DNA from: a virus
DNA length: 36,983 bases
Virus record (IMG/VR): IMGVR_UViG_3300027777_000074
Location: 1 to 36,983 of that record
Strand: one strand, 5' to 3'
Shown: in pieces, positions 1 through 36,983 of the stretch
Numbering within the stretch: the first letter of the stretch is position 1
Layout: the number at the start of each line of letters is the position of its first letter
Made by a program: the position numbers and the translations under genes
The notes under the pieces: model-generated
What the model was told of the DNA's origin: nothing
The model's database searches: none
The model's input: only the letters and a program-made list of their open reading frames with translations

Positions 1-1389
1 AGACACACCGGTTCTAATGATTGTGTAAGAGTAAACATCAATGCTGTTAGAGTTTCCAGCAGTCGGTGCCGTCCCACCCTGCCACTTCACAGTAGGCGTC
101 GCCCCATCAACTGTAATCGCAGTGTTGTAAGCGCTTGTGACGGCTCCAGTTGCCACCAAAACAGCCACCGTAGCCGACTGACCCGTTGCTAGGAACGAAC
201 TCAGTGCAGTGCCACTACTCGCTCGGAAATTGATCGTCCAAGGGCTTGTAGTGGCCGTGTTGTAATAGATCACCGACTGCGTTGCAATATCAATGTTGAG
301 ACCACCAGACGCTGCAGTACCAGTTACTGTACAAGTCTCAAGGGCATTATTTAGCGCAAGAGACGCAACACTACTAGATCCGCTAAACGTCTGAGTTGCC
401 GTAAAGGTCCCAGCATTCGCAAATCGAGGCACAACAGTAGTGTCTATCGCAACGCTACCCGTACTGGTGATCGTAGTAAAAGACATCCCCGTGCCAGCAG
501 ACACAGACGTAACTGGGTTGTCCCATGAGAACGCGCTGCCCGAAAACTTCAAGAAGCTTGAGACAGTAGGAGCACTAATAAACGTCGTAGTGCTAGCCGC
601 GCTCTGAACCGGGATCTGATTTGTAGCACCACCAGAAATGTTCGCAACAGACGAAACACTACCCGCGGACGTCCAGGCCGGAATCCCACCTGATGATATT
701 GTTAGAATTTGCCCACTAGTCCCGGCAGGCAGGAATGCTGTTGTATTGGGAGCAGACTGATAGACCACAGCCCCAGCAGTGCCCCCAGAGAGGTTTGAGG
801 CGGACGTTGCAGATCCAGCAGTAGCCCATGCAGGCACGCCCCCGGAAGTCATCGTTAAGACCGTCCCAGAGGATCCTGCGGGGATGAACGAAGTTGCGTT
901 TGCAGCAGACTGGTAGGGGAGGGACCCAGTAGTACCGCCAGCAATGTTGGTTGCGTTTGAGGCCGTCCCAGTTAACGATGCCGTAATGACGTTTGCAGCA
1001 AAGTTTCCGGAACTATCTCGTTTAACGATTGCAGAATTGGTATTGGTGCTTGCCGGAGTAACCCAAGTCGGCGCGCCAGTCCCGTTTGAACTTAGCAGAT
1101 CTCCAGCAGTTCCAACAGCCGAAAATAGGTAGGTAGTAGCCCCACCATAAGCAATCCCGCCTTGGGTTAGCGTTGTTGCCCCCGTACCGCCAGAGGAGAC
1201 AGGGAGGACGGCTACTGCGTTTGCCGTACTAGCAATTACCTGGAGAGCGCCTAAGTCATCTTTGTAAAATAACTTTCCATCTTTGATGTTGATGGCAAGC
1301 TCGCCAAAAGCCAAGTTTGACGTTGATGGCGTGGCACCTAAGTTGGCGCTGTAATAAAGCTTAATTGGTGTGAAGGTAGCCTGTGCCAT
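1..1389 (-). CDS. Tail fibre / virion structural protein, C-terminus cut by window edge
   Basis: The frame opens with ATG at 1389 and stays open for 463 codons to base 1, so the C-terminus is missing. The N-terminus has a motif seen in many phage fibre proteins, FGELAINIKDGKLFYKD (about residues 27-43). Gly/Ser/Thr/Ala-rich repeats follow, of the type 'GTAGAVVYQSAPNTTAFLPAG' broken by degenerate copies. The last visible part (WQGGTAPTAGNSNSIDVYSY) resembles the C-terminal domain that usually closes such proteins shortly afterwards. It probably forms part of the host-contact fibre or a side appendage. It lies downstream of two tiny genes and two other fibre-like genes on the same strand. The fibre assignment rests on composition and motifs; the exact role is unknown. 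Confidence 0.75.
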   Translation of the reverse strand, partial: MAQATFTPIKLYYSANLGATPSTSNLAFGELAINIKDGKLFYKDDLGALQVIASTANAVAVLPVSSGGTGATTLTQGGIAYGGATTYLFSAVGTAGDLLSSNGTGAPTWVTPASTNTNSAIVKRDSSGNFAANVITASLTGTASNATNIAGGTTGSLPYQSAANATSFIPAGSSGTVLTMTSGGVPAWATAGSATSASNLSGGTAGAVVYQSAPNTTAFLPAGTSGQILTISSGGIPAWTSAGSVSSVANISGGATNQIPVQSAASTTTFISAPTVSSFLKFSGSAFSWDNPVTSVSAGTGMSFTTITSTGSVAIDTTVVPRFANAGTFTATQTFSGSSSVASLALNNALETCTVTGTAASGGLNIDIATQSVIYYNTATTSPWTINFRASSGTALSSFLATGQSATVAVLVATGAVTSAYNTAITVDGATPTVKWQGGTAPTAGNSNSIDVYSYTIIRTGVS

Positions 1390-1422
1390 TTTTGCGCCAT
1401 CAAAAAAAAGATAATTTGCTAA

Positions 1423-1572
1423 TCAATAATTTTCTACTTTGTTTTGCTCCACCTGCTCTTGAATTTCTTTTTCAATTGCTTTAATAAAATTTGCAACCTC
1501 AGCATATGGGCGCTGACCAATATACTGAAGGATGGCATTGAGCAGATTGATTGACAAATGTGCTTTATCCAT
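1423..1572 (-). CDS. Small conserved phage protein (49 aa)
   Basis: Short frame starting with ATG at 1572 and ending in TAG/TAA-type stop at 1423, encoding a 49-aa protein that starts MDKAHLSINLLNAILQYIG. It is mostly helical in appearance, with an amphipathic C-terminal half rich in Glu and Gln. Its start overlaps the end of the preceding 80-aa gene by 8 bp (ATGGATAA), which argues for translational coupling. Similar short proteins sit beside fibre genes in other environmental podoviruses, as I recall. No function can be assigned. A longer upstream extension of the frame (to 1785) is rejected because it overlaps the better-supported 80-aa gene. Confidence 0.6.
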   Translation of the reverse strand: MDKAHLSINLLNAILQYIGQRPYAEVANFIKAIEKEIQEQVEQNKVENY

Positions 1573-1807
1573 TTGCCTGAGCCGCTTGGAATGTTGCAAC
1601 AACTTCCGGCGTCCACGCTGCGTTGCAGATAGCCTGTACGTTTGCTGGGGCTTCGCTGATATCTTGACCAGGAAGCAGGCTTGAACGGTGGTAGGTTTTC
1701 GACAATTCAACGCCATCTTCAAGGATGCGCGTAGCCTCTCGATAAAGAACGACACCATTCTCGGTGACTGTGATCTGGTCAACAACGGTTGATTTGCTAA
1801 GTGACAT
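1565..1807 (-). CDS. Small conserved phage protein in fibre cluster (80 aa)
   Basis: Starts MSLSKSTVVDQITVTENGVV and ends in EVVATFQAAQANG. The visible pattern is a short beta-rich N-terminus with a VTENG turn, followed by a polar stretch. The protein type (T-V-[TE]-x-G-x-[VI]-x-x-R near the N-terminus) is common next to tail-fibre genes of environmental phages. It could be a small virion or fibre-assembly protein, but nothing in it proves that. It follows the 712-aa fibre gene after a gap of about 40 bp that holds a perfect 6-bp-stem hairpin, and it is coupled by an 8-bp overlap to the 49-aa gene. An AAGGAA element precedes the start. Confidence 0.7.
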   Translation of the reverse strand: MSLSKSTVVDQITVTENGVVLYREATRILEDGVELSKTYHRSSLLPGQDISEAPANVQAICNAAWTPEVVATFQAAQANG

Positions 1808-1829
1808 AATAAATTCCTTTTGTGTCTGA

Positions 1830-1848
1830 CTACACTAATCCGGTGTAG
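1830..1848 (-). other. Perfect hairpin between fibre gene and small gene
   Basis: CTACAC and GTGTAG form a 6-bp perfect stem around a 7-nt loop immediately after the stop codon of the 712-aa fibre gene. On the transcribed strand it is not followed by a U run, so it is not a typical intrinsic terminator. It may be an mRNA 3'-end stabiliser or a processing site. Confidence 0.35.
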
Positions 1849-3987
1849 TTAAGTAATGTATACCATTGTCATATTAACGGATGTTCCTGATGCAAATGTC
1901 GCTCCCGAGCCTAACCCTGTAGATGCCGCTGTTCTTGCAGTAATGTTAAGAGTTGTTAAGTAATGAGCAGTTCCAAACGAATAATAAGAACTTGCACACG
2001 CATTTACATAACCAATATAGCATCCAGTGTCATTGTTTGAACTGTTAATATTAAAAGGCAGTCCGGTTATTTGAGTCGCCGACCCTGTTCCAAGTGCCAA
2101 CACAGTAAGAGACATTGTAACATGAACCACTCTTCCAATTTTTGTATAAGTCCCAGTTTGAGTAGTATACGTTGCAGTACCACCAAGTGAAGGCGTCCAC
2201 GTCCCTTCTTCGTAGTCATCCAGAGTGTTTACATTAGAAGAATCTGATTGTGTCGCTGGAAACGTAATCCCAGCCCCGCTAGTACTAGGTGTAGCCCCAC
2301 CAACACCAATAGTCGTTGATGCGGTTACCCGCGTGCCATCAGTTGTGAACCCCGAAATTCCACCAAAAGCACCAGCGTTGTTGTACTGAACTTGGGTTGT
2401 TGAACCACCGGGAGACGTACTCACCGATGCCCAAGTGCCATCACCACGCCAATATGTTGACGATGACGCAGAAGTGCCGCTATTAAGGTTAGTAACTGGC
2501 AAGTTTCCAGTCACGCCAGTAGATAACGGCAATCCAGTTGCATTTGTCAGCGTACCGCTAGATGGAGTGCCTAGTGCGCCGCCACTAAGCAACAATGTTC
2601 CTGTTGCATCTGGCAGCGTGATCGTGCGACTTGCAGTCAGCGTTGTTGGCGTAATGGTCGCCACATAACTGCTTGTGCCACCAGCGCGGCCTTGTAGTTG
2701 TACCGCATCTTGCGTAGCCGCCGCGATTGCCTTGGCTGTCGTAAATGTACCTGCCGCCGGGGCCGTTCCACCAATAGCAGGAGGGCTTGCTAGATAAGTA
2801 CTAAAACCAGCACCGCTAACTGTTGAGCTTGCAGACAGGGTTGTAAATGCCCCGGTGTTTGCAGTCGTTGCACCAACCGTACCGTTATGTGGACCAGCAA
2901 AACCCGCCGCAGTCAGCGTAGTTCCATCAAACGTCATGTTTGCAGAACCAGCAAAAGCACCAGCGTTGTTATATTGAACCTGCGTTGTGCTGCCGCCAGG
3001 ACTTCCGCTACCACTTGCAGTAGCCCATGAAAGCGTTGCAGAGCCATCCGTTTTGAGGAACTGCCCTGCCGTACCATCCGCACTTGGCAATGTGTAAGTG
3101 ATGGATCCAGCCGCCGCCGCAGGAGCCAAACCAACATAACCAGAACTTGAACCGGACAACCGCAGCGTACCCTTCACATCAAGCTTGGACCCTGGCGTCG
3201 CCTGTCCAATACCGAAGTTTCCACTCGTGTCAAACACCGCCGCGTCAGTGGCCCCGGAATTAACAACAAAGTGAATCTTGTTGCTGCCATACGTTCCAAT
3301 CGCTAGATCGGTTGAGGCAGAAGCAAGGTAGGTGTAGCCAGCAGCGCTAAACGATCCTGTGCCACTAAACGCAGATGAGTTGATGCCAAACTCACCGAAG
3401 TTTGTAGTCGTCGTCCCCGCGTCGTTTGAGACGTTGAAGTTAGTTGACGCCGCTGCGTTGCTGCTCGTGTTCTGCAACACAATCTGGTTGTAGCCAGCGG
3501 TTGAAGATGCAAATCCAGCAATAACACCAGTATCGGTATACCCAATCGTGCCGACCTGCAACGTGCCTTTAGATGCCGTTGGGCTGCCTCCAATTCCTAG
3601 CAACCCGTTAGTGTTATCCCATGTAAAATTAGCAGACCCGGCAAATGACCCCGCGTTGTTATACTGAACTTGCGTTGTGCTTCCACCAGGAGAGCCGCCA
3701 GCAGGGGTTGCCCAAGTGCCATCACCGCGCCAGAATGTTGTGCTTGACGCTGAAGTGCCGCTATTTAAATTTGTTACTGGAAGATTGCCAGTTACGCCTG
3801 TTGACAACGGCAACCCTGTCGCGTTAGTCAACGTAACACTAGACGGAGTGCCTAGTGCGCCACCGCTAACAACTAGCGTCCCTGTTGCATCTGGCAGCGT
3901 AATCGTTGGGGTTCCAGTGGTTGCTGCAGATTGTAACGTCTGCGTACCGGCACCGCTTGCATTGCCTTGAATCTTAATATTTGCCAT
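1849..3987 (-). CDS. Repeat-rich tail fibre protein (712 aa)
   Basis: Starts [18 protein letters not shown]. The protein is built from duplicated modules. The block [26 protein letters not shown] (split here by one variable residue) followed by WRGDGTW occurs near both the N-terminus (about 45-92) and the middle of the C-terminal half, and a [13 protein letters not shown] block occurs three times. The C-terminus (about 590-712) begins with [15 protein letters not shown], a motif typical of the terminal knob of phage fibre and appendage proteins. It is Gly/Ser/Thr-rich with almost no Cys or charged residues, as expected for trimeric beta-structured fibres. It directly abuts the 690-aa fibre gene. 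Receptor binding is inferred, not shown. Confidence 0.8.
2429..2625. repeat. 197-bp direct repeat, copy A (fibre gene)
   Basis: Starts at GCCCAAGTGCCATCACC and encodes the LGTPSS...WRGDGTWA module. It has the same length as, and high similarity to, 3710-3906 on the same strand. Substitutions are mostly at third codon positions, so the protein module is conserved. Confidence 0.85.
3710..3906. repeat. 197-bp direct repeat, copy B (fibre gene)
   Basis: Partner of 2429-2625, 1281 bp away within the same gene and in the same frame. A shorter block of about 40 bp (GCGTTGTT...ACTGAACTTG...) encoding the [10 protein letters not shown] module occurs at about 2371-2412, 2958-3000 and 3649-3690. Confidence 0.85.
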
Positions 3988-6060
3988 TTAAGTCACCCAA
4001 ATTAACCAGACCTGACCAGTTGGTATTGTTACCGCATAATTTGTTGCAACTGTAACCGGGCTAATGCTAAGTCCGTTTGTGTTACTAGTCAACGTGTAAT
4101 TTTGACTAATTACAATTTGGGATTCAAGGATTGGCCCACCGCCACCGCCGCCACTTTGATTCGCCCAAAGCAGACCACCCGAACCGTTCGTCGCAAGAAT
4201 TTGGTAAGGCGTTCCATCAGAAGAAGGAAGCGTCCAAGTTACATTGCTTGCAACAACCGCGGGCGCCCTAAACCCAACAAAATTAGATGAATCAGAATCG
4301 GCAAACTTAAATACGCCCTGAGCCCCTAATTGTACATTCGTTCCGTCAGTTGTAAAGTTTGACTGGCCACCAAAAACACCGCTGTTATTAAACTGAATTG
4401 TGTTGATGCTCCCACCAGGCGTTCCCCCAGTGGATAACGTCGTCCAAGCCGGAGTGCCACCCACAACAGTCAGCACCTGCCCAGCCGATCCGATTCCTAG
4501 CCGATCAGATGTATTTGTCCCCGATCCAACAATAATATCGCCAAGCGTTGTTATTGGAGAAAGGGCGTTGAAGGCATTGGCTTTTGTTGTTTGTCCAGTC
4601 CCGCCCTGAGCGATTGCAACCGACCCAGATGTGATCTGACTGCCGGCAATTGCAATGCTTGTATTCAGGACGCCAGTAACCTGACCCTGAGCATTCAAAG
4701 AGATCTGCGGGACTTGAGAAGCAGACCCGTATGAGCCAGACGTAATGCCTGTGTTCGCAATACTAAATTGGTTGGTGCCGGAAAGATTTAGCCCAGTACC
4801 AGCAGAATAGATTGCAGTACCAGCACCAAACTGCACAAAAACTAGACTAGTCGTCCCAATCGTGATGGGCTGCAAAGACGTTTGAACCCAAGAGGTGTTT
4901 GCGTTTGTACCGCCACCAATAATTAGCGTGAAGTCACCCGCATCAACGTTCAGATAAGTCGTTCCGGGAGTGTCGTAATCTGTGGCTCGAGTCAGAATAA
5001 AAGGACTTGAAACACTGCCAACTTGAGTGACGGTGTATATCCCGTTTTGCGATTGGGCAACTTGATTTTTTACAAGAACTCTATTCCCAACAGAGACATC
5101 AGTTGAATCAACCTGCAACGCAGCGTTTGATGTTGCCGTTAAAGTCGCGCCAACACCAGAAGTCCCGTTGTTATACGTACAAGTTGGCAAAGCCGCGGCC
5201 GTAGCCAAATCGCAGTTCTGATGGAAGGTCAGACCAGAAGCTATTGCATCTGCATACGCCTTGTTGACAATGTTGTTGCTGCTTGTTGGCGTCGTTGTTA
5301 TGTTCCCAGAAGTCGCATTAATAGTACTAAAGGTGCCGTTTGCAGGACTCGTACCACCAATAATTGTGTTGTTGATCGTTCCACCAGTAAAACTTCCACC
5401 TGTTATTGTTTTTCCGGTAAAAGTTAAATTGCTCGGAAGCGATAGGGTAACGGCTGCGCCACCCGATGATGCAATCTCGTTTGCCGTTCCGCTAACACTA
5501 GTGACGGGAGCCCCACCAGAGGCAGCCGCAGTTATTCGGCCCTGAGCATCAACCGAAAGCGTAGGGTTTGAATAGTTTCCTGCGGTAACCGCGGTATTTG
5601 CAAGGGCAATCGTGCCAGACGTCGTGATTGGGCCACCAGTCAGCCCTGCGCCGGTGTTAATCTGAACAACGCTTCCACTACCCCCGCCACCGGTAGCGGA
5701 CCACTCAACATCTGTAGCGCTGGAGTTGACACGTAATACATACGATGCGTTTCCAGCATAACCAGGCAGTATGTTTGCTCGAGCTGCCTGAGCAGTAGTC
5801 GCTGACGTTCCGCCATTGCCAAGTCCAAGTATGCCACCCAGCGCTATAGTTCCAGAGGTGGTGATCGGCCCACCAGTCGTCGTTAAGCCAGTACTTCCAC
5901 CCGTAACATTAACCGAAGTAACTGACCCAGAACCTCCGCCGCCACCACCAATCGCGCTGACAGTGGTGCGAACGGTTTGCCCATTTTGAACAACTGGCAC
6001 AAGCTCCGTTCCGGTCAGAGTCTGCGCCGCTGGAAGTTGGGTGATCGTTACATTTGCCAT
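3988..6060 (-). CDS. Tail fibre / appendage structural protein (690 aa)
   Basis: Starts MANVTITQLPAAQTLTGTEL, a fibre N-terminal motif common in environmental phages, followed by a poly-Gly linker at about 39-45. Residues about 265-400 form a recognisable fibre module with GNRVLVKNQ, QNGIYTVTQ and RATDYDTPG. A related module occurs in fibres of very different phages. The C-terminal part contains a GGSINTIQFNNSG block related to the repeat in the neighbouring 712-aa protein. The stop codon lies directly next to that gene's upstream region, so the two are probably co-translated. Low Cys and charge content fits a virion fibre. A host-receptor role is inferred. Confidence 0.8.
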   Translation of the reverse strand: MANVTITQLPAAQTLTGTELVPVVQNGQTVRTTVSAIGGGGGGSGSVTSVNVTGGSTGLTTTGGPITTSGTIALGGILGLGNGGTSATTAQAARANILPGYAGNASYVLRVNSSATDVEWSATGGGGSGSVVQINTGAGLTGGPITTSGTIALANTAVTAGNYSNPTLSVDAQGRITAAASGGAPVTSVSGTANEIASSGGAAVTLSLPSNLTFTGKTITGGSFTGGTINNTIIGGTSPANGTFSTINATSGNITTTPTSSNNIVNKAYADAIASGLTFHQNCDLATAAALPTCTYNNGTSGVGATLTATSNAALQVDSTDVSVGNRVLVKNQVAQSQNGIYTVTQVGSVSSPFILTRATDYDTPGTTYLNVDAGDFTLIIGGGTNANTSWVQTSLQPITIGTTSLVFVQFGAGTAIYSAGTGLNLSGTNQFSIANTGITSGSYGSASQVPQISLNAQGQVTGVLNTSIAIAGSQITSGSVAIAQGGTGQTTKANAFNALSPITTLGDIIVGSGTNTSDRLGIGSAGQVLTVVGGTPAWTTLSTGGTPGGSINTIQFNNSGVFGGQSNFTTDGTNVQLGAQGVFKFADSDSSNFVGFRAPAVVASNVTWTLPSSDGTPYQILATNGSGGLLWANQSGGGGGGPILESQIVISQNYTLTSNTNGLSISPVTVATNYAVTIPTGQVWLIWVT

Positions 6061-6396
6061 TTATGTCTCAATACTATCCAAATTTCCGTTGTTTTCTGGC
6101 GTCTGCGTGTTCTGCTCAGGCGACAACACAAAATTCTCGTATCCGCCAATAGTAAGGTTATTGTCCTCAACGGCAATACTCTCATCAGGCCGCGGAAAGC
6201 GTATTGTAATCTTTTCAGTCTTCCTTGCCGCAAGCCTGTATGGATCAAAATTATCCGCACATCCTTGATCGCACACCTGTAGGCCAGGAAAATTTGGGTC
6301 CGCTCTCATCACAGCATGAGCGCGCTTCATTTTACACCGATCACAGATTGCAATCGAAAGGTCTGACTGCCCTCTTGTGTCAAGATATACAGGCAT
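6061..6396 (-). CDS. Small zinc-binding-like protein (111 aa)
   Basis: The N-terminus carries CDRCKMKRAH (about 18-27) and, after a spacer, CDQGCADNFDPYRLAAR (about 43-59). This makes a likely four-Cys metal-binding knuckle. The rest has short beta-type segments and an acidic, Asn/Gln-rich tail. It sits between the tail adaptor gene and the fibre genes and ends directly at the fibre start region. The location suggests a small tail-associated or assembly protein. It could also be a regulatory zinc protein carried in the late operon. I recognise the type (short CxxC phage protein) but not a named family. Confidence 0.7.
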   Translation of the reverse strand: MPVYLDTRGQSDLSIAICDRCKMKRAHAVMRADPNFPGLQVCDQGCADNFDPYRLAARKTEKITIRFPRPDESIAVEDNNLTIGGYENFVLSPEQNTQTPENNGNLDSIET

Positions 6397-6399
6397 ATA

Positions 6400-7452
6400 T
6401 TACCTAGTATAAACGGCAATATTAGGCGCTAGCTGGATTGGCGACTTATCCCTCTCCTCTTGCTCCGCAAGCATGAATGATTCTTTTGCCTGTGCCTCAA
6501 GATATTGAATCCTAGACGGTTCAACTCCAGGCAGTTCCATTGCCATTTGGTGGGCAAGCAGGTTCACAACAGCCAAATACCACCTCTGTGGCATCTCAAT
6601 TTCGTCTGTTAGCGCCCCAACATCCATAATCTGACGCGAATACCATATCGTCATCTGAATAAACGTATCGCTGGGCACTGGCCACAGGTTCATTTCCAAC
6701 TGAGGAACTGTTTTGTTCAGCCAATACTGAAATGGCTGATTGGCAGTGAAGTTTTTATTGGGTAAATTTGTGTAGTCATCACGATTTAGCCTAGCCATCG
6801 TGATTTCTGTTGAATTATTCCCAAAAAACAACTCTCGGACGTTTAAAGTTCCGCCGTTTGTCGCTCGCATTCTGTAATACTGGACGTTTTGTCCCGCAGA
6901 AATGTCATACCAGAGCCATTCCCCGTCAACCCACGTCGTTTGCCCTGGCGAGTAGAGCGTACTCCACGTAATTCCATCGGTGGAATACTCAAATACAACC
7001 GTGATGCTTGCAGAAACCGCTGGTAATACTCCGATTGAACCAACGTAGACCGGGGAGTTATAGTAAATTGAGATGTTTCCATTCGCAGAAGTCTGAGTGC
7101 AAGATGTCGCGATATTCCCGTCAAACGCATTAATCGCTATCCCAGAAGTTGAAGAGTACGCCCCCTCCGGACGGTTCATCTTGCGATATAAAGCGTTTAA
7201 TACATCGTTTGCACCAATTGGCAACGTGTATGTTGACCTGTTGGCAATAAGGCCAATAACCTTTTTCTGAATTGCCCAATAGTTGATGCCCATATTAATT
7301 GTATGGGACAACAGAAAGTAAAGGGATTCCCTAGCAGAATTAACCTGCTCAACCGTAAGCTCCTCAGCCAGCTTCCCGGCACGACGAGCCCCATGATCAA
7401 TTAACTTTTGAACATTGATTACGGTTGTTCCAACGGTTCCGCTATAAGCCAT
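6400..7452 (-). CDS. Head-tail adaptor / tail tubular-like protein with discoidin-like insertion (350 aa)
   Basis: The N-terminal part (1-94) and the C-terminal part (about 212-350) look like a short helical-plus-beta connector protein of the T7 gp11 / P22 gp4 type. Features include YTLPIGANDVLNALYRKM, LNLWPVPSD-like segments and a helical tail with PGVEPSRIQYLEAQA. Between them, residues about 97-211 form a compact beta domain with AINAFDGNIATSC, FEYSTDGITWSTLYSPG and YYRMRATNGG. This is the pattern of a coagulation factor 5/8 type C (discoidin, carbohydrate-binding) domain. The gene lies between a DUF6321-like protein and the fibres, as expected for a tail adaptor. The adaptor role is inferred from position and fold pattern. 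Confidence 0.7.
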   Translation of the reverse strand: MAYSGTVGTTVINVQKLIDHGARRAGKLAEELTVEQVNSARESLYFLLSHTINMGINYWAIQKKVIGLIANRSTYTLPIGANDVLNALYRKMNRPEGAYSSTSGIAINAFDGNIATSCTQTSANGNISIYYNSPVYVGSIGVLPAVSASITVVFEYSTDGITWSTLYSPGQTTWVDGEWLWYDISAGQNVQYYRMRATNGGTLNVRELFFGNNSTEITMARLNRDDYTNLPNKNFTANQPFQYWLNKTVPQLEMNLWPVPSDTFIQMTIWYSRQIMDVGALTDEIEMPQRWYLAVVNLLAHQMAMELPGVEPSRIQYLEAQAKESFMLAEQEERDKSPIQLAPNIAVYTR

Positions 7453-7953
7453 CTACCACCCCGGGCAATTCCAACGCTGCATAGAGGCTCGAGCACGACT
7501 CCCCTTCTCACTCTTCTCAGCCACCGGACCCATCCGAGCACAGAACGAGTCACGCCTTGCCCCTCCGCCTGGCTGCGGGGCCTTCAGATCGCTTCCAGTC
7601 TCGCGGTTGTACTTAGCCCTACCCTTGGCCGTCAAACCCGCTCCTTGGCTTGCTGGGAGCTTTTCTCCGCGCCCTATAGCCAAACTAGGGCCGCCCTTCT
7701 TCATGTTTGCGGTTTTGGCTGACTCTTTAAAGGCTTGTGCGGTCGGAGCGCCAGGAGAGCCTGGTTTGCGCATCTTCTCGCCGCTGCCCTGAGCAATGCG
7801 TTCCTGTTTTGCGTGAATGTTCGCATACAGCCCACCCTCTTTAGCCGTAAACTCTTTGCCAACCTTTACCGGAATGCCAACCTTCTTGGCAAACTTTGGA
7901 TTGTGAGCGACGGCCTGCATAAGCCGCTCTTGGGCTGGGGATTTGGTAGGCAT
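7453..7953 (-). CDS. DUF6321-type protein with PAQ-motif N-terminus (166 aa)
   Basis: Residues 1-35 (MPTKSPAQERLMQAVAHNPKF then AKKVGIP, read as one segment) match a short motif common in phage late genes, where similar proteins often end with a single copy of it. The C-terminal part, about 107-166, has LTAKGRAKYNRETGSDLKAP and SFCARMGP, which I recognise as DUF6321. The protein is very basic and Gly-rich, so it may bind DNA or be packaged inside the head. It starts 2 bp after the stop of the 250-aa structural gene and abuts the tail adaptor gene. Function unknown; family call fairly firm. Confidence 0.75.
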   Translation of the reverse strand: MPTKSPAQERLMQAVAHNPKFAKKVGIPVKVGKEFTAKEGGLYANIHAKQERIAQGSGEKMRKPGSPGAPTAQAFKESAKTANMKKGGPSLAIGRGEKLPASQGAGLTAKGRAKYNRETGSDLKAPQPGGGARRDSFCARMGPVAEKSEKGSRARASMQRWNCPGW

Positions 7954-7955
7954 GA

Positions 7956-8708
7956 TCAGTCAGGATTTTTGATAAGAATGCCGCCTGCATAACAACTTGC
8001 AGTCAATGGCCCGCCGGCGCTTGCCTTTACGCAAAACTGAAGATCGGTTTTTTCAGTATGAGCGACTGGACAAGTGTATGGCGTTTCTTGTTTTTGCACA
8101 AAAACGGTCTGTTGAGTCACAGTAATTTGACCAGTTACATTGTCTTTGTTGTACTCTTGGCCAGTCATGTACGCACTAGACGTAAATCCAATTGCTGCAT
8201 CGTATTGAACATACAACAAATAGAATGTGTAACCAGCAGGCACGGTGTAAATTGACATCTGCGTCTGACCAACACCAGCATTGATTTGCGCGTAGGTCGT
8301 AGAACTAATCTTTGCAGTAATATTTCCAACATTAGTGCCGTTGGTCACATACATTGCATTGATACGCAAGAAAGAATTTGTAGTGGTTACGTTGGTCGTG
8401 CCATTAAGCGCAATGGTCTCAGTCAACGCAGCAAAATTTGCCCCACACCCTTCAATTCTTACGCTTAGTGCTGTCGTGTCTGATGCAGAACTACTCACCA
8501 AAACTAAAGGTGCCGCCGCTGATGGTGGTGTATACAAACCACCCGACTGGGTTTGACCTTCCCACATCGGACCTTGTGCAGTGGCGCCAATTGCAGCACT
8601 GTAGCCAAAAATTTCTACAGGGGTGTGGCCATCAACCTGGCCGCGGGCAATCTGCAACTCAAACGGCTCAAACGCACCCTGACGAGTGGCTGAAGAATAA
8701 ACGCCCAT
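7956..8708 (-). CDS. Virion structural protein (250 aa)
   Basis: The start is placed at ATG 8708 (MGVYSSATRQGAFEPFELQI). An ATG 12 bp upstream (8720) is in frame, but GGAG lies 6 nt before 8708, so the inner ATG fits better. The sequence is Thr/Ser/Ala-rich and beta-type, with a tail containing CPVAHTEKTDLQFCVKA and ASCYAGG. Residues 1-35 resemble the start of a conserved structural protein of environmental podoviruses that lies between the head genes and the tail adaptor. It may be a head-associated or collar protein. No catalytic motifs are visible. Confidence 0.7.
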   Translation of the reverse strand: MGVYSSATRQGAFEPFELQIARGQVDGHTPVEIFGYSAAIGATAQGPMWEGQTQSGGLYTPPSAAAPLVLVSSSASDTTALSVRIEGCGANFAALTETIALNGTTNVTTTNSFLRINAMYVTNGTNVGNITAKISSTTYAQINAGVGQTQMSIYTVPAGYTFYLLYVQYDAAIGFTSSAYMTGQEYNKDNVTGQITVTQQTVFVQKQETPYTCPVAHTEKTDLQFCVKASAGGPLTASCYAGGILIKNPD

Positions 8709-8728
8709 ACTAATCTCCAATGAAGACA

Positions 8729-8742
8729 GGGGCCGGAGCCCC
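8729..8742 (-). other. GC-rich hairpin with UCCG tetraloop
   Basis: On the transcribed strand GGGGC-TCCG-GCCCC makes a stable 5-bp hairpin between the KG-rich protein gene and the following structural gene. It is not followed by a U run. It may reduce read-through or protect the mRNA end. Confidence 0.35.
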
Positions 8743-8747
8743 CATCC

Positions 8748-9851
8748 TTAACAGACCAAGCCGCCGCGCTTCTTTGCCGGAGTTACCGTCCGACTAATTT
8801 CACGCTCGGTATCCGTAACCGAACCTTCGTTCTTAAACGCATCGATCACCGCCTTGCCAGCCTTGCGAACCTTGCGAGGGACATACAAAAGGGCATCCCT
8901 CATGGCCTTTGCGTCAGCCTCGTTCTCTGCCGTCTTGCGACGATAGAAGTCCGCGTTAGGATCGCCGCCCTCAGCCATCATTACAGCCCCGCCCTTCTTA
9001 TAGGTACCAGAGAGTTGATTGATTGAAACAGGGCCTGCTGGCTTTTTGCGCCCTTGTGGCATCTGCTCCGGACCGCCGTCATGTTGAACACGGCCGCCCT
9101 CAGCAAACTTTTTTGCAGCACCGCCTTTACGGTATCCACCGGCGTTGGTCTCCATAACGCCACCAGTGGCCATTTTGGCGCGACCACCACGCTTAAAACC
9201 GCCAGCATTCTGCTCACGAATGCCACCAGTACCATGAGCGGAATCATGACGACCTTCGTGAACCTCGGTTTTGTCAAAGTTGCCGTAAGTTTTTTCCGCA
9301 GAAATTGCTCCGCCGCGTTTAAAACCACCAGCATTAGACTCTTTAACTTCACCAGATGACCCTTTACGACGGTCAACCTTTGCAGTAACCATCTTAGTCG
9401 TGTCGTACTTGCCTTCGTTGCCCTCAATGGTTGTTTGAGTTTCAAACTTTTCCATTTTTTTGGCAAGACCGCCATCTTTAAGCTTAATTTTAGTGCCTTT
9501 GCCACCCTTGTGCTCTTGCATGTCGTGTTGCTTGAAGGCTTTCTTGATCATGGCCTTGTCCTGCGCCAAATCAGATTCTCCGCCCTCTTTCATACCCATC
9601 ATTGTGGCAGCCGGGCCAACAGGTGCCGGGGTAGCAGCTCCCGTTGCCCTCATAGCGCGACGACGTGCAGCAAGATTTGGCATACCAGGAGCCGTTCCAG
9701 CCATAACACCACCACGCGGGGCCCCGACAGAAGCACCCATTGGCATGCCACCTCGAGCCATCTTCTTGGAGACTTCCCCGCCCTTTTTGAGTTTTAGCTC
9801 AACCGTAGGCTCGGTCGTCTCCATCTTGACCATCGGTTTAAATTCGCGCAT
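8748..9851 (-). CDS. Lys/Gly-rich repetitive protein, likely virion or DNA-associated (367 aa)
   Basis: Very basic low-complexity protein. Three spaced copies of an NAGG[FY][KR][RK]GG repeat lie at about 172-181 (ESNAGGFKRGG), 214-223 (EQNAGGFKRGG) and 235-244 (ETNAGGYRKGG). Further KKGG, FAEGG and TGG patches surround them. Alanine/proline/methionine-rich linkers fill about 35-85. The last residues are TPAKKRGGLVC, and the KKRGGLV motif recurs near the C-terminus of the 524-aa protein upstream of the portal. It lies in the head gene cluster. High positive charge suggests binding to packaged DNA or a scaffold partner. I know of no described function. Confidence 0.75.
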   Translation of the reverse strand: MREFKPMVKMETTEPTVELKLKKGGEVSKKMARGGMPMGASVGAPRGGVMAGTAPGMPNLAARRRAMRATGAATPAPVGPAATMMGMKEGGESDLAQDKAMIKKAFKQHDMQEHKGGKGTKIKLKDGGLAKKMEKFETQTTIEGNEGKYDTTKMVTAKVDRRKGSSGEVKESNAGGFKRGGAISAEKTYGNFDKTEVHEGRHDSAHGTGGIREQNAGGFKRGGRAKMATGGVMETNAGGYRKGGAAKKFAEGGRVQHDGGPEQMPQGRKKPAGPVSINQLSGTYKKGGAVMMAEGGDPNADFYRRKTAENEADAKAMRDALLYVPRKVRKAGKAVIDAFKNEGSVTDTEREISRTVTPAKKRGGLVC

Positions 9852-9864
9852 GATTCATTACTCC

Positions 9865-10827
9865 TTATGCCTGAGTGACGCCCAGCGCGCCAACACGGGT
9901 TGCATTGGGGCCAACAGCGATTCCTGGCAGTGCAATCGTCATCACAGTACGAACAGTGCCGTCCGAAGCTGTAGCAGGCGCGTAGGTGCCGCGAACATCA
10001 CCAGTAGTAGTTGTGGCGGTAGCCATGTCAGCGGCAACAAAAGTACCGGCGTCTTGCGCCAATGTGCTGTTGCTCTTGACACTAGTGACATAAGCCACGT
10101 TAAACACGCGAACTGGCAAACCTAGAACATCACTTGTCCCGATCACAACAGCAGTTGCAGAACCGGCAATCGTTGCGCTAGTAACTTGGTAGAACGCTTT
10201 TTTGCCAGTTACAGCAGTAGCGGCGGTAGCAACAGTGATAACTTCACTCATTGCTTGGCCGTAGTAGTCGTAACCGTTAATCGTAAATGCACGAGCGGTT
10301 GTTGAGCAGTTCACCTTGAGCGCACGGGGCAGATCCAATTGAATTGCAGTTGTGCCATCGTTGCGAACAACAGACTTGGCAGACGTGCCAGCAGTCAAAG
10401 TCACAGCGCCAGCGCCAGCAGCAGTTTGCGATGCGGCAATGTTGTTGGTTACAGCAGCTTGGGGGACGACGTCCCAAATGTAGACGCGACCCAATGGCCC
10501 AATCCCCAAATCCATTGGCGAAGGATCATCAAACGCAATGTTGCCATGCGCGTACATCGTGGTGCTCGAGGCCGTCACCGATTGGTTGATGGTGTAAGTA
10601 CCAATACCGCCAGTGCCTGTGCCGTAGCCGGTGATGTATGTGCCATCGGTTACGCTTGAACCGTCAACATACATACCGATAACGATAGGCGCGCCCTGCA
10701 ACATCGCAGTCACGGTCAATGTCGTAGAAGACATCGAGCCAGTAAAAATTGTGGTGTAAGGACGGTTTCCTGTACCCATAAACGTCTGGGCAGGACCGAG
10801 AAACAAATCATCGCTGAACTGAGGCAT
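9865..10827 (-). CDS. Virion structural protein with inserted Ig-like/beta domain (320 aa)
   Basis: AAGGAG precedes the ATG at 10827. The N-terminus MPQFSDDLFLGPAQTFMG and the region from about 95 on (DDPSPMDLGIGPLGRVYIWD) look like one continuous structural protein. Between them, residues about 27-93 form a separable module (TGSMSSTTLTVTAM, YGTGTGGIGTYTI, SVTASSTTMYA). Versions of this module are known to me from many unrelated phage and fibre proteins. The remainder is Ala/Thr/Val-rich beta structure. The gene follows the major capsid gene across a strong terminator. It may be a head decoration or head-completion protein. Confidence 0.7.
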   Translation of the reverse strand: MPQFSDDLFLGPAQTFMGTGNRPYTTIFTGSMSSTTLTVTAMLQGAPIVIGMYVDGSSVTDGTYITGYGTGTGGIGTYTINQSVTASSTTMYAHGNIAFDDPSPMDLGIGPLGRVYIWDVVPQAAVTNNIAASQTAAGAGAVTLTAGTSAKSVVRNDGTTAIQLDLPRALKVNCSTTARAFTINGYDYYGQAMSEVITVATAATAVTGKKAFYQVTSATIAGSATAVVIGTSDVLGLPVRVFNVAYVTSVKSNSTLAQDAGTFVAADMATATTTTGDVRGTYAPATASDGTVRTVMTIALPGIAVGPNATRVGALGVTQA

Positions 10828-10860
10828 GGTCTTCTCCTTGAAAAGCTTGACCAGTTAAAC

Positions 10861-10893
10861 AAAAAAGGGGGGAGGCCTCTTGAACCGCCCCCC
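10861..10893 (-). terminator. Rho-independent terminator after the major capsid gene
   Basis: The transcribed strand reads six G, a 15-nt loop region, six C and then UUUUUU. The stem can extend inward by GG/CC around a mismatch. It sits between the stop of the major capsid gene and the next start. This is a usual place for partial termination that raises capsid mRNA relative to downstream genes. Confidence 0.85.
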
Positions 10894-10906
10894 TGCCTAG
10901 CGCTAC

Positions 10907-11821
10907 TTAAACGCCAGGAGTTCCGTACATTGCACGAGGATCCGTGAAGCCAACGTCGTAACGCTCAGTTGCCTTGTAGCGCATCGAATCGGTCTCAAAA
11001 TCCCCTTCCATCGTCTTCTCAAGCTTACGACGCATCAGGAGCTTCATGCCCTCTGGAGCGTCGGTCTGCACCCACCATGCGGAAGGATTGGTCAGACGGG
11101 AAAGAACAGCGGCACCCTCGTCAAGCAAGCCAATTGACTTGATTGGGTTGATGTCGTTGTTGGCGTTGCCCGAACGCAGGACGCTCTTAAGCAGGACTTC
11201 AGCCTGGAAAACGTTACCAGGAGCCACGACGAGTTGACGTGGGACCAAGCGGATCTTCTTCTGATTGTTGTCCACAGCCTGACGGATCTGGATCAACATC
11301 TGCTCGAGAGAGGTCTGCGACAGGTTTGCCGCGGTTGACAGCAGGTTGCTAAACGTACCAGTAGCGATTGGGTGTGATGCCGAGTTAAGGGCAACACCGT
11401 CACCGCCAGCGTAGGACGAGTTAAACGCACGGTTAAGCACGTTTGCAGAGAGCGTCTCTTTGGTCTCAATCAAGGACTGAGCAAGGTGACGCGAATACAC
11501 CTGACCGATACGGATATGGTCGCCGTCTTCAACCAGCACTTTGGTCAACGCGAAGGCCAAGCCATACACGTTGTAAACATAGCGCTTGAGGAAGAGCACA
11601 CCACCTTGCTGATACGAAACAGGAGTCCCGTCAGGCAGTTGTGGTGCTGCGCCAAAACCGTAAAGGACTGGCTCTTCGTGATAGTTGCGGGGGATACCGT
11701 TCTGCTCGCGGAAAACACGCGACCATTCATCGGTACGTTGATCATAGACTCCATCGAAGCACTCATTGAGGATAGGCTCAACGATGCTTCTAAAGTCAGT
11801 ACTACGCATTGGGGCTGCCAT
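10907..11821 (-). CDS. Major capsid protein, HK97-type fold (304 aa)
   Basis: AGGAGG precedes the ATG at 11821. The N-terminus MAAPMRSTDFRSIVEPILNE and an extended loop region (YGFGAAPQLPDGTPVSYQQG) lead into a spine-type helix with many small residues. Later come QLVVAPGNVFQAEVLLKSV, WWVQTDAPEGMKLLMRRK and the C-terminal VGFTDPRAMYGT, which resemble Mu gpT-like major head subunits. Length suits the family (about 300 aa). It is flanked upstream by scaffold and a second head protein and downstream by a strong terminator. It forms the icosahedral head shell. The call rests on motifs plus position. Confidence 0.88.
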   Translation of the reverse strand: MAAPMRSTDFRSIVEPILNECFDGVYDQRTDEWSRVFREQNGIPRNYHEEPVLYGFGAAPQLPDGTPVSYQQGGVLFLKRYVYNVYGLAFALTKVLVEDGDHIRIGQVYSRHLAQSLIETKETLSANVLNRAFNSSYAGGDGVALNSASHPIATGTFSNLLSTAANLSQTSLEQMLIQIRQAVDNNQKKIRLVPRQLVVAPGNVFQAEVLLKSVLRSGNANNDINPIKSIGLLDEGAAVLSRLTNPSAWWVQTDAPEGMKLLMRRKLEKTMEGDFETDSMRYKATERYDVGFTDPRAMYGTPGV

Positions 11822-11836
11822 GATTCAGTCCTCCTA

Positions 11837-12463
11837 TTACAGCGCAGCCGGGTAGGCCGCAGTGGACGCCGCATTCGACGACACGTTGATAGAAGCGTAC
11901 TGGTGCTTGGAGATCTGAACCCGCACGACGACGTATGAGTCACCCCATGCATTGTCAACGCCAGGCGAAATATCAACAACACGCATCACGCCAGTTCCCA
12001 GAGCGCCAGCAGCGGTAGAAACGCCTAGAGCACAGCTAGACAAGCCAGTGGTCGTGGAACCGCTGGTCACTGTAAAGCCGGTGTTGCCCGAGAAGTTGTA
12101 CTCGTCACCGATGGAAGCCTGAGTAATCGTTGCGTCAGACTGGATTTCGTAAACGATGTTTGGATCGCTGTAGAAATAAGTGACACAAGATCCGGTTTGG
12201 TAAGCGGTGTTCGCTGGCCAGTAGTTGTTGACACGACGGCGACCCGTTGTATCAGTCCACTCTACGCCTGCAAAGGCACCAAGAATTGCATCCGAGGCAG
12301 CAGCGGCGACGATGTTTCCACTCGTGTCCTGCTTGACCGGAGCCCCTTTGAGAATGTCGGAACTATAAGCCGACGCAATACCGTTTGCCAACGCTTGAGC
12401 GCGATCCAGACCAGAAGGATGGAACGCCGGGCGCAGGCCGAACGGAGCACTAGTTGCTGACAT
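11837..12463 (-). CDS. Head-associated structural protein, possible decoration protein (208 aa)
   Basis: Starts MSATSAPFGLRPAFHPSG after an AGGAG site. The 'APFGLRPAFHPSG' start and the later DAILGAFAGVEWTDTTGRR and YFYSDPNIVYEIQSDA belong to a protein type that accompanies major capsid genes in environmental podoviruses. The rest is Gly/Ser/Thr-rich beta structure. It lies one gene upstream of the major capsid gene on the same transcript. A capsid decoration or stabilising role is likely but inferred from position. Confidence 0.75.
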   Translation of the reverse strand: MSATSAPFGLRPAFHPSGLDRAQALANGIASAYSSDILKGAPVKQDTSGNIVAAAASDAILGAFAGVEWTDTTGRRRVNNYWPANTAYQTGSCVTYFYSDPNIVYEIQSDATITQASIGDEYNFSGNTGFTVTSGSTTTGLSSCALGVSTAAGALGTGVMRVVDISPGVDNAWGDSYVVVRVQISKHQYASINVSSNAASTAAYPAAL

Positions 12464-12483
12464 AGCATACTCCTAATTAAAAA

Positions 12484-13026
12484 TTACCCTTGGAATACGG
12501 GCGTTTTTACGTTTCGGTCAAATTCACCAAATCCTTCGCCTTCTACTCGACCCAAACTCTTACCAGAACTGTCCCTTGCACCCTGAATATTCTCAACTTG
12601 GACTCGGATCTTATCCGCCTCGTCGTTGGGCAACTCATGATGCATATGCAACATCAAGTCCTGATAAACATCCATTGGAAGCTTATACAAAACCATCTCA
12701 TTGCAAGCAATGTGACCGATCTGCTCTCCAGCTTTTACGCGGTAATTATCGAATCCTGGAAACTCATCCGCCATCACGGGAACATATCCAAGTCGCATCC
12801 GCTTATCAATACTGTCGTAACTGTTTGTTGTCGAAAGCCAGCAAAGATGCCATCCCGCAAGTTCAGGCACTTTTGGTAGCGCGGTCTGTGTCCACTCGTC
12901 GCTCCACATCTTTCGACGTTCTTGCGCTGACATGAACTTCTCCTCTACAGGAGCCCTTGAAGCGTCCTCGCTAGCACGAGTTTCGCGGCCGCCAAGAGAT
13001 AACGGTTTCTTAATTCTAGCATCCAT
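12484..13026 (-). CDS. Conserved head-operon protein of unknown function (180 aa)
   Basis: The start is taken as ATG 13026 (MDARIKKPLSLGGRETRASE), one base after the stop of the scaffold gene. An ATG at 13035 would overlap the scaffold stop by 8 bp and is also possible; a GGGA element lies upstream of both. Visible motifs are EEKFMSAQERRKMWSDEWTQ, LAGWHLCWLSTTN and GYVPVMADEFPGF. It has a mixed alpha/beta look and no enzymatic signature. It lies between scaffold and the 208-aa head protein, a position it keeps in related phages as I recall. It may act in head assembly. Confidence 0.75.
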   Translation of the reverse strand: MDARIKKPLSLGGRETRASEDASRAPVEEKFMSAQERRKMWSDEWTQTALPKVPELAGWHLCWLSTTNSYDSIDKRMRLGYVPVMADEFPGFDNYRVKAGEQIGHIACNEMVLYKLPMDVYQDLMLHMHHELPNDEADKIRVQVENIQGARDSSGKSLGRVEGEGFGEFDRNVKTPVFQG

Positions 13027-13027
13027 T

Positions 13028-13894
13028 TTATGCATTTTCCCGATTGCTGCGATTCCAGTCCGCATAATGTTTAATCATTCGAGCGCGTTGCTTGGGATCA
13101 TCCCAAAAACCAGCGTCTTTCATTGCCCTAACTCGCTCTGGACTTAAATAAAAGGAATTACCATCCCTTGCAGGAGAAACTTCCCTTTCCGATCCAGTAA
13201 CAACACTTTTTGGACGTTTTTGTTTGTTTGGCAATCTTTCTCTCAATCGGGAATCAAGTTCTTCCCAATATTCTTCAGAAGTTGGATCGTAACTCTCTCG
13301 AGCCAATTGAGCATCAATTACCCGCGCAATCTCGCTATCCGTATCCCCGCCATTCGGGTTGTACCACTTGTTGCGCTCCATCCACCGGTTAGCGTAATCA
13401 ACAACACGTGGGTCAGCCTTTGGTGGTGCCTCCGACTGCTCAAGCGTGGTCTGCTTCTTCCAACGCCAATACTCAAGCTTCTTCTCGGCGTCCGCCTGAA
13501 CCTGCGAAGCGGAAGCAAACGTCTCGCCATCAACCTCGCTAATGGACTTCTTAACCTGCCCAAGTGCCCACTGATAACGCTCCTCTTCTTCCTGAATCTT
13601 CTTGTCCATTGCCGAAAGCTCGGACTGGACACCGCGGCGCTCAACAGCAGATAGCCGCTCCATCAACTCGGCATTCTGTCGCTGTAGCATCGTTAGCTGC
13701 GAATCTTTCTCTTCATTGATTCGCTTAAACCGCTCTTTCTTCTCACGACGGCGATTTCGATTCTGCTCGGCCGTTTCAGAGGTGGAATCTTCTGACGCCT
13801 CAGGTTCCTCAGGCAAGTCAACTACGGCAACCGCAGACCCATCCTGCTCTTCAATGACGTCGCCAACCTCCTGGTCTTGAGTTTCTTCGGTCAT
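13028..13894 (-). CDS. Scaffold protein (288 aa)
   Basis: The N-terminal 45 residues are strongly acidic (MTEETQDQEVGDVIEEQDG). A long Arg/Lys/Glu-rich coiled coil follows at about 45-130, including ERFKRINEEKDSQLTMLQRQ. The C-terminus is short, basic and helical (about 255-288). This charge pattern, length and location between the portal side and the capsid genes fit an internal scaffold that guides procapsid assembly and then leaves the head. Its start overlaps the end of the GroES-like gene by 4 bp (ATGA). Confidence 0.8.
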   Translation of the reverse strand: MTEETQDQEVGDVIEEQDGSAVAVVDLPEEPEASEDSTSETAEQNRNRRREKKERFKRINEEKDSQLTMLQRQNAELMERLSAVERRGVQSELSAMDKKIQEEEERYQWALGQVKKSISEVDGETFASASQVQADAEKKLEYWRWKKQTTLEQSEAPPKADPRVVDYANRWMERNKWYNPNGGDTDSEIARVIDAQLARESYDPTSEEYWEELDSRLRERLPNKQKRPKSVVTGSEREVSPARDGNSFYLSPERVRAMKDAGFWDDPKQRARMIKHYADWNRSNRENA

Positions 13895-14301
13895 ACGTAC
13901 ACCTTCATGTCAAGAGGATTGCCAGTCACAATCGCGATAACCTCGTGATCGTTAAAGATGGCAAAAAGTGCCGGGTCTTCCTTGTCTTGACTGGGGATTG
14001 GAACCTCCCAGCGATCTCCGCCCCACTTTGGCACGCGGATGTAATCACCCACCTTGCACCAAGCACCTTCTGGCCAGGGCATTTGAGTGTCACGATGACA
14101 GAAAGCCAGAGGACCCAACGCAATGACCTTTGCCACCATGTTGTTCCACTTCTCCGTCTCTTTCGTCTCCTCCACGAGAATGATTCCCGAGCCTGCCGTC
14201 TTACGCTTGGTCCGCCTTAGTTGGACAAGAATTCGTCCACCTGCTGGTCGCGCCCCCGGTTCAATTGATGGGAAAGCCCATTCAAGTTCATCAGTTTGCA
14301 T
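13891..14301 (-). CDS. GroES-like co-chaperonin (136 aa)
   Basis: The start is ATG 14301 because GAGG lies 6 nt upstream; an upstream TTG in the same frame is less likely. Residues 21-60 match the GroES core: GGRILVQLRRTKRKTAGSGI, then an IILVEETKETEKW segment where the mobile loop lies, then a short VAKVIALGPLAF strand. Residues 80-100 (WCKVGDYIRVPKWGGDRWEV) and 112-126 (LFAIFNDHEVIAIV) match the rest of the fold. It would cap the host GroEL chamber, as T4 gp31 does, to fold the capsid or scaffold protein. It is encoded directly upstream of the scaffold gene. At 136 aa it is longer than bacterial GroES (about 97 aa) owing to internal insertions and an N-terminal extension. Confidence 0.85.
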   Translation of the reverse strand: MQTDELEWAFPSIEPGARPAGGRILVQLRRTKRKTAGSGIILVEETKETEKWNNMVAKVIALGPLAFCHRDTQMPWPEGAWCKVGDYIRVPKWGGDRWEVPIPSQDKEDPALFAIFNDHEVIAIVTGNPLDMKVYV

Positions 14302-14470
14302 CACCGTCCTCAAGTAAATTGTTAATAAAATCCAAAGTCATCTGAAGGCCAATATGCTGACCTACAAGCCGCTGGTACGCTTCCCAGCTATTTGTGCCGG
14401 CTAACATTGAGTCGGCTACAAATTCTTTTTGCTCTTCAATCAAGCCAATTAAGTCAGAAATGATCCTCAT
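14291..14470 (-). CDS. Small helical protein in portal-scaffold region (59 aa)
   Basis: Starts MRIISDLIGLIEEQKEFVAD and ends DFINNLLEDGDAN; it is almost entirely amphipathic helix. Its ATG overlaps the stop of the 46-aa gene (ATGA), and its end overlaps the GroES-like start by 11 bp. Tight overlaps on both sides make it a real gene. Small proteins of this type occur at this position in related phages as I recall. Function unknown. It may be an assembly cofactor. Confidence 0.75.
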   Translation of the reverse strand: MRIISDLIGLIEEQKEFVADSMLAGTNSWEAYQRLVGQHIGLQMTLDFINNLLEDGDAN

Positions 14471-14607
14471 TTCTTTTCTTTAGCCTGTTGAAGCCCACCC
14501 TTTTGCTCTTTCTCTTTGAGCGATTGGCCGTCAAGCTTCTCACCCATAGCAATGCGCTTGTGTTGTTTGACAAGCACGCTCTTTTGCTCTTTATCACTGG
14601 TTGACAT
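14467..14607 (-). CDS. Small Lys/Glu/Gln-rich protein downstream of portal (46 aa)
   Basis: GGAG lies 6 nt before the ATG at 14607. The protein starts MSTSDKEQKSVLVKQHKRIA and ends in QQAKEKK, with 10 Lys in 46 residues. It overlaps the portal stop by 14 bp and the next gene by the ATGA junction, so the portal, this gene, the 59-aa gene and the GroES-like gene are translationally linked. Function unknown. A nucleic-acid or portal-binding role is possible. Confidence 0.7.
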   Translation of the reverse strand: MSTSDKEQKSVLVKQHKRIAMGEKLDGQSLKEKEQKGGLQQAKEKK

Positions 14608-17158
14608 TTTGATCTCCTTGTTGAATTAACCCACCCTTTGCCATCTCAATCGCAATTCGGTCCTGGTCATTGCCTAATTTAACCGAATCACGCTCAATCT
14701 TTGCCGCCTCAATCTCTTCCTTGAGTTGCATCTCGAGTTCCTTGGTGCCATAACGCATCTTTATCTCTTGTTGAGATAGATCATGGTCGGCCTGCATCTT
14801 CTGAGTCTTCAGAGAAGCGTCAACCTGCATCTCCTGCTGCTTGAGAGCCAACTCCTGCTGGTCTCGCTGCGCCCTACGCTGTGTTTCAGCCATGCTAGTC
14901 TGCAAAAGAACCTGTGCATCTGGCGGCATATCTGGCTGAGGCTTGGATTTCTGTGCCTGTTCCATGATTTGCTGAATGGCAGGCATGATTCCAGCAAGAG
15001 TTTCTTTGGTATCTAACATGACATGCTGAGAAACCGTGCCAAATATCTTATCCACTGGCTTTGGATCGGGCATTGCGCCGTAATAATCAAGCTTTTCGCC
15101 AGTTGTTTTCTGAACATAACCATTCATTCTGTTTAAATACCACAGAACTATGTGTTGTTTCAAGTGTTCAATCACTTTTGGCGAGAAAACAGGGGAAATA
15201 AGCGGGTTTCCACCATAAACCGGGTCTTTCGCATAGTCCAAATGAACCTGAATATGACCCAGATGATCCTGCTCAGGGTATGCATTAGCCGATTGACCAA
15301 TTGACATTGCCACATTCTCCGTAGCAGCATCAGACTTCTCTGGTCCAGGCGCTTGAATCAACAGTTCATTAATGTTTGGCACCTTAATCTGCTTCAAGAA
15401 CCTCTGAATAACAGCCTGACGGTTAAACAGATCAGGGTTCTTTTCCATCAAAGCCATGACAGCCTGGGTCTGCGCCATCCGCTGCGTCTCAGAGAAGATA
15501 TGAGGGTCGCTCACCGGTACAACGTCAGCGCTGCGGAAGAAGTCCTCACGGTTGATCTCTAAACCCTCAACGATCTCATCACGCTGCATGTCCTCGAGGT
15601 ACCAGCGATTGATGCGACCAAGCACCTTCAACACTCGAGACTGACTCGCATGCAACCGCGCATGAATGGCCGAGAACACCGCGGCACCCTGCTCAATCAA
15701 AGCCTGCGTCGTGCCCACCGGAGCATTAGCATTGACGTCAGCGATCTTCTCCTCGCTCGTCGTAACAACCCCTTTGGCGGCATCAGTCAACCATCCTAGC
15801 AACTGCAGCAGCACAGGTGAGGGCGGGTTGAACGGCATCGGCATGGCTAACTTCTTGATGTCGTCAATACCAGGAGCCGCCTCAATCTCGGCAATCTGGG
15901 TGACCTCAACCTGCATTGACTGGCCAGATAACTTCGCACCCTTAAGCTTGAGGAGGGTGGCTGCGTTGTTGATGTGAGCCGAGTCTAGAAGAGCCCGAAG
16001 AGAACCGGTAAGAGCAGCAGACAGTCCGCCAATAAGATGAGGAAGGCCGATAGCGTAAGCACCACGCCAAGGAATGAACTTGTACTCAACGATCCAATCC
16101 AGCTTGGCCATCGTGTCATCGCCTTCCTCCCAGTTGCGATACAGTCCAATCGCCTCTGAACTGTAGTCATCAATCATCAGAATGTACGGAGCCGACTCCC
16201 CCTTCGTATACTCATCACCCTTGATCTCGAGCCATGTATACACGTGGTAGATACGGCGCATCCCGTCTTCATTCTCGCCTTGGTTACGCCCCTCAATGCG
16301 GTCGGTAGCCTTCTGCGATTTGGTCTCGTCTAACGTCATAGCCGAGCTAACCCAGCTAACGTCTTTGTATAACCCTGAAGAGACACGCCGCTCAAATTCG
16401 TACTGGGTAATGTCGTGGACTTCCGTTACCCGCTGGGCGGTATAGAAGTTGACCGCGGCAAACGGCAGAAGTACGTTGTCAATAGGCAGGAACTCAGCAC
16501 AAGGCCGGCGCTTCTTCTCGTCGTACCAGAGCTTCATGTACTGCGAGCCACCCAAAGGCAACTGCGTCATCAACTGCTCTTGCTCGTCCCTGAACTCCTC
16601 AATCTGCTGCGTTAGCTGCCAGTTCATGAAGTCGCGCTTACGCTCAGCCATCGCCATCTTGTTCTCGTCGACATCGCCGATGATGTTTGTGCGGACTGGA
16701 CCGTCTGGCGGGAATAACTCCTTGATTGCTCGAGAGGCAAAGTCAATACACGCCTCAGCCATAATCGGATGAACGACCTTGCTGGCACCGCTGAAGTTGG
16801 CTCCGCCTGGCGCATCGTTACCTAAACCAGTGCGGCGGATACCCTCCTCGTACTGCTCATCGCGCTTCTGACGTGCTCGCCTGTCTTTTTCAACCAGTTC
16901 GATGTAACGTAGCGCTAAACCGCCAAAGTCCTCGTCCATCTCAAGATCGAGATCGTCAGCCAGGTTGCGATAGAAGTCCTCGTTCTCCATCGGACCTTCT
17001 GTCTTGGTCGTGATGATCGCCCCACCATTGGGCAACTCCTCAATGTCAGAGTCCGCGAATAGGTTAGATACGTCTTCAGGCGGCTGATCTTGCGCTGGAT
17101 CGGGCTGGCCATCAACGAAGCGATCAGCCTCGGCATCAACTGGAAATTGCGTTGCCAT
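14594..17158 (-). CDS. Portal protein (854 aa)
   Basis: Large protein with an acidic N-terminal segment. The main portal region at about 75-640 includes GGANFSGASKVVHPIMAEAC, SRAIKELFPPDGPVRTNIIG and PLGGSQYMKLWYDEKKRRPC. The C-terminal part from about 730 is a long Gln/Lys/Glu-rich coiled coil (AQRDQQELALKQQEMQVDA, ADHDLSQQEIKMRYGTKELE). The length is in the range of P22-type portals with a barrel extension. The dodecameric portal would sit at one vertex, anchor the terminase motor and later the tail. It lies between the 524-aa gene and the small gene cluster, and the terminase genes are close upstream. The call rests on these motifs, length and position. Confidence 0.85.
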   Translation of the reverse strand: MATQFPVDAEADRFVDGQPDPAQDQPPEDVSNLFADSDIEELPNGGAIITTKTEGPMENEDFYRNLADDLDLEMDEDFGGLALRYIELVEKDRRARQKRDEQYEEGIRRTGLGNDAPGGANFSGASKVVHPIMAEACIDFASRAIKELFPPDGPVRTNIIGDVDENKMAMAERKRDFMNWQLTQQIEEFRDEQEQLMTQLPLGGSQYMKLWYDEKKRRPCAEFLPIDNVLLPFAAVNFYTAQRVTEVHDITQYEFERRVSSGLYKDVSWVSSAMTLDETKSQKATDRIEGRNQGENEDGMRRIYHVYTWLEIKGDEYTKGESAPYILMIDDYSSEAIGLYRNWEEGDDTMAKLDWIVEYKFIPWRGAYAIGLPHLIGGLSAALTGSLRALLDSAHINNAATLLKLKGAKLSGQSMQVEVTQIAEIEAAPGIDDIKKLAMPMPFNPPSPVLLQLLGWLTDAAKGVVTTSEEKIADVNANAPVGTTQALIEQGAAVFSAIHARLHASQSRVLKVLGRINRWYLEDMQRDEIVEGLEINREDFFRSADVVPVSDPHIFSETQRMAQTQAVMALMEKNPDLFNRQAVIQRFLKQIKVPNINELLIQAPGPEKSDAATENVAMSIGQSANAYPEQDHLGHIQVHLDYAKDPVYGGNPLISPVFSPKVIEHLKQHIVLWYLNRMNGYVQKTTGEKLDYYGAMPDPKPVDKIFGTVSQHVMLDTKETLAGIMPAIQQIMEQAQKSKPQPDMPPDAQVLLQTSMAETQRRAQRDQQELALKQQEMQVDASLKTQKMQADHDLSQQEIKMRYGTKELEMQLKEEIEAAKIERDSVKLGNDQDRIAIEMAKGGLIQQGDQNVNQ

Positions 17159-17168
17159 ATTGGTTCTC

Positions 17169-18743
17169 TTATTGGGTTACGGTGGACAGTGAGCCTTCGG
17201 GTTCTTTATTGACCAACCCACCGCGTTTCTTTCCGGTAAAACGCTTCATCATTTCATAGTATTGGCCCAACTCATCCTGTAACTGTCGATCAACAACTTG
17301 ATGAGGGAATACCTTTTGAATAGTGCCGGTGAAATCTGCTGGTCTCTGCGTTGATGCAATATGTTGAGCCGAATCAGGATGAGACAAAACAAAAGGAGTC
17401 AAATATTTTTGCCGACCCACTTCGCCGCCTGAAGGAATTTCATGAGAGTACGTTCGATGAAGACCCATTGAAGTTAGCGGCGCTCCAGGTTTTAATTGAC
17501 CCATTGTGTGCCCCGTAATGTTTATCTCCATATTTCGTAAGTCTGGCTCTGTAATGGCCCATTGAATATCTTGGCCTCTTGGCATATTAAGAGGTTCAGT
17601 TATCTTCGGAACTTTTGTTCTGCTGTTAAACCACTTTCGCATTTCTGGGTTTTTACTCATCGCTTCATATGCTGCCTCTGGGTTTGCAATCCCAGGCCAT
17701 TCAGGGAAAGCAAAAACCTTTGCCTTACCTGTTTTTTTGTTTTCTTTGATGAATCCGTCAGAAATGATTTTGTCAAACTCATTAATTTGAGCCACGGTCA
17801 TTTTTGAAAGATCAATAGATTTTAAGTTTGCGTCTGCAAAGTGCATTGCAAAATCATTTGACGTTGGACCCATCGCCAAATGGCTACCCCATCCGTTCTC
17901 TGGATCAAACAGCGAAGCTATCCTTCCGACTTTGTTTTGTACGTTAGTAGCTGGGATGCCCCCCGAAGCCCAAAAAGGCCTAGATTCTTCTGGCTTTTGT
18001 AAATGCCCTAAAGCAAACCTTGACCCACCTTCTTGGTTTGAGTCAATGTTTTTAATATTTCCTACTGACCTTAATATTGCATTGGAGACGGTTTGATCAC
18101 CTGGAAACCCAACGATAACATCTCCAAGCTTCGGTTCAACGACTTTTGGCTCTGGGATTGATGGATCGCGCTCGAGCGTATATGGCAAAGCCTCGAGCCG
18201 TGCGCTTTCTTTCTTGGATCGGCCAGCCAGGTTAGTTGTTTTGTTGGGTGAGGTAACGTGAACTCCAAGCTGTTGATCAGAAATCCGCCTAGCCAACTCT
18301 TCAATCTGAGCTTTGGTCTTTGGCTTGGCCCTTGGTAATATCAACGGCAGTGCCTGATCTGAGGTTGATCTAGCAGCCATTCCTAAGGCACCGGCGGGGA
18401 TCTTCCCAAATGCCATCCCACCACCAGAAACTGCTGCGGCCATATCCGCTACGTCCTCTGGCGAATACTCCCCGCCCTGAGCCGCATATCCAGGTAATGA
18501 GAAGGCTTTGGCGGCGTCATATACAAACTGAGGTGCAACCCAATCGGTCAGGTCTACCTTGCTGCCCTTCGTCAAAGCTCCCCGCGGATAAGGCAGCAGT
18601 CCGAGACGTTCCACCTCAGGATCAAACCCAAACCGATTGGCAACGGCCGCGTCAAGTCCAGAAAGATCTTTGCGGGGAGCGGCTTTCTTTCGATCTCGAG
18701 CCTGGCGAAGCTCCTCGTCGAGCATCTTCTGGTCAATCGGCAT
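17169..18743 (-). CDS. Unknown 524-aa protein between terminase and portal
   Basis: AGGTGATAT precedes the ATG at 18743. The N-terminus is helical and charged (MPIDQKMLDEELRQARDRKK), followed by an Ala/Gly-rich stretch (about 105-125, AAAVSGGGMAFGKIPAGAL). Residues about 150-470 form a mixed domain with LGVHVTSPNKTTNLAGRSKK, DIQWAITEPDLRNMEI and SMGLHRTYSHEIPSGGE. The C-terminus ends FTGKKRGGLV followed by 16 residues. KKRGGLV also ends the basic protein at 8748-9851. The position suggests a virion protein, perhaps injected with DNA. It may be related to minor head proteins with enzymatic C-terminal domains, but I see no confirmed catalytic motif. Not recognised. Confidence 0.7.
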   Translation of the reverse strand: MPIDQKMLDEELRQARDRKKAAPRKDLSGLDAAVANRFGFDPEVERLGLLPYPRGALTKGSKVDLTDWVAPQFVYDAAKAFSLPGYAAQGGEYSPEDVADMAAAVSGGGMAFGKIPAGALGMAARSTSDQALPLILPRAKPKTKAQIEELARRISDQQLGVHVTSPNKTTNLAGRSKKESARLEALPYTLERDPSIPEPKVVEPKLGDVIVGFPGDQTVSNAILRSVGNIKNIDSNQEGGSRFALGHLQKPEESRPFWASGGIPATNVQNKVGRIASLFDPENGWGSHLAMGPTSNDFAMHFADANLKSIDLSKMTVAQINEFDKIISDGFIKENKKTGKAKVFAFPEWPGIANPEAAYEAMSKNPEMRKWFNSRTKVPKITEPLNMPRGQDIQWAITEPDLRNMEINITGHTMGQLKPGAPLTSMGLHRTYSHEIPSGGEVGRQKYLTPFVLSHPDSAQHIASTQRPADFTGTIQKVFPHQVVDRQLQDELGQYYEMMKRFTGKKRGGLVNKEPEGSLSTVTQ

Positions 18744-18750
18744 ATATCAC

Positions 18751-20178
18751 CTATGCGGCATAAGGGTTGACGCGCTTCTTGCCTGCGCTCGAGTCTGCGT
18801 AATCGTCTTCGTCGTAATCTTCACGTGGGAGCGGATCAATTGAAATCCACCCAGAGTCTCGGAGGAATCTCAACCCTTGGCTAGTCGCGTCGACGAAATC
18901 ATCGTGGGTTGTATCAGGGAACGCACACAACTGGCTGACCATACCCTCTGCCCAATCGCGGACGTAACCCTTCCTGGTGCTACTTTCGGGTATCCAGACC
19001 CTGCCGCGGGCGATGATACTACTCACAATGTTGAGCCTTTGCATTTTGTCTGCGCGGCCGGGGTTATATGAGCGAACGGGAAGGTGAGCCCTTTGAAGGT
19101 CTTGTATGAGGCTGATACCGGCTGACTTATCTTCAACCAGAATAAGATCCACCCTTTTACGATCTTTCCCCTCGCCGTACACATTGTCGTACTCCTCAAT
19201 TACCTTGGGGCGCAAATCGGGGTATTGTAATCTATCCTGCCAGCAATCAATGACCATCACGGCCATCGGATCATCAGTTGGCTTAAATACCCCAAACGTT
19301 ATACATGCAGTCGGATCATTCTTTGTCTTTTCTGTATAAGCGCAATCGTAACTCTGAATAATGTATTCAAACTTAGGGAATGGTTTGTCAGTCGGCCATA
19401 ACTTAAACATATCCCTTTTAACAATGCCGCTTTCTTCAGGATCAATAATCTCTGCATAAATCTCTTGCCGACCTAATTTAGTCCCTTCATATTGCAATAT
19501 CTGCTTTTGAAAGTTTTGCGATAGATTGGCTAAGTTGGTGTACGTCGATGCCGTAGTAACAACAACATCCTCACCGTCCCTGCCAATCAACTCAACAATC
19601 AGATCTTTAGGCCGCGGCGTTGTTGTGCAGATCATGATCGTTCGCTTACCTAAACGCAAGCCAAACTGAATCTGATCCCAAGCCTCTTGCAAATAATCCC
19701 AGGCGGCAAGCTCGTCAGCCCAAGCATAGTGAAACTGTGGGCCGCGGAAGCGCTCTGGTTCTGACGCTGGAATACCCTTGATAAGACTGCCATTGACGAG
19801 TTTGATCTCGTGCAGGCTCTTGTTGTAGTCTGCTATCAGGATCGGCGGGATTACGCTCAAGAGGCCGCTATCGCCCTCGAAGCATGTTCCCCTTACGTCA
19901 GATGAGGTAGGGGCTGCAACGAGCGCTCGAGTGTTGGGATTGGTCCACGTTAGCCAGGCTATCTGTTCAGCAGCTAATCTCGTCTTTCCTGCACCACGTC
20001 CAGCACAGAGTAGCCATATTGACCACCAATCACCTGGAGGCATAATCTGGTGTTTGTGGGCTTTAGTTAGCCACTTCATCCGCCATTCAAATGCGGCTCT
20101 TTCAACATCAGAGAGCGCTGCGTACTGAGCCTGTACGTTAGGATCGGAGAGCGTCCTGATTAACGCATCGTCATTCAT
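18751..20178 (-). CDS. terL: Terminase large subunit (475 aa)
   Basis: The packaging motor ATPase and nuclease. Walker A is CAGRGAGKT (58-66), Walker B is YAWADELAAW (D155 E156), and the coupling motif is TTTPRP (185-190). The nuclease domain has D278 in QSYDCAYTEK, E349 and D350 in ILVEDKSAG, and HDDFVDAT with D427 and D430. All expected catalytic residues are present and the length suits the family. Its start overlaps the end of the small subunit by 8 bp. It would dock on the portal and cut concatemeric DNA. Confidence 0.95.
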   Translation of the reverse strand: MNDDALIRTLSDPNVQAQYAALSDVERAAFEWRMKWLTKAHKHQIMPPGDWWSIWLLCAGRGAGKTRLAAEQIAWLTWTNPNTRALVAAPTSSDVRGTCFEGDSGLLSVIPPILIADYNKSLHEIKLVNGSLIKGIPASEPERFRGPQFHYAWADELAAWDYLQEAWDQIQFGLRLGKRTIMICTTTPRPKDLIVELIGRDGEDVVVTTASTYTNLANLSQNFQKQILQYEGTKLGRQEIYAEIIDPEESGIVKRDMFKLWPTDKPFPKFEYIIQSYDCAYTEKTKNDPTACITFGVFKPTDDPMAVMVIDCWQDRLQYPDLRPKVIEEYDNVYGEGKDRKRVDLILVEDKSAGISLIQDLQRAHLPVRSYNPGRADKMQRLNIVSSIIARGRVWIPESSTRKGYVRDWAEGMVSQLCAFPDTTHDDFVDATSQGLRFLRDSGWISIDPLPREDYDEDDYADSSAGKKRVNPYAA

Positions 20179-20536
20179 TTGCCTCTAGTTGACGCTTTGT
20201 CTCTAGGTTAGTGATAAGTTCTTTGAACACAGTAGTGTCAACCTTAATTGGGCCACCGTTCTCACCGGTCAACTCAATCTGGGAGCGATCACTCCATCCT
20301 GCACGGGACTTTAGCCAGAAGATTGCCGCGGGGATATTCCCGTTCTTCCCTGCATTAAAGAGCGACGTAGCCATCTCCGAGGTGGCATCAATACGTCCAT
20401 CATCAAGCTCTCTGCGATATTTACGAACCAAAGTATCTTGAGAAATGCCAATCTTTGTGGCTATATCTTCATGACGAATGCCACTAGCCGATAGTGTTCG
20501 GACTATGATTTGATTGGCTTCAGTCACTACATGCAT
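20171..20536 (-). CDS. terS: Terminase small subunit (121 aa)
   Basis: GGAG lies 6 nt before the ATG at 20536. The N-terminal half contains a helix-turn-helix (ASGIRHEDIATKIGISQDTL). The C-terminal half has NGNIPAAIFWLKSRAGWSDR, a signature seen in many phage small terminases. It would recognise the packaging start site on viral DNA and hand it to the large subunit encoded next. The gene-poor element 20537-20826 lies immediately upstream, so a pac or cos site could be there. Confidence 0.85.
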   Translation of the reverse strand: MHVVTEANQIIVRTLSASGIRHEDIATKIGISQDTLVRKYRRELDDGRIDATSEMATSLFNAGKNGNIPAAIFWLKSRAGWSDRSQIELTGENGGPIKVDTTVFKELITNLETKRQLEANE

Positions 20537-20580
20537 AAAATTCTCCGCAACAGAACAATCAGCGAAAGCGGCATATATAT

Positions 20581-20614
20581 TCTTTTCTTATCTTATCTTA
20601 TCTCTTCTTATCTT
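20581..20614. repeat. GATAA-repeat purine tract
   Basis: On the leftward strand it is composed of irregular repeats of GATAA and GA (AAGATAAGAAGAGATAAGAT and more). It ends about 45 bp before the terminase small-subunit start. It is strongly strand-asymmetric and AT-rich compared with the G-rich part next to it. Confidence 0.6.
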
Positions 20615-20806
20615 TCTGGCAATGCTAGCCCTTACCGTATCTATAAACAGACACAGGACCGCTTTACGCTGCTCTGGCAACGCTTCCCCAGACTTCTTTC
20701 AACCACCCGGCTCTAGGATTCGCCCACCGCCCCCGCTCTGGCTTGCTCGTGTAACGGGGTTTGCAAGCTCCCACCACCGACGTACCGCATGGGAGCGAAG
20801 AAACAT
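20588..20806 (-). pseudogene. Possible decayed or split small gene upstream of terminase
   Basis: A single leftward frame runs from ATG 20806 to TAA 20588, interrupted once by TGA at 20699-20701. The first half starts MFLRSHAVRRWWELANPV. The second half holds an amphipathic helical stretch, AVLCLFIDTVRASIARK. No Shine-Dalgarno is visible before the ATG. It could be a broken coding gene, or the open frame could be a by-product of a conserved nucleic-acid element. Confidence 0.25.
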
Positions 20807-20813
20807 TATGGCA
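20805..20813 (-). promoter_or_regulatory. Candidate extended -10 promoter for the terminase transcript
   Basis: The leftward strand reads TGCCATAAT: a TGn extension followed by CATAAT, 5 of 6 matches to TATAAT. No good -35 hexamer is visible 16-18 bp upstream. It lies about 270 bp before the terminase small-subunit start. Confidence 0.3.
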
Positions 20814-20826
20814 TAAAAAAGTCCGT

Positions 20827-21009
20827 TTACATTAATTTTGGCCAAAGCATCTGCATCGTCATCTTGGCACCTCGTCGCATCAATTCCTTCTCTGTTGCGA
20901 TTAGGCCACCTGGTAGGGCGTAGTGGCCGATGATGCTGAGGTGTGGCACTAGGTAGACGCCGTAGAGGATGAAACAGCGGGTTGCTACTTTATCTGATGC
21001 GATAGTCAT
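20827..21009 (-). CDS. Small hydrophobic protein (60 aa)
   Basis: Starts MTIASDKVATRCFILYGVYL and ends MTMQMLWPKLM. The central part (about 11-38) is hydrophobic enough for one membrane segment (ILYGVYLVPHLSIIGHYALP), and the C-terminus is positively charged. It begins 3 bp after the stop of the preceding gene and is the last gene of the leftward early/middle block. The Shine-Dalgarno is weak. It could be a small membrane protein, even lysis-related, but nothing proves it. Confidence 0.5.
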   Translation of the reverse strand: MTIASDKVATRCFILYGVYLVPHLSIIGHYALPGGLIATEKELMRRGAKMTMQMLWPKLM

Positions 21010-21012
21010 GAT

Positions 21013-21249
21013 TTATGCACACTCCAGTTGTGCGAGTTCGTCGGCTACCCACTCGATTGCCCAGGAGTGGGATGGTTCGTCAATCAGGTTCTGGACCCAC
21101 TGGTGGTCGTACTCTGCAGCCTTGAATGCCTCGAGGTTGGCGTGTGTGACAAATTGCTCAACGAGGTAGTCTTTTGCCCACTCCGTCTCGGGCATCGCTG
21201 GGTGGCTGCGGTCTTCCATGATCCGCTTGATTTCTTGCTCAATGTTCAT
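21013..21249 (-). CDS. Unknown small protein (78 aa)
   Basis: The start is placed at ATG 21249 (MNIEQEIKRIMEDRSHPAMP) because AGGA lies upstream and the longer in-frame extension runs into a repeat-bearing regulatory gap. The protein is helical and acidic, with ETEWAKDYLVEQFVTHANLE and HSWAIEWVADELAQLECA. It is separated from the next upstream gene by a 109-bp gap that holds the AT-rich repeat at 21320-21346, so it may head its own short transcript. Function unknown. Confidence 0.65.
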   Translation of the reverse strand: MNIEQEIKRIMEDRSHPAMPETEWAKDYLVEQFVTHANLEAFKAAEYDHQWVQNLIDEPSHSWAIEWVADELAQLECA

Positions 21250-21319
21250 TTCATTATCCTTGTCTATCTGGGCCACGACGTGCAGCCCGTAGACAAATAG
21301 TGGCATAAACAAATCTGCT

Positions 21320-21346
21320 TGTGTGAACTTTTTTGAACTTTTTTTC
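21320..21346. repeat. AT-rich intergenic repeat, copy 1
   Basis: TGTGTGAACTTTTTTGAACT followed by TTTTTTC. It shares TGTGTGAACTTTTTT and the tandem AACTTTTTT unit with 25723-25760. Both copies lie just upstream of leftward genes, pointing to a shared regulatory function. Confidence 0.7.
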
Positions 21347-21358
21347 TAGGGACAAACC

Positions 21359-21643
21359 CTAACGTTTCCACCACTGATATTTGTGCGAGTCCCCGTGAGT
21401 GAGCACACACTCCAGAGGCTTGACAACACCGGCCGTGCCCGCGGTTGGACAGGAATAGGTCGTAACTCTTACGAACGGGCGGCTGCGTCCCCAGAGAAGG
21501 CTGCAGCGCACTCCCCACTGCCATTTTGACCGCTTCCAGTATGTGATGGCTAATCCGTATTGGCCGTCAGCGTACTCAGCCCAGCACCACCCCTCAGGAA
21601 TGACGAGGATCGTAAACCGACGTATTGTTGCTTCAATTCTCAT
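21359..21643 (-). CDS. Unknown Trp-rich protein (94 aa)
   Basis: Starts MRIEATIRRFTILVIPEGWC. It is Trp- and Arg-rich (WCWAEYADGQYGLAI, RSKWQWGVRCSLLWGRSR), suggesting a small compact beta-type fold. It overlaps the stop of the DUF3310 gene by 4 bp, so it is co-translated. No family recognised. An alternative overlapping frame (21264-21524) lacks a good ribosome site and is rejected. Confidence 0.65.
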   Translation of the reverse strand: MRIEATIRRFTILVIPEGWCWAEYADGQYGLAITYWKRSKWQWGVRCSLLWGRSRPFVRVTTYSCPTAGTAGVVKPLECVLTHGDSHKYQWWKR

Positions 21644-21852
21644 AATTCCTCAATCAGACGGTTGATGTACCAGGCGGCTTTCTTCAGATCTGTTGCTGCA
21701 TCACCCTTTAAGCCGGCCCTCGAGAGATACTTGAGTGCGTTGAGCCTGAGATACCCGCGGAACTCTTCTGGGCTCGCCTTGGCCCGCATATAGTCGATTG
21801 TCTCGATTCCGCCAGCGGTGTAGTGTGCTGGGCTGTTTACCTGGTCAGTCAT
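21640..21852 (-). CDS. DUF3310 protein (70 aa)
   Basis: MTDQVNSPAHYTAGGIETID, then EEFRGYLRLNALKYLSRAG and AATDLKKAAWYINRLIEEL. This is a clear match to the DUF3310 (SaV-like) pattern: N-S-P-x-H-Y near the N-terminus, then a G-Y-L-R-x-N-A-x-K-Y-L-x-R helix and a K-A-x-W-Y-I helix. The family is widespread in phages and has been linked to nucleotide metabolism in some named homologues, but a role here is not shown. It sits directly after the TGT-like gene. Confidence 0.88.
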   Translation of the reverse strand: MTDQVNSPAHYTAGGIETIDYMRAKASPEEFRGYLRLNALKYLSRAGLKGDAATDLKKAAWYINRLIEEL

Positions 21853-21853
21853 A

Positions 21854-22579
21854 TTATTGAAGCAGACTAAGCTGCACCGGTTGATTGTTGATGCGATTTT
21901 GAAATTTCACAGCATTGCGCCAGTCGTTTCCATCTCGACCTTCCATCCGCGCCGCGAATGACCAAGCCATTGAATCTGCCGAATAAAGATTGTCGCGTAC
22001 ATCCGCCCACGCGAGAGCTGTCGTTTTGACCCCAAACCCATGCAGCTTTAGGTCCGGCCGCGCGCCTCTGATGGCCTTCAAAACCTGAACGATGGCGCTT
22101 GGGTTGCCGTTGCGCTTACATACGCTACCAACGCCAACATATGCGTCCTTTCCGAGCCGCTCACCGTACATCTCTAGGTGTTTTAAGTAATCTTTCGGGT
22201 CGTAGCCTTGCAGAACAGGCATTATGCAGACGCCGGTGTCCTCAGCAATCAACTGATCGTACCTTTCTACTGTCAACTTCTGATGCTCGGAAACTGTCAT
22301 ACCGGTTTTTTCTAGCATCCAGGCCTCGCACATGTAATCCTGAGATACCGCAGCAATTAAGTTCCCATTGTTTTTCCATCTTTTTATTTCTTTCGCATAT
22401 TCGCTGACAGGTTCTGGATACCCGCCATATTTGTTTATGGTTGTAAAAGCCCCGCTATCCATAATCCATTCTTTTACGGGGAACCCAGATTTTCTTTTCT
22501 TTAATACATTTACAGATATGAATGCCCTATCAACTTTGTCTGCTGTATGCGCGTGAAACATACCTGTATAAAATTTCAT
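21854..22579 (-). CDS. DpdA/TGT-like base-exchange enzyme (241 aa)
   Basis: Residues follow the tRNA-guanine transglycosylase plan. D41-S42-G43-A44-F45 corresponds to the DSGG[FY] motif. SQDYMCE has D81. PVLQGYDP has Q124 and G125. AYVGVGSVCKR covers 146-156, HGFGVK covers 180-185, and SADSMAWSF has D202 as candidate nucleophile. Phage proteins with MDSGAF and SADSMAWS are, as I recall, DpdA-type enzymes that put 7-deazaguanines into DNA. It is shorter than bacterial TGT (about 370 aa) and lacks the Cys4 zinc site. No queuosine or 7-deazaguanine precursor genes are visible, so a substrate would have to come from the host. Family call fairly firm; DNA as target is inference. Confidence 0.75.
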   Translation of the reverse strand: MKFYTGMFHAHTADKVDRAFISVNVLKKRKSGFPVKEWIMDSGAFTTINKYGGYPEPVSEYAKEIKRWKNNGNLIAAVSQDYMCEAWMLEKTGMTVSEHQKLTVERYDQLIAEDTGVCIMPVLQGYDPKDYLKHLEMYGERLGKDAYVGVGSVCKRNGNPSAIVQVLKAIRGARPDLKLHGFGVKTTALAWADVRDNLYSADSMAWSFAARMEGRDGNDWRNAVKFQNRINNQPVQLSLLQ

Positions 22580-22580
22580 C

Positions 22581-22949
22581 TCATTCTAAATTTACTTTGA
22601 TCCCAATTTTGGGCAAAAGAAATAGCCTGTCTTGTTCAAACTTTCTAGTTGTGCTGAACATCCCAGCGTTGTTGACCCCATGTTCAAGTTCAATGCCAAC
22701 CGAGAATTTTTTCGTGACGTTGTACATCGCCCATGTCTTGCCAAAAACAACAACCTTCTCCTGAGGAAAACCTAGTCCAGAGTTTTTATAGGACTCTAAG
22801 AAACCGTAAATTTCAGTTTTTTCAGATGGTTTGTGGTAATGGGACAACTCAACAATATTCAAGTTTCTGTTTGGGTCAAAAAATATTGATAGATCCGTAT
22901 CGGCGTAAACTGAAGATGAAAAGCACAATAAAAAAATAAGTTTTTTCAT
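22581..22949 (-). CDS. Predicted secreted/periplasmic protein (122 aa)
   Basis: The N-terminus MKKLIFLLCFSSSVYADTDL is a clear Sec signal peptide with a likely cut after VYA (residue 17). There is no lipobox. The mature part (about 105 aa) has alternating beta-strand pattern (KTEIYGFLESY, KVVVFGKTWAMYNVT, KFSVGIELEHGV, FLLPKIGIKVNLE), as in small outer-membrane beta proteins. It overlaps the wHTH gene upstream by 4 bp and lies 1 bp from the TGT-like gene. A phage-encoded envelope protein in the early region could modify the host surface, for example for superinfection exclusion. That is only inference. Confidence 0.7.
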   Translation of the reverse strand: MKKLIFLLCFSSSVYADTDLSIFFDPNRNLNIVELSHYHKPSEKTEIYGFLESYKNSGLGFPQEKVVVFGKTWAMYNVTKKFSVGIELEHGVNNAGMFSTTRKFEQDRLFLLPKIGIKVNLE

Positions 22950-23200
22950 AAATTACCTTCGTTAATTACTTCTCTGGGCAAGTTTCGCAGGATGACTGAG
23001 TAGTCTGGTTCGACTGGCTTAGGCCTGATGCTGTAGATTGAGTGCCTGCCGCCAAGCTCGCGTTTGATGACCTGGTTAGCATCAACGAGCCGAATTAAGA
23101 TGTTGGATATTGCTTTGCGGTTTACGCCTTCAATCTTGATATCGCGCACCCGTGTCTCGCCGTTTTTCTCTAAGAAATCAAGTACGCTCTGCTGACTCAT
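22946..23200 (-). CDS. Winged-helix DNA-binding protein (84 aa)
   Basis: MSQQSVLDFLEKNGETRVRD, then VNRKAISNILIRLVDANQVI and GGRHSIYSIRP. It shows the compact helix-turn-helix plus wing pattern (TRVRDI...NRKAISNILIRLV...wing). It likely binds DNA as a small regulator of the early region. It overlaps the next upstream gene by 23 bp and the secreted-protein gene by 4 bp. Confidence 0.75.
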   Translation of the reverse strand: MSQQSVLDFLEKNGETRVRDIKIEGVNRKAISNILIRLVDANQVIKRELGGRHSIYSIRPKPVEPDYSVILRNLPREVINEGNL

Positions 23201-23369
23201 CTTCTACCTTCCATTGCCTGACAAAGAAATATTCCCCGTAACCCTCGCGGACGTTTTGCGGGTAGCCGCGGTCGTTTAGCCAGTGAATCAAGTTGGGGTG
23301 CAACTCAGAGTCCCAGATCTTGGGAAAACCGTAACACCACCCCTCTGGCGGGTCAACCCAGACTTTCAT
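23178..23369 (-). CDS. Small Trp-rich phage protein (63 aa)
   Basis: Starts MKVWVDPPEGWCYGFPKIWD and contains HWLNDRGYP and YFFVRQW. Proteins starting MKVWVDPPEGW are common in phage early regions in my recall. It overlaps its neighbours on both sides (23 bp with the wHTH gene, 4 bp with the 64-aa gene). Function unknown. Confidence 0.75.
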   Translation of the reverse strand: MKVWVDPPEGWCYGFPKIWDSELHPNLIHWLNDRGYPQNVREGYGEYFFVRQWKVEDESAERT

Positions 23370-23560
23370 GTTAGCGGCGGGGTTAGTTGAATGATTATCG
23401 GTTTATCCCGCTTTTTTAAAATATCGATCAACTGAGACCTTATTACATCTCGCTCAATGCACATATTTTTTTTGAAGTCTTGTGGTAAGCCAAATTCTTC
23501 TATTTCGTCTTCTAAATCAAGATATTGAATGGTGTATTCAATTACATCATAATCAGTCAT
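23366..23560 (-). CDS. Unknown acidic small protein (64 aa)
   Basis: MTDYDVIEYTIQYLDLEDEI, then FKKNMCIERDVIRSQLIDIL and KPIIIQLTPPLT. AAGGAGAAGAACGG precedes the start, giving a good ribosome site. The N-terminal half is acidic and the C-terminus hydrophobic. It is coupled to the 63-aa gene by a 4-bp overlap. Function unknown. Confidence 0.7.
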   Translation of the reverse strand: MTDYDVIEYTIQYLDLEDEIEEFGLPQDFKKNMCIERDVIRSQLIDILKKRDKPIIIQLTPPLT

Positions 23561-23572
23561 CCGTTCTTCTCC

Positions 23573-23716
23573 TTAAAATGGCGCGTCCGGCACTTTGGAT
23601 AAATCCAGCTTTGGTTTAATTTTACGTTTGATGCGCTCAACTACGTGAGGATATGGCGGCATATGCCAGACCCAACGTACTACTCGGCCTTCGTCGTCAA
23701 GGATTCCGTATCTCAT
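23573..23716 (-). CDS. Small phage protein MRYGILDDEG type (47 aa)
   Basis: MRYGILDDEGRVVRWVWHMP then PYPHVVERIKRK and a DLSKVPDAPF end. This N-terminal pattern (YG-L-D-D-x-G-x-V-V-R-W) recurs in many phage early regions in my recall. It overlaps the preceding gene by 4 bp (ATGA) and is followed by the Shine-Dalgarno for the 64-aa gene. Function unknown. Confidence 0.75.
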   Translation of the reverse strand: MRYGILDDEGRVVRWVWHMPPYPHVVERIKRKIKPKLDLSKVPDAPF

Positions 23717-23859
23717 GACCAATCTTCATAGAATCTGTTGTACCCCATAGGCAACACGACGCCGCACCGCTCGCATCTGTCCTGCGTGTGTCGGTAATGT
23801 GCGTCTATACAACTAATTGTATATTTGTGGCCGAGTAGCCAGCAGAGGAACTTAGCCAC
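23713..23859 (-). CDS. Small CxxC protein, GTG start (48 aa)
   Basis: Starts at GTG 23859 (MAKFLCWLLGHKYTISCIDA) and contains CERCGVVLPM near the C-terminus. The 'LCWLLGHK' start plus a CxxC pair is the pattern of DUF1660-type prophage proteins, likely a small zinc knuckle. GAGGA lies upstream at a suitable distance. It overlaps the RHH gene by 8 bp (GTGGCTAA) and the next gene by ATGA. Confidence 0.7.
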   Translation of the reverse strand: MAKFLCWLLGHKYTISCIDAHYRHTQDRCERCGVVLPMGYNRFYEDWS

Positions 23860-24031
23860 CGTTTTTATCCTCAGATTCGGCGGGGGTTTGATGTTTTTTT
23901 AGTTCTTTTTTAATTAAAGTTTCAACCCAAGAAGAGAGGGTCCGGTCATCGTGTCCCGCGAGCTCTTTTGCAAGTTTTTTTGTTTCTTTGTCCAGCCTAA
24001 TTGAACAGGTTTCGGTTCTGTTTTCTTTCAT
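23852..24031 (-). CDS. Ribbon-helix-helix-like DNA-binding protein (59 aa)
   Basis: MKENRTETCSIRLDKETKKL then AKELAGHDDRTLSSWVETLI. A short beta strand (TCSIRL), a helix, and a second helix starting at TLSSWVETLI make the Arc/MetJ ribbon-helix-helix plan. The C-terminus is Lys-rich and polar. It probably binds DNA as a dimer and may regulate the early genes around it. It is coupled to the GTG-start gene by an 8-bp overlap and to the gene before it by ATGA. Confidence 0.75.
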   Translation of the reverse strand: MKENRTETCSIRLDKETKKLAKELAGHDDRTLSSWVETLIKKELKKHQTPAESEDKNGG

Positions 24032-24294
24032 GAGTTCTTCTCTTTGAGTTTGGTTTCCCAGTTTTTCCAGGTCAACCTTGCGGTATAACCAGTAAAGTCA
24101 TCGAGTTCTGAACAATTGGCTACAGTTTTTTCCATAATCTCTTGAACCTCCTCATCCGTCAGCCCGACCCATTCGCGGGCTTTGAGTTGTTCGTTTTCTA
24201 AGTGAAGACGGCGAAGTTCTTTTGCAATTTCGAGTCGTGGTGCATATTCCATTGCCAAAACTTCATCCGCCAATTGCAAAGCCTTCACTTTCAT
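24028..24294 (-). CDS. Conserved phage coiled-coil protein (88 aa)
   Basis: The start is ATG 24294 (MKVKALQLADEVLAMEYAPR), which overlaps the stop of the zinc-ribbon gene (ATGA); an upstream in-frame ATG (24321) lies inside that gene and is less likely. Motifs: KALQLADEV, AKELRRLHLENEQLKAREW and WVGLTDEEVQEIMEK. This family is common in phage early regions in my recall. The 'LHLENEQL' part is coiled coil. Function unknown. Confidence 0.8.
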   Translation of the reverse strand: MKVKALQLADEVLAMEYAPRLEIAKELRRLHLENEQLKAREWVGLTDEEVQEIMEKTVANCSELDDFTGYTARLTWKNWETKLKEKNS

Positions 24295-24428
24295 AACGGG
24301 TTTCTCCCACAGTAAGAACATTTAACAATGATGGTGCGGATTGGTTTGCCGCATCGTAGGCATGTGTAGCCACCAAGCCCGTTTCCGGCGGCCGGCTCAT
24401 TTCTTTTGATTTGCCGGAACAAGTGCAT
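24291..24428 (-). CDS. Small zinc-ribbon protein (45 aa)
   Basis: MHLFRQIKRNEPAAGNGLGG then CLRCGKPIRTIIVKCSYCGR, ending NPL. Two CxxC pairs 11 residues apart make a complete zinc ribbon. An AGGGAAGG element lies just before the ATG at 24428. The stop overlaps the next start (ATGA). The first 32 bases overlap the preceding 52-aa gene in another frame. Function unknown; nucleic-acid or protein binding is plausible. Confidence 0.75.
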   Translation of the reverse strand: MHLFRQIKRNEPAAGNGLGGYTCLRCGKPIRTIIVKCSYCGRNPL

Positions 24429-24555
24429 CGCCTTCCCTGTCCGCAGTCTCCTGTGCAGCTACTGCTTCCTCCAAAAACTTCTTGAAGATACCGTCGCCTG
24501 GCCAATTTGAACATCTCTCCAACTCCTTTTGACGGTGGTCAGATGTTGTGTGCAT
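24397..24555 (-). CDS. Small helical protein (52 aa)
   Basis: MHTTSDHRQKELERCSNWPG then DGIFKKFLEEAVAAQETADR. The start at ATG 24555 overlaps the end of the 98-aa gene by 17 bp with GGAGG immediately upstream. A second in-frame start is absent. The competing frame 24263-24514 has a composition unlike the neighbours and is rejected. Function unknown. Confidence 0.55.
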   Translation of the reverse strand: MHTTSDHRQKELERCSNWPGDGIFKKFLEEAVAAQETADREGDALVPANQKK

Positions 24556-24835
24556 CCTCCACCAGACGGGCAAAATCGATAACTTCATCCAAGTCACCTT
24601 TAACAAAATATTCCTTTGAATTCTCGTGCTTGTCAATAAGGCCCGATGCTAGTGCGAGCTTCATGATCTGGCGCTGTCCCAACCCCATCGGAGGCTTGCT
24701 ATCCTCAAACGAAAAGCAAGCAGAGTCCCAGGCAGCGCACCAGCACTTGTACAGCGGCTCCTCCAGAGGGTGATAACTACCGTTTCCGACCATGATGCTG
24801 TCTCGCCATTTTCGCCATGCAATATCGCGGTCCAT
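24539..24835 (-). CDS. Unknown early protein (98 aa)
   Basis: MDRDIAWRKWRDSIMVGNGS then YHPLEEPLYKCWCAAWDSA and QRQIMKLALASGLIDKHENS. Mainly helical with a Trp/Cys-rich centre. It follows the 94-aa gene by 3 bp and overlaps the 52-aa gene. Not recognised. Confidence 0.65.
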   Translation of the reverse strand: MDRDIAWRKWRDSIMVGNGSYHPLEEPLYKCWCAAWDSACFSFEDSKPPMGLGQRQIMKLALASGLIDKHENSKEYFVKGDLDEVIDFARLVEDAHNI

Positions 24836-24838
24836 ACT

Positions 24839-25123
24839 CTACTCCACTATGATTCGGTCGCCAATGCCATCTTTTCTAGCAGCGGACTCCCATCCAACAT
24901 TAAAGTCCCAAGCCCCATCCTTCTGACGTTTGGCCTCGATGAACTGGATTTTGCACGGGAAGTTGTAAGACTTGGTGACAAATCCATAATTGGAATAAAC
25001 CTTAACGCGCTTATTCTCAGGCTTTAAATGGCCGAGCAACTCAACCAATTCCTCTTCGTCTACCGCTCGAGCACTTGAATTACCCCGTTTCCCGAAGTGA
25101 TGTTTCAACTCTGTAACTTTCAT
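24839..25123 (-). CDS. Unknown early protein (94 aa)
   Basis: MKVTELKHHFGKRGNSSARA then DEEELVELLGHLKPENKRVK and an alternating beta-type C-terminal half with KIQFIEAKRQKDGAWDFNVG. AGGAAAC lies 5 nt before the ATG at 25123, a good ribosome site, although this sits 44 bp inside the end of the upstream gene. Not recognised. Confidence 0.65.
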   Translation of the reverse strand: MKVTELKHHFGKRGNSSARAVDEEELVELLGHLKPENKRVKVYSNYGFVTKSYNFPCKIQFIEAKRQKDGAWDFNVGWESAARKDGIGDRIIVE

Positions 25124-25286
25124 TGTTTCCTACGTAAAGGCGTGAACAATGAAAGAGTAAATCACTAACTATTGAATTGACAAGTTCTCTATCCGGCGAT
25201 TCCGATGCCATTAGCTCTTGAAGCTTGCGAGAATGCAGACCCAACATAACCGTGGACTCTGCGATTTCTGTAGAAAGTTTAGACAC
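25080..25286 (-). CDS. Unknown helical protein, GTG start (68 aa)
   Basis: Begins at GTG 25286 (MSKLSTEIAESTVMLGLHSR) and is helical, with RKLQELMASESPDRELVNSI. It is the first gene after the terminator at 25301-25327, with only a short A-rich leader containing GGA. It overlaps the next gene by 44 bp. Because of the weak start signal it is less certain than its neighbours. Confidence 0.5.
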   Translation of the reverse strand: MSKLSTEIAESTVMLGLHSRKLQELMASESPDRELVNSIVSDLLFHCSRLYVGNNESYRVETSLRETG

Positions 25287-25300
25287 GTTTTTTTTCCATA

Positions 25301-25327
25301 GAAAAGGCCCCCGTGTTAGGAGGGCCT
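25301..25327 (-). terminator. Rho-independent terminator after the 104-aa gene
   Basis: The transcribed strand reads AGGCCC, a short loop region TCCTAACACGG, GGGCCT, then UUUUC. The hairpin begins about 8 bp after the stop of the 25335-25649 gene. Its strong GC stem and U run fit an intrinsic terminator ending the replication transcript. Confidence 0.85.
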
Positions 25328-25334
25328 CGTTTAT

Positions 25335-25649
25335 TTAGCGGGAGGTGACCTTGATGGAGAACACCGCGGTCGTTTTGGTGAACTCGGCCACTTTGTCAGC
25401 GCTGATGCCGCAGGACTTGACCAGAGCCTTCCAGTCTACGACAGAACGGTTGGACTCGGAGTGAGTGGCCTTGAAGAAAGCCCCTTCAAATACTTTTTGG
25501 CCGCCTGGGAGTGTCGCCTCATCTTTCATCCCGTCTTTGATCGCATCTGCACGTGCGGTCAACTCTGCGATCTGGGCAAGCAAGGAGCCAAGCTCGTCAA
25601 CTTCGTTGGTCTGGAGGGCGAGAGCTTCGATGTTGGTAACTGCGTTCAT
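25335..25649 (-). CDS. Conserved phage protein, helix plus beta C-terminus (104 aa)
   Basis: Starts at ATG 25649 (MNAVTNIEALALQTNEVDEL) or at GTG 25655, with AAGGA upstream. The N-terminal half is a helix (LGSLLAQIAELTARADAIKD), followed by VFEGAFFKATHSESNRSVVD and a C-terminal TAVFSIKVTSR. A module with VDWKAL... ending in a short beta strand is common to small replication-region proteins of phages in my recall. It is flanked by the AT-rich repeat upstream and a terminator downstream, so it may be a separate short transcript. Function unknown. Confidence 0.75.
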   Translation of the reverse strand: MNAVTNIEALALQTNEVDELGSLLAQIAELTARADAIKDGMKDEATLPGGQKVFEGAFFKATHSESNRSVVDWKALVKSCGISADKVAEFTKTTAVFSIKVTSR

Positions 25650-25704
25650 TTTCACTGTCCTTCACTGTTGAGGGCCACACCGTGCAGCCCATGAGTTGAA
25701 CTGT

Positions 25705-25727
25705 ACACAGAATTTTTCGTCCTGTGT
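25705..25727 (-). promoter_or_regulatory. Inverted repeat upstream of the 104-aa gene
   Basis: ACACAG and CTGTGT form a perfect 6-bp inverted repeat with an 11-nt spacer, partly overlapping the AT-rich repeat. It could be an operator, placed about 60-80 bp before the start of the 104-aa gene. Confidence 0.45.
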
Positions 25728-25760
25728 GAACTTTTTTCAACTTTTTTCAACTTTTTTTTC
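25723..25760. repeat. AT-rich intergenic repeat, copy 2
   Basis: TGTGTGAACTTTTTTCAACT then TTTTTCAACTTTTTTTTC. Contains three AACTTTTTT units against two in copy 1 (21320-21346). Its left part is upstream of the 104-aa gene, and its right part encodes the last residues of the 55-aa gene. Confidence 0.7.
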
Positions 25761-25904
25761 TGGCACCGTATCTTCGTCCTTGAGGTGCTCCAAGAGTGGC
25801 GCTAACACTGACTCTTGCTCTGGCCGCAGGTCAAGCCACGCCTCAATCTCCTGCAGGATGATCGCAACGCCAGCGTCAAACCCTTCGATGTAGTCTGCCT
25901 TCAT
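25737..25904 (-). CDS. Small acidic helical protein (55 aa)
   Basis: MKADYIEGFDAGVAIILQEI then EAWLDLRPEQESVLAPLLEH, ending in KKVEKS. The GFDAG...I-x-L-Q-E pattern makes one long amphipathic helix. The ATG at 25904 overlaps the RusA stop (ATGA). The last codons are encoded by the AT-rich repeat. Function unknown. Confidence 0.7.
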   Translation of the reverse strand: MKADYIEGFDAGVAIILQEIEAWLDLRPEQESVLAPLLEHLKDEDTVPEKKVEKS

Positions 25905-26251
25905 TTCTCAGCCTCTTTGATGGTTACCTTGAGCATCCCTGCGACAATATCGCCCCAGTAGACACGCAAGTCTATAATTTGTGAGTCGTCTTTGTAAATA
26001 CCTGCATGAGCCAGCGCATCAAGCGGTGCCTTCAACAAGTTGTCTAGGTCACGCTTCCTCTTGTCTGGACGGAACGCCTCTACGGTCACGACAATTGGCC
26101 CCTCAAAGTGAGCCGTTGGGTTGCTGTGCATGATCTGGTGCATCACGGCTTCACGGTACAACCGGCCTGCATCAGAGATGACCATGCGGTTGCGCCACTT
26201 ACGCCAGTAGGTGTTGACACTCGGCGGCCAGGGTAGGGTGATTTCCATCAT
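25901..26251 (-). CDS. rusA: RusA-type Holliday junction resolvase (116 aa)
   Basis: MMEITLPWPPSVNTYWRKWR is the RusA N-terminal motif. The catalytic core is RPDKRKRDLDNLLKAPLDAL with D68, D70 and K74, followed by YKDDSQI with D88 and D89. These match the residues known from E. coli RusA (D70, D72, K76, D91) in spacing. It resolves four-way junctions in replicating or recombining phage DNA as a dimer. Length fits the family (about 120 aa). GAGG lies 5 nt upstream, and the start overlaps the helicase stop by 4 bp. Confidence 0.92.
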   Translation of the reverse strand: MMEITLPWPPSVNTYWRKWRNRMVISDAGRLYREAVMHQIMHSNPTAHFEGPIVVTVEAFRPDKRKRDLDNLLKAPLDALAHAGIYKDDSQIIDLRVYWGDIVAGMLKVTIKEAEK

Positions 26252-27234
26252 GCGTACCTCACTAAGTTCATCTGTTCATTCTCGCAAAATGACTGGCTTT
26301 CTCTGTGGTACCAAAGCTTGTACCACTCCTCGATGTCGCCGTTTCGCTGCTTCTCGCACATTAGCGTCAGATCGTGCTCAAAAGGCATAAACCCTCCACC
26401 GGACTTCTGCGCGGCCTCCTTCTTTTTATTTCGCCAGACGACGAATACATTGTCCACTTGGTCAGTAATCGCGCCGCTGCCCTTGAGGTCAAACTTGTTG
26501 GGCTGCGCCTCCTCACTCATCAACTTGCGAATGTGGTGAACCAGGTGAACGTGAACATCGTGATCTCGAGCCAGGGCAGTCAACTCATCAATGAAATTTT
26601 TCTGGGCGTTATAGTCATCCTCGCCAGAGATACATTTCATAAGCGAGTCGATGAAAATGTGACGGATTCCCAACTCCATCGCGCAGTATCTTGCCATCGC
26701 AACAACTGACCGAGCGTCCGTCGTGCCTTGCTGATCATAGAGCCACAGCTTACCCTGAGAGAAGGTATCAAAGTCAACCACCGTCTTGGCTAACGCCTCG
26801 TGGGGATAGGTTATCCCTTCGACGTTTTCGCCAGAGAACTGACGCAGCATCCTGGTCAGGGTACGGACTGGCTTCATCTCAAAACTCGCGATACAAACGC
26901 GCTCACCTTGGCCGACAAGGCTTAGGGCTATCTGACCCGTTAGAAGGCTCTTGCCGCCCCCGTTGGAGCCAGCGTAGACCGTTACCTCGCCAAGCCTGTA
27001 TACGAACTCACCCCAAGTCTTTGACCAAGGCATCTGCAGCGGTTTCGGCGGTGCCGGCTGGTTGCGACTGTCAAGGATCTCAAGCAGGTAGGCGCTTGCC
27101 TCTCGGACCTTGAGCTTGATTTCGGTTAGTTTTTCATATTTTGCGACGTCTATGTCTGTTTGTCGGATTTTTCGTTGTTGGTCGAGCGCTTTTGCCCGTT
27201 CCTCAATGCCGTCAGGCGTGTTTGAGAGCTTCAT
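26248..27234 (-). CDS. DnaB/gp4-type replicative helicase (328 aa)
   Basis: The start is ATG 27234 (MKLSNTPDGIEERAKALDQQ) because GAGG sits 4-5 nt upstream; an ATG at 27246 is less well placed. Walker A is GSNGGGKS (89-96), and Walker B is HIFIDSL (192-198), followed by the VHLVHHIRK segment (about 224-232). Residues about 240-255 carry KFDLKGSGAITDQVD, the DnaB-type arginine-finger/sensor region. It lacks a TOPRIM primase domain. It would form a hexamer that unwinds the fork. It overlaps the zinc-finger gene upstream and RusA downstream, making a compact replication operon. Confidence 0.9.
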   Translation of the reverse strand: MKLSNTPDGIEERAKALDQQRKIRQTDIDVAKYEKLTEIKLKVREASAYLLEILDSRNQPAPPKPLQMPWSKTWGEFVYRLGEVTVYAGSNGGGKSLLTGQIALSLVGQGERVCIASFEMKPVRTLTRMLRQFSGENVEGITYPHEALAKTVVDFDTFSQGKLWLYDQQGTTDARSVVAMARYCAMELGIRHIFIDSLMKCISGEDDYNAQKNFIDELTALARDHDVHVHLVHHIRKLMSEEAQPNKFDLKGSGAITDQVDNVFVVWRNKKKEAAQKSGGGFMPFEHDLTLMCEKQRNGDIEEWYKLWYHRESQSFCENEQMNLVRYA

Positions 27235-27607
27235 CAATCCTCTCATAAGCTAACCAGGCGCGAGAAATATCGTCCTGGCTTATGGTCTTACCGCGGGACA
27301 CGTCAAGGGCTAAAGTCATCGCAATGACCGCCTCAAAGTGAATGATTTTTAACAAGTCCTTGGCGTAGAACTTCGGTCTCGGGCCCTTGCGATCTTGCTT
27401 ATCGGGGAAAAGGTCAGAGACTTCCATACCGATTGATGAGCATATTTCATGGGCCGTACATCCTGCAAAACAGTGAAGCAAAATCACGCCATCTCGATCT
27501 GCGATAGCAAGCGAGGGTGATTTATCTTGATGCGACGGGCACTTAGCAGTCCACGAGCCATTTCGACCCGTAACCTTGTCCAGTCGCGAGAGCAGATTAT
27601 CAATCAT
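27212..27607 (-). CDS. CHC2 zinc-finger primase-like protein without polymerase domain (131 aa)
   Basis: C23-x2-H26 with a following HQDKSPSL, then C46-x3-C50 in LLHCFAGCTAHEI. This is the CHC2 zinc ribbon that starts DnaG/gp4 primases and reads the primer start site. The remaining 80 residues are helical (AKDLLKIIHFEAVIAMTLAL) and show no TOPRIM EGxxD motif. It is therefore either a zinc-only accessory protein that helps another primase or a stripped primase. It precedes the helicase in the operon, as the zinc and helicase halves do in T7 gp4. Confidence 0.85.
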   Translation of the reverse strand: MIDNLLSRLDKVTGRNGSWTAKCPSHQDKSPSLAIADRDGVILLHCFAGCTAHEICSSIGMEVSDLFPDKQDRKGPRPKFYAKDLLKIIHFEAVIAMTLALDVSRGKTISQDDISRAWLAYERIDEALKHA

Positions 27608-28275
27608 TTTGCGACTCTCACAGGTGCCTGCACCGATTCATCCCAACGACGCTGGTTGAGGTAGGTCGTAGGCGCAGGAGTGTACCCAGAAATCCAAGCC
27701 TCCGATGTTGAACTTTGCTTTACATGGGCAATGATCTTGTCAGCCTCTGCGTCGAGGGCCTGCTTCGACCACGAGTTCATCGCCATCTCTTTCCCGTACT
27801 TTCGTTGACCTGGTGGCCAGGCTTTCCAAAATTCAGAAAAACGACTAGCGACAGCGGCCGGAGGTTTTGTTTTTGTTTTGATCTCTTCTCTTGACTCTTC
27901 TCTTGTCTCTTCTTTTCTTTTCTCTTCTTCTCTTCTCTTGTCTATAGTATTACGCTCGTTATACGGACGTATCGCCCACCTCGCGTTGACTGCATCTCGA
28001 GCCTTCTGAGACTTGACTTCGAAGTCCGAAAGATCGTCGTCAGCTTGCTGGTAGGAGTACCCCTCGGAACCCTTCCTAAAGAACTCTTTTAGAACAGAAT
28101 CAACAACTTGCACGTCAGAGATCTGGATTCGTTTAGCGACCCAATCAGCGTCCGGGAATGGCATCTTGTGGTTGTAGTAAAGGTCAATGCAACGCCTGTA
28201 CACGAGGTCCTCAAGCTCAGTCAGGTGGCGAGTCTGCATCGCATATTCAGCGTATCGAAATTTGTACCAATTCAT
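27604..28275 (-). CDS. DUF1376 (YdaU-type) replication protein (223 aa)
   Basis: ATG 28275 is chosen: GGAGG lies 7 nt upstream, and a longer in-frame extension to 28638 runs back through the divergent SSB gene. Residues 1-50 (MNWYKFRYAEYAMQTRHLTE, then LEDLVYRRCIDLYYNHKMPF) are DUF1376, found at the N-terminus of phage replication initiators. A charged linker of alternating Lys/Arg and Glu at about 109-136 separates it from a C-terminal domain (SRFSEFWKAWP, KKYGKEMAM-like, YLNQRRWDE). It probably loads the helicase or recognises the origin, as lambda O/P-type proteins do. It heads the leftward replication operon and overlaps the CHC2 gene by 4 bp. Confidence 0.8.
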   Translation of the reverse strand: MNWYKFRYAEYAMQTRHLTELEDLVYRRCIDLYYNHKMPFPDADWVAKRIQISDVQVVDSVLKEFFRKGSEGYSYQQADDDLSDFEVKSQKARDAVNARWAIRPYNERNTIDKRREEEKRKEETREESREEIKTKTKPPAAVASRFSEFWKAWPPGQRKYGKEMAMNSWSKQALDAEADKIIAHVKQSSTSEAWISGYTPAPTTYLNQRRWDESVQAPVRVAK

Positions 28276-28335
28276 TCGTGTTACCTCCGTAGGTGCCTCA
28301 CGATGAACTAACGCAGATCGTTCGTCAAGGGGGGG

Positions 28336-28363
28336 TTGACAAGTTTTTTTTAGTGTGTAGAGT
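28336..28363 (+). promoter_or_regulatory. Promoter for the rightward operon (-35 TTGACA)
   Basis: TTGACA at 28336-28341, then 16 bp, then TAGAGT at 28358-28363 (4 of 6 matches to TATAAT). It lies 38 bp before the start of the SSB-like gene. The perfect -35 box makes a sigma70-type early promoter likely, though the -10 is mediocre. Confidence 0.6.
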
Positions 28364-28369
28364 CCGGTT

Positions 28370-28383
28370 TGCCAGCGTTGGCA
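28370..28383. promoter_or_regulatory. Palindrome between rightward promoter and SSB-like gene
   Basis: TGCCAGCGTTGGCA: a 5-bp perfect inverted repeat (TGCCA/TGGCA) around 4 nt. It begins 7 bp after the candidate -10 box, near the expected transcription start. An operator for repressing the rightward operon is plausible. Confidence 0.45.
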
Positions 28384-28400
28384 CAACTTAAGGAACGAAA

Positions 28401-29021
28401 ATGATTCTCTCAAAACCAGTTGAAGGAAGCTACAAACAGATCCCTGCGGGCACCTACCTAGCTCGCTGCTACCGATTTGTAGACATGGGTACTCAGACCG
28501 CTCAGTACGACGGCGAGACGACCCGCAGGCACGTTGTGATGATCCAGTGGGAGATACACGGCGATGATGCAGACGGAAGCCCGCTCGTGACGAACAAAAA
28601 CGAGCCGATGAGCATCTCGAAGAACTACACGGCGTCAATGAACGAGAACTCGTCGCTGCGTAAACACCTGCGAGCTTGGCGTGGCCGTGACTTCACTCCC
28701 GAAGAGGAGAAGGGCTTCAAGATGGAAAACATTCTGGGCCAGTGGTGCATGCTGACGGTTGAAGAAAACCCCGGCTCAAACGGGCGGATGTACACGAATG
28801 TATCCTCGGTCTCACCAGTTCACGCAACGCTAAAGAAGAATCTTCCGCAGGGCTACAACCCGGTGGAGTTCTTTAGCCTAAGTGATCGCAACATGGCGGT
28901 GTTTGACAAGCTGTCTGATCGCATCAAAGAGAAGATTCAGGCTGCGCCAGAGTGGGCAGTTAAGCGTGCTGCTCCGGTTGTCATATCGGATGACCCCGAC
29001 GAAGACATACCTTTTAATTAG
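28401..29021 (+). CDS. Single-stranded DNA-binding-like protein with SSB-type acidic tip (206 aa)
   Basis: AAGGA precedes the ATG at 28401. MILSKPVEGSYKQIPAGTYL is the start of a phage DUF669-type ssDNA-binding protein, and RHVVMIQWEIHGDDADG, TSRENSS-like and GQWCMLTVEENPGSNGRMYT segments follow. The C-terminus DDPDEDIPFN mimics the DDDIPF tip of bacterial SSB that recruits host repair and replication proteins. It would coat unwound DNA and help the exonuclease and RusA. It is the first gene of the rightward operon. Confidence 0.8.
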   Translation: MILSKPVEGSYKQIPAGTYLARCYRFVDMGTQTAQYDGETTRRHVVMIQWEIHGDDADGSPLVTNKNEPMSISKNYTASMNENSSLRKHLRAWRGRDFTPEEEKGFKMENILGQWCMLTVEENPGSNGRMYTNVSSVSPVHATLKKNLPQGYNPVEFFSLSDRNMAVFDKLSDRIKEKIQAAPEWAVKRAAPVVISDDPDEDIPFN

Positions 29022-29029
29022 AACTGGTC

Positions 29030-29035
29030 TATAAT
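29030..29035 (+). promoter_or_regulatory. TATAAT -10 box before the HNH gene
   Basis: Perfect TATAAT 29 bp before the HNH start codon. No good -35 hexamer is visible 17 bp upstream (the region overlaps the end of the SSB-like gene). It may give the HNH gene its own transcript that starts inside the hairpin region. Confidence 0.4.
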
Positions 29036-29038
29036 GGT

Positions 29039-29061
29039 CGTACCATCAGCACAGAGGTACG
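29039..29061 (+). promoter_or_regulatory. Hairpin that hides the HNH ribosome-binding site
   Basis: CGTACC (29039-29044) and GGTACG (29056-29061) form a perfect 6-bp stem around an 11-nt loop. The right arm contains most of the Shine-Dalgarno (GAGGT, 29055-29058 region) of the HNH gene that starts at 29064. In transcripts from the upstream promoter it would block translation. A transcript starting at the nearby -10 would begin within or after the left arm. Confidence 0.5.
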
Positions 29062-29063
29062 GC

Positions 29064-29501
29064 ATGATCAGTTCTAAAGAGTGTTTCAAGTGCAAGACCG
29101 TCAAACCACTGGAAGAGTTTTACAAACACAGAATGATGGCTGACGGTCATCTAAACAAATGCAAAGAGTGCACCAAACAAGACGTAGGAAAACATCGTGA
29201 AAAAAATATTGAGCGCATCAGGGAATACGACAGGAATAGAGGATTGTTACCAGAAAGAATTCGTCTTAACACAGAAGTTACAAGATTTTGGAGAAAGCAA
29301 GATAGCCGCAGAAGCGCAGCGCACAGTGCAGTTAGTAGAGCAATTAGAAAAGGTGATCTCGTGAGAGCCTGCTGCGAAAGATGCGGCAATCCAAAGAGCG
29401 TTGCACATCATGAGGATTATGACGCTCCTCTTAACGTCACCTGGCTCTGCCAACCTTGTCACAAACAGAGACACAAAGAGTTGAAGGGCCTAACATGTTA
29501 A
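29064..29501 (+). CDS. HNH endonuclease-like protein (145 aa)
   Basis: The start is ATG 29064 (MISSKECFKCKTVKPLEEFY) because GAGGT lies 6 nt upstream; an upstream ATG (29034) has no such site. The N-terminus has CFKCKTVKPLEEFYKH and CKECTK, a zinc-binding pair. The C-terminus has CCERCGNP then VAHHEDYDAPLNVTWLCQPC followed by HKQRH. This is the beta-beta-alpha HNH nuclease core with His91/His92-type catalytic histidines and a structural Cys4. It could be a homing endonuclease or a cutting enzyme for host DNA. It lies in the rightward operon, downstream of the SSB-like gene. Confidence 0.8.
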   Translation: MISSKECFKCKTVKPLEEFYKHRMMADGHLNKCKECTKQDVGKHREKNIERIREYDRNRGLLPERIRLNTEVTRFWRKQDSRRSAAHSAVSRAIRKGDLVRACCERCGNPKSVAHHEDYDAPLNVTWLCQPCHKQRHKELKGLTC

Positions 29502-29638
29502 GCGCCATCTTATTTGGTGCTGGCGTTGCCTGTGCGCTAGCTGGAGAGAACCTGCTGGCCATAGGCTGCCTTGGTGCCTGTTTAGTAACGACATTAATCG
29601 CTAAAAAAATTGAGGGAAAACATGGATTTTACAGATGA
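29495..29638 (+). CDS. Small membrane protein (47 aa)
   Basis: The start is ATG 29495 (MLSAILFGAGVACALAGENL), overlapping the HNH stop by 7 bp, with AAGGG about 7 nt upstream. Two hydrophobic stretches (LSAILFGAGVACALA and LLAIGCLGACLVTTLI) with a short polar loop and a basic tail (AKKIEGKHGFYR) suggest two membrane helices. Small class II holins can look like this, but the early operon position argues against a simple lysis role. Function unknown. Confidence 0.6.
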   Translation: MLSAILFGAGVACALAGENLLAIGCLGACLVTTLIAKKIEGKHGFYR

Positions 29639-29903
29639 ACAGTCAGCGGTTCTTGAATTAGAGGCCGCAAAGACAGACCAAGTGAAAGCAAAGACAAGCA
29701 AGTTTTTTGAGAAAGTTATAGACAAGTCCGGGCTGACAGGAACGTCTCGGCAGGTCATGTTGTTGAGTGAGCCAATTTCTGTGGACATCTCAATTCGGGT
29801 TCCGATCCAGGCGTTTACAGATCACAAGGCCCTCAACGCAATTGAACGGAAATTGTCTGAGGAATGGGGCGTTCAGGTCTTCTTGATCACGAGGACCAAA
29901 TGA
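29622..29903 (+). CDS. Unknown helical-beta protein (93 aa)
   Basis: ATG 29622 (MDFTDEQSAVLELEAAKTDQ) follows a GAGGG site and overlaps the preceding gene by 17 bp; an ATG four codons earlier is less well placed. A helical N-terminal half rich in Lys and Glu leads to a beta-type half with LLSEPISVDISIRVPIQAFT and ending VQVFLITRTK. It overlaps the FkbM gene by 4 bp. Not recognised. Confidence 0.65.
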   Translation: MDFTDEQSAVLELEAAKTDQVKAKTSKFFEKVIDKSGLTGTSRQVMLLSEPISVDISIRVPIQAFTDHKALNAIERKLSEEWGVQVFLITRTK

Positions 29904-30667
29904 GTAAGATCTCCGGCATCGAAGCTAGAAATGGCAAGTTCTTGTACCCAACCAATGACACTTACATCGGGAAGTGCATGGAGGTTTATGGTGAGTGGGA
30001 AGAAGAGCTTGTACAAAAATGCCTAAAAATCGTTCCACCAGGCGGTGTTGTTGTTGAGGTTGGCTCAAACATCGGCACGCACACTGTACCCATTGCGAGG
30101 CACGTAGGCGATACGGGAAAAGTTTATGCAATTGAGCCGCAGAGACTGATTTTTCAAATCCTTTGCGCTAACTTGGTTTGCAACGAGGTGTTTAACGTTG
30201 ATGCCTATCATGCCGCGGCAGGAGACAAGCCTGGCTCGGTGATTGTGCCAGACCTAGATATTGGCCTTGAGTACAACTTTGGTGCGGTCAGGGTTGCTGG
30301 GCAGGAGGGGGTAAATGTCCCTCTTATGACCGTTGACAGCCTAAATCTTGAACGGTGCGATCTGCTGAAGGTGGATGCAGAAGACTTTGAGCCGCAGGTT
30401 TTGCTAGGTTCGTTCAAGACCATTGAAGCTCACAAACCTGTCATATATTTAGAGTATAACCCCCACGTTAGAAGCACTATAGATTTTTACATTAAACAGT
30501 TCCTGCCGCATTACAGGGTATGGAGTTGTAATGAAGTGATTTATAAGGCTAATAACTACTTTGAAAGCACAGAAAACCATTACGAAAACATTCACTCACT
30601 TGGGATTATACTTTCCACGCGAGAAATCGCCGGTGTAACCGATTCACTTGAGGCTTTAGTAATTTAA
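29900..30667 (+). CDS. FkbM-family SAM-dependent methyltransferase (255 aa)
   Basis: The start is ATG 29900 (MSKISGIEARNGKFLYPTND), overlapping the previous stop. SAM motif I is VVEVGSNIGTHT (51-62), with the acidic post-I residue E79 in VYAIEPQ. LLKVDAEDFEPQVLLGS is the FkbM C-terminal signature. FkbM enzymes methylate sugars or hydroxyl groups on small molecules and polysaccharides. In phages the family is common and its target is usually unknown. It could act on host surface sugars, phage fibres or a DNA base derivative, all inference. Confidence 0.85.
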   Translation: MSKISGIEARNGKFLYPTNDTYIGKCMEVYGEWEEELVQKCLKIVPPGGVVVEVGSNIGTHTVPIARHVGDTGKVYAIEPQRLIFQILCANLVCNEVFNVDAYHAAAGDKPGSVIVPDLDIGLEYNFGAVRVAGQEGVNVPLMTVDSLNLERCDLLKVDAEDFEPQVLLGSFKTIEAHKPVIYLEYNPHVRSTIDFYIKQFLPHYRVWSCNEVIYKANNYFESTENHYENIHSLGIILSTREIAGVTDSLEALVI

Positions 30668-30678
30668 TGGAGATTTTT

Positions 30679-30966
30679 ATGGAATCATCGCTGCTTCGCA
30701 AGAATATTAACATTTACGCTTTTTACCCAGAAACACAGGAAGAGCAAACTGTTGAGCCGGAACTTCCAGACGAGGATGATGGTGATATTTCTTGTTCTAT
30801 TTGTGTCTTCTGGAATCAGGACGAAGAAAATCCTGAGATCGGGGAATGCCGTCGTAATCCGCCTTCAATTGTGGTAGTCCATGATGAAGAATGCACGTTA
30901 GTGCCAACCAGTTTGTTCCCGGTCACCGCAGATGCTGAATGGTGCGGGGAATATCAGGCGGGTTAA
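30679..30966 (+). CDS. Cysteine-rich small protein with WCGEY end (95 aa)
   Basis: ATG 30679 (MESSLLRKNINIYAFYPETQ) has GGAG 7 nt upstream; an ATG at 30667 has none. The C-terminal half has ISCSICVFWNQDEENPEIGE, CRRNPPS and EWCGEYQAG. The pattern C-x2-C-x2-W...GEC-R-x-x-P-P...W-C-G-E is a known recurring phage and bacterial small-protein type, likely metal-binding, with four conserved Cys. It is coupled to the metallophosphoesterase gene. Function unknown. Confidence 0.75.
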   Translation: MESSLLRKNINIYAFYPETQEEQTVEPELPDEDDGDISCSICVFWNQDEENPEIGECRRNPPSIVVVHDEECTLVPTSLFPVTADAEWCGEYQAG

Positions 30967-31902
30967 ATGACAAGCCGGCGCCGTTTCTCTGACGAGGAAA
31001 TAATAGCCGCTCTGAAAAAACACGAAACAAATTCTAATGCAGCAAATGCGTTAGGTATTAGTGAGAGATACTTTCGAAAGCGTAAAGCATCTATCAACTT
31101 TAGTTTTCAGAAGCTTCATATCCACAAGGCAGAGTACCGCGCCGGCATCACTGACGGTACTGTAATTGTATTTTCTGATGCCCATTTTTGGCCTGGCATT
31201 CGGTCAACAGCTTTCAAGGGCCTTTTGTGGGCAATAAAGGAACTTAAACCGTATCTCATTATAAATAATGGGGACGCATTTGATGGAGCGGCAATCAGTA
31301 GGCACCCAAGAATATTATGGCAAAAAAGCCCCTCCGTAAAAGAAGAGCTTGACGCTTGCCAGAGTGCCCTTAAAGAGATCCAAGACGCGGCGGTAGCCGT
31401 TCGACACAACACCAAGCTAGTGTGGACCTTGGGCAACCATGATTCACGGATGGAGAGCCGCTTATCTCAGTCTGCACCTGAGTTTGAAGGCGTTGCTGGC
31501 TTCACGCTCAAAGATCACTTCCCGGACTGGCATCCGTGCTGGTCTTGCTGGCCGACAGAGGACGTGATTGTCAAACATAGATACAAAAACGGTGTTCACG
31601 CAACCCACAACAACACCGTTAACGCTGGGGTATCGGTGGTGACTGGCCACCTACATTCGCTTAAGGTCACGCCATTTGCAGATCTCCGGGGAAATCGTTT
31701 TGGGGTTGACACGGGAACGCTCGCAGAGGTTGACGGACCGCAGTTTATTGATTATCTTGAGATGAACCCAACGAATTGGCGCTCTGGGTTTGCAGTTCTC
31801 ACGTTTAAAGATTCAAACCTTCTTTGGCCTGAGCTTGTTCACAAGTGGGGAGAAGATGAGATTGAATTCAGAGGTCAGATTATTAATGTAGGTGATTTAT
31901 GA
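30967..31902 (+). CDS. HTH-metallophosphoesterase fusion (311 aa)
   Basis: Residues 1-42 form a Fis-like helix-turn-helix (DEEIIAALKKHETNSNAANA, then LGISERYFRKRK). From about 64 the calcineurin-like phosphoesterase follows. VIVFSDAHFWPG has D71 and H73. NNGDAFDGA has D103. LGNHDSRM has N157, H158 and D159. HATHNN has H211, and VTGHLHSL has H228 and H230. All expected metal ligands are present. It would cleave phosphodiesters or phosphomonoesters of unknown substrate, perhaps DNA ends or a nucleotide signal, near a DNA site bound by the HTH. It starts 1 bp after the previous stop. Confidence 0.85.
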   Translation: MTSRRRFSDEEIIAALKKHETNSNAANALGISERYFRKRKASINFSFQKLHIHKAEYRAGITDGTVIVFSDAHFWPGIRSTAFKGLLWAIKELKPYLIINNGDAFDGAAISRHPRILWQKSPSVKEELDACQSALKEIQDAAVAVRHNTKLVWTLGNHDSRMESRLSQSAPEFEGVAGFTLKDHFPDWHPCWSCWPTEDVIVKHRYKNGVHATHNNTVNAGVSVVTGHLHSLKVTPFADLRGNRFGVDTGTLAEVDGPQFIDYLEMNPTNWRSGFAVLTFKDSNLLWPELVHKWGEDEIEFRGQIINVGDL

Positions 31903-32081
31903 ACAATTTTATTCAAAAACAAATTGAAGTCTCGGAGAGGCTCTTTTATGTTATGAAAAAAGATCATGAAGAGCGAATGAAACAGGGTGACATATGGCAA
32001 AAAACCAGTCAAAGTTTAATTACAAAACTTGAAGAAAGAGACAAAGAAATTAAAGAGCTAAAGGAAAAAATAAATGTCTGA
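31899..32081 (+). CDS. Small coiled-coil protein (60 aa)
   Basis: MNNFIQKQIEVSERLFYVMK then KLEERDKEIKELKEKINV. Strongly helical with a C-terminal heptad-like Lys/Glu coil. It starts in the stop of the phosphoesterase gene (ATGA) with AGGT upstream and overlaps the next gene by 8 bp. Function unknown; an oligomerisation partner is possible. Confidence 0.65.
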   Translation: MNNFIQKQIEVSERLFYVMKKDHEERMKQGDIWQKTSQSLITKLEERDKEIKELKEKINV

Positions 32082-32349
32082 TTACCCATCCTGTTTCGCC
32101 GACAGGAAGCAGTTTACCGATTGGGTTAAGTTTGCAAGACTCTCTCACCCGCATCCAAACCACTCTTACTGCGAAGACTGCACTTCAGAATATAAAAATA
32201 AAATGCTTAAACAAAACCGATGCGAGTACCCTGAAGTTAAGTTTAAGAAATCTCGTGACGGCGGTCTTGAAGGTTTTAGGTCAGCGTCCGAAATAAAAGC
32301 CCTCAAAGACGTTAGATTTCAGAGATATCTAAAGGAAATTACCGCATGA
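32074..32349 (+). CDS. Cysteine-pair phage protein (91 aa)
   Basis: MSDYPSCFADRKQFTDWVKF then HPHPNHSYCEDCTSEYKNKM and NRCEYPEV. The C-x-D-C-x11-C-x-Y-P region, preceded by His residues, looks like a small zinc-binding site. Proteins of this kind lie next to exonuclease or methyltransferase genes in many phages in my recall. It overlaps the nuclease gene start by 4 bp. Confidence 0.7.
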   Translation: MSDYPSCFADRKQFTDWVKFARLSHPHPNHSYCEDCTSEYKNKMLKQNRCEYPEVKFKKSRDGGLEGFRSASEIKALKDVRFQRYLKEITA

Positions 32350-33098
32350 TCATCAGCAACACGATAACTGGTGGGCATTGGTACACCAGAGACGGCGATC
32401 CACAATATACCCAAACAGGTATAAACGGGAAGGAGCGGCCAACCACGCTTAGGGATGCAAGGAAGAAAGATCTTGTCCCGTCTGTCACCACAGTCCTTGG
32501 TGTTGTGGCCAAACCGGCACTAAACCTCTGGCTGCAAAAGCAAGTGATCATGTCCGCGATGAAGCTCCCTAAAAGCCCTGAGGAGAGCGATGACGAGTAC
32601 ATTAGTAGGGTGATTAAGGATGGACAGGAAACGTCGCGCCAGGCGGCTTCTGAGGGCACTAGAATCCATTCTGCGATTGACCACTACTACGATGAGAAGG
32701 ATCCTGTCGAGGCTTACGCAGAACACGTTGACGGGACCGTTTCCACAATCAAGTTGGCGTATGGCGAGAAGAAATGGATTGCAGAGCGGGCGTTTGCCCA
32801 TGAGATTGGCTTCGGTGGCCGAGTTGACTTGCACACTGACGGCATCGTTCTTGACGTCAAGACCAAAGATTTTGAGTCAGAGTCTGAGATCACAAACTTT
32901 GATGAGAACTTGATGCAGCTTTCCGCTTACCGCGTAGGGCTGGGGATGCCGAATGCGGTCTGTGCTAACGTATTTGTGTCTAGAAGCCGGCCAGGCCTCG
33001 TAAGCATTCAGGAATGGACGCCAATTGAGCTAGACCGCGGCTGGGAGATGTTCCTTCACCTGCTGCAGTTCTGGCAGATCAGGAACAATTACCTGTAA
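32346..33098 (+). CDS. PD-(D/E)XK exonuclease, RecB/Cas4-like (250 aa)
   Basis: GFGGRVDLHTDGIVLDVKTK (155-174) carries the core motif with D161, D170 and K172. QLSAYRVGLG (191-200) is motif IV with Q191 and Y195. H108 in GTRIHSAIDH is the upstream His of this clade. The enzyme would chew double-stranded DNA ends for recombination or host-DNA breakdown, together with the SSB-like protein. It closes the rightward operon and overlaps the end of the convergent transglycosylase gene by 10 bp. Confidence 0.85.
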   Translation: MIISNTITGGHWYTRDGDPQYTQTGINGKERPTTLRDARKKDLVPSVTTVLGVVAKPALNLWLQKQVIMSAMKLPKSPEESDDEYISRVIKDGQETSRQAASEGTRIHSAIDHYYDEKDPVEAYAEHVDGTVSTIKLAYGEKKWIAERAFAHEIGFGGRVDLHTDGIVLDVKTKDFESESEITNFDENLMQLSAYRVGLGMPNAVCANVFVSRSRPGLVSIQEWTPIELDRGWEMFLHLLQFWQIRNNYL

Positions 33099-34576
33099 TA
33101 GTCTCGGGCTTGTTTAACTGCTTCAAGACCAACAGCGGCGGGGAAGGCCACAGGGGCGAATGCTGGAACCATTGAAGCCCCGGTAGCCGCTAGTTGAGAC
33201 GCGGCAAGTATGGCGTCAATGTATTCTTTCTGACGCATCGCCTCGTCTATTTCTGCAACGTTTTTGCCCATTGCGGCCCCTGCTGCTCCATAACCGACTA
33301 CCGGGAATCTCTGGAGCATAGTCCTTGCAACTCGGCCGCCAATCTCACCAACAGGCGTCTCAGAAAGGGACGTTAAAGCCGCTCGAGCCCTGTTGATTGG
33401 ACGCTCAGACTCTATCCTGGCTGCCCTAGCCCTCTCCGTATCCTGTTGGATTTGAGCAAGGCGCTGGTTGTTTGCCTGTTCTTCGGCCAGTTGTTGCGCG
33501 GCAGCCCGCTCATTTGATTGTTTACTCAAACGTTCGTAAATTGAGTTTGGATCGTCAGGGCTAAGTTTTGGATAAAGTCTATTGATTCTTTGGGACGCCT
33601 TAGAACCGCCCTGCACCTTCCCGCGCTGGTACATTGACGCAGACTCAGGGACAGACCTTGATCCTGGCGTCTCAACTCCACGCCAATTCCTAGACCACTT
33701 CTCTCCGCTCGTTCCGCCGGTAGCCGTTGGTTCAGAAAGAGCACCAGGCTGTAATCTAATTCCCGGCCCTTGAGCCTCAGTTTCTGCTAACTGTTGAGCC
33801 TCCATTTGAGCGAACTGCCTTTCAACCCGTTGACGAGCTATCGCATCACGCATGGCTTTAGTTTCGGCCGCCTGAGACCTTGATTCTGCAAAACCATAAG
33901 CAGCCCCAAGAGCGCCCCCAGTACCTGCAGCAAGTTGCTTGTTCGTCTCAAAATCTTCTTGAGGGTTAGAGGTATCTTGCGCGTAAATCTGAGCCCTTGG
34001 AACGCCCAATCCTGGCGTCGGCTCTACTTCTGTGCCGTCACTAGCTACCGCTGGCGCGGCCTCTCCCGGCTTGGGAGCAGGAGGAACGTCAACAAACTGC
34101 TTGTCTGGTGCAGGCCCCCTCTCGCCAGATGGTTGACCTCCAAACCCACCCATCTTCGTAATCTGCTCTACGTAATCAACAGTCTCATCGGGCAGAGATC
34201 CTTCGCCAGTCTCAAAGAACTTCCTGTTTGGGCCGCCGTTGTACTTTGCCGCGGCAATCTCACCAACACCATTACTTTTGCCCAGAAGGTCTTTAAGGAT
34301 AGTTAAGCCGGCATTGAGGTTCTTCTGTGGATCACGCAAGTCTGACAAATCAAACTTGTACTGCCGAGCCGTATCTGGCGTTACCTGCATCAGCCCAATT
34401 GCACCTTTTGGGCTTTTGGTAATGCGCCCCTTGTCGTCAGCATGTCGGAAACGACTTTCCTGGTAAGCCATCGCCAACGCCAAGTCAACTGGCACACCCA
34501 TAGCCTGAGCCTGCGTTGCAACCATCTCTGCAACTTGCTGCTGGCCTTCGTCAAGTGGTTTTGGATAATTTGGCAT
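33089..34576 (-). CDS. Virion lytic transglycosylase, internal head/tail protein (495 aa)
   Basis: Residues 15-120 are a soluble lytic transglycosylase (SLT) domain: AMAYQESRFRH with catalytic E40, GAIGLMQVTPDTA (58-70) and AAKYNGGPN (109-117). A long Gln/Ala/Glu-rich region follows, with coiled coil at about 240-275 and 350-400. The C-terminus (about 420-490) is hydrophobic and Ala/Gly-rich (AILAASQLAATGASMVPAFA). This is the usual layout of a packaged ejection protein that cuts peptidoglycan during DNA entry and then contacts the inner membrane. It follows the 611-aa internal virion gene with a 1-bp gap. Confidence 0.85.
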   Translation of the reverse strand: MPNYPKPLDEGQQQVAEMVATQAQAMGVPVDLALAMAYQESRFRHADDKGRITKSPKGAIGLMQVTPDTARQYKFDLSDLRDPQKNLNAGLTILKDLLGKSNGVGEIAAAKYNGGPNRKFFETGEGSLPDETVDYVEQITKMGGFGGQPSGERGPAPDKQFVDVPPAPKPGEAAPAVASDGTEVEPTPGLGVPRAQIYAQDTSNPQEDFETNKQLAAGTGGALGAAYGFAESRSQAAETKAMRDAIARQRVERQFAQMEAQQLAETEAQGPGIRLQPGALSEPTATGGTSGEKWSRNWRGVETPGSRSVPESASMYQRGKVQGGSKASQRINRLYPKLSPDDPNSIYERLSKQSNERAAAQQLAEEQANNQRLAQIQQDTERARAARIESERPINRARAALTSLSETPVGEIGGRVARTMLQRFPVVGYGAAGAAMGKNVAEIDEAMRQKEYIDAILAASQLAATGASMVPAFAPVAFPAAVGLEAVKQARDYYR

Positions 34577-34577
34577 C

Positions 34578-36413
34578 TTATGGTGCGACTTTGTTTGCTG
34601 TTGACTTCACAAGCTCACGAAGTTTTGTCATTGTAGACTTATTCTCCGGAGCGGGAGTTGCTGGCACAACCCCGATGTCTTTGCGAATTGACTCGAGGTC
34701 ACCCAAGTAATCCGAGCGAATCTTTTGGTAAGTTGAAGAGCGGTTAAAGTCAGCAACCGTCCCAGTTGGGTTCTTATCGTGCCACGCTTCAAACGACTTA
34801 GCATACCGTTCATTCACAGCGGCCTGAGCATAGGAAAGTTGTACCTTGAATAGCAAAGCAGCGGCAGGGTCTTTATTAACTATTCCGCTAATCTCCTGCG
34901 TAATTCCGCGCTCCATGTTTGAGACGCTACCCTCGCCCTTAAGATAAGTCTGGGCAACAATCAACTCTTCTTTCCTTACTGCACTTCGCAGGGCATCAAT
35001 CTTGGCGCGAGTCTCTGGAGATGCCTTGATGTTAATGAGAGCCTCATCAAAGTTTGCAAGAGCAACGTTATACGAGCCTACCTTGACCCCACCACTGATG
35101 ATTGTCCCAACTGCCTTCGCTAGTCCTGGCCCAGCAAGAGGTCCAAGAGCCTTCTGCACATCTTTGTCATTCAAAATTTGAATCGCAGTCGTTGCGTTAT
35201 CGCGTTGAGCTTCAAACTTAGGAATTTTACTAGTCAATTCCTGCTGCCTCTTATCCTCTTCTATCAATCGTTTCGTTTCGACAGACTTATTTATTTCTCT
35301 TTTTGCGGCTGCTTCTTCTTCTAATCTTTTTCTTTCTTCATTAGACAAAACAGGCAGGGCACCCGGTTTTCCGGTTAACCCCATAATCTCCTTGCCAACT
35401 CTCTCTACAGTGGCGGCATCTCCAGTCCGAGAAGCATTGACATATGCGGAAATCTGATCTGGATTTCCTGTGAATGTTTGGCCACCAATCCTAACTTCTT
35501 TGCCGCCATCAATATAAATAGGCTTTCCGTCTCTTATATCAACAAGGGCATTTCCAACAACTTTATAATTACCCTGAGCCGTGGAATTTACCGCATTTGT
35601 AAGCGTTCCCTGTTTTATCTTCAAGTCTTCCTGTTTGACGGCAAGCTCTTCTCTGTCAACACGTTGCTTTTCTAGCGCAGAGTCATGCTCTCTGCCGGCC
35701 TTAATAGAGTCAGCAAACGTCGCCCCCTGAGCATTTGCAAGACGAGCAATCCTTTGTCCAGAAGGAGACAACTGACTGAGCGGCGAGGTTGGAGCAGCAG
35801 GAGGAGGCGCAGCAGGAGCAGTAGGACCCGGTGCTACAGGAGGCGCTAAAGGAGGGGCGGCAGGAGGCGGCACGGGTGTAGTAACCAACTCTGGCTGTGG
35901 AGTTCCAGGGGTTCTAACTGGCGCCTGTATCGTTGGCGGTCCGCTATCTATTGAAAGAGGAGTTTGTTTTATTCCAGAAAGAGGAGCTTGACCAATTGGA
36001 GACGTTAAAGCACCACCACCTTCAGGCTGTTGCGGACCAGGCAATGCTCCGGCAGGAGGCGGGGCTTGTTCCGTTGTCTGAGGGCCAAACTCACCGGCAA
36101 CCATGTCCTGCACTTTGCGCTGCTGATTGATCGCCAGAAGCTCTTTGTTGATGTCAAATTTAGTTTTGTTTGTTTCAAATTCACGTTTAGCTTCTTCGTT
36201 TTGCGCCTTACCAACGGCACCGGCAACGTTACCCAAGGCCTCGAAAGCACTTCCGGTTCTAGTTGGAGTTGCAAATGCTTGGGCGGCAGCCAAGTAAGAA
36301 GGATCAAAGAACCTATTCTTGCGCTCATCTAGCGACTCATTAAGCTTCTGGTACGCCTCTTCAAGACGTGTCTGTAGCTCTGGATCGGTAAGTGCGGTGC
36401 TTTTAGTTGCCAT
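34578..36413 (-). CDS. Internal virion / ejection protein with Pro-rich linker (611 aa)
   Basis: Starts MATKSTALTDPELQTRLEEA. The N-terminal 110 residues are helical with repeated KAQNEEAKREFETNKTKF-type coil. Residues about 115-215 are a Pro/Ala/Gly-rich linker (VPPPAAPPLAPPVAPGPTA). The C-terminal 330 residues are Ala/Glu/Lys-rich helix with long coiled coils and no catalytic motif. Layout and location between the transglycosylase and another virion protein suggest a packaged ejection protein like P22 gp16/gp20. Function is inferred from position and composition. Confidence 0.7.
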   Translation of the reverse strand: MATKSTALTDPELQTRLEEAYQKLNESLDERKNRFFDPSYLAAAQAFATPTRTGSAFEALGNVAGAVGKAQNEEAKREFETNKTKFDINKELLAINQQRKVQDMVAGEFGPQTTEQAPPPAGALPGPQQPEGGGALTSPIGQAPLSGIKQTPLSIDSGPPTIQAPVRTPGTPQPELVTTPVPPPAAPPLAPPVAPGPTAPAAPPPAAPTSPLSQLSPSGQRIARLANAQGATFADSIKAGREHDSALEKQRVDREELAVKQEDLKIKQGTLTNAVNSTAQGNYKVVGNALVDIRDGKPIYIDGGKEVRIGGQTFTGNPDQISAYVNASRTGDAATVERVGKEIMGLTGKPGALPVLSNEERKRLEEEAAAKREINKSVETKRLIEEDKRQQELTSKIPKFEAQRDNATTAIQILNDKDVQKALGPLAGPGLAKAVGTIISGGVKVGSYNVALANFDEALINIKASPETRAKIDALRSAVRKEELIVAQTYLKGEGSVSNMERGITQEISGIVNKDPAAALLFKVQLSYAQAAVNERYAKSFEAWHDKNPTGTVADFNRSSTYQKIRSDYLGDLESIRKDIGVVPATPAPENKSTMTKLRELVKSTANKVAP

Positions 36414-36440
36414 ATTGATTATGTTGCCAGGTTCTTCACA

Positions 36441-36983
36441 TTACGGACCAACCGTATCTCCTGCCCCGTAGCTTCCCCATCCAGCATTTGAAAATCCGCC
36501 GGTACTAGTATTCAAATCCCAGTTGTCAATAGCGTTAGGATCATTATTAACAACGTTAGACCCATTGCCCGGCAATACGGTTGTATATCCACCAGATGGA
36601 TTAACGGTTGGATTGAAATAACTAGAAATATAATTAAGTCCTGAACGGCCAAGATTCTTCAAATTTTGGAATTGTTCGCCCGTAAGTCCAGCAAGCTGAC
36701 TCGAAGTATTCACACCACCTAGCAGAGCGGCAAGAGTGCCAATCTTTTGGAAGTCACTCAATCCATACTGCCCTGCAGTCCCTGGTTTTACCACCGTCTG
36801 TGTTTTATCAGAAGGCAGTGTATAGCCACGCAGCAGGCTAGCCACGTTACCAGCCGTAACCATCGGAGATTCAAGAAGCGACTGCTCGTACTTTTGACGT
36901 TCAGCACCTGCCTGTCGTAAAGCCCCGGCTCCAGTTAAACCTAGTGCTTGTTCTTGCCCAGCAATGTCGGCCTGCAATTTCCC
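36441..36983 (-). CDS. Internal virion protein, N-terminus cut by window edge (180 aa visible)
   Basis: The frame is open at base 36983, and only 180 residues to the stop at 36441 are seen. The visible start GKLQADIAGQEQALGLTGAG and ALRQAGAERQKYEQSLLESP lead into a Ser/Gly/Asn-rich end with SYFNPTVNPSGGYTTVLPGN and a TGGFSNAGWGSYGAGDT finish. A TTG codon at 36977-36975 could be a start, but the frame continues upstream in the same style, so an earlier start off-window is likely. It lies upstream of the 611-aa and transglycosylase genes and resembles DNA-transfer protein C-termini such as P22 gp7. Probably an ejection protein. Confidence 0.6.
   Translation of the reverse strand, partial: GKLQADIAGQEQALGLTGAGALRQAGAERQKYEQSLLESPMVTAGNVASLLRGYTLPSDKTQTVVKPGTAGQYGLSDFQKIGTLAALLGGVNTSSQLAGLTGEQFQNLKNLGRSGLNYISSYFNPTVNPSGGYTTVLPGNGSNVVNNDPNAIDNWDLNTSTGGFSNAGWGSYGAGDTVGP

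What the first reader, a model, noticed from the sequence alone, without database searches (positions are those of the whole stretch)
21854..22579. DpdA/TGT-like enzyme without precursor genes
All expected TGT-type active-site motifs are present (D41-SGAF, D81, Q124-G125, D202 in SADSMAWS), but no queC, queD, queE or folE homologue is visible. The gene may scavenge a host 7-deazaguanine such as preQ0 or a derivative and insert it into phage DNA to evade restriction. A shortened enzyme lacking the tRNA zinc site would fit DNA as target.
Basis: partly seen in the sequence, partly recalled or inferred. Interest (0 to 1): 0.7.

Follow-up and report, generated by a model that had tools for sequence, protein, structure and literature searches.

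The report
Phage DNA-base-swapping enzyme in accessory cassette
A freshwater phage carries an enzyme (DpdA) that probably swaps guanine in its own DNA for a host-made or imported 7-deazaguanine base to hide from bacterial defences, and the gene sits in a small come-and-go cassette next to an undescribed exported protein and, in a sister phage, a base-importer gene.

Summary
Window 21854-22579 (minus) encodes an intact 241-aa DpdA-family protein (Pfam PF23859, E 3e-41; predicted fold, top PDB hit the DNA preQ0 insertase DpdA, 7UI4). The catalytic residues are invariant in 46 homologues, and it has the histidine equivalent to His196 of phage 9g DpdA. It is not a tRNA TGT (no PF01702 match, no zinc cysteines). 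No folE, queD, queE, queC or transporter gene was found in the window, nor in a syntenic 54-kb relative that covers the ~16 kb this record lacks. DpdA-only phages are a published class, so this part is not new.

New here: dpdA and the adjacent gene for an undescribed 122-aa exported protein form an accessory cassette. A ~95%-identical phage contig has an exact empty site. A sister phage carries a preQ0-transporter-family gene (PF02592) in the same slot, and unrelated phages carry the same pair. All nine known copies of the exported gene lie beside a dpdA, of two divergent types. Across viral contigs 74 of 79 phage PF02592 genes directly adjoin a dpdA. This supports base salvage rather than synthesis. 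Modification of this phage's DNA is untested; DpdA-only phage Orion had none in a host lacking preQ0.

The parts
21854..22579 (-). dpdA: DpdA-family 7-deazaguanine DNA transglycosylase, 241 aa
   Evidence: PF23859 E 3.1e-41; PHROG 1279 E 1.3e-61; AlphaFold pLDDT 91.7, best PDB match 7ui4 DpdA
22457..22459 (-). codon of Asp41 (DSGAF motif; by analogy with TGT the general base)
   Evidence: invariant in 46 homologues and kept in phages 9g and 7-11
22040..22042 (-). codon of His180, aligned with His196 of phage 9g DpdA
   Evidence: invariant in 46 homologues; 9g position 196
21974..21976 (-). codon of Asp202 (by analogy with TGT the nucleophile)
   Evidence: invariant in 46 homologues
22581..22949 (-). 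122-aa exported beta-rich protein (signal peptide, six predicted long strands); partner gene of dpdA
   Evidence: 9 of 9 known contigs including the window have it beside a dpdA of one of two types; low-confidence model, pLDDT 58; no Pfam hit, no PHROG hit
21854..22970 (-). extent of the accessory cassette, about 1.1 kb (exported gene + dpdA)
   Evidence: near-identical contig L147 joins window positions 22971 and 21853 with 10 nt between; also empty in L149, L151, L152
22946..23200 (-). 84-aa weakly MarR-like gene, upstream flank of the slot
   Evidence: conserved flank in L001, L002, L147, L149-L153; PHROG 1687 E 5.5e-4
21640..21852 (-). 70-aa nucleotide-kinase/DUF3310-like gene, downstream flank of the slot
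   Evidence: PHROG 236 E 7.7e-30; conserved flank

Best explanation
The gene encodes a true DpdA. During infection it most likely exchanges guanine in phage DNA for a ready-made 7-deazaguanine base (preQ0 or a derivative such as preQ1) taken from the host's queuosine pool or from outside the cell, shielding the DNA from restriction. It is part of an accessory cassette gained and lost as a unit with a gene for a small exported protein; a sister phage adds a preQ0-transporter-family gene in the same slot. Shown here: family, predicted fold, conserved catalytic residues, absence of synthesis genes, cassette structure, empty site, linkage to transporter genes. Inferred: the base used, insertion into DNA, protection, and any role of the exported protein in uptake.
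For: Family. Fold. No synthesis or transporter genes in the window and 54-kb relative, 9g control positive for the synthesis genes. Purifying selection. Empty site and gain/loss as a unit. Same exported+dpdA pair in an unrelated backbone (L004, L005, L007) and beside another DpdA type (L307, L308, L311). PF02592 gene in the same slot in sister phage L002. All six PF02592-type genes in the loci of this DpdA type lie next to dpdA, rough p 2e-5. Phage PF02592 genes adjoin a phrog_887-type dpdA in 74 of 79 loci and 70 of 78 such dpdA genes have one, against 1 of 80 control loci with each gene. 31 of 37 bacterial genomes with this dpdA type also have full-length queC; all nine checked have TGT. Literature: 7-11 and MED16 DNA contain dADG, CAjan delta-dpdA loses modification and restriction protection (PMC6884629, PMC8306585).
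Against: The closest tested comparison, phage Orion, showed no 7-deazaguanine (PMC6884629), and this DpdA type persists in about 390 mycobacteriophage records whose host lacks the pathway. Modification in DpdA-only phage 7-11 was only about 0.02% of G. The window itself has no transporter, only 6 of about 130 loci of this DpdA type do (not significant against control by frequency, p 0.26), and its host is unknown. The queC count is weak because queC is common in bacteria.
Confidence: 0.6

Rival explanations
1. Conditional or idle DpdA: the enzyme is genuine, but in its usual host no suitable base is available, so the DNA is mostly unmodified; the gene is kept because some hosts supply the base.
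For: Orion unmodified and 7-11 modified at only about 0.02% of G (PMC6884629); presence/absence polymorphism in one phage lineage.
Against: Very strong purifying selection; transporter linkage implies that supply is secured in many relatives.
Confidence: 0.2
2. The enzyme inserts a base other than preQ0/preQ1, or a pre-modified one, scavenged from elsewhere.
For: Persistence in mycobacteriophages whose host has no Q pathway (PMC6884629); MED16 and 7-11 carry dADG, not dPreQ0.
Against: The linked transporters match PF02592, the known preQ0/preQ1/queuine transporter family (PMC11130926).
Confidence: 0.1
3. The enzyme acts on host or phage tRNA rather than DNA.
For: TGT fold; 'queuine tRNA-ribosyltransferase' annotations.
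Against: DpdA family not TGT family; DpdA-specific histidine; no zinc site; the nearest solved fold is the DNA enzyme.
Confidence: 0.05
4. The phage makes its own precursor from genes in the part of the genome missing from this record.
For: The record is incomplete, about 16.5 kb shorter than its relative.
Against: The syntenic relative has lysis, tail, virion and glycosyltransferase-like genes there and no queC, queD, folE or radical-SAM match.
Confidence: 0.04

Closest known systems
[quoted passage not shown] PMC6884629) and Pantoea phage MED16 (PMC8306585)
   Same: dpdA without folE/queD/queE/queC; dependence on host or exogenous preQ0 proposed
   Different: phage 7-11 has the other, phrog_887-type DpdA, and MED16's DpdA is related to that type; none is described with the exported partner gene or the empty-site cassette
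Seuratvirus-type clusters (CAjan, Enterobacter phage EC151; PMC8310023)
   Same: dpdA plus a preQ0 transporter in one cluster
   Different: those phages also encode folE, queD, queE, queC; here the window has dpdA plus the exported gene only, and relatives have dpdA plus transporter with no synthesis gene seen nearby
Bacterial/eukaryotic tRNA-guanine transglycosylase (PF01702)
   Same: predicted fold and catalytic Asp motifs
   Different: no PF01702 match, no CxCxxC...H zinc site, much shorter
DNA preQ0 insertase DpdA of PDB entry 7ui4
   Same: top structural match
   Different: target 413 residues against 241; 14% identity; TM-score 0.59 by query

Membership tests
DpdA | match to the DpdA profile (PF23859) above its cut-off | tested here: met
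   141.7 bits against cut-off 27
DpdA | TGT-like fold, closest to solved DpdA | tested here: met
   pLDDT 91.7; best PDB hit 7ui4, E 2e-8
DpdA | two catalytic Asp (D41, D202) and the conserved His (9g His196) | tested here: met
   invariant; H180 aligns with 9g His196
DpdA | inserts preQ0 into DNA | not testable with these tools
   needs LC-MS or an in vitro exchange assay
DpdA2 | lacks the conserved histidine | tested here: not met
   H180 present
tRNA-guanine transglycosylase (PF01702) | match to the TGT profile | tested here: not met
   no match in the window; control genomes ring 14 of 14
tRNA-guanine transglycosylase (PF01702) | zinc site of three Cys and one His near the C-terminus | tested here: not met
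   no Cys after D202; 0 of 46 homologues have three
DpdA-only phages (group 3 of PMC6884629) | no folE, queD, queE, queC in the genome | tested here: met
   none in the window or the 54-kb relative, 9g positive; caveat: record incomplete
phages with a preQ0 transporter (Seuratvirus/EC151 kind) | PF02592 gene in the phage | tested here: not met
   none in the window; present in sister phage L002

The most novel reading that the evidence does not exclude
An import-and-insert salvage cassette: the exported 122-aa protein helps 7-deazaguanine bases cross the cell envelope of the infected host, a PF02592 permease (in sister phages) moves them across the inner membrane, and DpdA puts them into phage DNA, so that the phage feeds on environmental modified bases instead of making them.
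Probability: 0.2. Interest if true: 0.75.

Novelty: new variant of a known kind. Interest (0 to 1): 0.5.

Why it matters
DpdA-only phages are the largest class of putative 7-deazaguanine phages in the 2019 survey, and where their base comes from was left open; Hutinet et al. 2019 saw no correlation between phage YhhQ homologues and any phage group. The near-complete linkage of PF02592 transporters with dpdA seen here makes the salvage idea directly testable, including in cultured enteric and Acinetobacter phages. The natural with/without-cassette pair and the undescribed exported partner give concrete handles on function.

Tried and rejected
PADLOC and NCBIfam gave nothing useful. Sequence searches of PDB found no homologue; only fold comparison did. 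An iterated transporter profile drifted into DnaB helicases and was discarded, replaced by a curated six-seed profile. A first scan of transporter loci with only the window-type DpdA profile found no dpdA and nearly led to rejecting the link; adding the 7-11-type profile reversed this. Palindromic hexamers are less avoided in the window (0.82) and its relative (0.69) than in a dpdA-less relative (0.58), but three genomes with unknown hosts prove nothing. The exported-protein model is low confidence and its fold hits are not significant. No DNA-level relative in the annotated phage collection for the first 25 kb, so the host is unknown. Recorded absence of the 7-11 type in the window relatives had no positive control in that call, though a profile from the same alignment works elsewhere.

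Full report
What is there. The ORF at 21854-22579 on the minus strand is intact, 241 aa. It matches Pfam DpdA (PF23859) with 141.7 bits and PHROG 1279, and it does not match the tRNA TGT profile. D41, D81, Q124, G125, H180 and D202 are identical in 46 homologues. D41, D81, H180 and D202 are also kept in phage 9g DpdA, a proven DNA enzyme, and in Salmonella phage 7-11; Q124-G125 is not. H180 falls on His196 of 9g, the residue whose absence marks DpdA2 (PMC6884629). There is no cysteine after D202, so the TGT zinc site is missing. The AlphaFold model is confident (pLDDT 91.7). Its best PDB match is the DNA preQ0 insertase DpdA, 7ui4 (E 2e-8, query TM 0.59). The gene is under strong purifying selection (dN/dS about 0.02-0.05).

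No precursor genes. Profiles for QueC, QueD, FolE and radical SAM find nothing in the window while phage 9g is positive each time. The window is a fragment. A syntenic viral contig of 54 kb (G001/L008, dpdA 86% identical) aligns along its whole length and shows about 16.5 kb missing from the window, made of lysis, tail, virion and glycosyltransferase-like genes; G001 is negative as well. A preQ0-transporter-family gene (PF02592) is also absent from the window and G001.

The cassette. dpdA sits in a tight run of minus-strand genes directly after a 122-aa gene with a signal peptide (22581-22949). Contig L147, about 94-96% identical in DNA to the window on both sides, lacks exactly these two genes: window position 22971 is joined to 21853 with 10 nt between. 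L149, L151 and L152 are also empty there; L150 and L153 carry another small ORF instead; none of these records has this dpdA elsewhere. L002 carries a PF02592 gene (E 8e-10), then the exported gene, then dpdA, in the same slot. Contigs L004, L005 and L007, whose other genes are unrelated to the window, carry the same exported gene (about 72% identical) and dpdA (about 88%) side by side. A search for the exported gene found eight viral contigs; five have the window-type dpdA next to it and three have a different DpdA, of the type in Salmonella phage 7-11. One of those (L311) has exported gene, dpdA and PF02592 gene in a row. The exported protein has no Pfam match and no PHROG match; its model is poor (pLDDT 58) but shows six long strands, with insignificant resemblance to small outer-membrane barrels.

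Linkage with transporters. PF02592 (YhhQ/QPTR) is the known family for import of preQ0, preQ1 or queuine (PMC11130926). Among loci of the window's DpdA type, six have such a gene and all six are adjacent to dpdA, although the frequency (6 of about 130) is not above the control rate. Starting instead from the transporter of L002, 79 further viral loci were fetched: 74 have a 7-11-type dpdA directly beside it, and four of the other five are cut off at the contig end. Starting from that dpdA type, 70 of 78 loci have the transporter. In 80 control phage loci chosen by a RusA gene there was one of each. Eight of ten cultured phages inspected show the pair, for example PEAT2, AB3P2, Phc and Lg3. The 7-11 type falls in the same PHROG (887) as the 9g enzyme, and MED16, whose DpdA is related to it, has dADG in its DNA (PMC8306585). 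These loci are related to each other, so the p-values overstate independence, and synthesis genes were not searched for in all of these transporter-bearing contigs. Transporters next to dpdA were already known in phages that also have synthesis genes (EC151, PMC8310023); in the 2019 survey no correlation with a phage group was seen (PMC6884629).

Hosts. The window's host is unknown. In 37 bacterial genomes that hold a window-type dpdA, 31 have a full-length queC (one with an in-frame stop). Of the six without, all have TGT and four match PF02592, some of which may be phage copies. This is consistent with a base pool in the host but is weak, since queC is common.

Reading. The best reading is a DNA transglycosylase that uses ready-made 7-deazaguanine. 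The main doubt is that Mycobacterium phage Orion, of cluster B1 by my recollection, had no modification in a host without preQ0, and B1 phages, which carry a DpdA but no preQ0 genes (PMC9584339), appear to carry this same DpdA type: the 68-69 kb mycobacteriophages (PMC6884629 for Orion). The part that is not in the literature available to me is the accessory cassette with its exported partner and the near-complete linkage of phage PF02592 transporters with dpdA.

Noticed in passing
window 21320-21344, 25723-25757; relatives L149, L151, L152, L153, L001: A dispersed repeat (TGTGTGAACTTTTTT...; up to ~115 nt in relatives) recurs between early genes of these phages, possibly a repeated regulatory element.
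   Followed up: no
IMGVR_UViG_3300027708_000713 (L080 and L302/L324): One viral contig carries both a window-type dpdA and a 7-11-type dpdA with adjacent PF02592 transporter, about 7 kb apart.
   Followed up: partly
L398:2429-3696 (phage mEp021), L399:2438-3702 (MagusPhagus): A PF02592-like membrane protein gene overlaps a DNA methyltransferase gene instead of a dpdA, in phages without a detectable dpdA in that stretch.
   Followed up: no
L050:6765-7751 and eight similar loci (Phenylobacterium/Caulobacter and rhizobial genomes): A PAPS-reductase-like PP-loop protein gene is recurrent about 3 kb upstream of window-type dpdA; it could be an unrecognised QueC-like step.
   Followed up: no
L037, L053, L055 (Geminisphaera colitermitum): Three window-type dpdA genes in one bacterial genome without full-length queC or queD but with TGT and a PF02592 match.
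   Followed up: partly
window 29864-30667 (+): FkbM-type methyltransferase in the early plus-strand operon, conserved in relatives.
   Followed up: no
G001 42290-50308: A 2672-aa virion-region protein with a very long serine-rich low-complexity stretch in the 54-kb relative.
   Followed up: no
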